From: an uncultured Rubrobacteraceae bacterium
GTDB taxonomy: Bacteria > Actinomycetota > Rubrobacteria > Rubrobacterales > Rubrobacteraceae
NCBI GenBank assembly: GCA_902806065.1
Contig: CADCVE010000058.1
Location: 1-33,236 of the forward strand
Reading direction: 5' to 3'
Length of the DNA stretch: 33,236 nucleotides
A program made the translations under genes and the position numbers. This document shows positions 1 through 33,236 of the stretch, one piece after another. The notes beneath the pieces were generated by a model. That model was given only the letters and a program-made list of their open reading frames with translations, was not told the DNA's origin and did no database searches. Numbering within the stretch: the stretch's first letter is position 1; each line of letters opens with the position of its first letter.

Positions 1-1385
1 GGGATGTACGCCTCGGGTGTGCCGACGCTCTCCAGAAAGGAGATGGCACGCTCGCACAGCACTTCGCCCTCGCCGCCGGGTTCTCCCCAAAGGTTGTCCT
101 GTTCGCCGGGGTCGCCGGTGAGGTCGTAGAGCTCCGGCTCGTCGTCCGGGCCGCCCAGGATCACCGAACGCTCCGGCGTGGTAATAGTGATCGGCATGTA
201 GGTGGAGATCACACGCGGCTTGGAGTCCACGGCGGTGACGATCTCACCCTCCGCCAGATACAACGGCCAGGAGCTTACGACGAACTGCCGGTGCTGGTCC
301 CTATTCCCCGCGAGGACGCCCAGGAACGACTCTCCGGTCATCGTGGTCGGCAGGCCCGCGAGCCCCGCGAACTGCATGATGGTCGGCGCTAAATCCGGGG
401 CGGTGGTCATCGCCGAGCGACGACCGGGTTCCAGACCAGGCCCGCGAACCATCAGGGGTATGTTGGTCAGCTCCCTGTATAGAGGCGACCGCTCGACCGT
501 CAGGAGCCACGACTCGGTCAGCCACTCCGGCACCAGCGAGTTCTCCGTGACTGACGCCTCCGGGTCGTGTATCCACTCGGCTTTGCCGAAGTACTCGTGC
601 TCCCCGAAGTAGAAGCCGTGGTCGGAGGTGAAGAAGACCAGTGTGTTATCTCTGAGGTTCAAGGCGTCTAGCTTCGCGAGCAGGCGTCCGATCCAGAAGT
701 CCACCATCGTTACCTCGCCGCAGTAAGTAGCGTGACCGAGGTCCACGTCGTCCTCCGTGAGACCGGCCTCCGCGTACTTGCCGTAGGCCGGGTAGATCTG
801 CTCTCCCGCGTAGTCTTCCCGGTACTTGGCGGTGTAGTAGTCCGGCGCGTCCCAGGGCTCGTGCGGGTCCCAGGTGTCCACGTAGAGGAAGAACTGCTCG
901 TCGTGGTGACGCTCCAGCCACCTCTCGGCCTCGGTCATCGTGCGCGCCACCATCCGGTCCTCCTCGGACTTCCACGTCGACCGCGCATCAGCACGCTCGT
1001 GCGGCCTCGTATCATCGCCCTGGCCTCGGACCCACATGAAGTCGTCGAACCCGCGATCGTAACCGAAACCGTTGCGGACGAAGAACGGCGTATCCACGAT
1101 GCCCATCGTATGGTACCCAGCCTTGGAGAGGATCTCCGGCAGGGTTAGCAGGTTCCTCGGCAACGGCTCCCAACCCATGTGCGTGTACGAGAACGTTCCC
1201 GTGAGGATGTCCGCCCGCGCCGGCATGGTCGGGAAAGAAGAGAGCACGTGGTTGTCGAACACAACCGAAGAACGCGCGAACTCATCCAAATGAGGCGTCT
1301 GGATACGCTCATTCCCATAAGCCCCCAAATGGTCCCGGCGAAACGTGTCCGCAACAATCACCACTACGTTAGGACGATCACTCAT
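1..1385 (-). CDS. Sulfatase / alkaline-phosphatase-fold hydrolase, partial at C-terminus
   Basis: The frame is open from the ATG at 1385 to the window edge, so about 461 N-terminal residues are seen and the C-terminus is missing. The start reads MSDRPNVVVIVADTFRRDHLG, the usual sulfatase N-terminus with a metal Asp at residue 13. The metal pair D255-H256 sits in SDHGFYFGEHEYFGK. The signature segment is FPTMPARADILTG. It keeps the P-x-R and TG of type I sulfatases, but the nucleophile position (residue 53, codon at 1227-1229) is Thr, not Cys or Ser. Thr cannot mature to formylglycine, so the enzyme may be a phospho- or phosphonate-ester hydrolase, or inactive on sulfate esters. A second ATG lies at 1388; a GAGGGG ribosome site precedes both. 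No signal peptide is visible, so it is probably cytoplasmic. It has its own promoter-like element and is followed upstream by the sulfate importer on the same strand. Confidence 0.85.
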   Translation of the reverse strand, partial: MSDRPNVVVIVADTFRRDHLGAYGNERIQTPHLDEFARSSVVFDNHVLSSFPTMPARADILTGTFSYTHMGWEPLPRNLLTLPEILSKAGYHTMGIVDTPFFVRNGFGYDRGFDDFMWVRGQGDDTRPHERADARSTWKSEEDRMVARTMTEAERWLERHHDEQFFLYVDTWDPHEPWDAPDYYTAKYREDYAGEQIYPAYGKYAEAGLTEDDVDLGHATYCGEVTMVDFWIGRLLAKLDALNLRDNTLVFFTSDHGFYFGEHEYFGKAEWIHDPEASVTENSLVPEWLTESWLLTVERSPLYRELTNIPLMVRGPGLEPGRRSAMTTAPDLAPTIMQFAGLAGLPTTMTGESFLGVLAGNRDQHRQFVVSSWPLYLAEGEIVTAVDSKPRVISTYMPITITTPERSVILGGPDDEPELYDLTGDPGEQDNLWGEPGGEGEVLCERAISFLESVGTPEAYI

Positions 1386-1406
1386 CATTCCCCCTCAGTT
1401 GTCGCT

Positions 1407-1424
1407 TTTGTCTACTATCTTAGT
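1407..1424 (-). promoter_or_regulatory. Shared sulfur-gene element, site A
   Basis: Read towards the sulfatase gene, the 18 bases are ACTAAGATAGTAGACAAA, ending 21 bases before the ATG at 1385. It matches site C at 18980 in 16 of 18 positions and sites B and D in 14 of 18. It may contain a -10 element (GATAGT) with transcription starting in the ACAAA, or an operator overlapping one. No good TTGACA is placed upstream. Confidence 0.5.
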
Positions 1425-1480
1425 GAACATTGTTGGAATGTACACGCTATCAGGCTGTAGTGTCAAGTACTCCAGCAAGA

Positions 1481-1516
1481 ATTTCATCAAGAAGTCCCGG
1501 AGCGCGTTGATGAAAT
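1481..1516. repeat. Inverted repeat in the sulfatase/cysA intergenic region
   Basis: ATTTCATCAA at 1481-1490 and its exact complement TTGATGAAAT at 1507-1516 form 10-base arms around a 16-base loop. There is no T-run on either side, so a simple terminator is unlikely. It lies in the 1389-1677 gap between two minus-strand genes, where I see no coding region. It could end the cysA transcript, bind a regulator, or be the scar of a mobile element. Confidence 0.5.
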
Positions 1517-1677
1517 GGTTGTAGCGAAAGCTATTCTAGCGCACGGAACATAGATTCAACATAGAGCGATCAGGTTGTATCCGTGCCCGGGGTACCAAGT
1601 GGACTGGATATTTGATGACTAAGAAGGGCGGTTGGATGCTCTTGCCCGAATGGCTCGATGCGCATTTTAACAGCAGG

Positions 1678-2661
1678 TCAGGGTTTCGGGACCGAGTCCT
1701 CCACCGGTTCGCTGAAGACCCTACTATGGCCTATACGTACGTGAACGGTCTTACCGCGCTCGAGCCCCAGGTGCCAAGCGTCTTCACGGGTCACCTGGGC
1801 CCACAGGTGTTGTCCGTCTTTGAGGGTTAGCTCGACGCGGACCTCGAAACCGAGGTAGACGAAATGGTCGACCGTCGCCTCGACCGTTGAGCCGCTCTCG
1901 TGGAGACTTATCTCGATGTCGTGTGGACGGACGAAGGTGTCTCCGAGCCTATTTACCGGTCCTATAAAGCCCATAACAAACTCGTTGGCGGGGTTCTCGT
2001 AGAGGTCCTGCGGGCTACCGACCTGCTCGATCTTGCCGTGGTTCATCAGTACGATGCGGTCGGCAAGCTCCATAGCTTCTTCCTGGTCGTGGGTAACCAG
2101 GATAGTAGTTACCTCGATCTCCTCGTGCAGCCGCCTTAGCCAGGCACGAAGCTCCTGGCGCACTCTCGCGTCGAGGGCGCCAAACGGCTCATCGAGGAGC
2201 AGGACCTCGGGCTCGACGGCGAGGGCGCGGGCGAGGGCCATGCGCTGTCGTTGACCGCCCGAGAGCTGGGCTGGGTAGCGGTGGAAGAACCCGTCGAGTT
2301 GAACGAGCTCGAGCAATTCGTGGACACGCTTGTTGATCTCTGCTTTCTTGCGTTTGCGGATCTTCAGGCCGAAGGCCACGTTCTCGAAGACGGTCATGTG
2401 CTTGAAGGCCGCGTAGTGCTGGAAGACGAACCCAACCCCGCGCTTCTGTGGTGGAACCTGAGTCTTCTCCTCGTCGAAGATAAAGATCTCTCCGCCATCC
2501 TGCTTCTCTAAGCCGGCGATCACGCGGAGCAAGGTAGACTTTCCGCTTCCGCTCGGTCCCAGGAGGGCGGTCAGGGAGCCCGTGGGGGCCTCCACTGAGA
2601 CGTCGTCGAGCGCGACGAAGTCCCCGAATCTCTTAGAAACCTCGCGAGCAGTAATTCCCAC
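1678..2661 (-). CDS. cysA: Sulfate/thiosulfate ABC importer ATPase CysA
   Basis: The 327-residue protein carries Walker A (GPSGSGKST, near residue 35), a Q-loop (FVFQHYA), the ABC signature [15 protein letters not shown], Walker B ([12 protein letters not shown]) and the switch His in VTHDQEEA. The C-terminal 100 residues begin with [10 protein letters not shown], a CysA/TOBE-type regulatory extension. It powers sulfate import through the CysT/CysW permease. The start is a GTG sharing one base with the TAG of cysW (TAGTG), so it is translationally coupled. It is the last gene of a four-gene overlapping operon. Identification as the sulfate rather than a molybdate or other anion importer rests on the paired CysT/CysW-type permeases and the sulfate-type binding protein. 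Confidence 0.92.
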
Positions 2662-3452
2662 TAGTAGTCCTCTCTAGGTTTGGACAGGTTCGTCAACAGC
2701 AGCGTTACTATGGCGATAAGGGCCAGGACAACTGAGGCGGCGTAACAGCCAACAAGGTCGAAGCTTTGGAAGCGATCCTCGACGTAGACGGTTAGAGTCT
2801 CGGTACGTCCGGCGAGCTTGCCAGAGATAATACTGACCGCCCCGAACTCGCCGATCGCCCGGGCCGTGGTCAGGACAACACCGTAAGCTACGCCCGCCCG
2901 GATCGCCGGCAGCGTGACGAGCCGGAACGTCTGCAATGGCGAGGCCCCCAGAGTGGAGGCGGCCTGCTCCTGCTCCGTACCTATCTCACGCAAAACGGGT
3001 ACTACCTCGCGCACCACAAAAGGGAGGGAGACGAAGATAGTGGCTAGCACGATCCCCGGCGTCGAGAAGATGACCCTGATGCCCAACTCTGCAAGCCATC
3101 CTCCCGCCAGCGAGGTACGGCCATATACGAGGAGAAGCGCAAGCCCGACGACGACCGGGGAGACGGCGAGTGGCAGGTCGAGAAGGGTGTTCAAGAGTGC
3201 CTTACCGCGGAAATTGTGGCGGACCAGTACTATAGCGCAGATGATGCCAAATACCGTATTCGCCACCACGGCGATCACCGCGACCAGCAAGGTCAGCCAC
3301 AGGGCGTGCAACGCCGCGGGACGGCTGACAGCCTCCAAAACCGTCCCCAGACCTTCCTCGAAGGTCCGTACGAAGACCATGCCCACCGGAAAGGCGAGCA
3401 GGAGGGCCAGGTAGCCTAGCGCCAGCGTGCGGAGGGTCAGTTTAGCGATCAT
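2661..3452 (-). CDS. cysW: Sulfate ABC importer permease CysW
   Basis: This 263-residue polytopic membrane protein has about six hydrophobic segments. The cytoplasmic EAA-type loop that docks on the ATPase is visible as [20 protein letters not shown], followed by LPAIRAGV. The family hallmark [13 protein letters not shown] follows the loop. It pairs with CysT to form the translocation channel for sulfate or thiosulfate. The start ATG at 3452 lies 11 bases inside the cysT end, which fits co-translation. CysW and CysT are homologous; the assignment of W to this gene follows from operon order and the GAVSIISG pattern. Confidence 0.9.
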
Positions 3453-4278
3453 GGCGGGTTCCCCAGCGATTAAGCAAGCTCATGCCGAAGAGGACGAGCA
3501 AGGAGATGGCGAGTAGCAATACCGAGACCGCGGCGGCGCCCGTGGCGTTATCACCCTCGACCTGCCCGAAGATGTAGACCGAGGCGACCTGAGTCTCGAA
3601 CGGTATGTTGCCGGTGATAAGGACGACCGAACCAAACTCACCCACGGAGCGAGCGAATCCGAGAGCCGCCCCAGAGAGGATCGCGGGCAGCAAATTGGGC
3701 AGGATAACCCTCAGGAAGGTCTGGAGTTCGCTCGCCCCGAGCGAGACCGAGGCCTCCTCCATGTCGCGGTCCAGCTCTAGCAGCACCGGCTGTATGGCCC
3801 GGACGACGAACGGGAGCGTCACGAAGAGAAGCGCCATGCCGACGGATATCCTGGTGTAAGCGATATTGAGACCGAAGGGGCTCTCCGGACCATAGAGTGC
3901 CAGGAGCGTAAGGCCGGCGACGATTGTCGGCAGAGCGAACGGAAGGTCTATTATGGCGTTGACCAAAGATTTGCCTCGGAAGGAGTCGCGTACGAGGACC
4001 CAGGCGATGAGAGTTCCCGTAACGACGTTGATAGCTACAACGAACAGCGAAGCAAGAAGGGTGAGCCTGAGGGAGGCGAGGGCTTGTGGGTTGGAGATCG
4101 CCTGTAAAAAGCCCTCGGCGCCGCCCTCGGTCGACCGCCATACCACGGCTGCAAGCGGTATGAGGACGATGAGGCTGAGGTAGCCGACGGCAACCCCGCG
4201 GCTCAGGGGATTGCCCTGTTTATTGGGCGCCGTGGGTCCTCGAGCGGGCCTGGCCCGTTCTATGGTGTTGACGCTCAT
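3442..4278 (-). CDS. cysT: Sulfate ABC importer permease CysT (CysU)
   Basis: The protein has 278 residues, with an N-terminal cytoplasmic tail of about 30 residues followed by about six membrane segments. The coupling loop reads MEEASVSLGASELQTFLRV and is followed by LPNLLPAILSGAALGFARSVGEFGSVVLITGN, typical of CysT. It forms the sulfate channel with CysW. Its start ATG overlaps the sbp stop by four bases (ATGA), so the two are translationally coupled. Chromate, molybdate and selenate can also pass through such permeases in other bacteria, which matters given the chromate operon further right. Confidence 0.9.
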   Translation of the reverse strand: MSVNTIERARPARGPTAPNKQGNPLSRGVAVGYLSLIVLIPLAAVVWRSTEGGAEGFLQAISNPQALASLRLTLLASLFVVAINVVTGTLIAWVLVRDSFRGKSLVNAIIDLPFALPTIVAGLTLLALYGPESPFGLNIAYTRISVGMALLFVTLPFVVRAIQPVLLELDRDMEEASVSLGASELQTFLRVILPNLLPAILSGAALGFARSVGEFGSVVLITGNIPFETQVASVYIFGQVEGDNATGAAAVSVLLLAISLLVLFGMSLLNRWGTRHDR

Positions 4279-5294
4279 CCGGTTGGTGCTCCCACTTCAC
4301 GGTTGATGTCCGCCATCACCCCGGAGTCCGCGTTGAAGAACCTCGTGGTGACCTCTTGCCAGCCGCCCAGATCTTCGATAGTGAACAGGCTGGGTGGGGT
4401 AGGATAGTCGAACTCGCCCAGCACCTCTTCCACGACCGGGCGGTAGCCTTGCTCCCCGAAGATGCGCTGCGATTCCGGCGAGCGCAGGAAATCAACAAAG
4501 GCCTGCGCCTGATCGGGGTTCTGGCTGTCGCTGATCACGGCGACGGGGTTCTCTATGAGGATCGTCTGCTCGGGAACAACGAACTCCAGCTCTTCGCCCT
4601 CCTGCTGGGCGGTGATGATCTCGTTCTCGTAGGCGATCAGGACATCACCCTTGCCTCCGGCAAAGGTCTGGAGGGATTCGCGGGCGCTCTTGTCTTGCAC
4701 CGACACGTTGGTGAAGAGCTGACGCAGGTACCCGATTGCTTCATCCTCGGACGCGCCCTGCTCGAGTTGCGCGCCGTAGGCGGCCATGACATTCCAACGA
4801 GCACCCCCCGAGGTGAAGGGGTTTGGCGTGATCACCTCTACGTCCTCCCTGACAAGGTCGCTCCAGCCCTGAATCCCCTTCAGGTTACCGGGCCGAACGG
4901 CGAGCACGACGACCGAATCAGTAACCATGCCGTTGTACTCGTCCGCGTTCCAATCGTCCTCTACAAGCCCGGGCTCGATGAGCCGTGTTACGTCGGGCTC
5001 CAGCGAGAGCGCGATCACGTCGGCGGGCAATCCCCCCTCCACGGCACGGCTCTGCTCTCCCGAACTGCCGAAAGAAGTCTCGAACGACACTCCCTGACCC
5101 GCCTCCGTCTCCGCATAAGTGGAAGTGATCTGCTCGTATGCCTCGCGTGGAGTTGAGTAGGCCACCAGAGTGAGGGTGCCCCCGCCGCTACCTTCTCCAC
5201 TAGACCCGCCTCCGCAACTTGAGAGGATCAGCGCGGCAAACACCGTCACTAGCACAAACGTCAAAAATCTTGTCAACCTCGCATGCTTGCTCAT
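4275..5294 (-). CDS. sbp: Sulfate-binding lipoprotein of the ABC importer
   Basis: The 339-residue protein starts with a basic n-region and a hydrophobic stretch ending in a lipobox, LILSSC, with the lipidated Cys at residue 27. A Gly/Ser-rich linker follows. The mature part is a sulfate-type periplasmic binding protein (for example LTLVAYSTPREAYEQI near the start and TPNPFTSGGARWN in the middle, the conserved anion-binding region). It captures external sulfate at the membrane and delivers it to CysTW. The start ATG has a strong AGAGGAGA ribosome site. It is the first gene of the operon and lies 19 bases downstream of site B. Confidence 0.92.
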   Translation of the reverse strand: MSKHARLTRFLTFVLVTVFAALILSSCGGGSSGEGSGGGTLTLVAYSTPREAYEQITSTYAETEAGQGVSFETSFGSSGEQSRAVEGGLPADVIALSLEPDVTRLIEPGLVEDDWNADEYNGMVTDSVVVLAVRPGNLKGIQGWSDLVREDVEVITPNPFTSGGARWNVMAAYGAQLEQGASEDEAIGYLRQLFTNVSVQDKSARESLQTFAGGKGDVLIAYENEIITAQQEGEELEFVVPEQTILIENPVAVISDSQNPDQAQAFVDFLRSPESQRIFGEQGYRPVVEEVLGEFDYPTPPSLFTIEDLGGWQEVTTRFFNADSGVMADINREVGAPTG

Positions 5295-5313
5295 TCTCTC
5301 CTCTTAGGTTTAC

Positions 5314-5331
5314 TTTGTCTATAGCCTTAGT
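5314..5331 (-). promoter_or_regulatory. Shared sulfur-gene element, site B
   Basis: Read towards sbp, the bases are ACTAAGGCTATAGACAAA, ending 19 bases before the start codon. The first six and last seven bases are identical to site A; the centre differs and gives a TATAG -10-like core. Its position just upstream of the sulfate importer supports a role in sulfur-dependent transcription. Confidence 0.5.
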
Positions 5332-5346
5332 GGTTAAAACATTGGC

Positions 5347-5366
5347 GGACTCTAAATGAAGAGTCC
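5347..5366. promoter_or_regulatory. Palindromic candidate operator before the sulfate importer
   Basis: GGACTCT and AGAGTCC form perfect 7-base arms around a 6-base AAATGA spacer. The dyad lies 16 bases upstream of site B, where an activator or repressor of the importer operon could bind. It also faces the divergent DsbA-type gene. There is no T-run, so it is not an obvious terminator. Confidence 0.4.
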
Positions 5367-5466
5367 AGAATGGTCAAGAGCTTTATTCGAGTTTGTTCGA
5401 GTTGTTTCGGCGGCTGGCTCACGTTCGCGTTATTCTGATTGGTAAACTGCGTGGGAGGTCATGACA

Positions 5467-6063
5467 ATGGAGAGACAGGTGGAGTTTTACTTCGATGTGG
5501 TGAGCCCGTATTCGTATCTCGCGTATGGGCAGGTGGAGCGCATCTGCCGGGAGGCGGGGGCGGAGTTGGTGTTGCGGCCGATGTTGCTTGGGGCTGTACA
5601 TAATGCCGTGGGGATTACGGCGCCTATACAGGTACGGAGCAAGGCCTCCTACCAGCTCCGGGACATCCAGCGCTGGGCTGAGTACTATGAGCTGCCGATG
5701 CGGTTTCCCGAGCCGTTCCCGTTTCGCACCTTGAAGACGATGCGGGCCGCTATGGTTGGGGAGAATGTCGAGTCGTTCGTGCGAGAGGCGTTCGCGCTGT
5801 ACTGGGAGGAGGGTGGCGCGCCGAAGGGCTTGGAGGAGGCCGACGAGGATGGGCCGGTTCGGGAGGTGGCGCGCCAGATCGGGAGCGACCCGGAAGAGGT
5901 CTTGGAGAGAGCGGCATCCGGCGAAGCAAAAGAAGCCCTCAAGGGTGCGACGACCGAAGCCCTCGAACGCGGCGTCTTCGGGGCTCCGACCTTTTTCGTC
6001 GGGGATGAGATGTTCTGGGGCAACGACCGACTCTTTTTTGTCGAAGCAGCGCTGAAGGATTGA
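5467..6063 (+). CDS. DsbA-superfamily 2-hydroxychromene-2-carboxylate isomerase-like protein
   Basis: The protein has 198 residues from the ATG at 5467. The N-terminal FYFDVVSPYSYLAYGQVERI has Ser in place of the redox CxxC, as in the kappa-GST/NahD-type isomerases. The C-terminal GVFGAPTFFVGDEMFWGNDRL carries the cis-Pro of the thioredoxin fold and the family's WGxDR motif. Such enzymes use glutathione or another thiol to isomerise aromatic or other intermediates. The true substrate here is unknown. An upstream in-frame ATG at 5461 is possible, but the GGGAGG at 5453-5458 is spaced 8 bases from 5467 and only 2 from 5461. It is transcribed divergently from the sulfate importer. Confidence 0.85.
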   Translation: MERQVEFYFDVVSPYSYLAYGQVERICREAGAELVLRPMLLGAVHNAVGITAPIQVRSKASYQLRDIQRWAEYYELPMRFPEPFPFRTLKTMRAAMVGENVESFVREAFALYWEEGGAPKGLEEADEDGPVREVARQIGSDPEEVLERAASGEAKEALKGATTEALERGVFGAPTFFVGDEMFWGNDRLFFVEAALKD

Positions 6064-6075
6064 GATGGAGTTGCT

Positions 6076-6423
6076 CTGAACAGGAGTCAGAGCTTTAAGA
6101 GGTCGCTGTTGGCGCTATCGGCGCCGGCGTTTGTGGCGTGCGCCGCCGCATCGGCCCTGGCCCAGGGAGTAGAGGATGACTTCCCGGATGCTGATGGTCC
6201 TCCAAGTGGCGAGGACGTAATCCAGATCGGCAACGACGTCTTTATAGACTGCGGTCGAATCTTCGAAACGGAGTACTCGGGAGCCGCGGCGGGCGGAGAG
6301 CCAGACCCGGACCCGGAGCAGACCGAGGAACTGAAACGGTTGTGTGTAGAGGCTGGCATCTTCCCTCCCGCTAGTGTGACGAACTTACCTACCGGCCTGC
6401 AGTACGAGAACATGGGCTCCTGA
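6076..6423 (+). CDS. Small secreted protein of unknown function
   Basis: I do not recognise the family. The frame has no ATG; a CTG at 6076, five bases after a GGAG, gives a complete signal peptide: basic n-region NRSQSFKRS, hydrophobic core LLALSAPAFVACAAASA and cleavage after ALA. The TTG at 6109 would cut this signal peptide in half, so CTG is preferred, though unproven. The mature part is about 85 residues, acidic and Pro/Asp-rich (EDDFPDADGPPSGED near its start), with two cysteines. It follows the DsbA-type gene by 12 bases and is probably co-transcribed. Confidence 0.55.
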   Translation: MNRSQSFKRSLLALSAPAFVACAAASALAQGVEDDFPDADGPPSGEDVIQIGNDVFIDCGRIFETEYSGAAAGGEPDPDPEQTEELKRLCVEAGIFPPASVTNLPTGLQYENMGS

Positions 6424-6469
6424 ACCAGGGGTCCAAGCGTAACGTCTCGAACCCGGCGGCGGGCCCCGT

Positions 6470-6740
6470 ATCATTAGCACGACGTGCTCCAGCGACCGGC
6501 TCGCAAAGCTTATCCAGCAAGCGCTCCTTGGCTCCTCGACCTTTTCGATAGGTAGGGCGCGCATCCGGCGTTGGTGCGGAACTTCACCTCCAACTCCTCG
6601 TCGCTACGAGGGTTCTCCGGCCCTCCACGGTTGTAGGAGACACGGGCTTCACGCAGTGCGCCGTACTACAGCCGGACGCCCAGTACGGGTGAGGCTGCTC
6701 GGGAAAATGCAGTCGTACTGCTCTTTAGCGAGGCTGCGGC
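6470..6740 (-). pseudogene. MmgE/PrpD-family C-terminal remnant
   Basis: On the minus strand the bases near 6641-6560 read ARVSYNRGGPENPRSDEELE followed by VKFRTNAG. This is the characteristic C-terminal segment of MmgE/PrpD proteins (2-methylcitrate dehydratase and relatives). Just upstream the frame contains an in-frame TAG (GVRL*YGALRE), and just downstream it shifts (IEKVEE and KERLLDKLCEPVAG fall in other frames). The rest of the roughly 450-residue gene is absent. The 6424-6902 stretch therefore holds no intact gene, only this decayed fragment and the bdhA promoter region. It shows gene loss next to the ketone-body genes. Confidence 0.6.
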
Positions 6741-6802
6741 TGGAGAACTAGTAGGCGAGGATGCTACGCAGCCGTCCGGTACGATGCCCTGACTACTAGC
6801 CA

Positions 6803-6832
6803 TCGACGATACGGAAGCATGGTGTATATACT
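6803..6832 (+). promoter_or_regulatory. Candidate promoter of the bdhA-aacS unit
   Basis: TCGACG at 6803-6808 and TATACT at 6827-6832 are separated by 18 bases, about 70 bases before the bdhA start. The -10 is good and the -35 is weak. No other candidate in this gap is better. Confidence 0.35.
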
Positions 6833-6902
6833 AACTCCGAAGGGAAGAATCAGCATGAGGAATCCTGGGGAAGAGTAGCTCTTTGGATCAAGGGAGAGGG
6901 AC

Positions 6903-7691
6903 ATGAACGAGGCTTCCATTGCACCGGGGGCGACGGCCGTCAACGTAGATCTGACCGGGCGCAGCGCTCTGGTTACCGGGGCGGCCAGCGGTATCGGGCG
7001 GGCTTGCGCGGAGAGGCTTGCACGGGCGGGTGCGGTAGTCACCGTGCTGGACTTGAACGGCGAGGGCGCAATGGAGGTGGCCGACGAGATAGGCGGCGAG
7101 GCGCTTCAGGCGGACCTCTCTGACTACGAGGTGCTCGACGCGCTGAAGGTCGAGGCGGATGTAGTCGTCAACAACGCTGGGTTGCAGCATGTGGCGGCTA
7201 TGGAGGATTTCCCGCCGGAGCGGTTTTCGATGATACTGCGGGTCATGCTGGAGGCGCCGTTCAGGATCGTGCGGAAGGCGCTGCCTGGGATGTATGAGAA
7301 AGGTTGGGGGCGTGTGGTCAACATTTCCTCCGTGCATGGTTTGCGCGCTTCCCCGTTCAAGTCAGCGTATATCTCCGCCAAGCATGGTTTGGAAGGTCTC
7401 TCGAAGGTCATAGCATTGGAGGGTGGTCCCAGAGGCGTAACGTCGAACTGCATCTCCCCGGCATACGTAAGGACGCCGCTCGTGGAGGGCCAGATCGCCG
7501 ACCAGGCCAGGACCCGGGGGATACCGGAACACGAGGTCATAGAAAAAGTGATGCTTACGGGACCGGCGATCAAACGCTTGGTCGAGCCCGAGGAGGTCGC
7601 CGAGTTGGTCGCTTTCCTCTGCACCCCGGAGGCATCGTTCATCACCGGAGCCTCTCTAACCATGGACGGCGCCGCGACCGCCCAGTGGTAA
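6903..7691 (+). CDS. bdhA: 3-hydroxybutyrate dehydrogenase (SDR family)
   Basis: The 262-residue protein is a classical short-chain dehydrogenase: the cofactor motif TGAASGIGRA near residue 24, NNAG near residue 90, and the catalytic S-YxxxK in SSVHGLRASPFKSAYISAKH. The ASPFKSAY stretch and SPAYVRTPLVEGQI are typical of D-3-hydroxybutyrate dehydrogenases, which oxidise 3-hydroxybutyrate to acetoacetate with NAD. The next gene activates acetoacetate, which strongly supports the assignment. The ATG at 6903 follows GGGAGAGG at good spacing. The GMYEKGWGRVVNIS segment is also typical of the family. Confidence 0.85.
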   Translation: MNEASIAPGATAVNVDLTGRSALVTGAASGIGRACAERLARAGAVVTVLDLNGEGAMEVADEIGGEALQADLSDYEVLDALKVEADVVVNNAGLQHVAAMEDFPPERFSMILRVMLEAPFRIVRKALPGMYEKGWGRVVNISSVHGLRASPFKSAYISAKHGLEGLSKVIALEGGPRGVTSNCISPAYVRTPLVEGQIADQARTRGIPEHEVIEKVMLTGPAIKRLVEPEEVAELVAFLCTPEASFITGASLTMDGAATAQW

Positions 7692-7737
7692 ACAGATATA
7701 TCCCGGAGACCGGCGAAAGAAAGGGAAAGGGACGCAC

Positions 7738-9726
7738 ATGACGGAAGCAGCCGAGGGGACCCTGCTCTGGGAGCCCTCAGAAGAGCTCAAGGAGAATGCC
7801 AACATTACCCGCTACATGCGGTGGCTCGAAGAAGAGAAAGACCTCTCATTCGAGAGCTACGAAGACTTGTGGGAGTGGTCGGTTACGGACCTCGAAGGTT
7901 TCTGGGCCTCTATCTGGGAGTACTTCGACGTAAAGTCGTCGAAGCCCTACGAGAAGGTGCTCGGCGGAGGCTCTGGCAGCCATGAGATGCCGGGGACGCA
8001 GTGGTTCCCCGGCGCGGAGTTGAACTATGCCGAGCACGCCTTCCGCAACGCGAGGCCGGACGAGCCGGCTGTTTTGCACCGGTCGGAGATCCGGCCGCTC
8101 TCCGAGGTGTCGTGGCGGGAGCTCGAAAGTAAGACCGCAGCCGTGGCCGCGGTCTTGAAGGATCTCGGCGTTGAGCGTGGGGATCGGGTCGCGGCGTACG
8201 TGCCGAACGTGCCGGAGGCTTTGATCGCCTTTCTCGCCTGCGCCTCTATCGGGGCCGTATGGTCTAGCTGCTCACCGGACTTCGGGGCGGGGAGCGTCGT
8301 GGACCGCTTCGCCCAGACAGAGCCGAAGGTCCTCTTCGCCGTGGACGGCTACCGCTATGGCGGCAAGGACTACGACCGCGTCGAAGTAGTGGCGAGGCTG
8401 CAAGAGGAGATCCCTTCTCTCCAAAAGACCATCGTCGTACCATACCTCAACGAGGAACCTGACACGAGTGGCCTCGAAGACGCGGTCCTCTGGGATGACC
8501 TGCTCGCGGAGCACGAGAGCGCGGAACTCGAATTCGAGCAAGTGCCGTTCGATCATCCGCTCTGGGTGTTGTACTCCTCGGGGACGACGGGGTTGCCGAA
8601 GGCTATCGTGCAGGGTCAGGGCGGTATCCTGCTGGAGCACCTAAAAAAGACACACCTGCACATAGACCTCTCGCCGGAGGACAAGTTCTTCTGGTTCACC
8701 ACTACGGGTTGGATGATGTGGAACGTCGTCGTTAGTGGTCTGCTCTCCGGCTCCACCATCCTCTTGTACGATGGCAGCCCCGGCCACCCGGACCTCAACG
8801 TCCTCTGGGAGTTCGCCGAAGAGACCGGCATGACCTGCTTCGGGACCAGCGCGAGCTACCTGACGAGCTGCATGAAGGCCGGCATCGAGCCGGGGCGCGA
8901 CTACGACCTCTCCGCTCTGAAGAGCATAGGCTCTACCGGCTCTCCGCTGCCCCCGGAAGGCTTCGACTGGGCCTACGAGCATGTAAAGCGCGACCTGTGG
9001 CTCTTCTCGACTAGCGGCGGCACAGATCTTTGTACGGCGTTCGTTGGTGGTTGCCCGCTGTTGCCGGTACGAACCGGGGAGTTGCAGTGCCGTTCTCTGG
9101 GGGCGAAGGTCGAGGCTTATGATGTGGAGGGGCGGCCGGTCATAGACGAGGTCGGGGAGTTGGTCATTACCGAGCCGATGCCCTCGATGCCGTTGTATTT
9201 ATGGAACGATCCGGAGGGAGAAAGGTATCGGGAGAGCTACTTCGACGAGTATCCCGGGATTTGGCGGCATGGAGATTGGATCAAGGTGAAGCCCGACGGC
9301 AGCGCCGTGATCTATGGTAGAAGCGACTCGACTATAAACCGCGGTGGTGTGAGGATGGGGACCAGCGAGATCTACCGCGCTGTCGACAAGGTCGAGGAGG
9401 TCCGGGACAGCCTCGTAGTGGACATCCAGAAGTCTAGCGGAGACGCCTACATGCCGCTCTTCGTGGTCCTCGAAGAAGGCCGCGACCTGGACGACGACCT
9501 CGTAAAGAAGATCAAAAACAGCATCCGCGAGAGCACATCGCCCCGGCACGTCCCCAATGAGGTCATCGCCGTCCACGATTTGCCCCGGACCCTCAACGGC
9601 AAGAAGGTAGAGGTCCCGGTCAAGAAGATACTGGGCGGCACCCCGCCCGAAGAAGCGGTTAGCAAAGACTCCCTGAGCAACCCCGAATCCCTGGACTTCT
9701 TCGTCGAGCAAGCCGGGAGGAACTAG
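7738..9726 (+). CDS. aacS: Acetoacetate-CoA ligase (acetoacetyl-CoA synthetase)
   Basis: The 662-residue ANL-superfamily enzyme matches acetoacetyl-CoA synthetase in length and N-terminus (LLWEPSEELKENANITRYMR, then FWASIWEYF). The adenylation P-loop motif is LYSSGTTGLPKAIV, the hinge region YGRSDSTINRGGVRMGTSEIY, and the C-terminal catalytic Lys lies in RTLNGKKVEVPVKK. It converts acetoacetate, ATP and CoA to acetoacetyl-CoA, AMP and pyrophosphate in the cytoplasm. Placed 46 bases after bdhA, it completes the route from 3-hydroxybutyrate to acetoacetyl-CoA, for use of storage polymer or exogenous ketone bodies. AAAGGGAAAGGG precedes the ATG. Confidence 0.9.
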   Translation: MTEAAEGTLLWEPSEELKENANITRYMRWLEEEKDLSFESYEDLWEWSVTDLEGFWASIWEYFDVKSSKPYEKVLGGGSGSHEMPGTQWFPGAELNYAEHAFRNARPDEPAVLHRSEIRPLSEVSWRELESKTAAVAAVLKDLGVERGDRVAAYVPNVPEALIAFLACASIGAVWSSCSPDFGAGSVVDRFAQTEPKVLFAVDGYRYGGKDYDRVEVVARLQEEIPSLQKTIVVPYLNEEPDTSGLEDAVLWDDLLAEHESAELEFEQVPFDHPLWVLYSSGTTGLPKAIVQGQGGILLEHLKKTHLHIDLSPEDKFFWFTTTGWMMWNVVVSGLLSGSTILLYDGSPGHPDLNVLWEFAEETGMTCFGTSASYLTSCMKAGIEPGRDYDLSALKSIGSTGSPLPPEGFDWAYEHVKRDLWLFSTSGGTDLCTAFVGGCPLLPVRTGELQCRSLGAKVEAYDVEGRPVIDEVGELVITEPMPSMPLYLWNDPEGERYRESYFDEYPGIWRHGDWIKVKPDGSAVIYGRSDSTINRGGVRMGTSEIYRAVDKVEEVRDSLVVDIQKSSGDAYMPLFVVLEEGRDLDDDLVKKIKNSIRESTSPRHVPNEVIAVHDLPRTLNGKKVEVPVKKILGGTPPEEAVSKDSLSNPESLDFFVEQAGRN

Positions 9727-9863
9727 GGCTGAAGTCCCGGAAGCGACGATTGACTCAAGGCCCGCCGTAAACTAACCTGCGGGCAGCGGATCTTAGGGAA
9801 AGGGCGCTTTATAGGACAGCTCGACAGGCAGCGGTTCGAGATCGTCGAAGCGGGCGAACACTC

Positions 9864-10043
9864 ATAGCCGGCGGGTCCGCCCTGATTGTCGCCACCGCGC
9901 TCCTCGACTACACCGGCAACGCGCTGTACATGGCCGGAGTGTGCGTGCTCTCCTTTATAGTCATCTTCGCCGGCGCGGAGACCTACCAACGCAACATCGA
10001 AGAAGAGATCACGGACGGACGCCAACTCACCCCGGAGGTCTAG
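9864..10043 (+). pseudogene. MFS transporter C-terminal remnant
   Basis: The frame ending at the TAG at 10041 encodes a last membrane segment (YMAGVCVLSFIVIFAGAETY) and the tail QRNIEEEITDG. This resembles the end of metabolite:H+ symporter-type MFS proteins (consensus AETY-x-R-x-IEEE). Upstream the homology decays into several frames with stops, and no start is available. It lies in the 9727-10131 gap between aacS and the enoyl-CoA hydratase, which holds nothing else I can identify. A transporter for a short-chain acid would suit this cluster, but that is inference. Confidence 0.5.
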
Positions 10044-10131
10044 AGCTAGGCGGCGCACCGGAGATAGTCCGGGAGCCCGCAAAGGATGCTCCATACGGAG
10101 GCCTCCCTCACCGAACAAAGGAGACGCAAGA

Positions 10132-10923
10132 GTGTACGAAACCATCCTCTTCGAGAAGACAGGCGGGGTAGCTACCATCGCCCTGAACCGCCCCAAGGTC
10201 TTGAACGCCTTCAATGATGCCCTGCACGAGGAGATCAACTCTGCCCTAAACGAGGCCGCCGCGGACGACGATATACGTTGCATCGTGCTGCGTGGCGAAG
10301 GTAAGGGCTTCTCTGCCGGGGCCGACCTGGCCGATGTTATAGAGGGCGACGGCAACGCTGCTGGTCCCGATCTCGGAGAGTACCTTCGGAAGACTTACGG
10401 GCGCCTCATAACGCGAATAGTAAGCATAGAGAAGCCCATAGTCGCGGCGCTGCACGGCCCGGTCTACGGTGCGGGTCTCGGGCTCGCCCTCGCCTGCGAC
10501 CTGCGTATTGCCGCCGATAGCGCGAAGTTCTCCGTGGCGTTTATAAAGATAGGGCTGATGCCCGACGCCGGGGTCACATTCTTCCTGCCACGCATCGTGG
10601 GCCTGGGCCGCGCGATGCAGATGAGCATGCTCGGCGAGGCGCTGGACGCGGAGGAGGCGCACCGCGTAGGCCTGGTAAATAAAGTCGTCCCGGACGAGAG
10701 CCTCGAAGAAGAGACTGCGGCGCTAGCGGGACAGCTCGCCGGGCTGCCGACGTTGGCGCTCTGGAGGATCAAGCAGACCCTGCACAACAGCTTCGAGGCC
10801 GACCTCGCCGCCGCCCTCGAAGCCGAGGCCGTGGGCCAGACGTTGTGCGGTTATACTCAGGACCACAAGGAGGGCATCGCCGCGTTCTTCGAGAAGCGCG
10901 ACCCGGCGTTTATCGGCCGGTAG
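10132..10923 (+). CDS. Enoyl-CoA hydratase/isomerase (PaaG-like)
   Basis: The 263-residue crotonase-fold protein starts at a GTG preceded by AAAGGAG. It carries LNRPKVLNAFN near the N-terminus, the oxyanion-hole segment GKGFSAGADLADV near residue 60, and HGPVYGAGLGLALACDLRIAA near 105. The active-site loop IGLMPDAGVTFFLPR has the Asp typical of PaaG-like isomerases and lacks the Glu pair of standard hydratases, so the reaction may be isomerisation or hydratation of an unusual acyl-CoA. It is probably part of the fatty-acid or phenylacetate-type degradation carried by this block. The substrate cannot be read from the sequence. Confidence 0.8.
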   Translation: MYETILFEKTGGVATIALNRPKVLNAFNDALHEEINSALNEAAADDDIRCIVLRGEGKGFSAGADLADVIEGDGNAAGPDLGEYLRKTYGRLITRIVSIEKPIVAALHGPVYGAGLGLALACDLRIAADSAKFSVAFIKIGLMPDAGVTFFLPRIVGLGRAMQMSMLGEALDAEEAHRVGLVNKVVPDESLEEETAALAGQLAGLPTLALWRIKQTLHNSFEADLAAALEAEAVGQTLCGYTQDHKEGIAAFFEKRDPAFIGR

Positions 10924-10950
10924 GTGCAAGGAGCAGGGGACACGAAAGCC

Positions 10951-11474
10951 ATGAAACTACGGGACGCAACCGGGGCCGAGCTGCCAGTTATTGTGCACGC
11001 TGACACCGAGCCCATCTCCATCGAGAGCCGGCTCTCTTGGTTCCATGAGCGCGACCCTCTCAGGCGTTTGGTCTGGGTGACGGAAGAGAACGGGAGGTCG
11101 CTGGTTGGATCGGTCCGAGCCCATTCTACGATGAGCGCCCCGCTTACCATGCAACCGCCGAGATCGGCGTCTACGTCTCGGAGAAGCACCGCCGGAAGGA
11201 TGTGGGGAGGCGGCTCGTCGAGGAGAACATACACCGCGTCCCGGTGGTCGGCAGCAAAACCGTAACCGCTGGCTTCTTTGACCACAACGAGCCGAGCATA
11301 GGGCTGTTCGAGGTGTTCGACTTCGAGCGCTGGCGCATTCCCCGAACGTGGCGAAGTTCGATGGGATCCAACATGACCTGGTAGTCCTCGGCCAGTCGCA
11401 GGCCAAAGAGGCGGTAGCCCAGAGAGAGGAGAGAGATGACACCGACGAATATGAGGGCGGCACGCTTCCGTGAG
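10951..11474 (+). pseudogene. GNAT acetyltransferase (phosphinothricin-type), frameshifted
   Basis: Three frames must be joined to read the gene. Frame one runs from ATG 10951 (MKLRDATGAELPVIV to WVTEENGRSLVG). A shift near 11100 leads into GWIGPSPFYDERPAYHATAE, EIGVYVSEKHRRKDVGRRLVEE and AGFFDHNEPSIGLFEVF. A second shift near 11345 leads into NVAKFDGIQHDLVVLGQ. These pieces follow the order of phosphinothricin-type N-acetyltransferases, including the acetyl-CoA-binding R-x-x-x-VGRRL loop. Two indels in one gene make a sequencing error less likely than decay. The 3' end runs into the start of the alcohol dehydrogenase gene. Confidence 0.7.
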
Positions 11475-12485
11475 GTGAACGAGCCGTTGCAACTGGAAGA
11501 CGTTCCCGTCCCCGGGCTCCAGGAGGACGAGGTGCTCGTGCAGGTGAAGGCCGTCGGGCTCTGTGGCTCGGATGTGCATATAGTTTTCGAGGGGGTGACA
11601 CCGACCCCGTTCACCCCTATAACTCTGGGCCACGAACCTAGCGGCGTGGTGGCGGCGACGGGAGCGAGGGTCGAAGGCTGGGAAGAGGGCGATCGGGTGG
11701 CCGTGACGCCGTTGCTCTTCTGCTCTTCGTGCCGGAATTGCATCACCGGCCACACCAACGTATGTCTGGAGCGCAGGATCCTGGGCATCCAGGCGAACGG
11801 CGCTCTGGCCGAGTACCTGGCAGTACCAGCGAAGAATTTGGTGCGGCTGCCCGAGAACGTGCCGTTTACGGTCGGTGCGGTCATCACCGACGCCGTCGCC
11901 ACGCCCTTTCAGGCGATAGCTGAGCGGGCCGCGCTGCGAGCCGGGGAGACCGTCGCCATCTTCGGGGCGGGTGGCCTCGGACTGCATGCCGTCCAGATAT
12001 CGCGGCTCTTGGGGGCGCAGAAAGTCATAGTCGTGGACCCCCGCGAAGGGCAGCTCGAACGTGCCGCGGGGATGGGCGCGGACCTGACCATAGATCCACA
12101 ACAGACCCCCCCGGTCGAGGCTATTCAGGAGGCGACCGGGGGCCTGGGTGTCGACGTGGCGGCGGAGTTTGTTGGGCTTCAGGAGACCATCGCGCAGTGT
12201 GTCGAGTCGGTGGCGATGGGGGGCAGGGTCGTCGTTGCGGGGCTGGGTGCCGACCCCATAAACATCGTCCCCCCGACCGAGTTCGTGCGCAAGGGGATCT
12301 CCTTACTCGGCTCGTACGGCTTCACGAAGCGCAACATCGAGCAACTCGTGCAACTCGCCGCCTCAGGGAGGCTGAACCTCGAAGAGTCCATTACTCACAC
12401 CTTCCCCCTGGAGGAAGTGAACATGGCCCTCGAGTACCTGCACGAGAAGATAGAGAACCCTATCCGCATCGCGGTGACACTGTAG
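11436..12485 (+). CDS. Zinc-dependent medium-chain alcohol dehydrogenase
   Basis: The 349-residue MDR protein has the catalytic zinc ligands in GLCGSDVH (Cys near 43) and LGHEPSGVV (His near 65). The structural zinc lobe is CSSCRNCITGHTNVC, with four cysteines. The nucleotide-binding motif is GAGGLGLHAVQI and the Rossmann acidic residue lies in VVDPREGQ, suggesting NAD. It resembles sorbitol/threonine-type dehydrogenases and 6-hydroxycyclohexenecarboxyl-CoA dehydrogenases; the alcohol cannot be named from sequence. An AGAGGAGAG ribosome site precedes the ATG. A later in-frame ATG at 11451 is possible. Confidence 0.85.
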   Translation: MTPTNMRAARFREVNEPLQLEDVPVPGLQEDEVLVQVKAVGLCGSDVHIVFEGVTPTPFTPITLGHEPSGVVAATGARVEGWEEGDRVAVTPLLFCSSCRNCITGHTNVCLERRILGIQANGALAEYLAVPAKNLVRLPENVPFTVGAVITDAVATPFQAIAERAALRAGETVAIFGAGGLGLHAVQISRLLGAQKVIVVDPREGQLERAAGMGADLTIDPQQTPPVEAIQEATGGLGVDVAAEFVGLQETIAQCVESVAMGGRVVVAGLGADPINIVPPTEFVRKGISLLGSYGFTKRNIEQLVQLAASGRLNLEESITHTFPLEEVNMALEYLHEKIENPIRIAVTL

Positions 12486-12510
12486 CGCCGGGCGAGAAGT
12501 ACGGTCTCCC

Positions 12511-13137
12511 ATGAACTCTGTCAGCAACACGCAACGCGTCCGGCGCCACTACGACCGTAGCGCGGAGAGCTATGATCGTATCATCGCCTGGTTCGAGAGA
12601 ATATTCTTCGGCGAGGGCCGGGAGTGGGTCTGCTCCCGCGCCCAAGGCGAGGTCCTGGAGATAGCCGCCGGCACCGGCCGCAACCTCCCCTTCTACCCCG
12701 AGGACGTGCGCCTCACCGGCATCGAGTTAAGTCCCGAGATGCTCGCTATAGCCCGTCGTCGTGCGAGAGAAACCGGCATCGAGGCCGACTTGCGCGAGGG
12801 CGATGCTCAGGATCTCACTTTCCCGGACGCCTCCTTCGACACGGTGGTTGCCACGCTCGCTCTCTGCACTATACCCGATGACCGTCGGGCCGTGGCCGAA
12901 GCCGCGAGGGTGTTGCGCCCGGGCGGGCGGTTGCTCCTTCTGGAGCACGTCCGGAGTCCCCTGCTGCCCGTGCGGCTGCTGCAGCGCGTTCTCGATCCGC
13001 TCACCGTCCTCCTCGAACAAGATCATCTCGTACGCGAGCCTCTGCACAACGTCGAAAACGCAGGCCTCGTCGTCGAGCGCCTCGAACGCTCGAAGCTGGG
13101 GATCGTGGAACGGCTCGCAGCTCTTAAACCACTGTAG
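12511..13137 (+). CDS. Class I SAM-dependent methyltransferase (UbiE-like)
   Basis: The 208-residue protein shows motif I (LEIAAGTGRNLPFYP, near residue 50), an acidic residue in GIELSPEMLAIARRRA, motif II (GDAQDLTFPDASFDTVVATLAL) and motif III (EAARVLRPGGRLLLLEHVRSP). These are the standard methyltransferase 11 motifs, and the LLEHVRSP tail is common in small phospholipid or quinone methyltransferases. No substrate can be assigned. It starts 26 bases after the alcohol dehydrogenase and is probably in the same transcript. The ribosome site is weak. Confidence 0.8.
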   Translation: MNSVSNTQRVRRHYDRSAESYDRIIAWFERIFFGEGREWVCSRAQGEVLEIAAGTGRNLPFYPEDVRLTGIELSPEMLAIARRRARETGIEADLREGDAQDLTFPDASFDTVVATLALCTIPDDRRAVAEAARVLRPGGRLLLLEHVRSPLLPVRLLQRVLDPLTVLLEQDHLVREPLHNVENAGLVVERLERSKLGIVERLAALKPL

Positions 13138-13268
13138 CCGTGGGTGAGGAGTGATCTGGAACAGCACATTTACAGTCGGCTCCGGTTGGACGCCAGGTCC
13201 TCGGTTTCGCCGGCGTGTAAGATAAGCGATAGTCGCTACGACGCCCAGATATGCGAGAGGAGCCGCAG

Positions 13269-13673
13269 ATGACTAACCCGGATCCCGAAACCATCGTCAG
13301 GGAAGCGAAGACCATCGCGGTCGTTGGGCTCTCCAACGACCCGGAGAAGCCGAGCAACGAGGTTGGCAGCTACCTCAAAGAGCAGGGCTACCGCGTCATT
13401 CCGGTCAACCCGAAAGAGGAGGAGGTGCTCGGGGAGCGCGCCTACGAGACGGTCGAGCAGATACCCGAGGATGTAGACGTAGTTGACGTCTTCCTACCCC
13501 CCGAAAAGACCCCCGAGGCTGCCGAGGACGCTGTCCGAGCCGGGGCAAAAACGTTGTGGCTACAAGAAGGCATCGAGAGCGAGGAAGCGCGTCGGATAGC
13601 CGGGGAAGGGAGCCTTGCCTACATCGAGAACCGGTGTATGCGCAAAACGCACGAAGGCCTGCAAAACCCCTAA
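13269..13673 (+). CDS. CoA-binding domain protein (YccU type)
   Basis: The 134-residue protein is a single Rossmann-like CoA-binding domain: TIAVVGLSNDPEKPSNEVGSYLK at the N-terminus, GYRVIPVNPKEEEVLG, then VDVVDVFLPPEKTPE and TLWLQEGIESEEA. The final NRCMRKTHE is typical of this small family, whose role is not established beyond binding CoA. The upstream ATG at 13251 is in frame, but GAGAGGAG at 13255-13262 fits the ATG at 13269. Confidence 0.85.
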   Translation: MTNPDPETIVREAKTIAVVGLSNDPEKPSNEVGSYLKEQGYRVIPVNPKEEEVLGERAYETVEQIPEDVDVVDVFLPPEKTPEAAEDAVRAGAKTLWLQEGIESEEARRIAGEGSLAYIENRCMRKTHEGLQNP

Positions 13674-13693
13674 AACCTCTAACGAGTACCAGA

Positions 13694-13722
13694 GAGATGG
13701 GGACACGCCACGGCCCCGTCTC
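13694..13722. terminator. Hairpin between convergent genes
   Basis: GAGATGGGG (13694-13702) pairs with CCCCGTCTC (13714-13722), with one T-G wobble and an 11-base loop. It lies between the plus-strand CoA-binding gene and the minus-strand ABC permease, where a bidirectional terminator is expected. There is no clear T-run. Confidence 0.4.
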
Positions 13723-13795
13723 GCGTCTCCTATCCGAATGTAGAACACTCCGGGTACCGCTCTTCCACGACCGGCTCTTGTCGGGAAGTTGATCC

Positions 13796-14596
13796 CTAAC
13801 CCAACACATCGCGGCGGACGAAGACGGCCCAGGCTGCCGCGAGAAAGGCCGCGGCCCAGAGGAGGCTAACCCAGGCGGAGCGGATTACGGGCTCCCAGTT
13901 TATGGGGTCACGGGTAAGGTTCAGCCACGCCTCGAACTGGCTTGTGAGGAGGTAGGGCTCCAGGGGACCGGCGAGCCCTAGGCCGGAAGCGAGCCGGAGG
14001 AGCAGGACGAGTACCACGGCGCCCACACCCGCGCCCAAAGAGTTCTGGGTGGTAACCGAGAGGAAGATGGCAAACGCCGCTAACCCCAACAGGGGCAGCG
14101 CTACGAGGCCCGCGCCGCTCCACACGAGCGCGATGCCGCGGCCGACGCTGATAGGCGCGCCGCCCGGTCCCGCGAGCGGCTCGAACCCGCCCGCGAAATA
14201 CCCGGCGATGAGCCCCACGCCCACGAGTACCGCGGGCGCTACGAGGCAGTACACTAGAATAGCCACTGCCTTCGAGAAGAATAACTCCGTGCGGCCCACC
14301 GAGCGGCCAAGAATCGTCTTCAGCGTACCGGCGGAGGTCTCGCCGGCTATGGAGTCCCCGGCGACGAACGCCACCACGAGTGGCAAGAGGACGAACGTAG
14401 CGAAGCCCAGCGTGATCAGGGGCACCACCAGCCCGTTCTCCAACAACTGCGCCGCGAACGGCACCTCGCCCTCATCCGGCCCGCGTCGCGTTATCTGTAT
14501 CGCGGCCACGAACAGTACTGGCACCAGCGCTATCGCCCCGAGCCCCAGAAAGGTTCGACGCTGCCGCAAGAGCTTATACAACTCCCACCGGATCAT
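13796..14596 (-). CDS. ABC-2 type transporter permease
   Basis: The 266-residue protein has about six hydrophobic segments. The start MIRWELYKLLRQRRTFLGLG, with a cytoplasmic basic stretch before the first membrane segment, is typical of ABC-2 exporters. The block DSIAGETSAGTLKTILGRSVGRTELFFSKA is the conserved coupling region that follows the second membrane segment. It partners the ATPase encoded just upstream; their genes overlap by four bases (ATGA). The exported substrate is unknown. Confidence 0.85.
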   Translation of the reverse strand: MIRWELYKLLRQRRTFLGLGAIALVPVLFVAAIQITRRGPDEGEVPFAAQLLENGLVVPLITLGFATFVLLPLVVAFVAGDSIAGETSAGTLKTILGRSVGRTELFFSKAVAILVYCLVAPAVLVGVGLIAGYFAGGFEPLAGPGGAPISVGRGIALVWSGAGLVALPLLGLAAFAIFLSVTTQNSLGAGVGAVVLVLLLRLASGLGLAGPLEPYLLTSQFEAWLNLTRDPINWEPVIRSAWVSLLWAAAFLAAAWAVFVRRDVLG

Positions 14597-15558
14597 CGCC
14601 CGCCACCCTCTGTCAGCTCCAGAAAAAGATCCTCCAGATTCGGCCGCACCGGTACGAGCGCCCGAACCTCCACCCCTCCGGTAACCAACTCCCGGACCAC
14701 CGGCCCCGCCCCCTCCGGCCCAACCGAGAGACGTATCTCCTCGCCTGAGGGCTCCATCCTGTCCGCCTCCACATCGAGCCTGGAAGCTTCGACGGAGGAG
14801 GTACTATCTTCGAGCACTTGAAGCGCGCCTTCAGCGTCCCCGACAACCAGCCGGTAGTTGAGGTGCCCGTTCGTTCCCTGAACGACCTCGGCGAGGGTGC
14901 CTTCGGCCAGGAGGCGGCCGTGTCCGATCACGGCGACCCGGTTGCAGAGCTGCTCGATCTCCACGAGTAGATGGCTGGAGAGGAAGATAGTGAGCCCCTC
15001 ACCCGCGAGCCGGCGGACGAGCGCCCGGATGTCGCGCATACCGCCCGGGTCCAGTCCGCTCGTCGGCTCGTCCAGGATCAAGAACTCCGGCTCTCGCATA
15101 AGCGCCGCAGCGATGGCAAGCCGCTGCTTCATACCCGTCGAGTAGGTCTTCACCTTGTCCCGAGCCCTCTCCGAGAGCCCCACCGTCTCCAGGACCCGCG
15201 CGAACGGCGGCTCCTTCTTACGCTTGTCCGCCGCCGCCAGTATCCTGAGGTTGTCCCGCGCCGAGAGGTAGCCATAGAAGCCTGGCGCGTCAACGAAACC
15301 CGCCAGACCCTCACGGCCGCCGGGGCCGCCCACGGGCCGTCCGAAGACCCGGATCTCCCCACTCGTGGGCTTGATGAGCCCCAGAATCGTACGGATCGTA
15401 GTGCTTTTTCCGCTCCCGTTCGGCCCGAGGAACCCGTAGACGTCCCCCCGCCGCACCGCCAGGCTCAGGTCCCGAACCGCGATGAAGTCGCCAAACCTCT
15501 TGGTCAATCCCCGTACCTCGAGGACCGGCTCCTTGCCGGTCCCGTCTCTGTTAGTCAT
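14593..15558 (-). CDS. ABC-2 type transporter ATPase
   Basis: The 321-residue protein has Walker A (GPNGSGKSTTIRTILGL), the signature YSTGMKQRLAIAAAL, Walker B (FLILDEPTSGLDPGG) and the switch His in LSSHLLVEIEQ. The C-terminal 100 residues are the accessory domain seen in drug, lipid and bacteriocin export ATPases (CcmA/NatA type). It is encoded between the LolA-like protein and the permease, in the same operon. Substrate unknown. Confidence 0.88.
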   Translation of the reverse strand: MTNRDGTGKEPVLEVRGLTKRFGDFIAVRDLSLAVRRGDVYGFLGPNGSGKSTTIRTILGLIKPTSGEIRVFGRPVGGPGGREGLAGFVDAPGFYGYLSARDNLRILAAADKRKKEPPFARVLETVGLSERARDKVKTYSTGMKQRLAIAAALMREPEFLILDEPTSGLDPGGMRDIRALVRRLAGEGLTIFLSSHLLVEIEQLCNRVAVIGHGRLLAEGTLAEVVQGTNGHLNYRLVVGDAEGALQVLEDSTSSVEASRLDVEADRMEPSGEEIRLSVGPEGAGPVVRELVTGGVEVRALVPVRPNLEDLFLELTEGGGR

Positions 15559-15567
15559 TGTCCAGGC

Positions 15568-16815
15568 CTAACGAAGTAGTCCGCGAGCGGCCTCTTCTAG
15601 TTCGGCGGCGGGGGCGCTGCCCACGAGGTGGTACGAAACCCCGTCTACGTTCCACGAGAGCGCCGTGCCTATGGGGGTCGAGATCTCCTTCGCCTCCACA
15701 CCCCCGAGGTCTACCGTCGGGACTTCTAACTGCTGCCCATCTCCCTCGCGGCCCGATTCCTCTTCTTGCGGCTCACCCTCTTGCGCTTCTTCCGCGCTCT
15801 CGGGCTTCTGCACGAGGGTCACCGTTCCCCAGCCGGAGCCGTAGGTCTGGATAACACTCTCGGACCCGGCGACCCGGACCTCCGCCAACTCTCTACCACC
15901 GGGGGCGTTTAGCTGTCCGACGGGGAAGCCGACGATCTGCTGCGCCTCTTCGACCGAAGCGACCTGCTGAGGCTCCCTGTCCTCTCTGCCTTCTTCGCCC
16001 TGTTCCTCGTCGTTACCGGGCTTCTCCATCGCCTCGACCGTGGCGCTCGGTGGTGTTTCGAACTGGAAGCGCGTGTCAGGTACGTCGCCGACCTGGAAGT
16101 CGCTGGCCTCGTAGCGGATCACGGGCTCGGGGTTATTCTCCGCGTACAGCTCGAAGGAGAGCGGCACGAATGCTTCCGCATCCACGAACGCCTCAGCCCG
16201 TTCGATCAGGGTTTGGCTCTTGTCTTTCGGTTCGAGGGTCAGGGGGTAGGCCCAACGGTCCGCTACCTGAACCGGCGATCCGGTCCTGAGGTCGCTGGTC
16301 GGGGAGATCTCCGCGAGGACCTCGTTTATCTCCTCGGGACTTGCGGCCTGCTCCGGGCGCTGCTCATCCACGGCCTCGGGCTTCTGGCCGGTGCGCAAGG
16401 TGTTCGTGGCGCCGTCGTAGGCGCTTATCTCGGAGCCGTTCTTAACGAAGATCTGGTCTCCGTTCTGACCCAGAAGCTCGACTCTGAACTGGTCCGGGCC
16501 ACCGTGCTCGATGCGGGCGGTTCGCGGGCCGGAGCTTCCCGCGCCGTTGCCCTGGGAGGCGCCGAGCAGGCCCTCCGGCACTACCGTCTGCTCCACGGTG
16601 ACGGTCGCGCTGAAGTCCGGGGCGCTCTCGGGAGCAGCCGTAATCTGGGAGAGTAGTTCCTCTTCTGTAAGCTCCGCAGGTGCGGCGCCCTGCGCCTGCG
16701 CCTGCACTGCGACGCCAGCGAGGGCCGCCGCGCCCACCGCCGCTACTAGTAGGAGGCCCAGGATCAGGGCCACGTTGCGTGCCGGAGCGCTTCTGGCTCT
16801 TGCTCTGTCAGGCAT
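15568..16815 (-). CDS. LolA/RseB-like exported protein linked to an ABC exporter
   Basis: The 415-residue protein has a basic N-terminus and one hydrophobic segment (about residues 14-40), acting as signal or anchor. The next 230 residues (VTVEQTVVPEG, IEHGGPDQFRVELLG, NGSEISAYDGATNTL, RFQFETPPSATVEAM) have the pattern of outer-membrane lipoprotein-sorting and RseB-type domains. A very acidic Glu/Gln-rich linker, a DUF4367-like stretch and a final domain (ISTPIGTALSWNVDGVSYHLVGS) follow. It is first in an operon with the ABC-2 ATPase and permease, suggesting that it senses or carries a lipid-like substrate at the membrane. AGGAGG lies 12 bases before the ATG. Confidence 0.65.
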   Translation of the reverse strand: MPDRARARSAPARNVALILGLLLVAAVGAAALAGVAVQAQAQGAAPAELTEEELLSQITAAPESAPDFSATVTVEQTVVPEGLLGASQGNGAGSSGPRTARIEHGGPDQFRVELLGQNGDQIFVKNGSEISAYDGATNTLRTGQKPEAVDEQRPEQAASPEEINEVLAEISPTSDLRTGSPVQVADRWAYPLTLEPKDKSQTLIERAEAFVDAEAFVPLSFELYAENNPEPVIRYEASDFQVGDVPDTRFQFETPPSATVEAMEKPGNDEEQGEEGREDREPQQVASVEEAQQIVGFPVGQLNAPGGRELAEVRVAGSESVIQTYGSGWGTVTLVQKPESAEEAQEGEPQEEESGREGDGQQLEVPTVDLGGVEAKEISTPIGTALSWNVDGVSYHLVGSAPAAELEEAARGLLR

Positions 16816-16888
16816 AATCTCTTCGAGCCTCCTCGCGATGATTGTTTCTGATGCTCCTCTTCTTACGAAGTTTACTACTACAAGGTTT

Positions 16889-16898
16889 CACTATAGTG
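16889..16898. promoter_or_regulatory. Perfect palindrome upstream of the LolA-like operon
   Basis: CACTATAGTG is a 10-base perfect palindrome about 75 bases before the start at 16815, in the 16816-16924 gap. It overlaps a possible -10 (TATAGT) read towards that operon. It could be a small operator. Confidence 0.3.
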
Positions 16899-16924
16899 TA
16901 GTTTCTCCTACGATCATCTTGTGT

Positions 16925-17770
16925 TCACCTGAAGGTCCGTGGTGCATAACGTTGGGCCAGCTCCGATAAGAGGAGGTCGAAAGCGTCCGCCTCGACGGTA
17001 CCTTCCGGCGAGAAAGTGGTCGTCTCGACCTCGGCGTGGTAAGTGCCTGACGGGACGACGCCGCAGCCGCCGAAGCGGCGCATGAGGAGGTTCTGGACGA
17101 GGAGATCCTCGGCCTTGTGGTAGCGTGGCAGCCGGTACCAAAACGAGAAGCCCCCGACGGCGAGTAACCTCTCCCTACTATAGAGGACGCACGAGCCGAG
17201 CCAGGCGACTTTGTAGCGCAGGAACTCTCCCGGCGGGAGGGCGAGGTTTCGGGCTACGTGGTACAGGTTCGCCGCCCGGTGCAGGTGCCACCGCTCCCAG
17301 CCGGGTCCGTCTTTCTCGATGGTTTCTGGTTGTACCGGGCCTTCCCAGAGTTCTATCTTTTGTTGTTCGGGGCGTACGTCGTTCACAAACGTGAGGCCGG
17401 CCGGGAAGGCTCCGGTGAAGCCGCATCCGTCGGTTTGTAGGACTGAAAGGAGGTTTTGGATCACGAACGGCTGCATGAAGATATCGTCGTCCACGAAGAG
17501 GACGGCTTCGGCCTGCGCGCGGCCGAGGAGGAAATGGCGTTGTTCGGCGATACCGCGAGGCTCGCGATGATGCCACTCGATGGAGCCGCCGCGAGCCTGG
17601 ATCACACGTCCTATAGCCCGCGCTACCGGTGACTTCTCCGCCCTGTGACGGCCCTGGCTGGAGACCACCACTTGAAGGTCTGCGATGCTCTGCGACGCGA
17701 TCCCGGAGAGCGTCATCGCCAGAGCCTCCGCGCGCTCGTATGTTGGAATCAAAACGCTAACCGCCGCCAA
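16925..17770 (-). CDS. Family 2 glycosyltransferase
   Basis: The 281-residue protein starts at a TTG preceded by GGAGG, giving LAAVSVLIPTYERAEALAMT, the GT-A nucleotide-binding start. The metal-binding motif is LFVDDDIFMQ near residue 105. Later FLRYKVAWLGSCVLYSRERL and KAEDLLVQNLLMRRFGG resemble the acceptor-side and ED-type catalytic region. It transfers a sugar from a nucleotide sugar; neither sugar nor acceptor can be read. The open frame extends much further upstream to 18064, but that part crosses the divergent YihY gene and is not real coding sequence. Confidence 0.8.
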   Translation of the reverse strand: MAAVSVLIPTYERAEALAMTLSGIASQSIADLQVVVSSQGRHRAEKSPVARAIGRVIQARGGSIEWHHREPRGIAEQRHFLLGRAQAEAVLFVDDDIFMQPFVIQNLLSVLQTDGCGFTGAFPAGLTFVNDVRPEQQKIELWEGPVQPETIEKDGPGWERWHLHRAANLYHVARNLALPPGEFLRYKVAWLGSCVLYSRERLLAVGGFSFWYRLPRYHKAEDLLVQNLLMRRFGGCGVVPSGTYHAEVETTTFSPEGTVEADAFDLLLSELAQRYAPRTFR

Positions 17771-17837
17771 AGTAGTCCTCCTTGCAAAATCTGTATACGG
17801 CCGTGACAACCAACCAATCTCCGTGGCGGTAGAGATC

Positions 17838-17865
17838 TTGAGTGTAAAGGGATTTGCGGTATAAA
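17838..17865 (+). promoter_or_regulatory. Promoter of the YihY-family gene
   Basis: TTGAGT (17838-17843) and TATAAA (17860-17865) are separated by 16 bases, about 40 bases before the GTG start at 17907. It is one of the two best housekeeping-type promoters in the window. Confidence 0.6.
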
Positions 17866-17906
17866 ATCGCCCCGCAGATGTAGCAGGCGTTATTTTGGGA
17901 GGAAGC

Positions 17907-18857
17907 GTGGATAAGATCCCCGGCAAGAAGATCGTGGAGAAGGCCGAGCGAACCGGCAACGAAGTTCCGATACCGCTGACGCGCAGGCGTCTCGGGCTCG
18001 TGGAGCTACTAAAGCGGACGGCCAAGGAGGTGGGGGAGGACCATCTCGCCGCCTTCGCGGGCAACCTGACCTACAAGACTCTTTTCGCCCTCTTCCCGAC
18101 CTTTGTCTTTCTGCTCTCCCTGCTTGGCCTCTTCGGTGCTCCGAACCTCCTGCAAGACCTCGTGAATCAGGCGCGCGGCGTGCTGCCCGCGGAGGCGGTG
18201 TCTTTGATCGAAGAACAGCTCCTCGGTATCGCCGGGGAGAGAGCCCCGGCGGCATTTACCACGGGCGCGATCGTCTCCATTCTCCTTGCCTTGTGGGGCG
18301 TCTCGGGGGGGTTCCGCTCGGTGATGGAGGCAATGAACGTGATGTACGAGGTCGAGGAGGAGCGCTCGTTTGTCAAGCAGGTTCTGATCTCCATCCTACT
18401 CTTTTTCGGGGTCGCCGCCTTACTGCTCTCCGCGCTGGGGCTGATCGTGTTCGGTCCCGAGATCGGCGGGGCCGTAGCGGACGCCGTGGGGCTCGGGGGC
18501 GTCTTTCAACTGGTCTGGAACATAGTGCAGTGGCCGGTCTTGATCCTGTTCGTCACGCTTGCCTTTGCCCTCATCTATTACCTCGCTCCCGACGCCGAGC
18601 AACGCTTCCGGTTCGTGAGTCCCGGCTCCATCGCCGCGGTCGTGCTGTGGCTACTCTTCTCCCTCGCCTTCTCGGTCTACGTCGAGAGGTCCGGCTCCTT
18701 CAACGCCACCTACGGGACCTTCGCGGGGATCATCATCCTCATGCTCTACATTTACTACTCGGCGTTTATCGTGCTCGTCGGCGCCCAACTCAACCAGGTG
18801 ATAGAGGACGCCGCCCCCGAAGGCAAGAACGAAGGCGAGAAGACCCTAAATGAGTAG
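17907..18857 (+). CDS. YihY/BrkB-family inner membrane protein
   Basis: The 316-residue protein has an N-terminal cytoplasmic part and about six membrane segments. The family hallmarks are DHLAAFAGNLTYKTLFALFPTF, then ALWGVSGGFRSVMEAMNVMYEVEEERSF, and a closing YGTFAGIIILMLYIYYSAFIVLVGAQLNQV. These proteins were once called ribonuclease BN; their true function is uncertain. The start is the GTG at 17907, four bases after GGAGG; an upstream in-frame TTG at 17895 has no ribosome site. It is divergent from the glycosyltransferase. Confidence 0.85.
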   Translation: MDKIPGKKIVEKAERTGNEVPIPLTRRRLGLVELLKRTAKEVGEDHLAAFAGNLTYKTLFALFPTFVFLLSLLGLFGAPNLLQDLVNQARGVLPAEAVSLIEEQLLGIAGERAPAAFTTGAIVSILLALWGVSGGFRSVMEAMNVMYEVEEERSFVKQVLISILLFFGVAALLLSALGLIVFGPEIGGAVADAVGLGGVFQLVWNIVQWPVLILFVTLAFALIYYLAPDAEQRFRFVSPGSIAAVVLWLLFSLAFSVYVERSGSFNATYGTFAGIIILMLYIYYSAFIVLVGAQLNQVIEDAAPEGKNEGEKTLNE

Positions 18858-18961
18858 CCGGGTCCTCGGGGGCTTTTTCCGACCGTAACGGACTCTACAC
18901 ACGATGCCTGACGCTATGCGACAGGCGGCCCGGCCGCTTGATGTATCGCGCCATGTCTATT

Positions 18962-18997
18962 AAGCTCCGCAGTATCTTGACCAAGGTAGTAGACAAA
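18962..18997 (+). promoter_or_regulatory. Shared sulfur-gene element, site C, with upstream block
   Basis: AAGCTCCGCAGT (18962-18973), six bases, then ACCAAGGTAGTAGACAAA (18980-18997). The second part matches site A in 16 of 18 bases. The first block recurs exactly, with the same six-base gap, at site D. The distance between the blocks fits -35 and -10 positions. It points at the Rieske remnant, sulfotransferase and sat genes. The downstream GTAAGGGG is placed like the ribosome site after site A, but the start codon there is missing. Confidence 0.5.
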
Positions 18998-19019
18998 CTT
19001 CTAAAAGTAAGGGGAACTA

Positions 19020-19382
19020 AGGGATCAGGAGGCCCGGCGCCGGCAGACACGCTAGCGCGTCCAGGTCTGGGGAGAGTGTGGTGGGGCAGGGTGGATGCCG
19101 GACGGCGCGTAGCGATCTCATATCCGGAAGACGGTTTCTACCGGGCGGACGAGAAGATGTGGTTCTCCGATGAGGTCGGGTACCAACGCCGCGTCGAGGC
19201 GCGTTGGGTTATCATCTGCCCCTGGCGGAACTTCGAGTTCGACCTCGATAACGGTCCTCCCCCTGCTAGCCCGATCGGCTCCTCGTGCAGACCACGCGGG
19301 GCTTGAGAGCGACGAGGAGGTGATCTACGTATGTATGACGGGCGAGTTCCCCGATGGCAGCTTAGAAGAAAGGTTCGCTTGA
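19020..19382 (+). pseudogene. Rieske [2Fe-2S]-like remnant, frameshifted
   Basis: Two frames must be joined. The first reads RVDAGRRVAISYPEDGFYRA, then VEARWVIICPWRNFEFDLDNG; the second continues RADHAGLESDEEVIYVCMTG to a TGA three bases before the next gene. The CPW-x-x-FEFDL-x-x-G pattern resembles the second ligand box of Rieske domains (CPWHGWEFDL-type), but the ligand His is Arg, and no first CxH box is seen. No ribosome site and start codon fit. I read it as a dead small Rieske ferredoxin gene once leading the sulfotransferase-sat unit. The alternative is an unrelated, unrecognised small gene. In the 18858-19019 part I see nothing but site C. Confidence 0.4.
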
Positions 19383-19385
19383 AAC

Positions 19386-20120
19386 ATGGATAAGCCGATC
19401 GCACTCTGGTCCGTGCCCAGATCTATATCCACCGCGTTCGAGAGGGTCTTCGTGGAGCGGGACGACTTCGAGGTCTTCCACGAACCGTTTGGCGACTCTT
19501 ATTACTATAGTGAGGAGCGCCTCAGCACCCGCTACTCGGACGTGGAGCCAAACGCTGAATATAACTACGAGAACGTACTGGCGAGGATACTCGCGCCCCG
19601 CGAGGAACGCGTCTTTGTCAAGGACATGGCCTATTACGTCAAAGGTCTGATGGACCGGAAGTTCGTATCCCAGTTTAAAAACACCTTCATCATCCGGGAT
19701 CCGAAGTATGTAATAGCCTCACTGCACCGCATGTGGCCCGACTTCACCCTTGAAGAGACTGGCTTCGAGCAGTTGTACCGGCTGTTTCGGCACGCGATGG
19801 CGGTAGATCCCGAGGACGTCGTGGTTGTGGATGCGATGACCTTCAGCGAGAACCCGGTCGGCGTGCTCACTGCCTACTGTGAGCATCTGGAGATACCGTT
19901 TCGGGCGAGCTCCCTGTCGTGGGAGGCGGAGGAGGTCCCAGAGTGGGAGAGGTGGGACGAGTGGCACGAACAGGCGCAACAGAGCACCGGCATCGAGCCG
20001 GCGGAGCGCAAGGACCCGGAGCTTCCGCCCGCGCTACAGCAAGCATACGACTATTGCCTCCCCTACTACTATCAGCTCGCGGCCCGGGCGATCCCGGGCA
20101 CGGCGCGGCCGCCCAAGTAA
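19386..20120 (+). CDS. Sulfotransferase family protein
   Basis: The 244-residue protein starts MDKPIALWSVPRSISTAFER. The WSxPRSxSTAFxR segment is the 5'-phosphosulfate-binding loop of a PAPS-dependent sulfotransferase family. NTFIIRDPKYVIASLHRM matches the 3'-phosphate-binding region (R-D-P and the S that follows). It would move sulfate from PAPS to an acceptor hydroxyl or amine in the cytoplasm; the acceptor is unknown. It ends 43 bases before ATP sulfurylase, which makes the PAPS precursor APS, so the context agrees with the fold. The ribosome site (AGAAAGG) is modest and the start follows the upstream stop by three bases. Confidence 0.8.
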   Translation: MDKPIALWSVPRSISTAFERVFVERDDFEVFHEPFGDSYYYSEERLSTRYSDVEPNAEYNYENVLARILAPREERVFVKDMAYYVKGLMDRKFVSQFKNTFIIRDPKYVIASLHRMWPDFTLEETGFEQLYRLFRHAMAVDPEDVVVVDAMTFSENPVGVLTAYCEHLEIPFRASSLSWEAEEVPEWERWDEWHEQAQQSTGIEPAERKDPELPPALQQAYDYCLPYYYQLAARAIPGTARPPK

Positions 20121-20163
20121 GGCTCGTAAGCAACCGCAACGACCAGAGAAGACAGGAGAGCCT

Positions 20164-21329
20164 GTGCTAAAGAGAGACGAGGCCATCGCCCCGCACGGGG
20201 GACAACTCATAGACCGAACAGTCCCCGTCGAGGAGTGCGAAGAGCGTCTCCGGGAGGCCGCGGAACTGCCGCGAGTCTCTCTAGGCCCACGAACCATATC
20301 GGATCTGCAGATGATCTCTACCGGCGTCTTCAGCCCCCTCGAAGGCTTCATGGGCCGGGAGGAATACGAGAGCGTCGTCGAGGACATGTACCTCTCGAAT
20401 GGCCTGCCCTGGAGCCTGCCCGTAACCCTCGCCGCGAGCGAAGACGAGGCCAAGAAGCTGAAGGAGGGTTACGAGATCTCCCTGGTAGATAGCGGCGGTG
20501 AGCCGATCGCCACCATGCTGCTCAGGGAGAGCTACTCCTATGATAAGGAGCGCGAGGCCAGAATGGTCTACAGGACGACCGACGCCGAGCACCCCGGCGT
20601 CGCCGCTCTCTACAGACAGGGAGAGGTGTTGCTCGGCGGCGAGGTAACCCTCCTCAAAGCGACCGCGGCCCCTTCCCCGGCTACTATTACGGGCCGCGCG
20701 AGCTGCGCGCCGCTTTCGACGAGAAAGGCTGGAAACGCATCGTCGGTTTTCAGACCAGGAACCCGGTCCACCGTGCTCACGAGTACATTCAGAAGAGCGC
20801 TCTGGAAACCGTGGATGGTCTACTCCTGAATCCCCTCGTCGGGGAGACCAAGTCCGACGACATCCCGGCGGAAGTCAGGATGCGTTCCTATGAGACCATC
20901 CTCGACCGGTACTATCCCGAGGAGCGCGTCATGCTCGCGGTCTTTCCGGCGGCGATGCGTTACGCGGGGCCGCGCGAGGCTATCTTCCACGCCATCTGCC
21001 GCAAGAACTATGGCTGCACGCACTTTATCGTCGGGCGAGACCACGCGGGAGTCGGTGACTACTACGGTACCTACGACGCCCAGCATATCTTCGAGGAGTT
21101 CGAGGAGGTGGAGCTCGGGATCACACCGCTCTTCTTCGAACACGCCTTCTTTTGCCGCGACTGCCAGAACATGGCCTCGGCCAAAACCTGCCCGCACGAT
21201 AAGGAGAAACACGTCTTCTTCTCGGGGACGAAGGTAAGGGAGATGCTCGGGCGCGGTGAGTACCCGCCGCCGGAGTTCAGCCGTCCCGAGGTAATAGAGG
21301 TGCTGATGGAGGGCATGCGAAAGGGCTAG
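20164..21329 (+). pseudogene. sat: ATP sulfurylase (sulfate adenylyltransferase), single frameshift
   Basis: The gene starts at a GTG after AGGAGA and reads LKRDEAIAPHGGQLIDRTVP, ISDLQMISTGVFSPLEGFMG and so on to GGEVTLLK. Near 20656-20658 the frame breaks. One extra A in the AAA run gives [20 protein letters not shown] and continues into the active-site motif [34 protein letters not shown] and the Cys-rich [15 protein letters not shown] to the end. The restored protein would be about 388 residues, the normal length. All later residues are conserved, so the break is recent or a sequencing error. The enzyme makes APS from sulfate and ATP, upstream of the APS kinase encoded at 25811. Confidence 0.85.
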
Positions 21330-21382
21330 CACCGCGAGGCGCCACGCCGACACCGGGTAGAAGAGCGCACGGGACCCGTTGA

Positions 21383-21418
21383 AAGCTCCGCAGTTTTTCT
21401 ACTAATATAGTCAACAAT
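21383..21418 (+). promoter_or_regulatory. Shared sulfur-gene element, site D, with upstream block
   Basis: AAGCTCCGCAGT (21383-21394), a six-base gap, then ACTAATATAGTCAACAAT (21401-21418), 14 of 18 identical to site A. The first block is identical to that at site C. TATAGT in the core is a good -10. It precedes the Stf0 sulfotransferase and sulfatase genes. Confidence 0.5.
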
Positions 21419-21480
21419 ATGGGCTTTTGACAGAAGGCGGCGACGGAGTAGAGAGGGAGGCGTTTGATGGACGGGTGGGT

Positions 21481-22368
21481 ATGGCGGGTGGCGTGGTGAG
21501 GCCGGAGATTTCTTACCTGATCTGCGCTACGCCGCGTAGTGGGAGTACGTTCCTATGCGAGGTATTGAACAATACCGGGATCGCGGGCCATCCGGCGGAG
21601 CACTTCGAGGTTTTGCTGGAGACGGGGCAACCCAGACAACCGCGCGACTACTTCCAGCGCTCCAATGACCCGGAGGTATGGGCGCTCCTGGACGATCCCG
21701 AGTTCCAAGACGTTCTCGGCGAGTATGGTGGCCGGTACGCCGAGCATCCGGCACGCCGGGACCCCGCGTGGCGCCCGCCGGATTTCGAGGTGTTGCTAGA
21801 GGAAGCGCTGCGGTTGGGCACGACCGAGAACGGTGTGCTTGGGACCAAGATAATGTGGGCCTACTTCCGCGATTTCGTCCGCCTGGCGCGCCGGACGCCG
21901 GGGCTGGAGGGCATCCATCCCTACGATGTTCCAGCCTGCGTTTTGCCCAACCTGCGCCGGTTCGTCTGGATCCGGCGCGACGATACCACCCGCCAGGCGG
22001 TCTCCCTGTGGAAGGCGCTCCAGACTCAGCAGTGGCGCCGGGACTCGGACGATGACGCCGGCGGGCAGAATCTACGCTTCAGCTTCGCCGCCGTGGACCA
22101 TCTGAAGTTGCGCATAGACGAGCACAACGCCGCCTGGCAAAGCTTCTTCGAGCGGAGCGGTATAGAGCCCTTGAGGCTCGTGTACGAAGAGTTCGTCGAG
22201 GCTTACGAGGAGAACGTGCTCGGGCTCCTGAACGGCATCGGTATTCCCATACCGGAAGACTTCGCCGTCACACAACCCAAGATGAAGCGCCAGGCGGACG
22301 AGCTCTCGGAAGAGTGGGTGCGTCTGTACAATGAACGTAAGGTCGCCGGAACGGAAGGTACTGTCTAG
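21481..22368 (+). CDS. Stf0-type sulfotransferase
   Basis: From the ATG at 21481 the protein has 295 residues. YLICATPRSGSTFLCEVLNN is the PAPS-binding loop of Stf0-like enzymes, whose founding member sulfates trehalose at the 2-position in mycobacteria. ENGVLGTKIMWAYFRDF and RFVWIRRDDTTRQAVSLWKA followed by LQTQQW are also Stf0 hallmarks. It probably sulfates a sugar or glycolipid in the cytoplasm; the acceptor is inferred, not seen. The start is uncertain: an in-frame TTG at 21427 lies 8 bases after site D but has no ribosome site, and a GTG lies at 21475. It is followed 14 bases later by a sulfatase. Confidence 0.82.
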   Translation: MAGGVVRPEISYLICATPRSGSTFLCEVLNNTGIAGHPAEHFEVLLETGQPRQPRDYFQRSNDPEVWALLDDPEFQDVLGEYGGRYAEHPARRDPAWRPPDFEVLLEEALRLGTTENGVLGTKIMWAYFRDFVRLARRTPGLEGIHPYDVPACVLPNLRRFVWIRRDDTTRQAVSLWKALQTQQWRRDSDDDAGGQNLRFSFAAVDHLKLRIDEHNAAWQSFFERSGIEPLRLVYEEFVEAYEENVLGLLNGIGIPIPEDFAVTQPKMKRQADELSEEWVRLYNERKVAGTEGTV

Positions 22369-22382
22369 AAAGGGTTAGAGTC

Positions 22383-23687
22383 TTGCCGGATTATCCGAAT
22401 ATCCTCTATGTCCACTCCCACGATACGGGCAGGTGGGTCGAGCCGTACGGGTACCCCGTGCAGACGCCGAACATCCAGAAGCTCGCCGAGGAGGGCGTGA
22501 TGTTCCGCAAGGCGTTCTGCGCGGCGCCGACCTGCTCCGGGAGTCGCGCATGCTTACTGACCGGCCAGTACGCTCACTCCAACGGGATGGTCGGCCTGGC
22601 TCACCGCGGCTTCCCGCTAAACGACTACCGTCAGCACATCGTGCACGCCCTGCGCAAGCTCGGTTACTGGTCCGGCCTGATCGGCGAGCAGCACATCTCC
22701 AAAAAGCCCGAGGTGATCGGGTACGACGAGGTCATAAAGATCGACACGAACCACGTCGACGACGTAGCCCCTGTAGCCGTCGAGTTACTGACGAAGAGGC
22801 TCCGGCAGCCGTTCTTCCTCTCCGTCGGCTTCTTCGAGACACACCGCGAGTTCTTCCAGCCGAGCTCGCCCAAGAAAGCGAACTACATACTCCCACCGCC
22901 GAACCTGCCCGATACCCCGGAGATCCGGGGGGATATGGCCGCGTACCACGCCAGCGCACACTCGCTCGACGTGGGAATCGAACGGGTCCTCGACGCCCTC
23001 GACGCCTCCGGCATCGCGGATAACACCCTCGTCATCTGCACCACAGACCACGGCCTCGCCTTCCCGGGCGCCAAAGCCACACTCTTCGACCGGGGGTTGG
23101 GCGTTATGCTCATCCTGCGTGGTCCCGGCGGGTTCACCGGCGGCAAGGCCAGCGACGCGCTCGTCTCCCACATAGATCTCTTCCCGACGATCTGCGATCT
23201 CGTCGGCGTCGAGCGCCCGGAGTACCTGCAGGGTGAATCGCTCCTGCCGCTCGTAAACGGAGAGGCGAAGGAGGTGCGGGAGGCGATCTTCGCCGAGAAG
23301 ACCTACCACGTCGCTTATGAGCCCGAGCGGTGCGTCCGCACCCACCGCTGGAAGTACATAAGGCGCTTCGGCGACCGCGAGAAGCTCGTGCTGGCGAACG
23401 TCGACGACGGCCCGACAAAGGACCTGCTCCTCGCCAGCGGATGGGGAGAGCGCCGTATCCCCGAAGAGCAGCTCTACGACCTCGTCTTCAACCCGAACGA
23501 GACACGCAACATGGCCGACGACCCCGCGGCAGCCGACGTCCTCGAAGAGATGCGCGAACGGCTCGACACCTGGATGCGCGAGACCCGGGACCCGCTTCTC
23601 GACGGCCCCGTGCCCGCCCCACCCGGTGCCGAACTAAACACCCCGGATCAACTCTCCCCCAACGATCCCACAACGTTCGTCTCATGA
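22383..23687 (+). CDS. Type I sulfatase (heparan-N-sulfatase-like group)
   Basis: The 434-residue protein starts at a TTG, with NILYVHSHDTGRWVEPYGYP at the metal-binding N-terminus. The signature is APTCSGSRACLLTGQYAHSN: Cys51 is in place for conversion to formylglycine, Arg is kept, but the usual Pro (or Ala) two residues after Cys is Gly. The second metal pair is D222-H223 in CTTDHGLAFPGAKATLFDRG. It would release sulfate from an ester or sulfamate in the cytoplasm, since no signal peptide is seen. It sits directly behind the Stf0 gene, so one transcript makes both an attaching and a removing enzyme. The C-terminal LYDLVFNPNETRNMADDP is typical of the family. Confidence 0.88.
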   Translation: MPDYPNILYVHSHDTGRWVEPYGYPVQTPNIQKLAEEGVMFRKAFCAAPTCSGSRACLLTGQYAHSNGMVGLAHRGFPLNDYRQHIVHALRKLGYWSGLIGEQHISKKPEVIGYDEVIKIDTNHVDDVAPVAVELLTKRLRQPFFLSVGFFETHREFFQPSSPKKANYILPPPNLPDTPEIRGDMAAYHASAHSLDVGIERVLDALDASGIADNTLVICTTDHGLAFPGAKATLFDRGLGVMLILRGPGGFTGGKASDALVSHIDLFPTICDLVGVERPEYLQGESLLPLVNGEAKEVREAIFAEKTYHVAYEPERCVRTHRWKYIRRFGDREKLVLANVDDGPTKDLLLASGWGERRIPEEQLYDLVFNPNETRNMADDPAAADVLEEMRERLDTWMRETRDPLLDGPVPAPPGAELNTPDQLSPNDPTTFVS

Positions 23688-23735
23688 ACGACAGCTCTAT
23701 ATTCTGACGTGAGAATGCACCTCTGATAAACGGTC

Positions 23736-23764
23736 TTGGCTGATCGTCGCGTACGACCAGCCAA
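23736..23764. terminator. Hairpin downstream of the sulfatase
   Basis: TTGGCTG-a-TCGT and ACGA-c-CAGCCAA form an 11-pair stem with one internal mismatch and a 5-base loop, 50 bases after the sulfatase stop. No T-run follows. Together with the next hairpin it probably ends the plus-strand transcript. The rest of 23688-23952 holds no gene I can support. Confidence 0.35.
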
Positions 23765-23888
23765 ACGGGTTCTGATCCTTCCTCTGCAGGCGCGTGGTAG
23801 CGTCTTACCAACACCCGGCCGTCTTGCAGATGTACTTGTACGGGAAGATGACGACCAATACCTCGGCTGAGCGGATGCATTCGAAAAC

Positions 23889-23922
23889 CGTGGCCTGCAC
23901 TTCGAGAGAAGTGCAGGCCACG
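23889..23922. terminator. Strong bidirectional hairpin between convergent genes
   Basis: CGTGGCCTGCACTTC and its exact complement GAAGTGCAGGCCACG form a perfect 15-base stem with a GAGA tetraloop. It lies 30 bases beyond the end of the TauE/SafE gene and 200 beyond the sulfatase. It is symmetrical, so it can act on both strands, although T-runs are absent. Confidence 0.55.
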
Positions 23923-23952
23923 TGTACTACCAGATAATCCTGGGCTTCTTCG

Positions 23953-24858
23953 CTAAGATGGTGAGATCTCTGCCGGCCGCTCTACGGCGGTCCTCTCCCG
24001 ACGGACCATCTGTATCGCGAAGACGAGCGCCGCTATCCAGATCACGGCGATGACGGCGTAGACGAGGTACATAACGGACGGCTGGTCGCCGAATCCCACA
24101 GCCCTCAGGAACGTCCGTGCGTTCGTCAGGAGGATCACGCCGGCAACGGCCGTACCCAGGATGCGCGTCGGCAGGATACGGACCACGTACGCCGCGATCG
24201 GCGCTGCGATAACCCCGCCGGCCAGGAGCGCCCCAACAACTCCCCAGGGAACGTCCGCGAAGCTCAGGGCAAAGAAGAACCCCACACTCGCGCACACGGC
24301 TACGATGAACTCGCTAGTATCCACCGTGCCGATGACCTTGCGCGGCTCCATCCTCCCGGAAGAGAGCAGGGTCGGCGTGGAGATGGGTCCCCACCCTCCG
24401 CCACCCGCTGCATCCATGAACCCGGCAAAGAAACCCAACGGGCCCAGGTACTTCTTGCCGATGGGGCGCACGACTACCGGCTTCTCGTTCCTTCTAAACG
24501 AAAAACGAGCCAGAACGTAAACGCCGAGGCTGAAGAGGAAGATGGCAACCAACGGCTCTGCCGCCTGCGCCGAAATGGAAACTAACGCCACCGCCCCCAG
24601 GAACGCCCCTATGCCTCCCGGGATGGCTAACCACACGATTTTGGACCAGTCTACGTTCCCGAACCTCCAGTGTGACACGCCCGACGCCGCCGTGGTTCCT
24701 ACCTCCCCGAGGTGGACGGCGGTGGACGCGAGCGCGGGCGTGAGACTCGCCACACCCACTAACAAGGTGGTAGACGTAACGCCATAAGCCATCCCAAGCG
24801 CGCCGTCCACCAACTGCGCGAAGAAACCCAACAAAGCCAAGATTACGAAGCTCCTCAT
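23953..24858 (-). CDS. TauE/SafE (TSUP) family membrane permease
   Basis: The 301-residue protein has about eight hydrophobic segments in two halves. The start ALLGFFAQLVDGALGMAYGV and the second-half repeat GFFAGFMDAAGGGGWGPIST are the duplicated TSUP motifs. STAVHLGEVGTTAASGVSHW lies between them. TSUP proteins move sulfite, sulfoacetate, thiosulfate or other sulfur or organic anions, usually outward. Its place between the sulfatase and APS kinase suggests a sulfur anion such as sulfate or sulfite released by the sulfatase, but direction and substrate are inferred. It is convergent with the sulfatase gene. Confidence 0.85.
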   Translation of the reverse strand: MRSFVILALLGFFAQLVDGALGMAYGVTSTTLLVGVASLTPALASTAVHLGEVGTTAASGVSHWRFGNVDWSKIVWLAIPGGIGAFLGAVALVSISAQAAEPLVAIFLFSLGVYVLARFSFRRNEKPVVVRPIGKKYLGPLGFFAGFMDAAGGGGWGPISTPTLLSSGRMEPRKVIGTVDTSEFIVAVCASVGFFFALSFADVPWGVVGALLAGGVIAAPIAAYVVRILPTRILGTAVAGVILLTNARTFLRAVGFGDQPSVMYLVYAVIAVIWIAALVFAIQMVRRERTAVERPAEISPS

Positions 24859-25213
24859 ATGTTAGTTCCTTTCCTTGCTTCTTTACTTGTACATCTTGAT
24901 CAGCATCTCAAGCTCGTCCCAACATTAGCAAGCTGGTTTTAGAAAGCTGTTTACCAACTTTCTCTACTTATTTTGTTGAGATTGTGGGATAGTACCCAGG
25001 CTCGGTCCGGGTGTCAAGGGTTCAGATGCGAAAATAGAGGCGTTTCTTGTGTGGTCCGGTATCTACTTACCGGGACGGTACGAGCAACTGCCAACCGGGG
25101 TAGTGTCTCGACTGTACGTTGCGCCGAGCGGAGCATCGAGCTGGGTCCCTGGTTCTAGATGCCTGGGGTTCTTCGAGGATCGTCTGGTGAAGCTACTAGA
25201 GCTTGGGTTGAGG
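24859..25213. other. Non-coding gap upstream of the TSUP gene
   Basis: The first 120 bases are AT-richer than the surroundings and should hold the TSUP promoter, with a GGAAAGGA ribosome site next to the start. I find no convincing copy of the 18-base sulfur element. The remaining 230 bases hold no gene or strong repeat that I can support. Confidence 0.5.
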
Positions 25214-25585
25214 TCAGCGGGATTCAGGAAACTTCTGAGGCTGTAGCCCGGGGTCGCGAGAGTCTGAGAGCAGCTCTTCTGTGCGATCTATGACCATGAA
25301 CAGGTCGCCCGTCGAGATGTCTTCTATCGTCGATTCTCCTTGCCCTTGAACGTGGATGGTCGCATCGGAACTGTGGTAAGGCACCTCCACCCAGGAGGGG
25401 ACGCTCCGCCGTATGGTTGGGGTAACGTTGTTACACACTACGACGTGAGGCTCGAAGCTGACTACTTCCTTGTCCAGGGCGTCCGGGCCGGTGATGCGCA
25501 CCTCTACGTGCGGGCGGTATCTTAGCAGGGCCAGCTCCAGCGTCTCCCAGTACATAGTTGGCGCTATGGCGATCAGTACACGCAA
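25214..25585 (-). CDS. Small protein of unknown function, receiver-like fold possible
   Basis: I do not recognise a named family. From a TTG at 25585, nine bases after AAGGGG, the 123-residue protein reads MRVLIAIAPTMYWETLELAL, then DKEVVSFEPHVVVCNNVTPT, VPSWVEVPYHSSDATIHV and TIEDISTGDLFMVIDRTEELL. The alternation of hydrophobic strands and helices, with VRITGPDALDKEV and PHVVVCNN, recalls response-regulator receivers, but the phosphorylatable Asp is not evident. The open frame extends upstream to 25660. It is transcribed divergently from APS kinase and so could be linked to its control. Confidence 0.6.
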   Translation of the reverse strand: MRVLIAIAPTMYWETLELALLRYRPHVEVRITGPDALDKEVVSFEPHVVVCNNVTPTIRRSVPSWVEVPYHSSDATIHVQGQGESTIEDISTGDLFMVIDRTEELLSDSRDPGLQPQKFPESR

Positions 25586-25703
25586 GATCCGCAACCCCTT
25601 CCTCACTCGAATCGTCTCGCAATCCCTTCGTACGGATTCTACCTTCTCGTATTCTTCCACTCCTCCTTTGCCTTGAGTTTGGAGACCCTGCGAATGGTTT
25701 CAG

Positions 25704-25720
25704 GGTTCGAGTCTCGAACC
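25704..25720. promoter_or_regulatory. Perfect inverted repeat between the unknown gene and APS kinase
   Basis: GGTTCGAG-T-CTCGAACC is a perfect dyad with 8-base arms and a single central base, about 90 bases before the apsK start in a divergent intergenic region. The size and symmetry fit an operator for a dimeric regulator. It resembles a tRNA T-arm only superficially. Confidence 0.45.
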
Positions 25721-25810
25721 AAGTTGGGCAGGGTTCGGATAAAGCGACTCTCTGTATGTACACTACGCGCCAAAAGTAGCTGGAGGATAAAGCGTCAGGA
25801 AGGAATAGAC

Positions 25811-26389
25811 ATGCAGCAGCAGAAGGAGCGTGGGTTCACGTTGTGGTTCACCGGGCTCTCGGGCGCGGGGAAGACGACCATTGCGGACATAGTGGAGCAC
25901 GAGCTGCGGGAGAGGGAACGCAGGGTGGAGGTTCTCGACGGGGATATCGTGCGCACCAATCTCTCGAAGGGGCTGAGTTTTAGTCGGGAAGACCGCAACA
26001 TAAACGTGTTGCGCATCGGCTTCGTGGCGAACTTACTTACACGCAACGGTGTGGGGGTAATCGTCTCGGCCATCTCTCCGTACAAGGAGGCCCGGGATCA
26101 GGTGCGGCGCAGGATCGTCGACTTCGTCGAAGTCTTCGTCGACGCCCCGCTGGAGGTCTGCGCCGAGCGTGACGTCAAGGGCCTGTACAAAAAGGCATAC
26201 AGCGGAGAGATTAAAGCCTTCACCGGCGTCTCCGACCCCTATGAGCCACCGGCCGCCCCGGACATCGTCCTCAAAACAGACGAAGAGGAGCCGCAAGAGA
26301 GCGCCCGCAAGGTCCTGGAGAAGCTGGAATTTTACGGATATCTTCAGCCTCCCACGGAGGATGCGGGATACCAGTGGGGTACACGTTAA
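25811..26389 (+). CDS. cysC: Adenylylsulfate kinase (APS kinase)
   Basis: The 192-residue protein has the P-loop FTGLSGAGKTT (residues 13-23), DGDIVRTNLSKGLSFSREDR (the APS-binding and lid region), RIGFVANLLTRNGVGVIVSAISPY, the FVDAPLEVCAERDVKGLYKKA motif and KAFTGVSDPYEPP. All are diagnostic of APS kinase. It phosphorylates APS to PAPS, the donor used by the two sulfotransferases in this window. The open frame extends to 25673, but the ATG at 25811 has a ribosome site (GGAAGG) and begins the conserved domain. It ends only 15 bases from the convergent fetB. Confidence 0.93.
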   Translation: MQQQKERGFTLWFTGLSGAGKTTIADIVEHELRERERRVEVLDGDIVRTNLSKGLSFSREDRNINVLRIGFVANLLTRNGVGVIVSAISPYKEARDQVRRRIVDFVEVFVDAPLEVCAERDVKGLYKKAYSGEIKAFTGVSDPYEPPAAPDIVLKTDEEEPQESARKVLEKLEFYGYLQPPTEDAGYQWGTR

Positions 26390-26404
26390 GAGCCCGCCCA
26401 AACT

Positions 26405-27181
26405 TCACTTGTCGAGTAGTTGATCGGGCCGTAGTTGGTGGCGAGTGGTGAAGAAGGATCGGTAAGATAGCAGCCCAGCCAGGATGGCTGCTATAGAGAC
26501 GCTCCCGAGGAGCATGTACATGACCACTATCTGCAGCCGCGCTGCCTCTAGCGGGTCGGCGCCAGCGATGATCATGCCGACCATCGCCCCCGGTAGAAAG
26601 ATAATCCCCGTCGTCTTCGTGGAGTCTATTAGAGGTAGCATGGCGTTGCGCAGCGCAGTCTTTAGAATGGGAGAGACGGCCTGGCGGCTGGTCGCTCCGA
26701 GCGCCAGGGCTGCCTCCACCTTGAGCCGCTGCTCCGTCAGGTCGTCCCGGACCCTTGCGAGCGTGAGGCTCGTTGTGTTCATGGCGTTTCCGATGACCAT
26801 TCCTCCCAGTGGTATGAGGTAGCGGGCGGTCGCGGGTATGACCTGAAGCAGGAGCAACAGCCCCACAGTAGCCACGGCCGCCACTCCTATAGTCCCGGCG
26901 GCTACCGGTAAGGCGTAAGGCACGCCCCTGGCCCGGCGGGCGGAGGTCCAGGCCGCGAACCCAACCATCCCTGACAGGAGCAGCACGACCGCCACCGGGC
27001 TCTCCAGCCCGAAGATGTAGTTGATCGCATACCCGATAGCCGCGAGTTGCACGAACGCGCGGACCACGGCGATGGCTATATCGCGCTCCAGGTCCAGCCT
27101 CTCGTAGAGGCTCAGGGCCACAGCCACGGCGACGAGTCCTAGAGTGAGAAGGGCCGAGCCGACGGTCTCCAATCCTTGCAC
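26405..27181 (-). CDS. fetB: FetB-type (UPF0014) ABC exporter permease
   Basis: The 258-residue membrane protein has about seven hydrophobic segments. RAFVQLAAIGYAINYIFGLE, then IPLGGMVIGNAMNTTSLTLARV, ALALGATSRQAVSPILKTALRNAMLP and LPGAMVGMIIAGADPLEAARLQIVVMY are the conserved signatures of the FetB/YbbM family. In E. coli FetAB exports iron and protects against peroxide stress. Its GTG start follows the fetA stop directly (TAAGTG). It is the last gene of the chr-fet operon. Confidence 0.88.
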   Translation of the reverse strand: MQGLETVGSALLTLGLVAVAVALSLYERLDLERDIAIAVVRAFVQLAAIGYAINYIFGLESPVAVVLLLSGMVGFAAWTSARRARGVPYALPVAAGTIGVAAVATVGLLLLLQVIPATARYLIPLGGMVIGNAMNTTSLTLARVRDDLTEQRLKVEAALALGATSRQAVSPILKTALRNAMLPLIDSTKTTGIIFLPGAMVGMIIAGADPLEAARLQIVVMYMLLGSVSIAAILAGLLSYRSFFTTRHQLRPDQLLDK

Positions 27182-27889
27182 TTACAGCTTCCCGGAGACA
27201 AATCGTCTCGCTAGCTCGCCCTCTTTGGAGAAGAATTCCTGCTTGCTCCATTCGCCCTCGCTCCGGCCCTCCGCCAAAAGGACGACGCGGCCGGCGACGC
27301 GCTCCACCTGATCCAGGGCGTGGCTTACCAATACAATCGTGAGGTTCAGTCGAGCATTCAACTCCTGAATGAGGTCCTCGATCTTTAAACGGGCTGCCTC
27401 GTCCAGTGCACTCGTCGGCTCGTCCATAAGTAGCACCTCCGGCTCCAGAGCGAGGGTTCGCGCTATCGAGACGCGCTGCTGCTGGCCTACCGAGAGGGTT
27501 TGCGGGTCACGGCTACTCAAGGAAATATCGAGCCCGACGACCTCTAGCAGCCGGGCCGCGTCGGCGTCCTTCCCGGCCAGGCGTGGTCCGTATAGAACCT
27601 CGCTTTCAACCGTCGCCCCGAAGAGCGCGGGGAGCTGAAAGACCATTCCTATCTTACGACGAAGCACGAGAGGGTCCATCCCGCTCGTCGGCGATCCGTC
27701 CAGGTACACTTCCCCGGAGGACGGTTCTATGAGGCGATTGATGGCGCGGAGCAGGGTGCTCTTGCCCGCCCCCGAGGGTCCGACGACGGCGGTAATCTCC
27801 GCCTCCGGAATCCTTGCGCTTACTCCTTGGAGGATCTCCGCTTTGCCCACCGTATACCTGAGGCCGGAGATCTCGACTTCAAGCCCCAC
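27182..27889 (-). CDS. fetA: FetA-type ABC exporter ATPase
   Basis: The 235-residue ATPase has Walker A (GPSGAGKSTLLRAINRL), the Q-loop region IGMVFQLPALFGATVESEVLYGP, the signature LSVGQQQRVSIARTL, Walker B (VLLMDEPTSALDEAA) and VSHALDQVERVA. The size and the FQLPALFG stretch match FetA. The start is a GTG one base after the chrB(C) stop, so it is in the chromate operon. With fetB it makes a two-component exporter, probably of iron or another metal. Confidence 0.85.
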   Translation of the reverse strand: MGLEVEISGLRYTVGKAEILQGVSARIPEAEITAVVGPSGAGKSTLLRAINRLIEPSSGEVYLDGSPTSGMDPLVLRRKIGMVFQLPALFGATVESEVLYGPRLAGKDADAARLLEVVGLDISLSSRDPQTLSVGQQQRVSIARTLALEPEVLLMDEPTSALDEAARLKIEDLIQELNARLNLTIVLVSHALDQVERVAGRVVLLAEGRSEGEWSKQEFFSKEGELARRFVSGKL

Positions 27890-27890
27890 G

Positions 27891-28307
27891 CTACAGCACC
27901 TCCCGGCTCAGGTGGGTGTAGAGGCCGTTGTAGAGGGCATCCGTATGGTAGGTGAGGGCCATGTCATCGGGGAGAGTGAGCTGCATACCACGGACTATAG
28001 AGTCCAGGCCCTCGGATTCGGGGCGGTCGTACTTCTCGTCCATAAGGTCGGCGTCGTGGACTATCTCGGCGATCTCCTGGAGCACGGGGTCTCCAAGTTC
28101 GTACTCCACGAGGAATGTCTCGAAGGAGCAGGCATCGCCGTGATGGGATAGCCGGGCTCCGGCTACGTCGAAGAGTTCCGCGTCCTTGGGAGCCTCCGAC
28201 TGGTCTTCGACGAAGAAGAACTCTGCTTCGGGGTCTACGAAGCGCCGGATCAACCACACGCAAGCCGTCCGGTCTACGTGACAACCTCGGCGCGTCGCCC
28301 AGCGCAC
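27891..28307 (-). CDS. chrB: ChrB C-terminal domain protein
   Basis: The 138-residue protein reads MRWATRRGCHVDRTACVWLI, RRFVDPEAEFFFVEDQ, LFDVAGARLSHHGDACSFETFL and HDADLMDEKYDRPESEGL. These are the hallmarks of the C-terminal half of ChrB chromate-resistance proteins, including conserved His and Cys residues. The start is a GTG overlapping the TAG of the preceding gene (TAGTG). In most described ChrB proteins this domain is fused to the N-terminal one; here the two are separate genes. Proposed roles are sensing or handling of chromate. Confidence 0.85.
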   Translation of the reverse strand: MRWATRRGCHVDRTACVWLIRRFVDPEAEFFFVEDQSEAPKDAELFDVAGARLSHHGDACSFETFLVEYELGDPVLQEIAEIVHDADLMDEKYDRPESEGLDSIVRGMQLTLPDDMALTYHTDALYNGLYTHLSREVL

Positions 28308-28864
28308 TACTTGCCACCTATAGAGTTCCGGGATTGCCCGGCCTCCGTGCCTTCTTTGAGGACTTGCCGAAGCTCGCGGAGAGCCGCAGCTACCTCGTTC
28401 CTTAGGGGAGAGCGGAAGTAGTCCCGCCGTCGCTCGGCCCGGAACTCGCGCTCTAGCTTACGAAGCTCCTCCAGGAGCAGGGATTTGCTGGACCCGAGCG
28501 CGGCCTTGCGTCGCAGGCGACCGGCGGACTCGGCTAACTTCTTGTAGGACGTCTCGCGGGAGGCGCGAAACTCCTCGACGAGCGACCTGCCCTCGGCCAC
28601 TGTATTCGGCAGAGCTTCCCAGAGGGTAGCCTCTCCATCGGCCTCCCGGATGCGGTGCTGAAGCCACTCGAGTTGCTCGCGAGACACGGCGTCCTCGGGC
28701 AAGGCGGCCGCCCCATTCTGGAGGTAGAGGGCACCCAGGGATTTCAGCTTGCGCCACACGGCAACCCGGTGACGGGAGGGTTCGCGGGGGAGGTGGTAGA
28801 TCAGGATGAGCCAGCGCGCCTTCGCCGCGTTCGCTCCCGCGTCGCCTACCCCAGTAGTGTCCAC
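28307..28864 (-). CDS. ChrB N-terminal domain protein
   Basis: The 185-residue protein has ARWLILIYHLPREPSRHRVA, VWRKLKSLGALYLQNGAAALP and VEEFRASRETSYKKLAES, followed by a charged helical stretch. This is the N-terminal ChrB domain, thought to serve regulation in fused ChrB. It starts at a GTG 19 bases inside the chrA end and its stop overlaps the next GTG, so all three chr genes are translationally coupled. If it regulates the operon, the palindrome at 30190-30203 is a candidate target. Confidence 0.82.
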   Translation of the reverse strand: MDTTGVGDAGANAAKARWLILIYHLPREPSRHRVAVWRKLKSLGALYLQNGAAALPEDAVSREQLEWLQHRIREADGEATLWEALPNTVAEGRSLVEEFRASRETSYKKLAESAGRLRRKAALGSSKSLLLEELRKLEREFRAERRRDYFRSPLRNEVAAALRELRQVLKEGTEAGQSRNSIGGK

Positions 28865-30150
28865 AGCATCCCCGCCAGGGCGCCGGCCGGCACCATCAGG
28901 TAGATAGGCACTTTCAATCTCTGCAAGACGACGAATGACACGACCGCGACGACGAGTGCGAAGACATCAAGTGAGGCGAGGCCGTCGGGGAAGAGGACGC
29001 GGCTCCCAAAGAACACGGCGAGGTTCGCGATCACGCCTACAACCGCCGCCGTGACGCCCATCAGGGCGGCCTGCAGGCGGCTGTTATTCGATAGGAGCTC
29101 GATGTATGGGGCGAGCAGGAAGATGAACAGGAAGCAAGGCAGGAACGTCGTGTAAGTCGTGATTGCGGCGCCGAGCACTCCGTAGAGCAGCGGATCGAAC
29201 CCGCTCGGGGATTGGTTCCACGCGCCGAGAAAGCCTACGTACTGGGTGACCATGATCAGGGGCCCCGGCGTGGACTCGGCGAGTCCGAGGCCCTGCACCA
29301 TCTGGTCCGCCGTGAGCCACCCGTACTGATTGACCGCCACATCCGCGATGTAGCTCAACACCGAGTACGCTCCGCCGAAAGTGATAAAGGCCGCCCCCGT
29401 AAAGAATAACGCCTCCCGAAACAGCACGTCTTCCCCTCCACGCCAGACCCAAATAGCCCCCACGGGCACTGCCCAGAGTACGAAGAACGTCCCCAATAAC
29501 CGCAGGTTGCGTAGCGCGGAAGGCCGCTCGCCCGAAGTAGTCTGGTCGAGAACCTCCTCCTCTTCTTCCGCGGTAGCCGAACCGTGCCCACGAGCTCGAA
29601 ACGCATCCGGCACGAAGCGTTGCAGAAGGATGCCGCCGAGTGCGGCAGCGGCCACGACCAGGGGAAATGGGACGGAGAGAAAGTAGATCGCAACGAAGGA
29701 TGCGACGGCGAAGGCCACGAGGGCCGCGTGGTGTAGCGTACGCCTGCCAATCCGCAAGACCGCCTCGACAACGATGGCGATGACGACGGGCTGAACTCCG
29801 TAGAGCAGGCCCACGATCGCGGGTACGTCCGAGTAGGCGACGGATAGGTAACTAAGAAAGAGCAGGACGAAGATGGATGGGATCACGAAGAAGGAGCCCG
29901 CAACGATTCCACCCAGAGTGCCGTGCAGCCGCCACCCGATGTAGGTCGCGACCTGCTGAGCCTCGGGACCGGGGAGTAGCATGCAGAAGTTCAACGTACG
30001 GAGAAATTGTCTCTCGGAGATCCAACGCTTCCTCTCGACCAACTCCCTGTGCATGATCGCGATCTGCCCCGCAGGTCCCCCGAAGTTGATGAACCCCAAC
30101 TTTACCCAAAACCAGAAAGCCTCCTGAAAACCTACCCTCTTGCCTTCCAA
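28846..30150 (-). CDS. chrA: Chromate efflux transporter ChrA
   Basis: The 434-residue protein has two CHR domains and about ten membrane segments. The N-terminal half shows FWFWVKLGFINFGGPAGQIA and MLLPGPEAQQVATYIGWRLH; the C-terminal half shows TFGGAYSVLSYIADVAVNQY and LGLAESTPGPLIMVTQYVGFLG. These paired GGP/PGP-type motifs are diagnostic of long ChrA proteins, which expel chromate. The start is a TTG four bases after GGAGG. It is first of a five-gene operon, and the presence of a sulfate importer nearby gives a route for chromate entry. Confidence 0.92.
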   Translation of the reverse strand: MEGKRVGFQEAFWFWVKLGFINFGGPAGQIAIMHRELVERKRWISERQFLRTLNFCMLLPGPEAQQVATYIGWRLHGTLGGIVAGSFFVIPSIFVLLFLSYLSVAYSDVPAIVGLLYGVQPVVIAIVVEAVLRIGRRTLHHAALVAFAVASFVAIYFLSVPFPLVVAAAALGGILLQRFVPDAFRARGHGSATAEEEEEVLDQTTSGERPSALRNLRLLGTFFVLWAVPVGAIWVWRGGEDVLFREALFFTGAAFITFGGAYSVLSYIADVAVNQYGWLTADQMVQGLGLAESTPGPLIMVTQYVGFLGAWNQSPSGFDPLLYGVLGAAITTYTTFLPCFLFIFLLAPYIELLSNNSRLQAALMGVTAAVVGVIANLAVFFGSRVLFPDGLASLDVFALVVAVVSFVVLQRLKVPIYLMVPAGALAGMLWTLLG

Positions 30151-30186
30151 TCTTCCTCCAGTTCGTCAAGCGCTACGAAGTGTTCT

Positions 30187-30215
30187 ACGGTAACCGCGGT
30201 TACATCAGATGTCAA
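30187..30215 (-). promoter_or_regulatory. chr operon promoter with operator palindrome in the spacer
   Basis: Read towards chrA, TTGACA (30215-30210) and TACCGT (30192-30187) are separated by exactly 17 bases. The spacer carries GTAACCGCGGTTAC (30190-30203), a perfect 14-base palindrome that overlaps the -10 by three bases. The layout is that of a repressor operator blocking a strong promoter. The start of chrA is about 35 bases downstream. Confidence 0.65.
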
Positions 30216-30686
30216 ATCGTAATCCGAACCGGGCCTACAAGTGAAACGTGGTGAGTGCAATGCTCCTCTCCAACCGAGTGCGAGGACAAGATGGATGAAC
30301 TGCCGGGCGAGTCGCTAGCAAAACCATTGCCGCGGGAACTGCTACACGATTACGACTGCCACGCCGAGATGCGCTGGAAACAACGCCTTAAAGGTTCGCT
30401 TCTCCGTTACGCTGGGCAAGGAACTGGAGATCTAATTGGCGCGGTCTGGTGGTTGGGCGCTTGTGCTCTGCTCACTGAACTATGCGCAGGTACGCGGCTT
30501 TTCGGAAACCCGCACGGAATCCGCTTGTAGGCTTCTGTGTGAGGGCGTGCGGCCTCCAAGGAAAACGTGGTCTTCGCGCCCTCGCCAGCAACCCCTCTGC
30601 GGGGCACGGAAGGGAGCACCCGGGTTCGTTACCTCTCGATACGTGATGAGAAAGCGTACAGAGGTGAGAATACAGAGGTGAGAAGA
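30216..30686. other. Gap between chrA and the LtaS-like gene
   Basis: No gene here is convincing. A plus-strand frame from 30291 (MDELPGESLAKPLPRELLHD) runs to 30530, but I do not recognise it and it lacks a good ribosome site; it may be a decayed fragment. Just before the terminator are two near-identical copies of ACAGAGGTGAGAA (30658-30685). Confidence 0.4.
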
Positions 30687-30712
30687 AGCGCCCTGCCTTC
30701 TGCCGGGGCGCT
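30687..30712 (-). terminator. Terminator hairpin of the LtaS-like gene
   Basis: On the minus strand, AGCGCCC and GGGCGCT form a perfect 7-base stem with a 12-base loop, followed by TTCTTCTC. The 5' arm overlaps the TAG stop by two bases, so the hairpin immediately follows translation. Confidence 0.55.
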
Positions 30713-32663
30713 ATCCTGAGGTGCGGTTACCGTACGTTGCGTTCACCTGCGAGCGCCATTCGAGGAGCTCGCGCCGTCGCTCGTCCAATTCTTCGGGGGA
30801 GTATTGTCCGGCGAGGTTGTTGAGCTCTCCCGGGTCTTTGGAGAGATCGAAGATCTCCTCCGGCATGTCCTCGAAGTGATAAATGTACTTCTCCGTTCCC
30901 TTTATGCTCGCCATGCACCCGCTCTCGCTCCAGCAGCCCGCCATGAGCGTACGGGCTTTCGGCAAGGGCAGCAGCAGCGAGCTGCCCTTGTAGTCCCCGC
31001 CCTCTACCTCGTAGCCCAGGAGGTTGGCCACCGTAGGCAGGATATCCAACTGGCTCACGGGAGCCGTCACGCGCTCGCTGTTCTCGAACCGACCGGGGTC
31101 GTGAAAGAGCAGCGGTATCCTCAAACCCTCTTCGTAAATCATGTTGTCGTGCTGGTAGCGGCCGTGTTCGCCGAAGCCCTCACCGTGGTCCCCGTAGAGA
31201 ACGAATACCGTATCTTCGTACAGGCCCAGTTCCTTATACTGGTCGAAGAGGTTCTTCAGGAAGAAGTCCTGGTAACGGACGCTGTTCTGGTAGCGATTGA
31301 GTAGCTCGTCTTCGGAGAAGTCCTCGAACCCGTAGCGTTCCTGGGGAGCCAGGTACTGGTGATGGGGCGTGATCGTCTCGTAGGTGGCGATAAACGGATT
31401 GCCCGATCTTTTCTGCTCCGTCAGCCAGTCCCGGCTTGGCTCGAGCATAATATCGTCCTCGTAGCCGAAGTAGTTCGCTGGCTCGAAGCCCTCCGTATCC
31501 ATGCTCTCCAACGGATAGAACTCCTCGTAGCCCAGGTTGCTCACCAACTCCGGGAGGCGCTCGATCTCGAATTCCGCGGTGGACGAAGTGAACCACGCTG
31601 TGTCGTACCCCTGCTCTTTGAGCAGGTCCGCCAGACACTCCGCAGGCGCCTGGTCCCCCAGAGAGCTGGTCTGCCAGGGGTTCAGCGGAGGGTCTACTCC
31701 ACAATTGGCCGTAGCCAGGGCGTTGGTGGTGTGGGGGACGACCACGTAGGCTTGCTCGGCCAGCAGGCTCTCCTCCGCCAGCTCGTCCATAAAGGGCGTC
31801 GTCTCCAGGCCCGGGTTGTATGGGGTAACGGACTGTGCGCGGGTGGATTCAAGGTGGACCAGGACGACGTTGCGCTTCTCGGCCTCGGCCGCACGCACAA
31901 GGCTCGCGTCAGGGGGTGGGCCGGGTGGTTCCGTGGCGTAGGCCAGGGTCCCACCGTTCTCCAACGCAGTCTTCGCTACGTTGACAAAGGAGTCCAGGGA
32001 GAAGGATTTGCTAGGGGCCGCTATACCGCCGCTACCGCCTGGCTGTAGCGAAAACGAGAACAGCGCACATGTCAGGAGGCCCAACCCGGCCACACGAAGC
32101 CAGGGAAACCCGATCGTCCCGGCCTCCACCGCCTCGGGCCAACCGCGCCATCGTCCGACCAGGCGCGCCACCAACCAGGGACCCACAAACGCATAGGCCA
32201 AGACGAGCAGGATCAGGGCCAGCAGGCCCGGGGTGACCTCGCTCGTGACGACATCCGCCAGCCCCCCGCCGGAGGAGAGGGAGTAGAGGATAAAGCCCGA
32301 GTCGAGCGTCGAACCGGTGACTGCGAAGTACTGGTACGCTACCGCCGAGATCAACGCGACAAAGATCGTCGCCACGTGGAAGAGGCCGACGAAGATGGGG
32401 CGGAAGGGTCCCCTCCTCATCATCACGAACAGGCACACCCAGAGCAACACGTAGCCCAGGCCAAACAAAAGATCCGACCTCATCAGCATGATGTTCTCCG
32501 CGAGACCCAGATCTTTGGGCCACGAGACGATAAGGAGCCACTTCAAGGCCAGATCGTATGCGACGAAAGGTACCAGGAGGCCAAGCAGATATAGCCAGTC
32601 GCGGTGGCTCAAAAGAGGGTGTGAAGTTCCCCGTGCCGCCAGCTTGTCATCTCCCGATGTCAT
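30711..32663 (-). CDS. LtaS-like membrane phosphoglycerol transferase (sulfatase fold)
   Basis: The 650-residue protein has five membrane segments (about residues 24-45, 66-83, 92-110, 146-165 and 190-206) and then an extracellular sulfatase-fold domain. NVVLVHLESTRAQSVT carries the metal Glu near 272; PHTTNALATANCG near 310 offers the Thr nucleophile used by lipoteichoic acid synthases; YGDHGEGFGEHGRYQHDNMI holds the later metal Asp-His pair. The architecture matches LtaS and related phosphoglycerol transferases, not true sulfatases. It would act on a cell-envelope polymer or glycolipid outside the membrane. No ribosome site precedes the ATG, and a TTAAAC -10-like element lies close, so the message may be nearly leaderless. 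Confidence 0.82.
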   Translation of the reverse strand: MTSGDDKLAARGTSHPLLSHRDWLYLLGLLVPFVAYDLALKWLLIVSWPKDLGLAENIMLMRSDLLFGLGYVLLWVCLFVMMRRGPFRPIFVGLFHVATIFVALISAVAYQYFAVTGSTLDSGFILYSLSSGGGLADVVTSEVTPGLLALILLVLAYAFVGPWLVARLVGRWRGWPEAVEAGTIGFPWLRVAGLGLLTCALFSFSLQPGGSGGIAAPSKSFSLDSFVNVAKTALENGGTLAYATEPPGPPPDASLVRAAEAEKRNVVLVHLESTRAQSVTPYNPGLETTPFMDELAEESLLAEQAYVVVPHTTNALATANCGVDPPLNPWQTSSLGDQAPAECLADLLKEQGYDTAWFTSSTAEFEIERLPELVSNLGYEEFYPLESMDTEGFEPANYFGYEDDIMLEPSRDWLTEQKRSGNPFIATYETITPHHQYLAPQERYGFEDFSEDELLNRYQNSVRYQDFFLKNLFDQYKELGLYEDTVFVLYGDHGEGFGEHGRYQHDNMIYEEGLRIPLLFHDPGRFENSERVTAPVSQLDILPTVANLLGYEVEGGDYKGSSLLLPLPKARTLMAGCWSESGCMASIKGTEKYIYHFEDMPEEIFDLSKDPGELNNLAGQYSPEELDERRRELLEWRSQVNATYGNRTSG

Positions 32664-32674
32664 AAACGCAGGGA

Positions 32675-32707
32675 GTTTAACAGAGGTTTAACGAAGGTTT
32701 CATCAAG
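32675..32707. promoter_or_regulatory. Three 11-base direct repeats, PHO-box-like, before the LtaS-like gene
   Basis: GTTTAACAGAG, GTTTAACGAAG and GTTTCATCAAG follow one another without gaps, starting 12 bases upstream of the start codon. An 11-base repeat beginning GTT is the unit of PhoP-binding PHO boxes in actinobacteria. Location and periodicity support phosphate-dependent control; the distance to the start would favour repression or a promoter within the repeats. Confidence 0.5.
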
Positions 32708-32745
32708 TACCGGTACAGGAAAATGGACGCCCCTTCGTCCTGGTT

Positions 32746-32771
32746 GCATAGGCTATAAGCATAGGCTATAA
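32746..32771. repeat. Tandem 13-base duplication
   Basis: GCATAGGCTATAA occurs twice in immediate succession. It contains TATAA and could create duplicate -10-like elements, or be a slippage product. Confidence 0.8.
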
Positions 32772-32839
32772 GATCGGTACCGAACCTTGTGACTGCCGGT
32801 GGCGAACTTCTTCTGAACCTATTTGGAAAAGTGAGTAGG

Positions 32840-33031
32840 ATGACTTTTGACGTACGCTCCGTTATAAAAAGGAACTACTCTACCGAGCTCTCCGACGCCG
32901 AATGGGAGTGCCTCGAACCCTACATCCTAGCTTTACAAGAGGAGAAGATGCATAGCAAGCGAAGAAACATAGATCCAGAACAATGGAACACAGATAAAGG
33001 GCAGAAAAACGTAGATAAGGCAACACAGTGA
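32840..33031 (+). pseudogene. Transposase N-terminal fragment (IS5/DUF4096 type)
   Basis: From an ATG preceded by GAGTAGG, the 63-residue frame contains RNYSTELSDAEWECLEPYIL, the typical N-terminus of IS5-type or DUF4096 transposases (YxTDLSDAEWxxLEPLL). The homology stops there; the tail is charged (SKRRNIDPEQWNTDKGQKN) and unrelated. It is a truncated insertion-sequence gene or a small protein derived from one. Confidence 0.5.
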
Positions 33032-33088
33032 GCAGAAGCTTAGCTGCTAGCCATGCTCGGAGATTCAGAAGCTTTGAGGAAAATAAGA

Positions 33089-33114
33089 GGGCCGTGGCTT
33101 CTATGCCACGGCCC
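33089..33114. terminator. Perfect hairpin beside the right-end transposase
   Basis: GGGCCGTGGC and GCCACGGCCC form a 10-base stem with a 6-base loop. It lies 33 bases downstream of the transposase fragment stop on the minus strand and after the plus-strand fragment, so it can end both transcripts. Confidence 0.5.
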
Positions 33115-33146
33115 CCTTGTTGCTTAGACGGCTGATGTGCAACGAG

Positions 33147-33236
33147 CTAGACTAACAGGTCCGCCAAGTGGCGCCGTGGTCGGCCGAGGGAGTCGTTGAT
33201 CCGTTGGCCGCAGGTGTAGGCCGCGACCTTGGCAGA
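33147..33236 (-). mobile_element. Transposase C-terminus, partial
   Basis: The minus-strand frame entering from the window edge ends SAKVAAYTCGQRINDSLGRP, then RRHLADLLV and TAG. The K-V-A-A-Y-T and LGRP-x-xH-x-A-x-L pattern is typical of the last helix of DDE transposases of IS982- or IS4-like elements; the family is not certain from 29 residues. The body of the element lies outside the window. Confidence 0.45.

Follow-up and report, generated by a model that had tools for sequence, protein, structure and literature searches.

We consider it quite likely that a perfect 14-bp palindrome in the promoter of the chrA-chrBN-chrBC-fetA-fetB operon serves as the operator for a split repressor, composed of ChrBN and ChrBC, whose action would be relieved by chromate. 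From comparisons of promoter and protein sequences, we judge the dyad to be a real operator and very probably that of ChrB, of a kind for which Ochrobactrum tritici offered a first glimpse, but distinguished by its own sharply defined sequence and by a regulator divided in two. The dyad is a clear candidate for the DNA sequence read by the poorly understood ChrB, the regulator behind chromate biosensors, and with a precise site seen in several phyla, footprinting and structural studies become straightforward. If the proposal is true, it would show how DNA is recognised by a transcription factor that has no discernible helix-turn-helix, through a Cas2-like domain and with the regulator shared between two proteins.

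A palindrome in the chrA promoter

We analysed a stretch of 33,236 nucleotides from an uncultured Rubrobacteraceae bacterium (the window). Its minus strand reads TTGACA-TCTGATGTAACCGCGGT-TACCGT from 30215 to 30187, and the perfect palindrome GTAACCGCGGTTAC (GTAACC-NN-GGTTAC) lies between the two hexamers. The initial annotation had described TTGACA and TACCGT separated by 17 bases with a perfect 14-bp palindrome between them, and we found both the sequence and the coordinates to be correct for the minus strand. It was also right that the palindrome fills most of the spacer; it does not merely touch the -10 element, as had been stated, but overlaps it by three bases (TAC). Because its -10 hexamer matches at only 3 of 6 positions, the chrA promoter is absent from the output of a strict sigma-70 scan; TTGACA-17-TAnnnT occurs twice in the window. 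Behind the promoter, chrA, chrBN, chrBC, and the fetA-like and fetB-like genes form a tight same-strand run, such that the N and C domains of ChrB (PF20229 and PF09828) are both encoded, in contiguous genes, by the candidate operon that the dyad would control. The FetAB-like iron-export ABC genes (26405-27889 in the window) lie within the chr operon in many relatives, and cysC (APS kinase) is convergent beside them in several.

Table 1. Positions, in the window, of the candidate operon's genes and promoter elements
Feature	Position	Strand	Details
chrA, chromate efflux transporter	28846..30150	-	434 aa, TTG start; TIGR00937 E 1.5e-69; PF02417 E 7e-78
chrBN, proposed DNA-binding half (R33, R38)	28307..28864	-	185 aa; ChrB_N domain, Cas2-like fold; PF20229 E 5e-15
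chrBC, proposed chromate-sensing half (R6, R13, H55)	27891..28307	-	138 aa; ChrB_C domain; PF09828 E 2e-45
FetA-like ABC transporter ATPase, operon gene 4	27182..27889	-	domain matches
FetB/UPF0014 permease, final gene of the operon	26405..27181	-	PF03649 E 3e-73
Candidate operator dyad GTAACCGCGGTTAC	30190..30203	none	GTAACC-NN-GGTTAC; proposed ChrB binding site
-35 element TTGACA, chrA promoter	30210..30215	-	TTGA in 19/19 family dyad promoters
Promoter spacer, 17 nt	30193..30209	-	11 nt belong to the dyad
-10 element TACCGT	30187..30192	-	first 3 bases are the dyad's last 3; TACnnT in 19/19 dyad promoters
Ribosome-binding site GGAGG	30155..30159	-	4 nt before the TTG start; direct reading

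The window contains two perfect palindromes of at least 14 bp, compared with 3.0 ± 1.7 in Markov-1 sequences. Since chance should produce some three of them in a window of this size, length alone is no evidence; the palindrome stands above chance because it is conserved and rare, being the only exact GTAACCnnGGTTAC in the 3.75-Mb source genome (112 contigs). A genome-wide regulon was considered and rejected, as there is no second exact site and the one-mismatch site at C26:34623 lies within a coding frame.

Upstream of many chrA orthologs that are 72-91% identical, GTAACCnnGGTTAC is present. A pattern scan found the exact sequence in 13 of 60 related genomes, every one in the family, and the reversed-pattern control gave 0 in all family members. 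There were 19 exact sites in the 60 genomes: 16 before chrA, one before a chrK-like gene (L052), and two inside unrelated coding frames (L054 and L055). Nineteen promoters were gathered via the dyad, including that of an arylsulfotransferase-like gene (L053) with one mismatch, so that constancy of the dyad within this set reflects how it was selected. These promoters share TTGA(C/T), a spacer of 17 bp (17/19) or 18 bp (2/19), and TACnnT with an invariant final T. Selection by the dyad does not account for the fixed spacing to the -35 element or for the unvarying T of the -10, and we therefore regard dyad and promoter as a single conserved unit.

Several loci have further features. The arylsulfotransferase-like gene (L053, 2-1333, minus strand) is divergent and has its own dyad promoter at 1446-1459 (GTAACTGTGGTTAC), which suggests that the chromate response is linked to sulfated compounds. 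A pair of dyads (GTAACCGTGGTTAC and GTGACCACGGTTAC), 28 bp apart, precedes chrA at L103:306-347. One relative (G007) has more chrA copies (C19:243-1492 and C92:59-1304), which are fragmented, the C19 copy with internal stops.

Association of the dyad with chrB

The initial annotation had staked its operator on conservation of the dyad in front of chrA orthologs; relatives do carry the dyad there, and its presence tracks chrB. We compared 20 Rubrobacteraceae chrA loci with both sides readable, which were found via chrA or ChrB_C and some of which were listed with the help of the dyad scan. The exact GTAACCnnGGTTAC was present at 12 of 12 loci with chrBN-chrBC versus 1 of 8 without chrB (Fisher p 1e-4, uncorrected for kinship). 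Presence of chrB requires six scattered changes on the chrA tree, so the association does not stem from one clade. In phylogenetically independent pairs, 3 of 3 supported pairs agreed in nearly all pairings, a number too small for significance alone. Counted by genome, the dyad occurs in 11 of the 16 in which ChrB_C was matched versus 2 of the other 44 (Fisher p 8e-7, uncorrected for kinship). Five ChrB_C genomes have no site; in four of them (G005, G008, G033, and G035) a contig end truncates the upstream region, and the fifth (G059) has only a short ChrB_C fragment.

Loci that have lost chrB form a decay series. The dyad is intact in G009, which has no chrB between chrA and fetA; it carries one mismatch in G006, which retains a chrBC remnant (E 6e-18), and three mismatches at a chrB-less locus of G033 (C70); and it is gone at the chrB-less locus G032:C29, where TTGACT-17-TAGGCT is retained. 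The hexamers can thus outlast the dyad, as expected if the dyad serves a regulator and not RNA polymerase. We conclude from these comparisons that the dyad follows chrB, not chrA.

The association extends to other phyla. At 10 of 50 loci outside the family (Chloroflexota, Acidobacteriota, and Actinomycetota), chrB is closely preceded by an exact GTAAC-N4-GTTAC, versus 0.00 expected, and TGTA-N8-TACA occurs in 13 of these 50 upstream regions versus 0.10 expected, with none at N7 or N9 spacing; the excess is somewhat flattering, because the patterns were picked after some of the sequences had been seen, although GTAACC as a motif was taken from the window. A clear GTAAC-type site is missing at about half of the 50 loci. 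The looser TGTA-N8-TACA also fits several proteobacterial promoters, in which the half-site is GTAG..CTAC. Individual cases include a Chloroflexota locus without chrA (L106) that has the near-exact dyad GTAACCGTGGTTTC before chrBN-chrBC, Dietzia with TATGTAACCATGGTTACATA before a split chrB, an Arthrobacter plasmid (L152) with GTGCAACCATGGTTGCAC before chrBN, and Acidobacteriota with ATGTAACACCTGTTACAT upstream of chrB. In 301 Chloroflexota genomes we found 25 exact GTAACCnnGGTTAC sites, four of them no more than about 0.9 kb away from a match to ChrB_C (G741, G800, G855, and G861; all four were already among the 50 upstream regions). In Actinomycetota outside the family, no exact site was on the same stretch of contig as a match to ChrB_C. 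By eye, the dyad at several Chloroflexota loci stands just after the TAnnnT hexamer, not before it.

Dyads of the same layout with varied half-sites (GATTC, GATAC, and ATAGC) occur upstream of Acidobacteriota chrB (e.g., L122, L124, and L126); they were not counted for GTAACC, and they suggest that operator specificity shifts between ChrB lineages. A wider generalization is possible, although we hold it with somewhat less than even confidence: ChrB proteins of different phyla may recognise a single family of dyads 14-16 bp long (TGTA-N8-TACA, taking the form GTAACC-NN-GGTTAC in Rubrobacteraceae and several Chloroflexota) via a Cas2-like ChrBN with no helix-turn-helix, the version in the window being a two-protein repressor in which DNA reading and chromate sensing fall to different halves.

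A split ChrB as the proposed repressor

According to the O. tritici study (PMC3817168), ChrB binds the chr promoter, reduces its activity without chromate, and dimerises, and neither half is functional by itself. Expression becomes constitutive in the R18A and R23A mutants, and R180A, R187A, and H229A block induction. All five of these functional residues have counterparts in the window proteins: R33 and R38 of ChrBN correspond to R18/R23, and R6, R13, and H55 of ChrBC to R180/R187/H229, none of them varying among the 16 ChrB compared, with numbering matched via the Klebsiella and Alteromonas ChrB. The initial annotation had put forward ChrB(N) as a candidate regulator encoded in the operon, which is supported by the dyad tracking chrB, with the correction that ChrBN and ChrBC are probably both needed, given that neither O. 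tritici half works alone (PMC3817168).

We recognised no helix-turn-helix in ChrBN. Weak matches to the Cas2-like domain PaaX_M (PF20803) were obtained for 9 of 9 members (best E 1e-4). The ChrBN model, which is moderate only (pLDDT 73, pTM 0.48), has a beta-alpha-beta-beta-alpha-beta arrangement with additional helices; with this model the best Foldseek matches, to Cas2 (E 6e-3) and E. coli PaaX (E 0.14), were of low significance, and VIA-align gave a Z near 8, which is within the tool's described background. A sequence search found no solved ChrB structure for either half. The likeness of ChrBN is to the central domain of PaaX; PaaX binds DNA through an N-terminal winged helix, which was undetected in ChrB, and its target sequence is a different one.

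The same genome also encodes a stand-alone ChrB_N protein (G000:C5:17947-18408), which matches PF20229 with E 3e-40, versus E 4e-14 for the operon chrBN. This paralog was rejected as the binder, since it is found in G003, G011, and G019, all of which are dyad-less.

We propose that ChrBN and ChrBC would bind GTAACC-NN-GGTTAC as a twofold-symmetric complex. As the dyad takes up most of the spacer and reaches into the -10 element, ChrB seated there would block the access of RNA polymerase to the promoter. Chromate would be sensed via the conserved Arg/Arg/His of ChrBC and repression lifted, and the derepressed operon would supply exporter together with more ChrB, closing a negative feedback loop. 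Here we infer binding, stoichiometry, repression rather than activation, and the chromate response. Evidence against a ChrB repressor comes from G009, which keeps the dyad without detectable chrB. In Arthrobacter sp. FB24, the presence of the chrB genes (and chrK) raised chrA expression under chromate, and uninduced levels were similar with and without these genes (PMC2751784), which argues against simple repression there.

It is unlikely, in our judgment, that the dyad instead serves some other regulator, whose gene lies elsewhere in the genome (e.g., TetR-, MarR-, or LacI-like), with ChrB acting at a different place. Such a regulator would fit the want of a classical helix-turn-helix in ChrBN, the presence of the dyad without chrB in G009, and the report that mutating the proposed repeat of the O. 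tritici promoter did not abolish ChrB binding (PMC3817168), but chrB is the cis gene common to dyad loci in Rubrobacteraceae, Chloroflexota, Acidobacteriota, and Dietzia, the dyad decays upon chrB loss in the family, and the stand-alone paralog sits in dyad-less genomes.

Slightly less probable again is that ChrB binds the dyad but activates with chromate, in the manner of MerR, by realigning the promoter. The site is located inside the spacer, as this would require, but MerR promoters have spacers of 19-20 bp, whereas those of the dyad promoters are 17 or 18 bp, with 17 bp in the window, and a MerR-family gene is absent from the operon. Position after TAnnnT in several Chloroflexota loci means that the dyad's placement is not fixed and fits occlusion better than realignment. 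Stronger chrA induction with chrB in Arthrobacter FB24 (PMC2751784) would favor activation, but the O. tritici promoter is on without ChrB (PMC3817168). Finally, although some three perfect 14-bp palindromes are expected per window, the idea that this one arose by chance in a GC-rich promoter has next to no probability and is rejected by conservation, as the dyad is exact in all 12 chrB-bearing chr promoters of the family, recurs in other phyla, and has a reversed control of 0 in the family.

Known chromate determinants

In the literature searched, which included few subscription papers, we found no mapped ChrB operator. The proposed ChrB operator resembles the TnOtChr determinant of O. tritici 5bvl1, in which an inverted repeat lies over the -10 of the chr operon in the ChrB-bound region, the promoter there being chromate-inducible, and within the published repeat lies GTAGTAACATCTAC, a dyad of equal size with the form GTA-N8-TAC (PMC3817168). 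It differs in that ChrB there is a single protein whose gene is first in order, and the inner sequence is GTAG..CTAC there and GTAACC..GGTTAC in the window; only the outer GTA-N8-TAC frame is common, so we regard the window's operator as a variant, an identical sequence not being strictly required of a member of the family. In that study, the one detailed account found, the exact ChrB contacts were not mapped and ChrB still bound the mutated promoter (PMC3817168); the inner GTA-N8-TAC of the repeat might explain this binding if the mutations hit the outer arm.

The determinant of Arthrobacter sp. FB24 is likewise actinobacterial, with ChrB split into N and C proteins and a YVTN propeller gene, chrK; it differs in gene order and in that chrB raised induction there (PMC2751784). 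A term search of that paper gave no operator for this determinant. In L052 (1788-3060), the dyad promoter occurs a second time, in front of a YVTN beta-propeller gene that resembles the Arthrobacter FB24 chrK and lies directly upstream of chrA.
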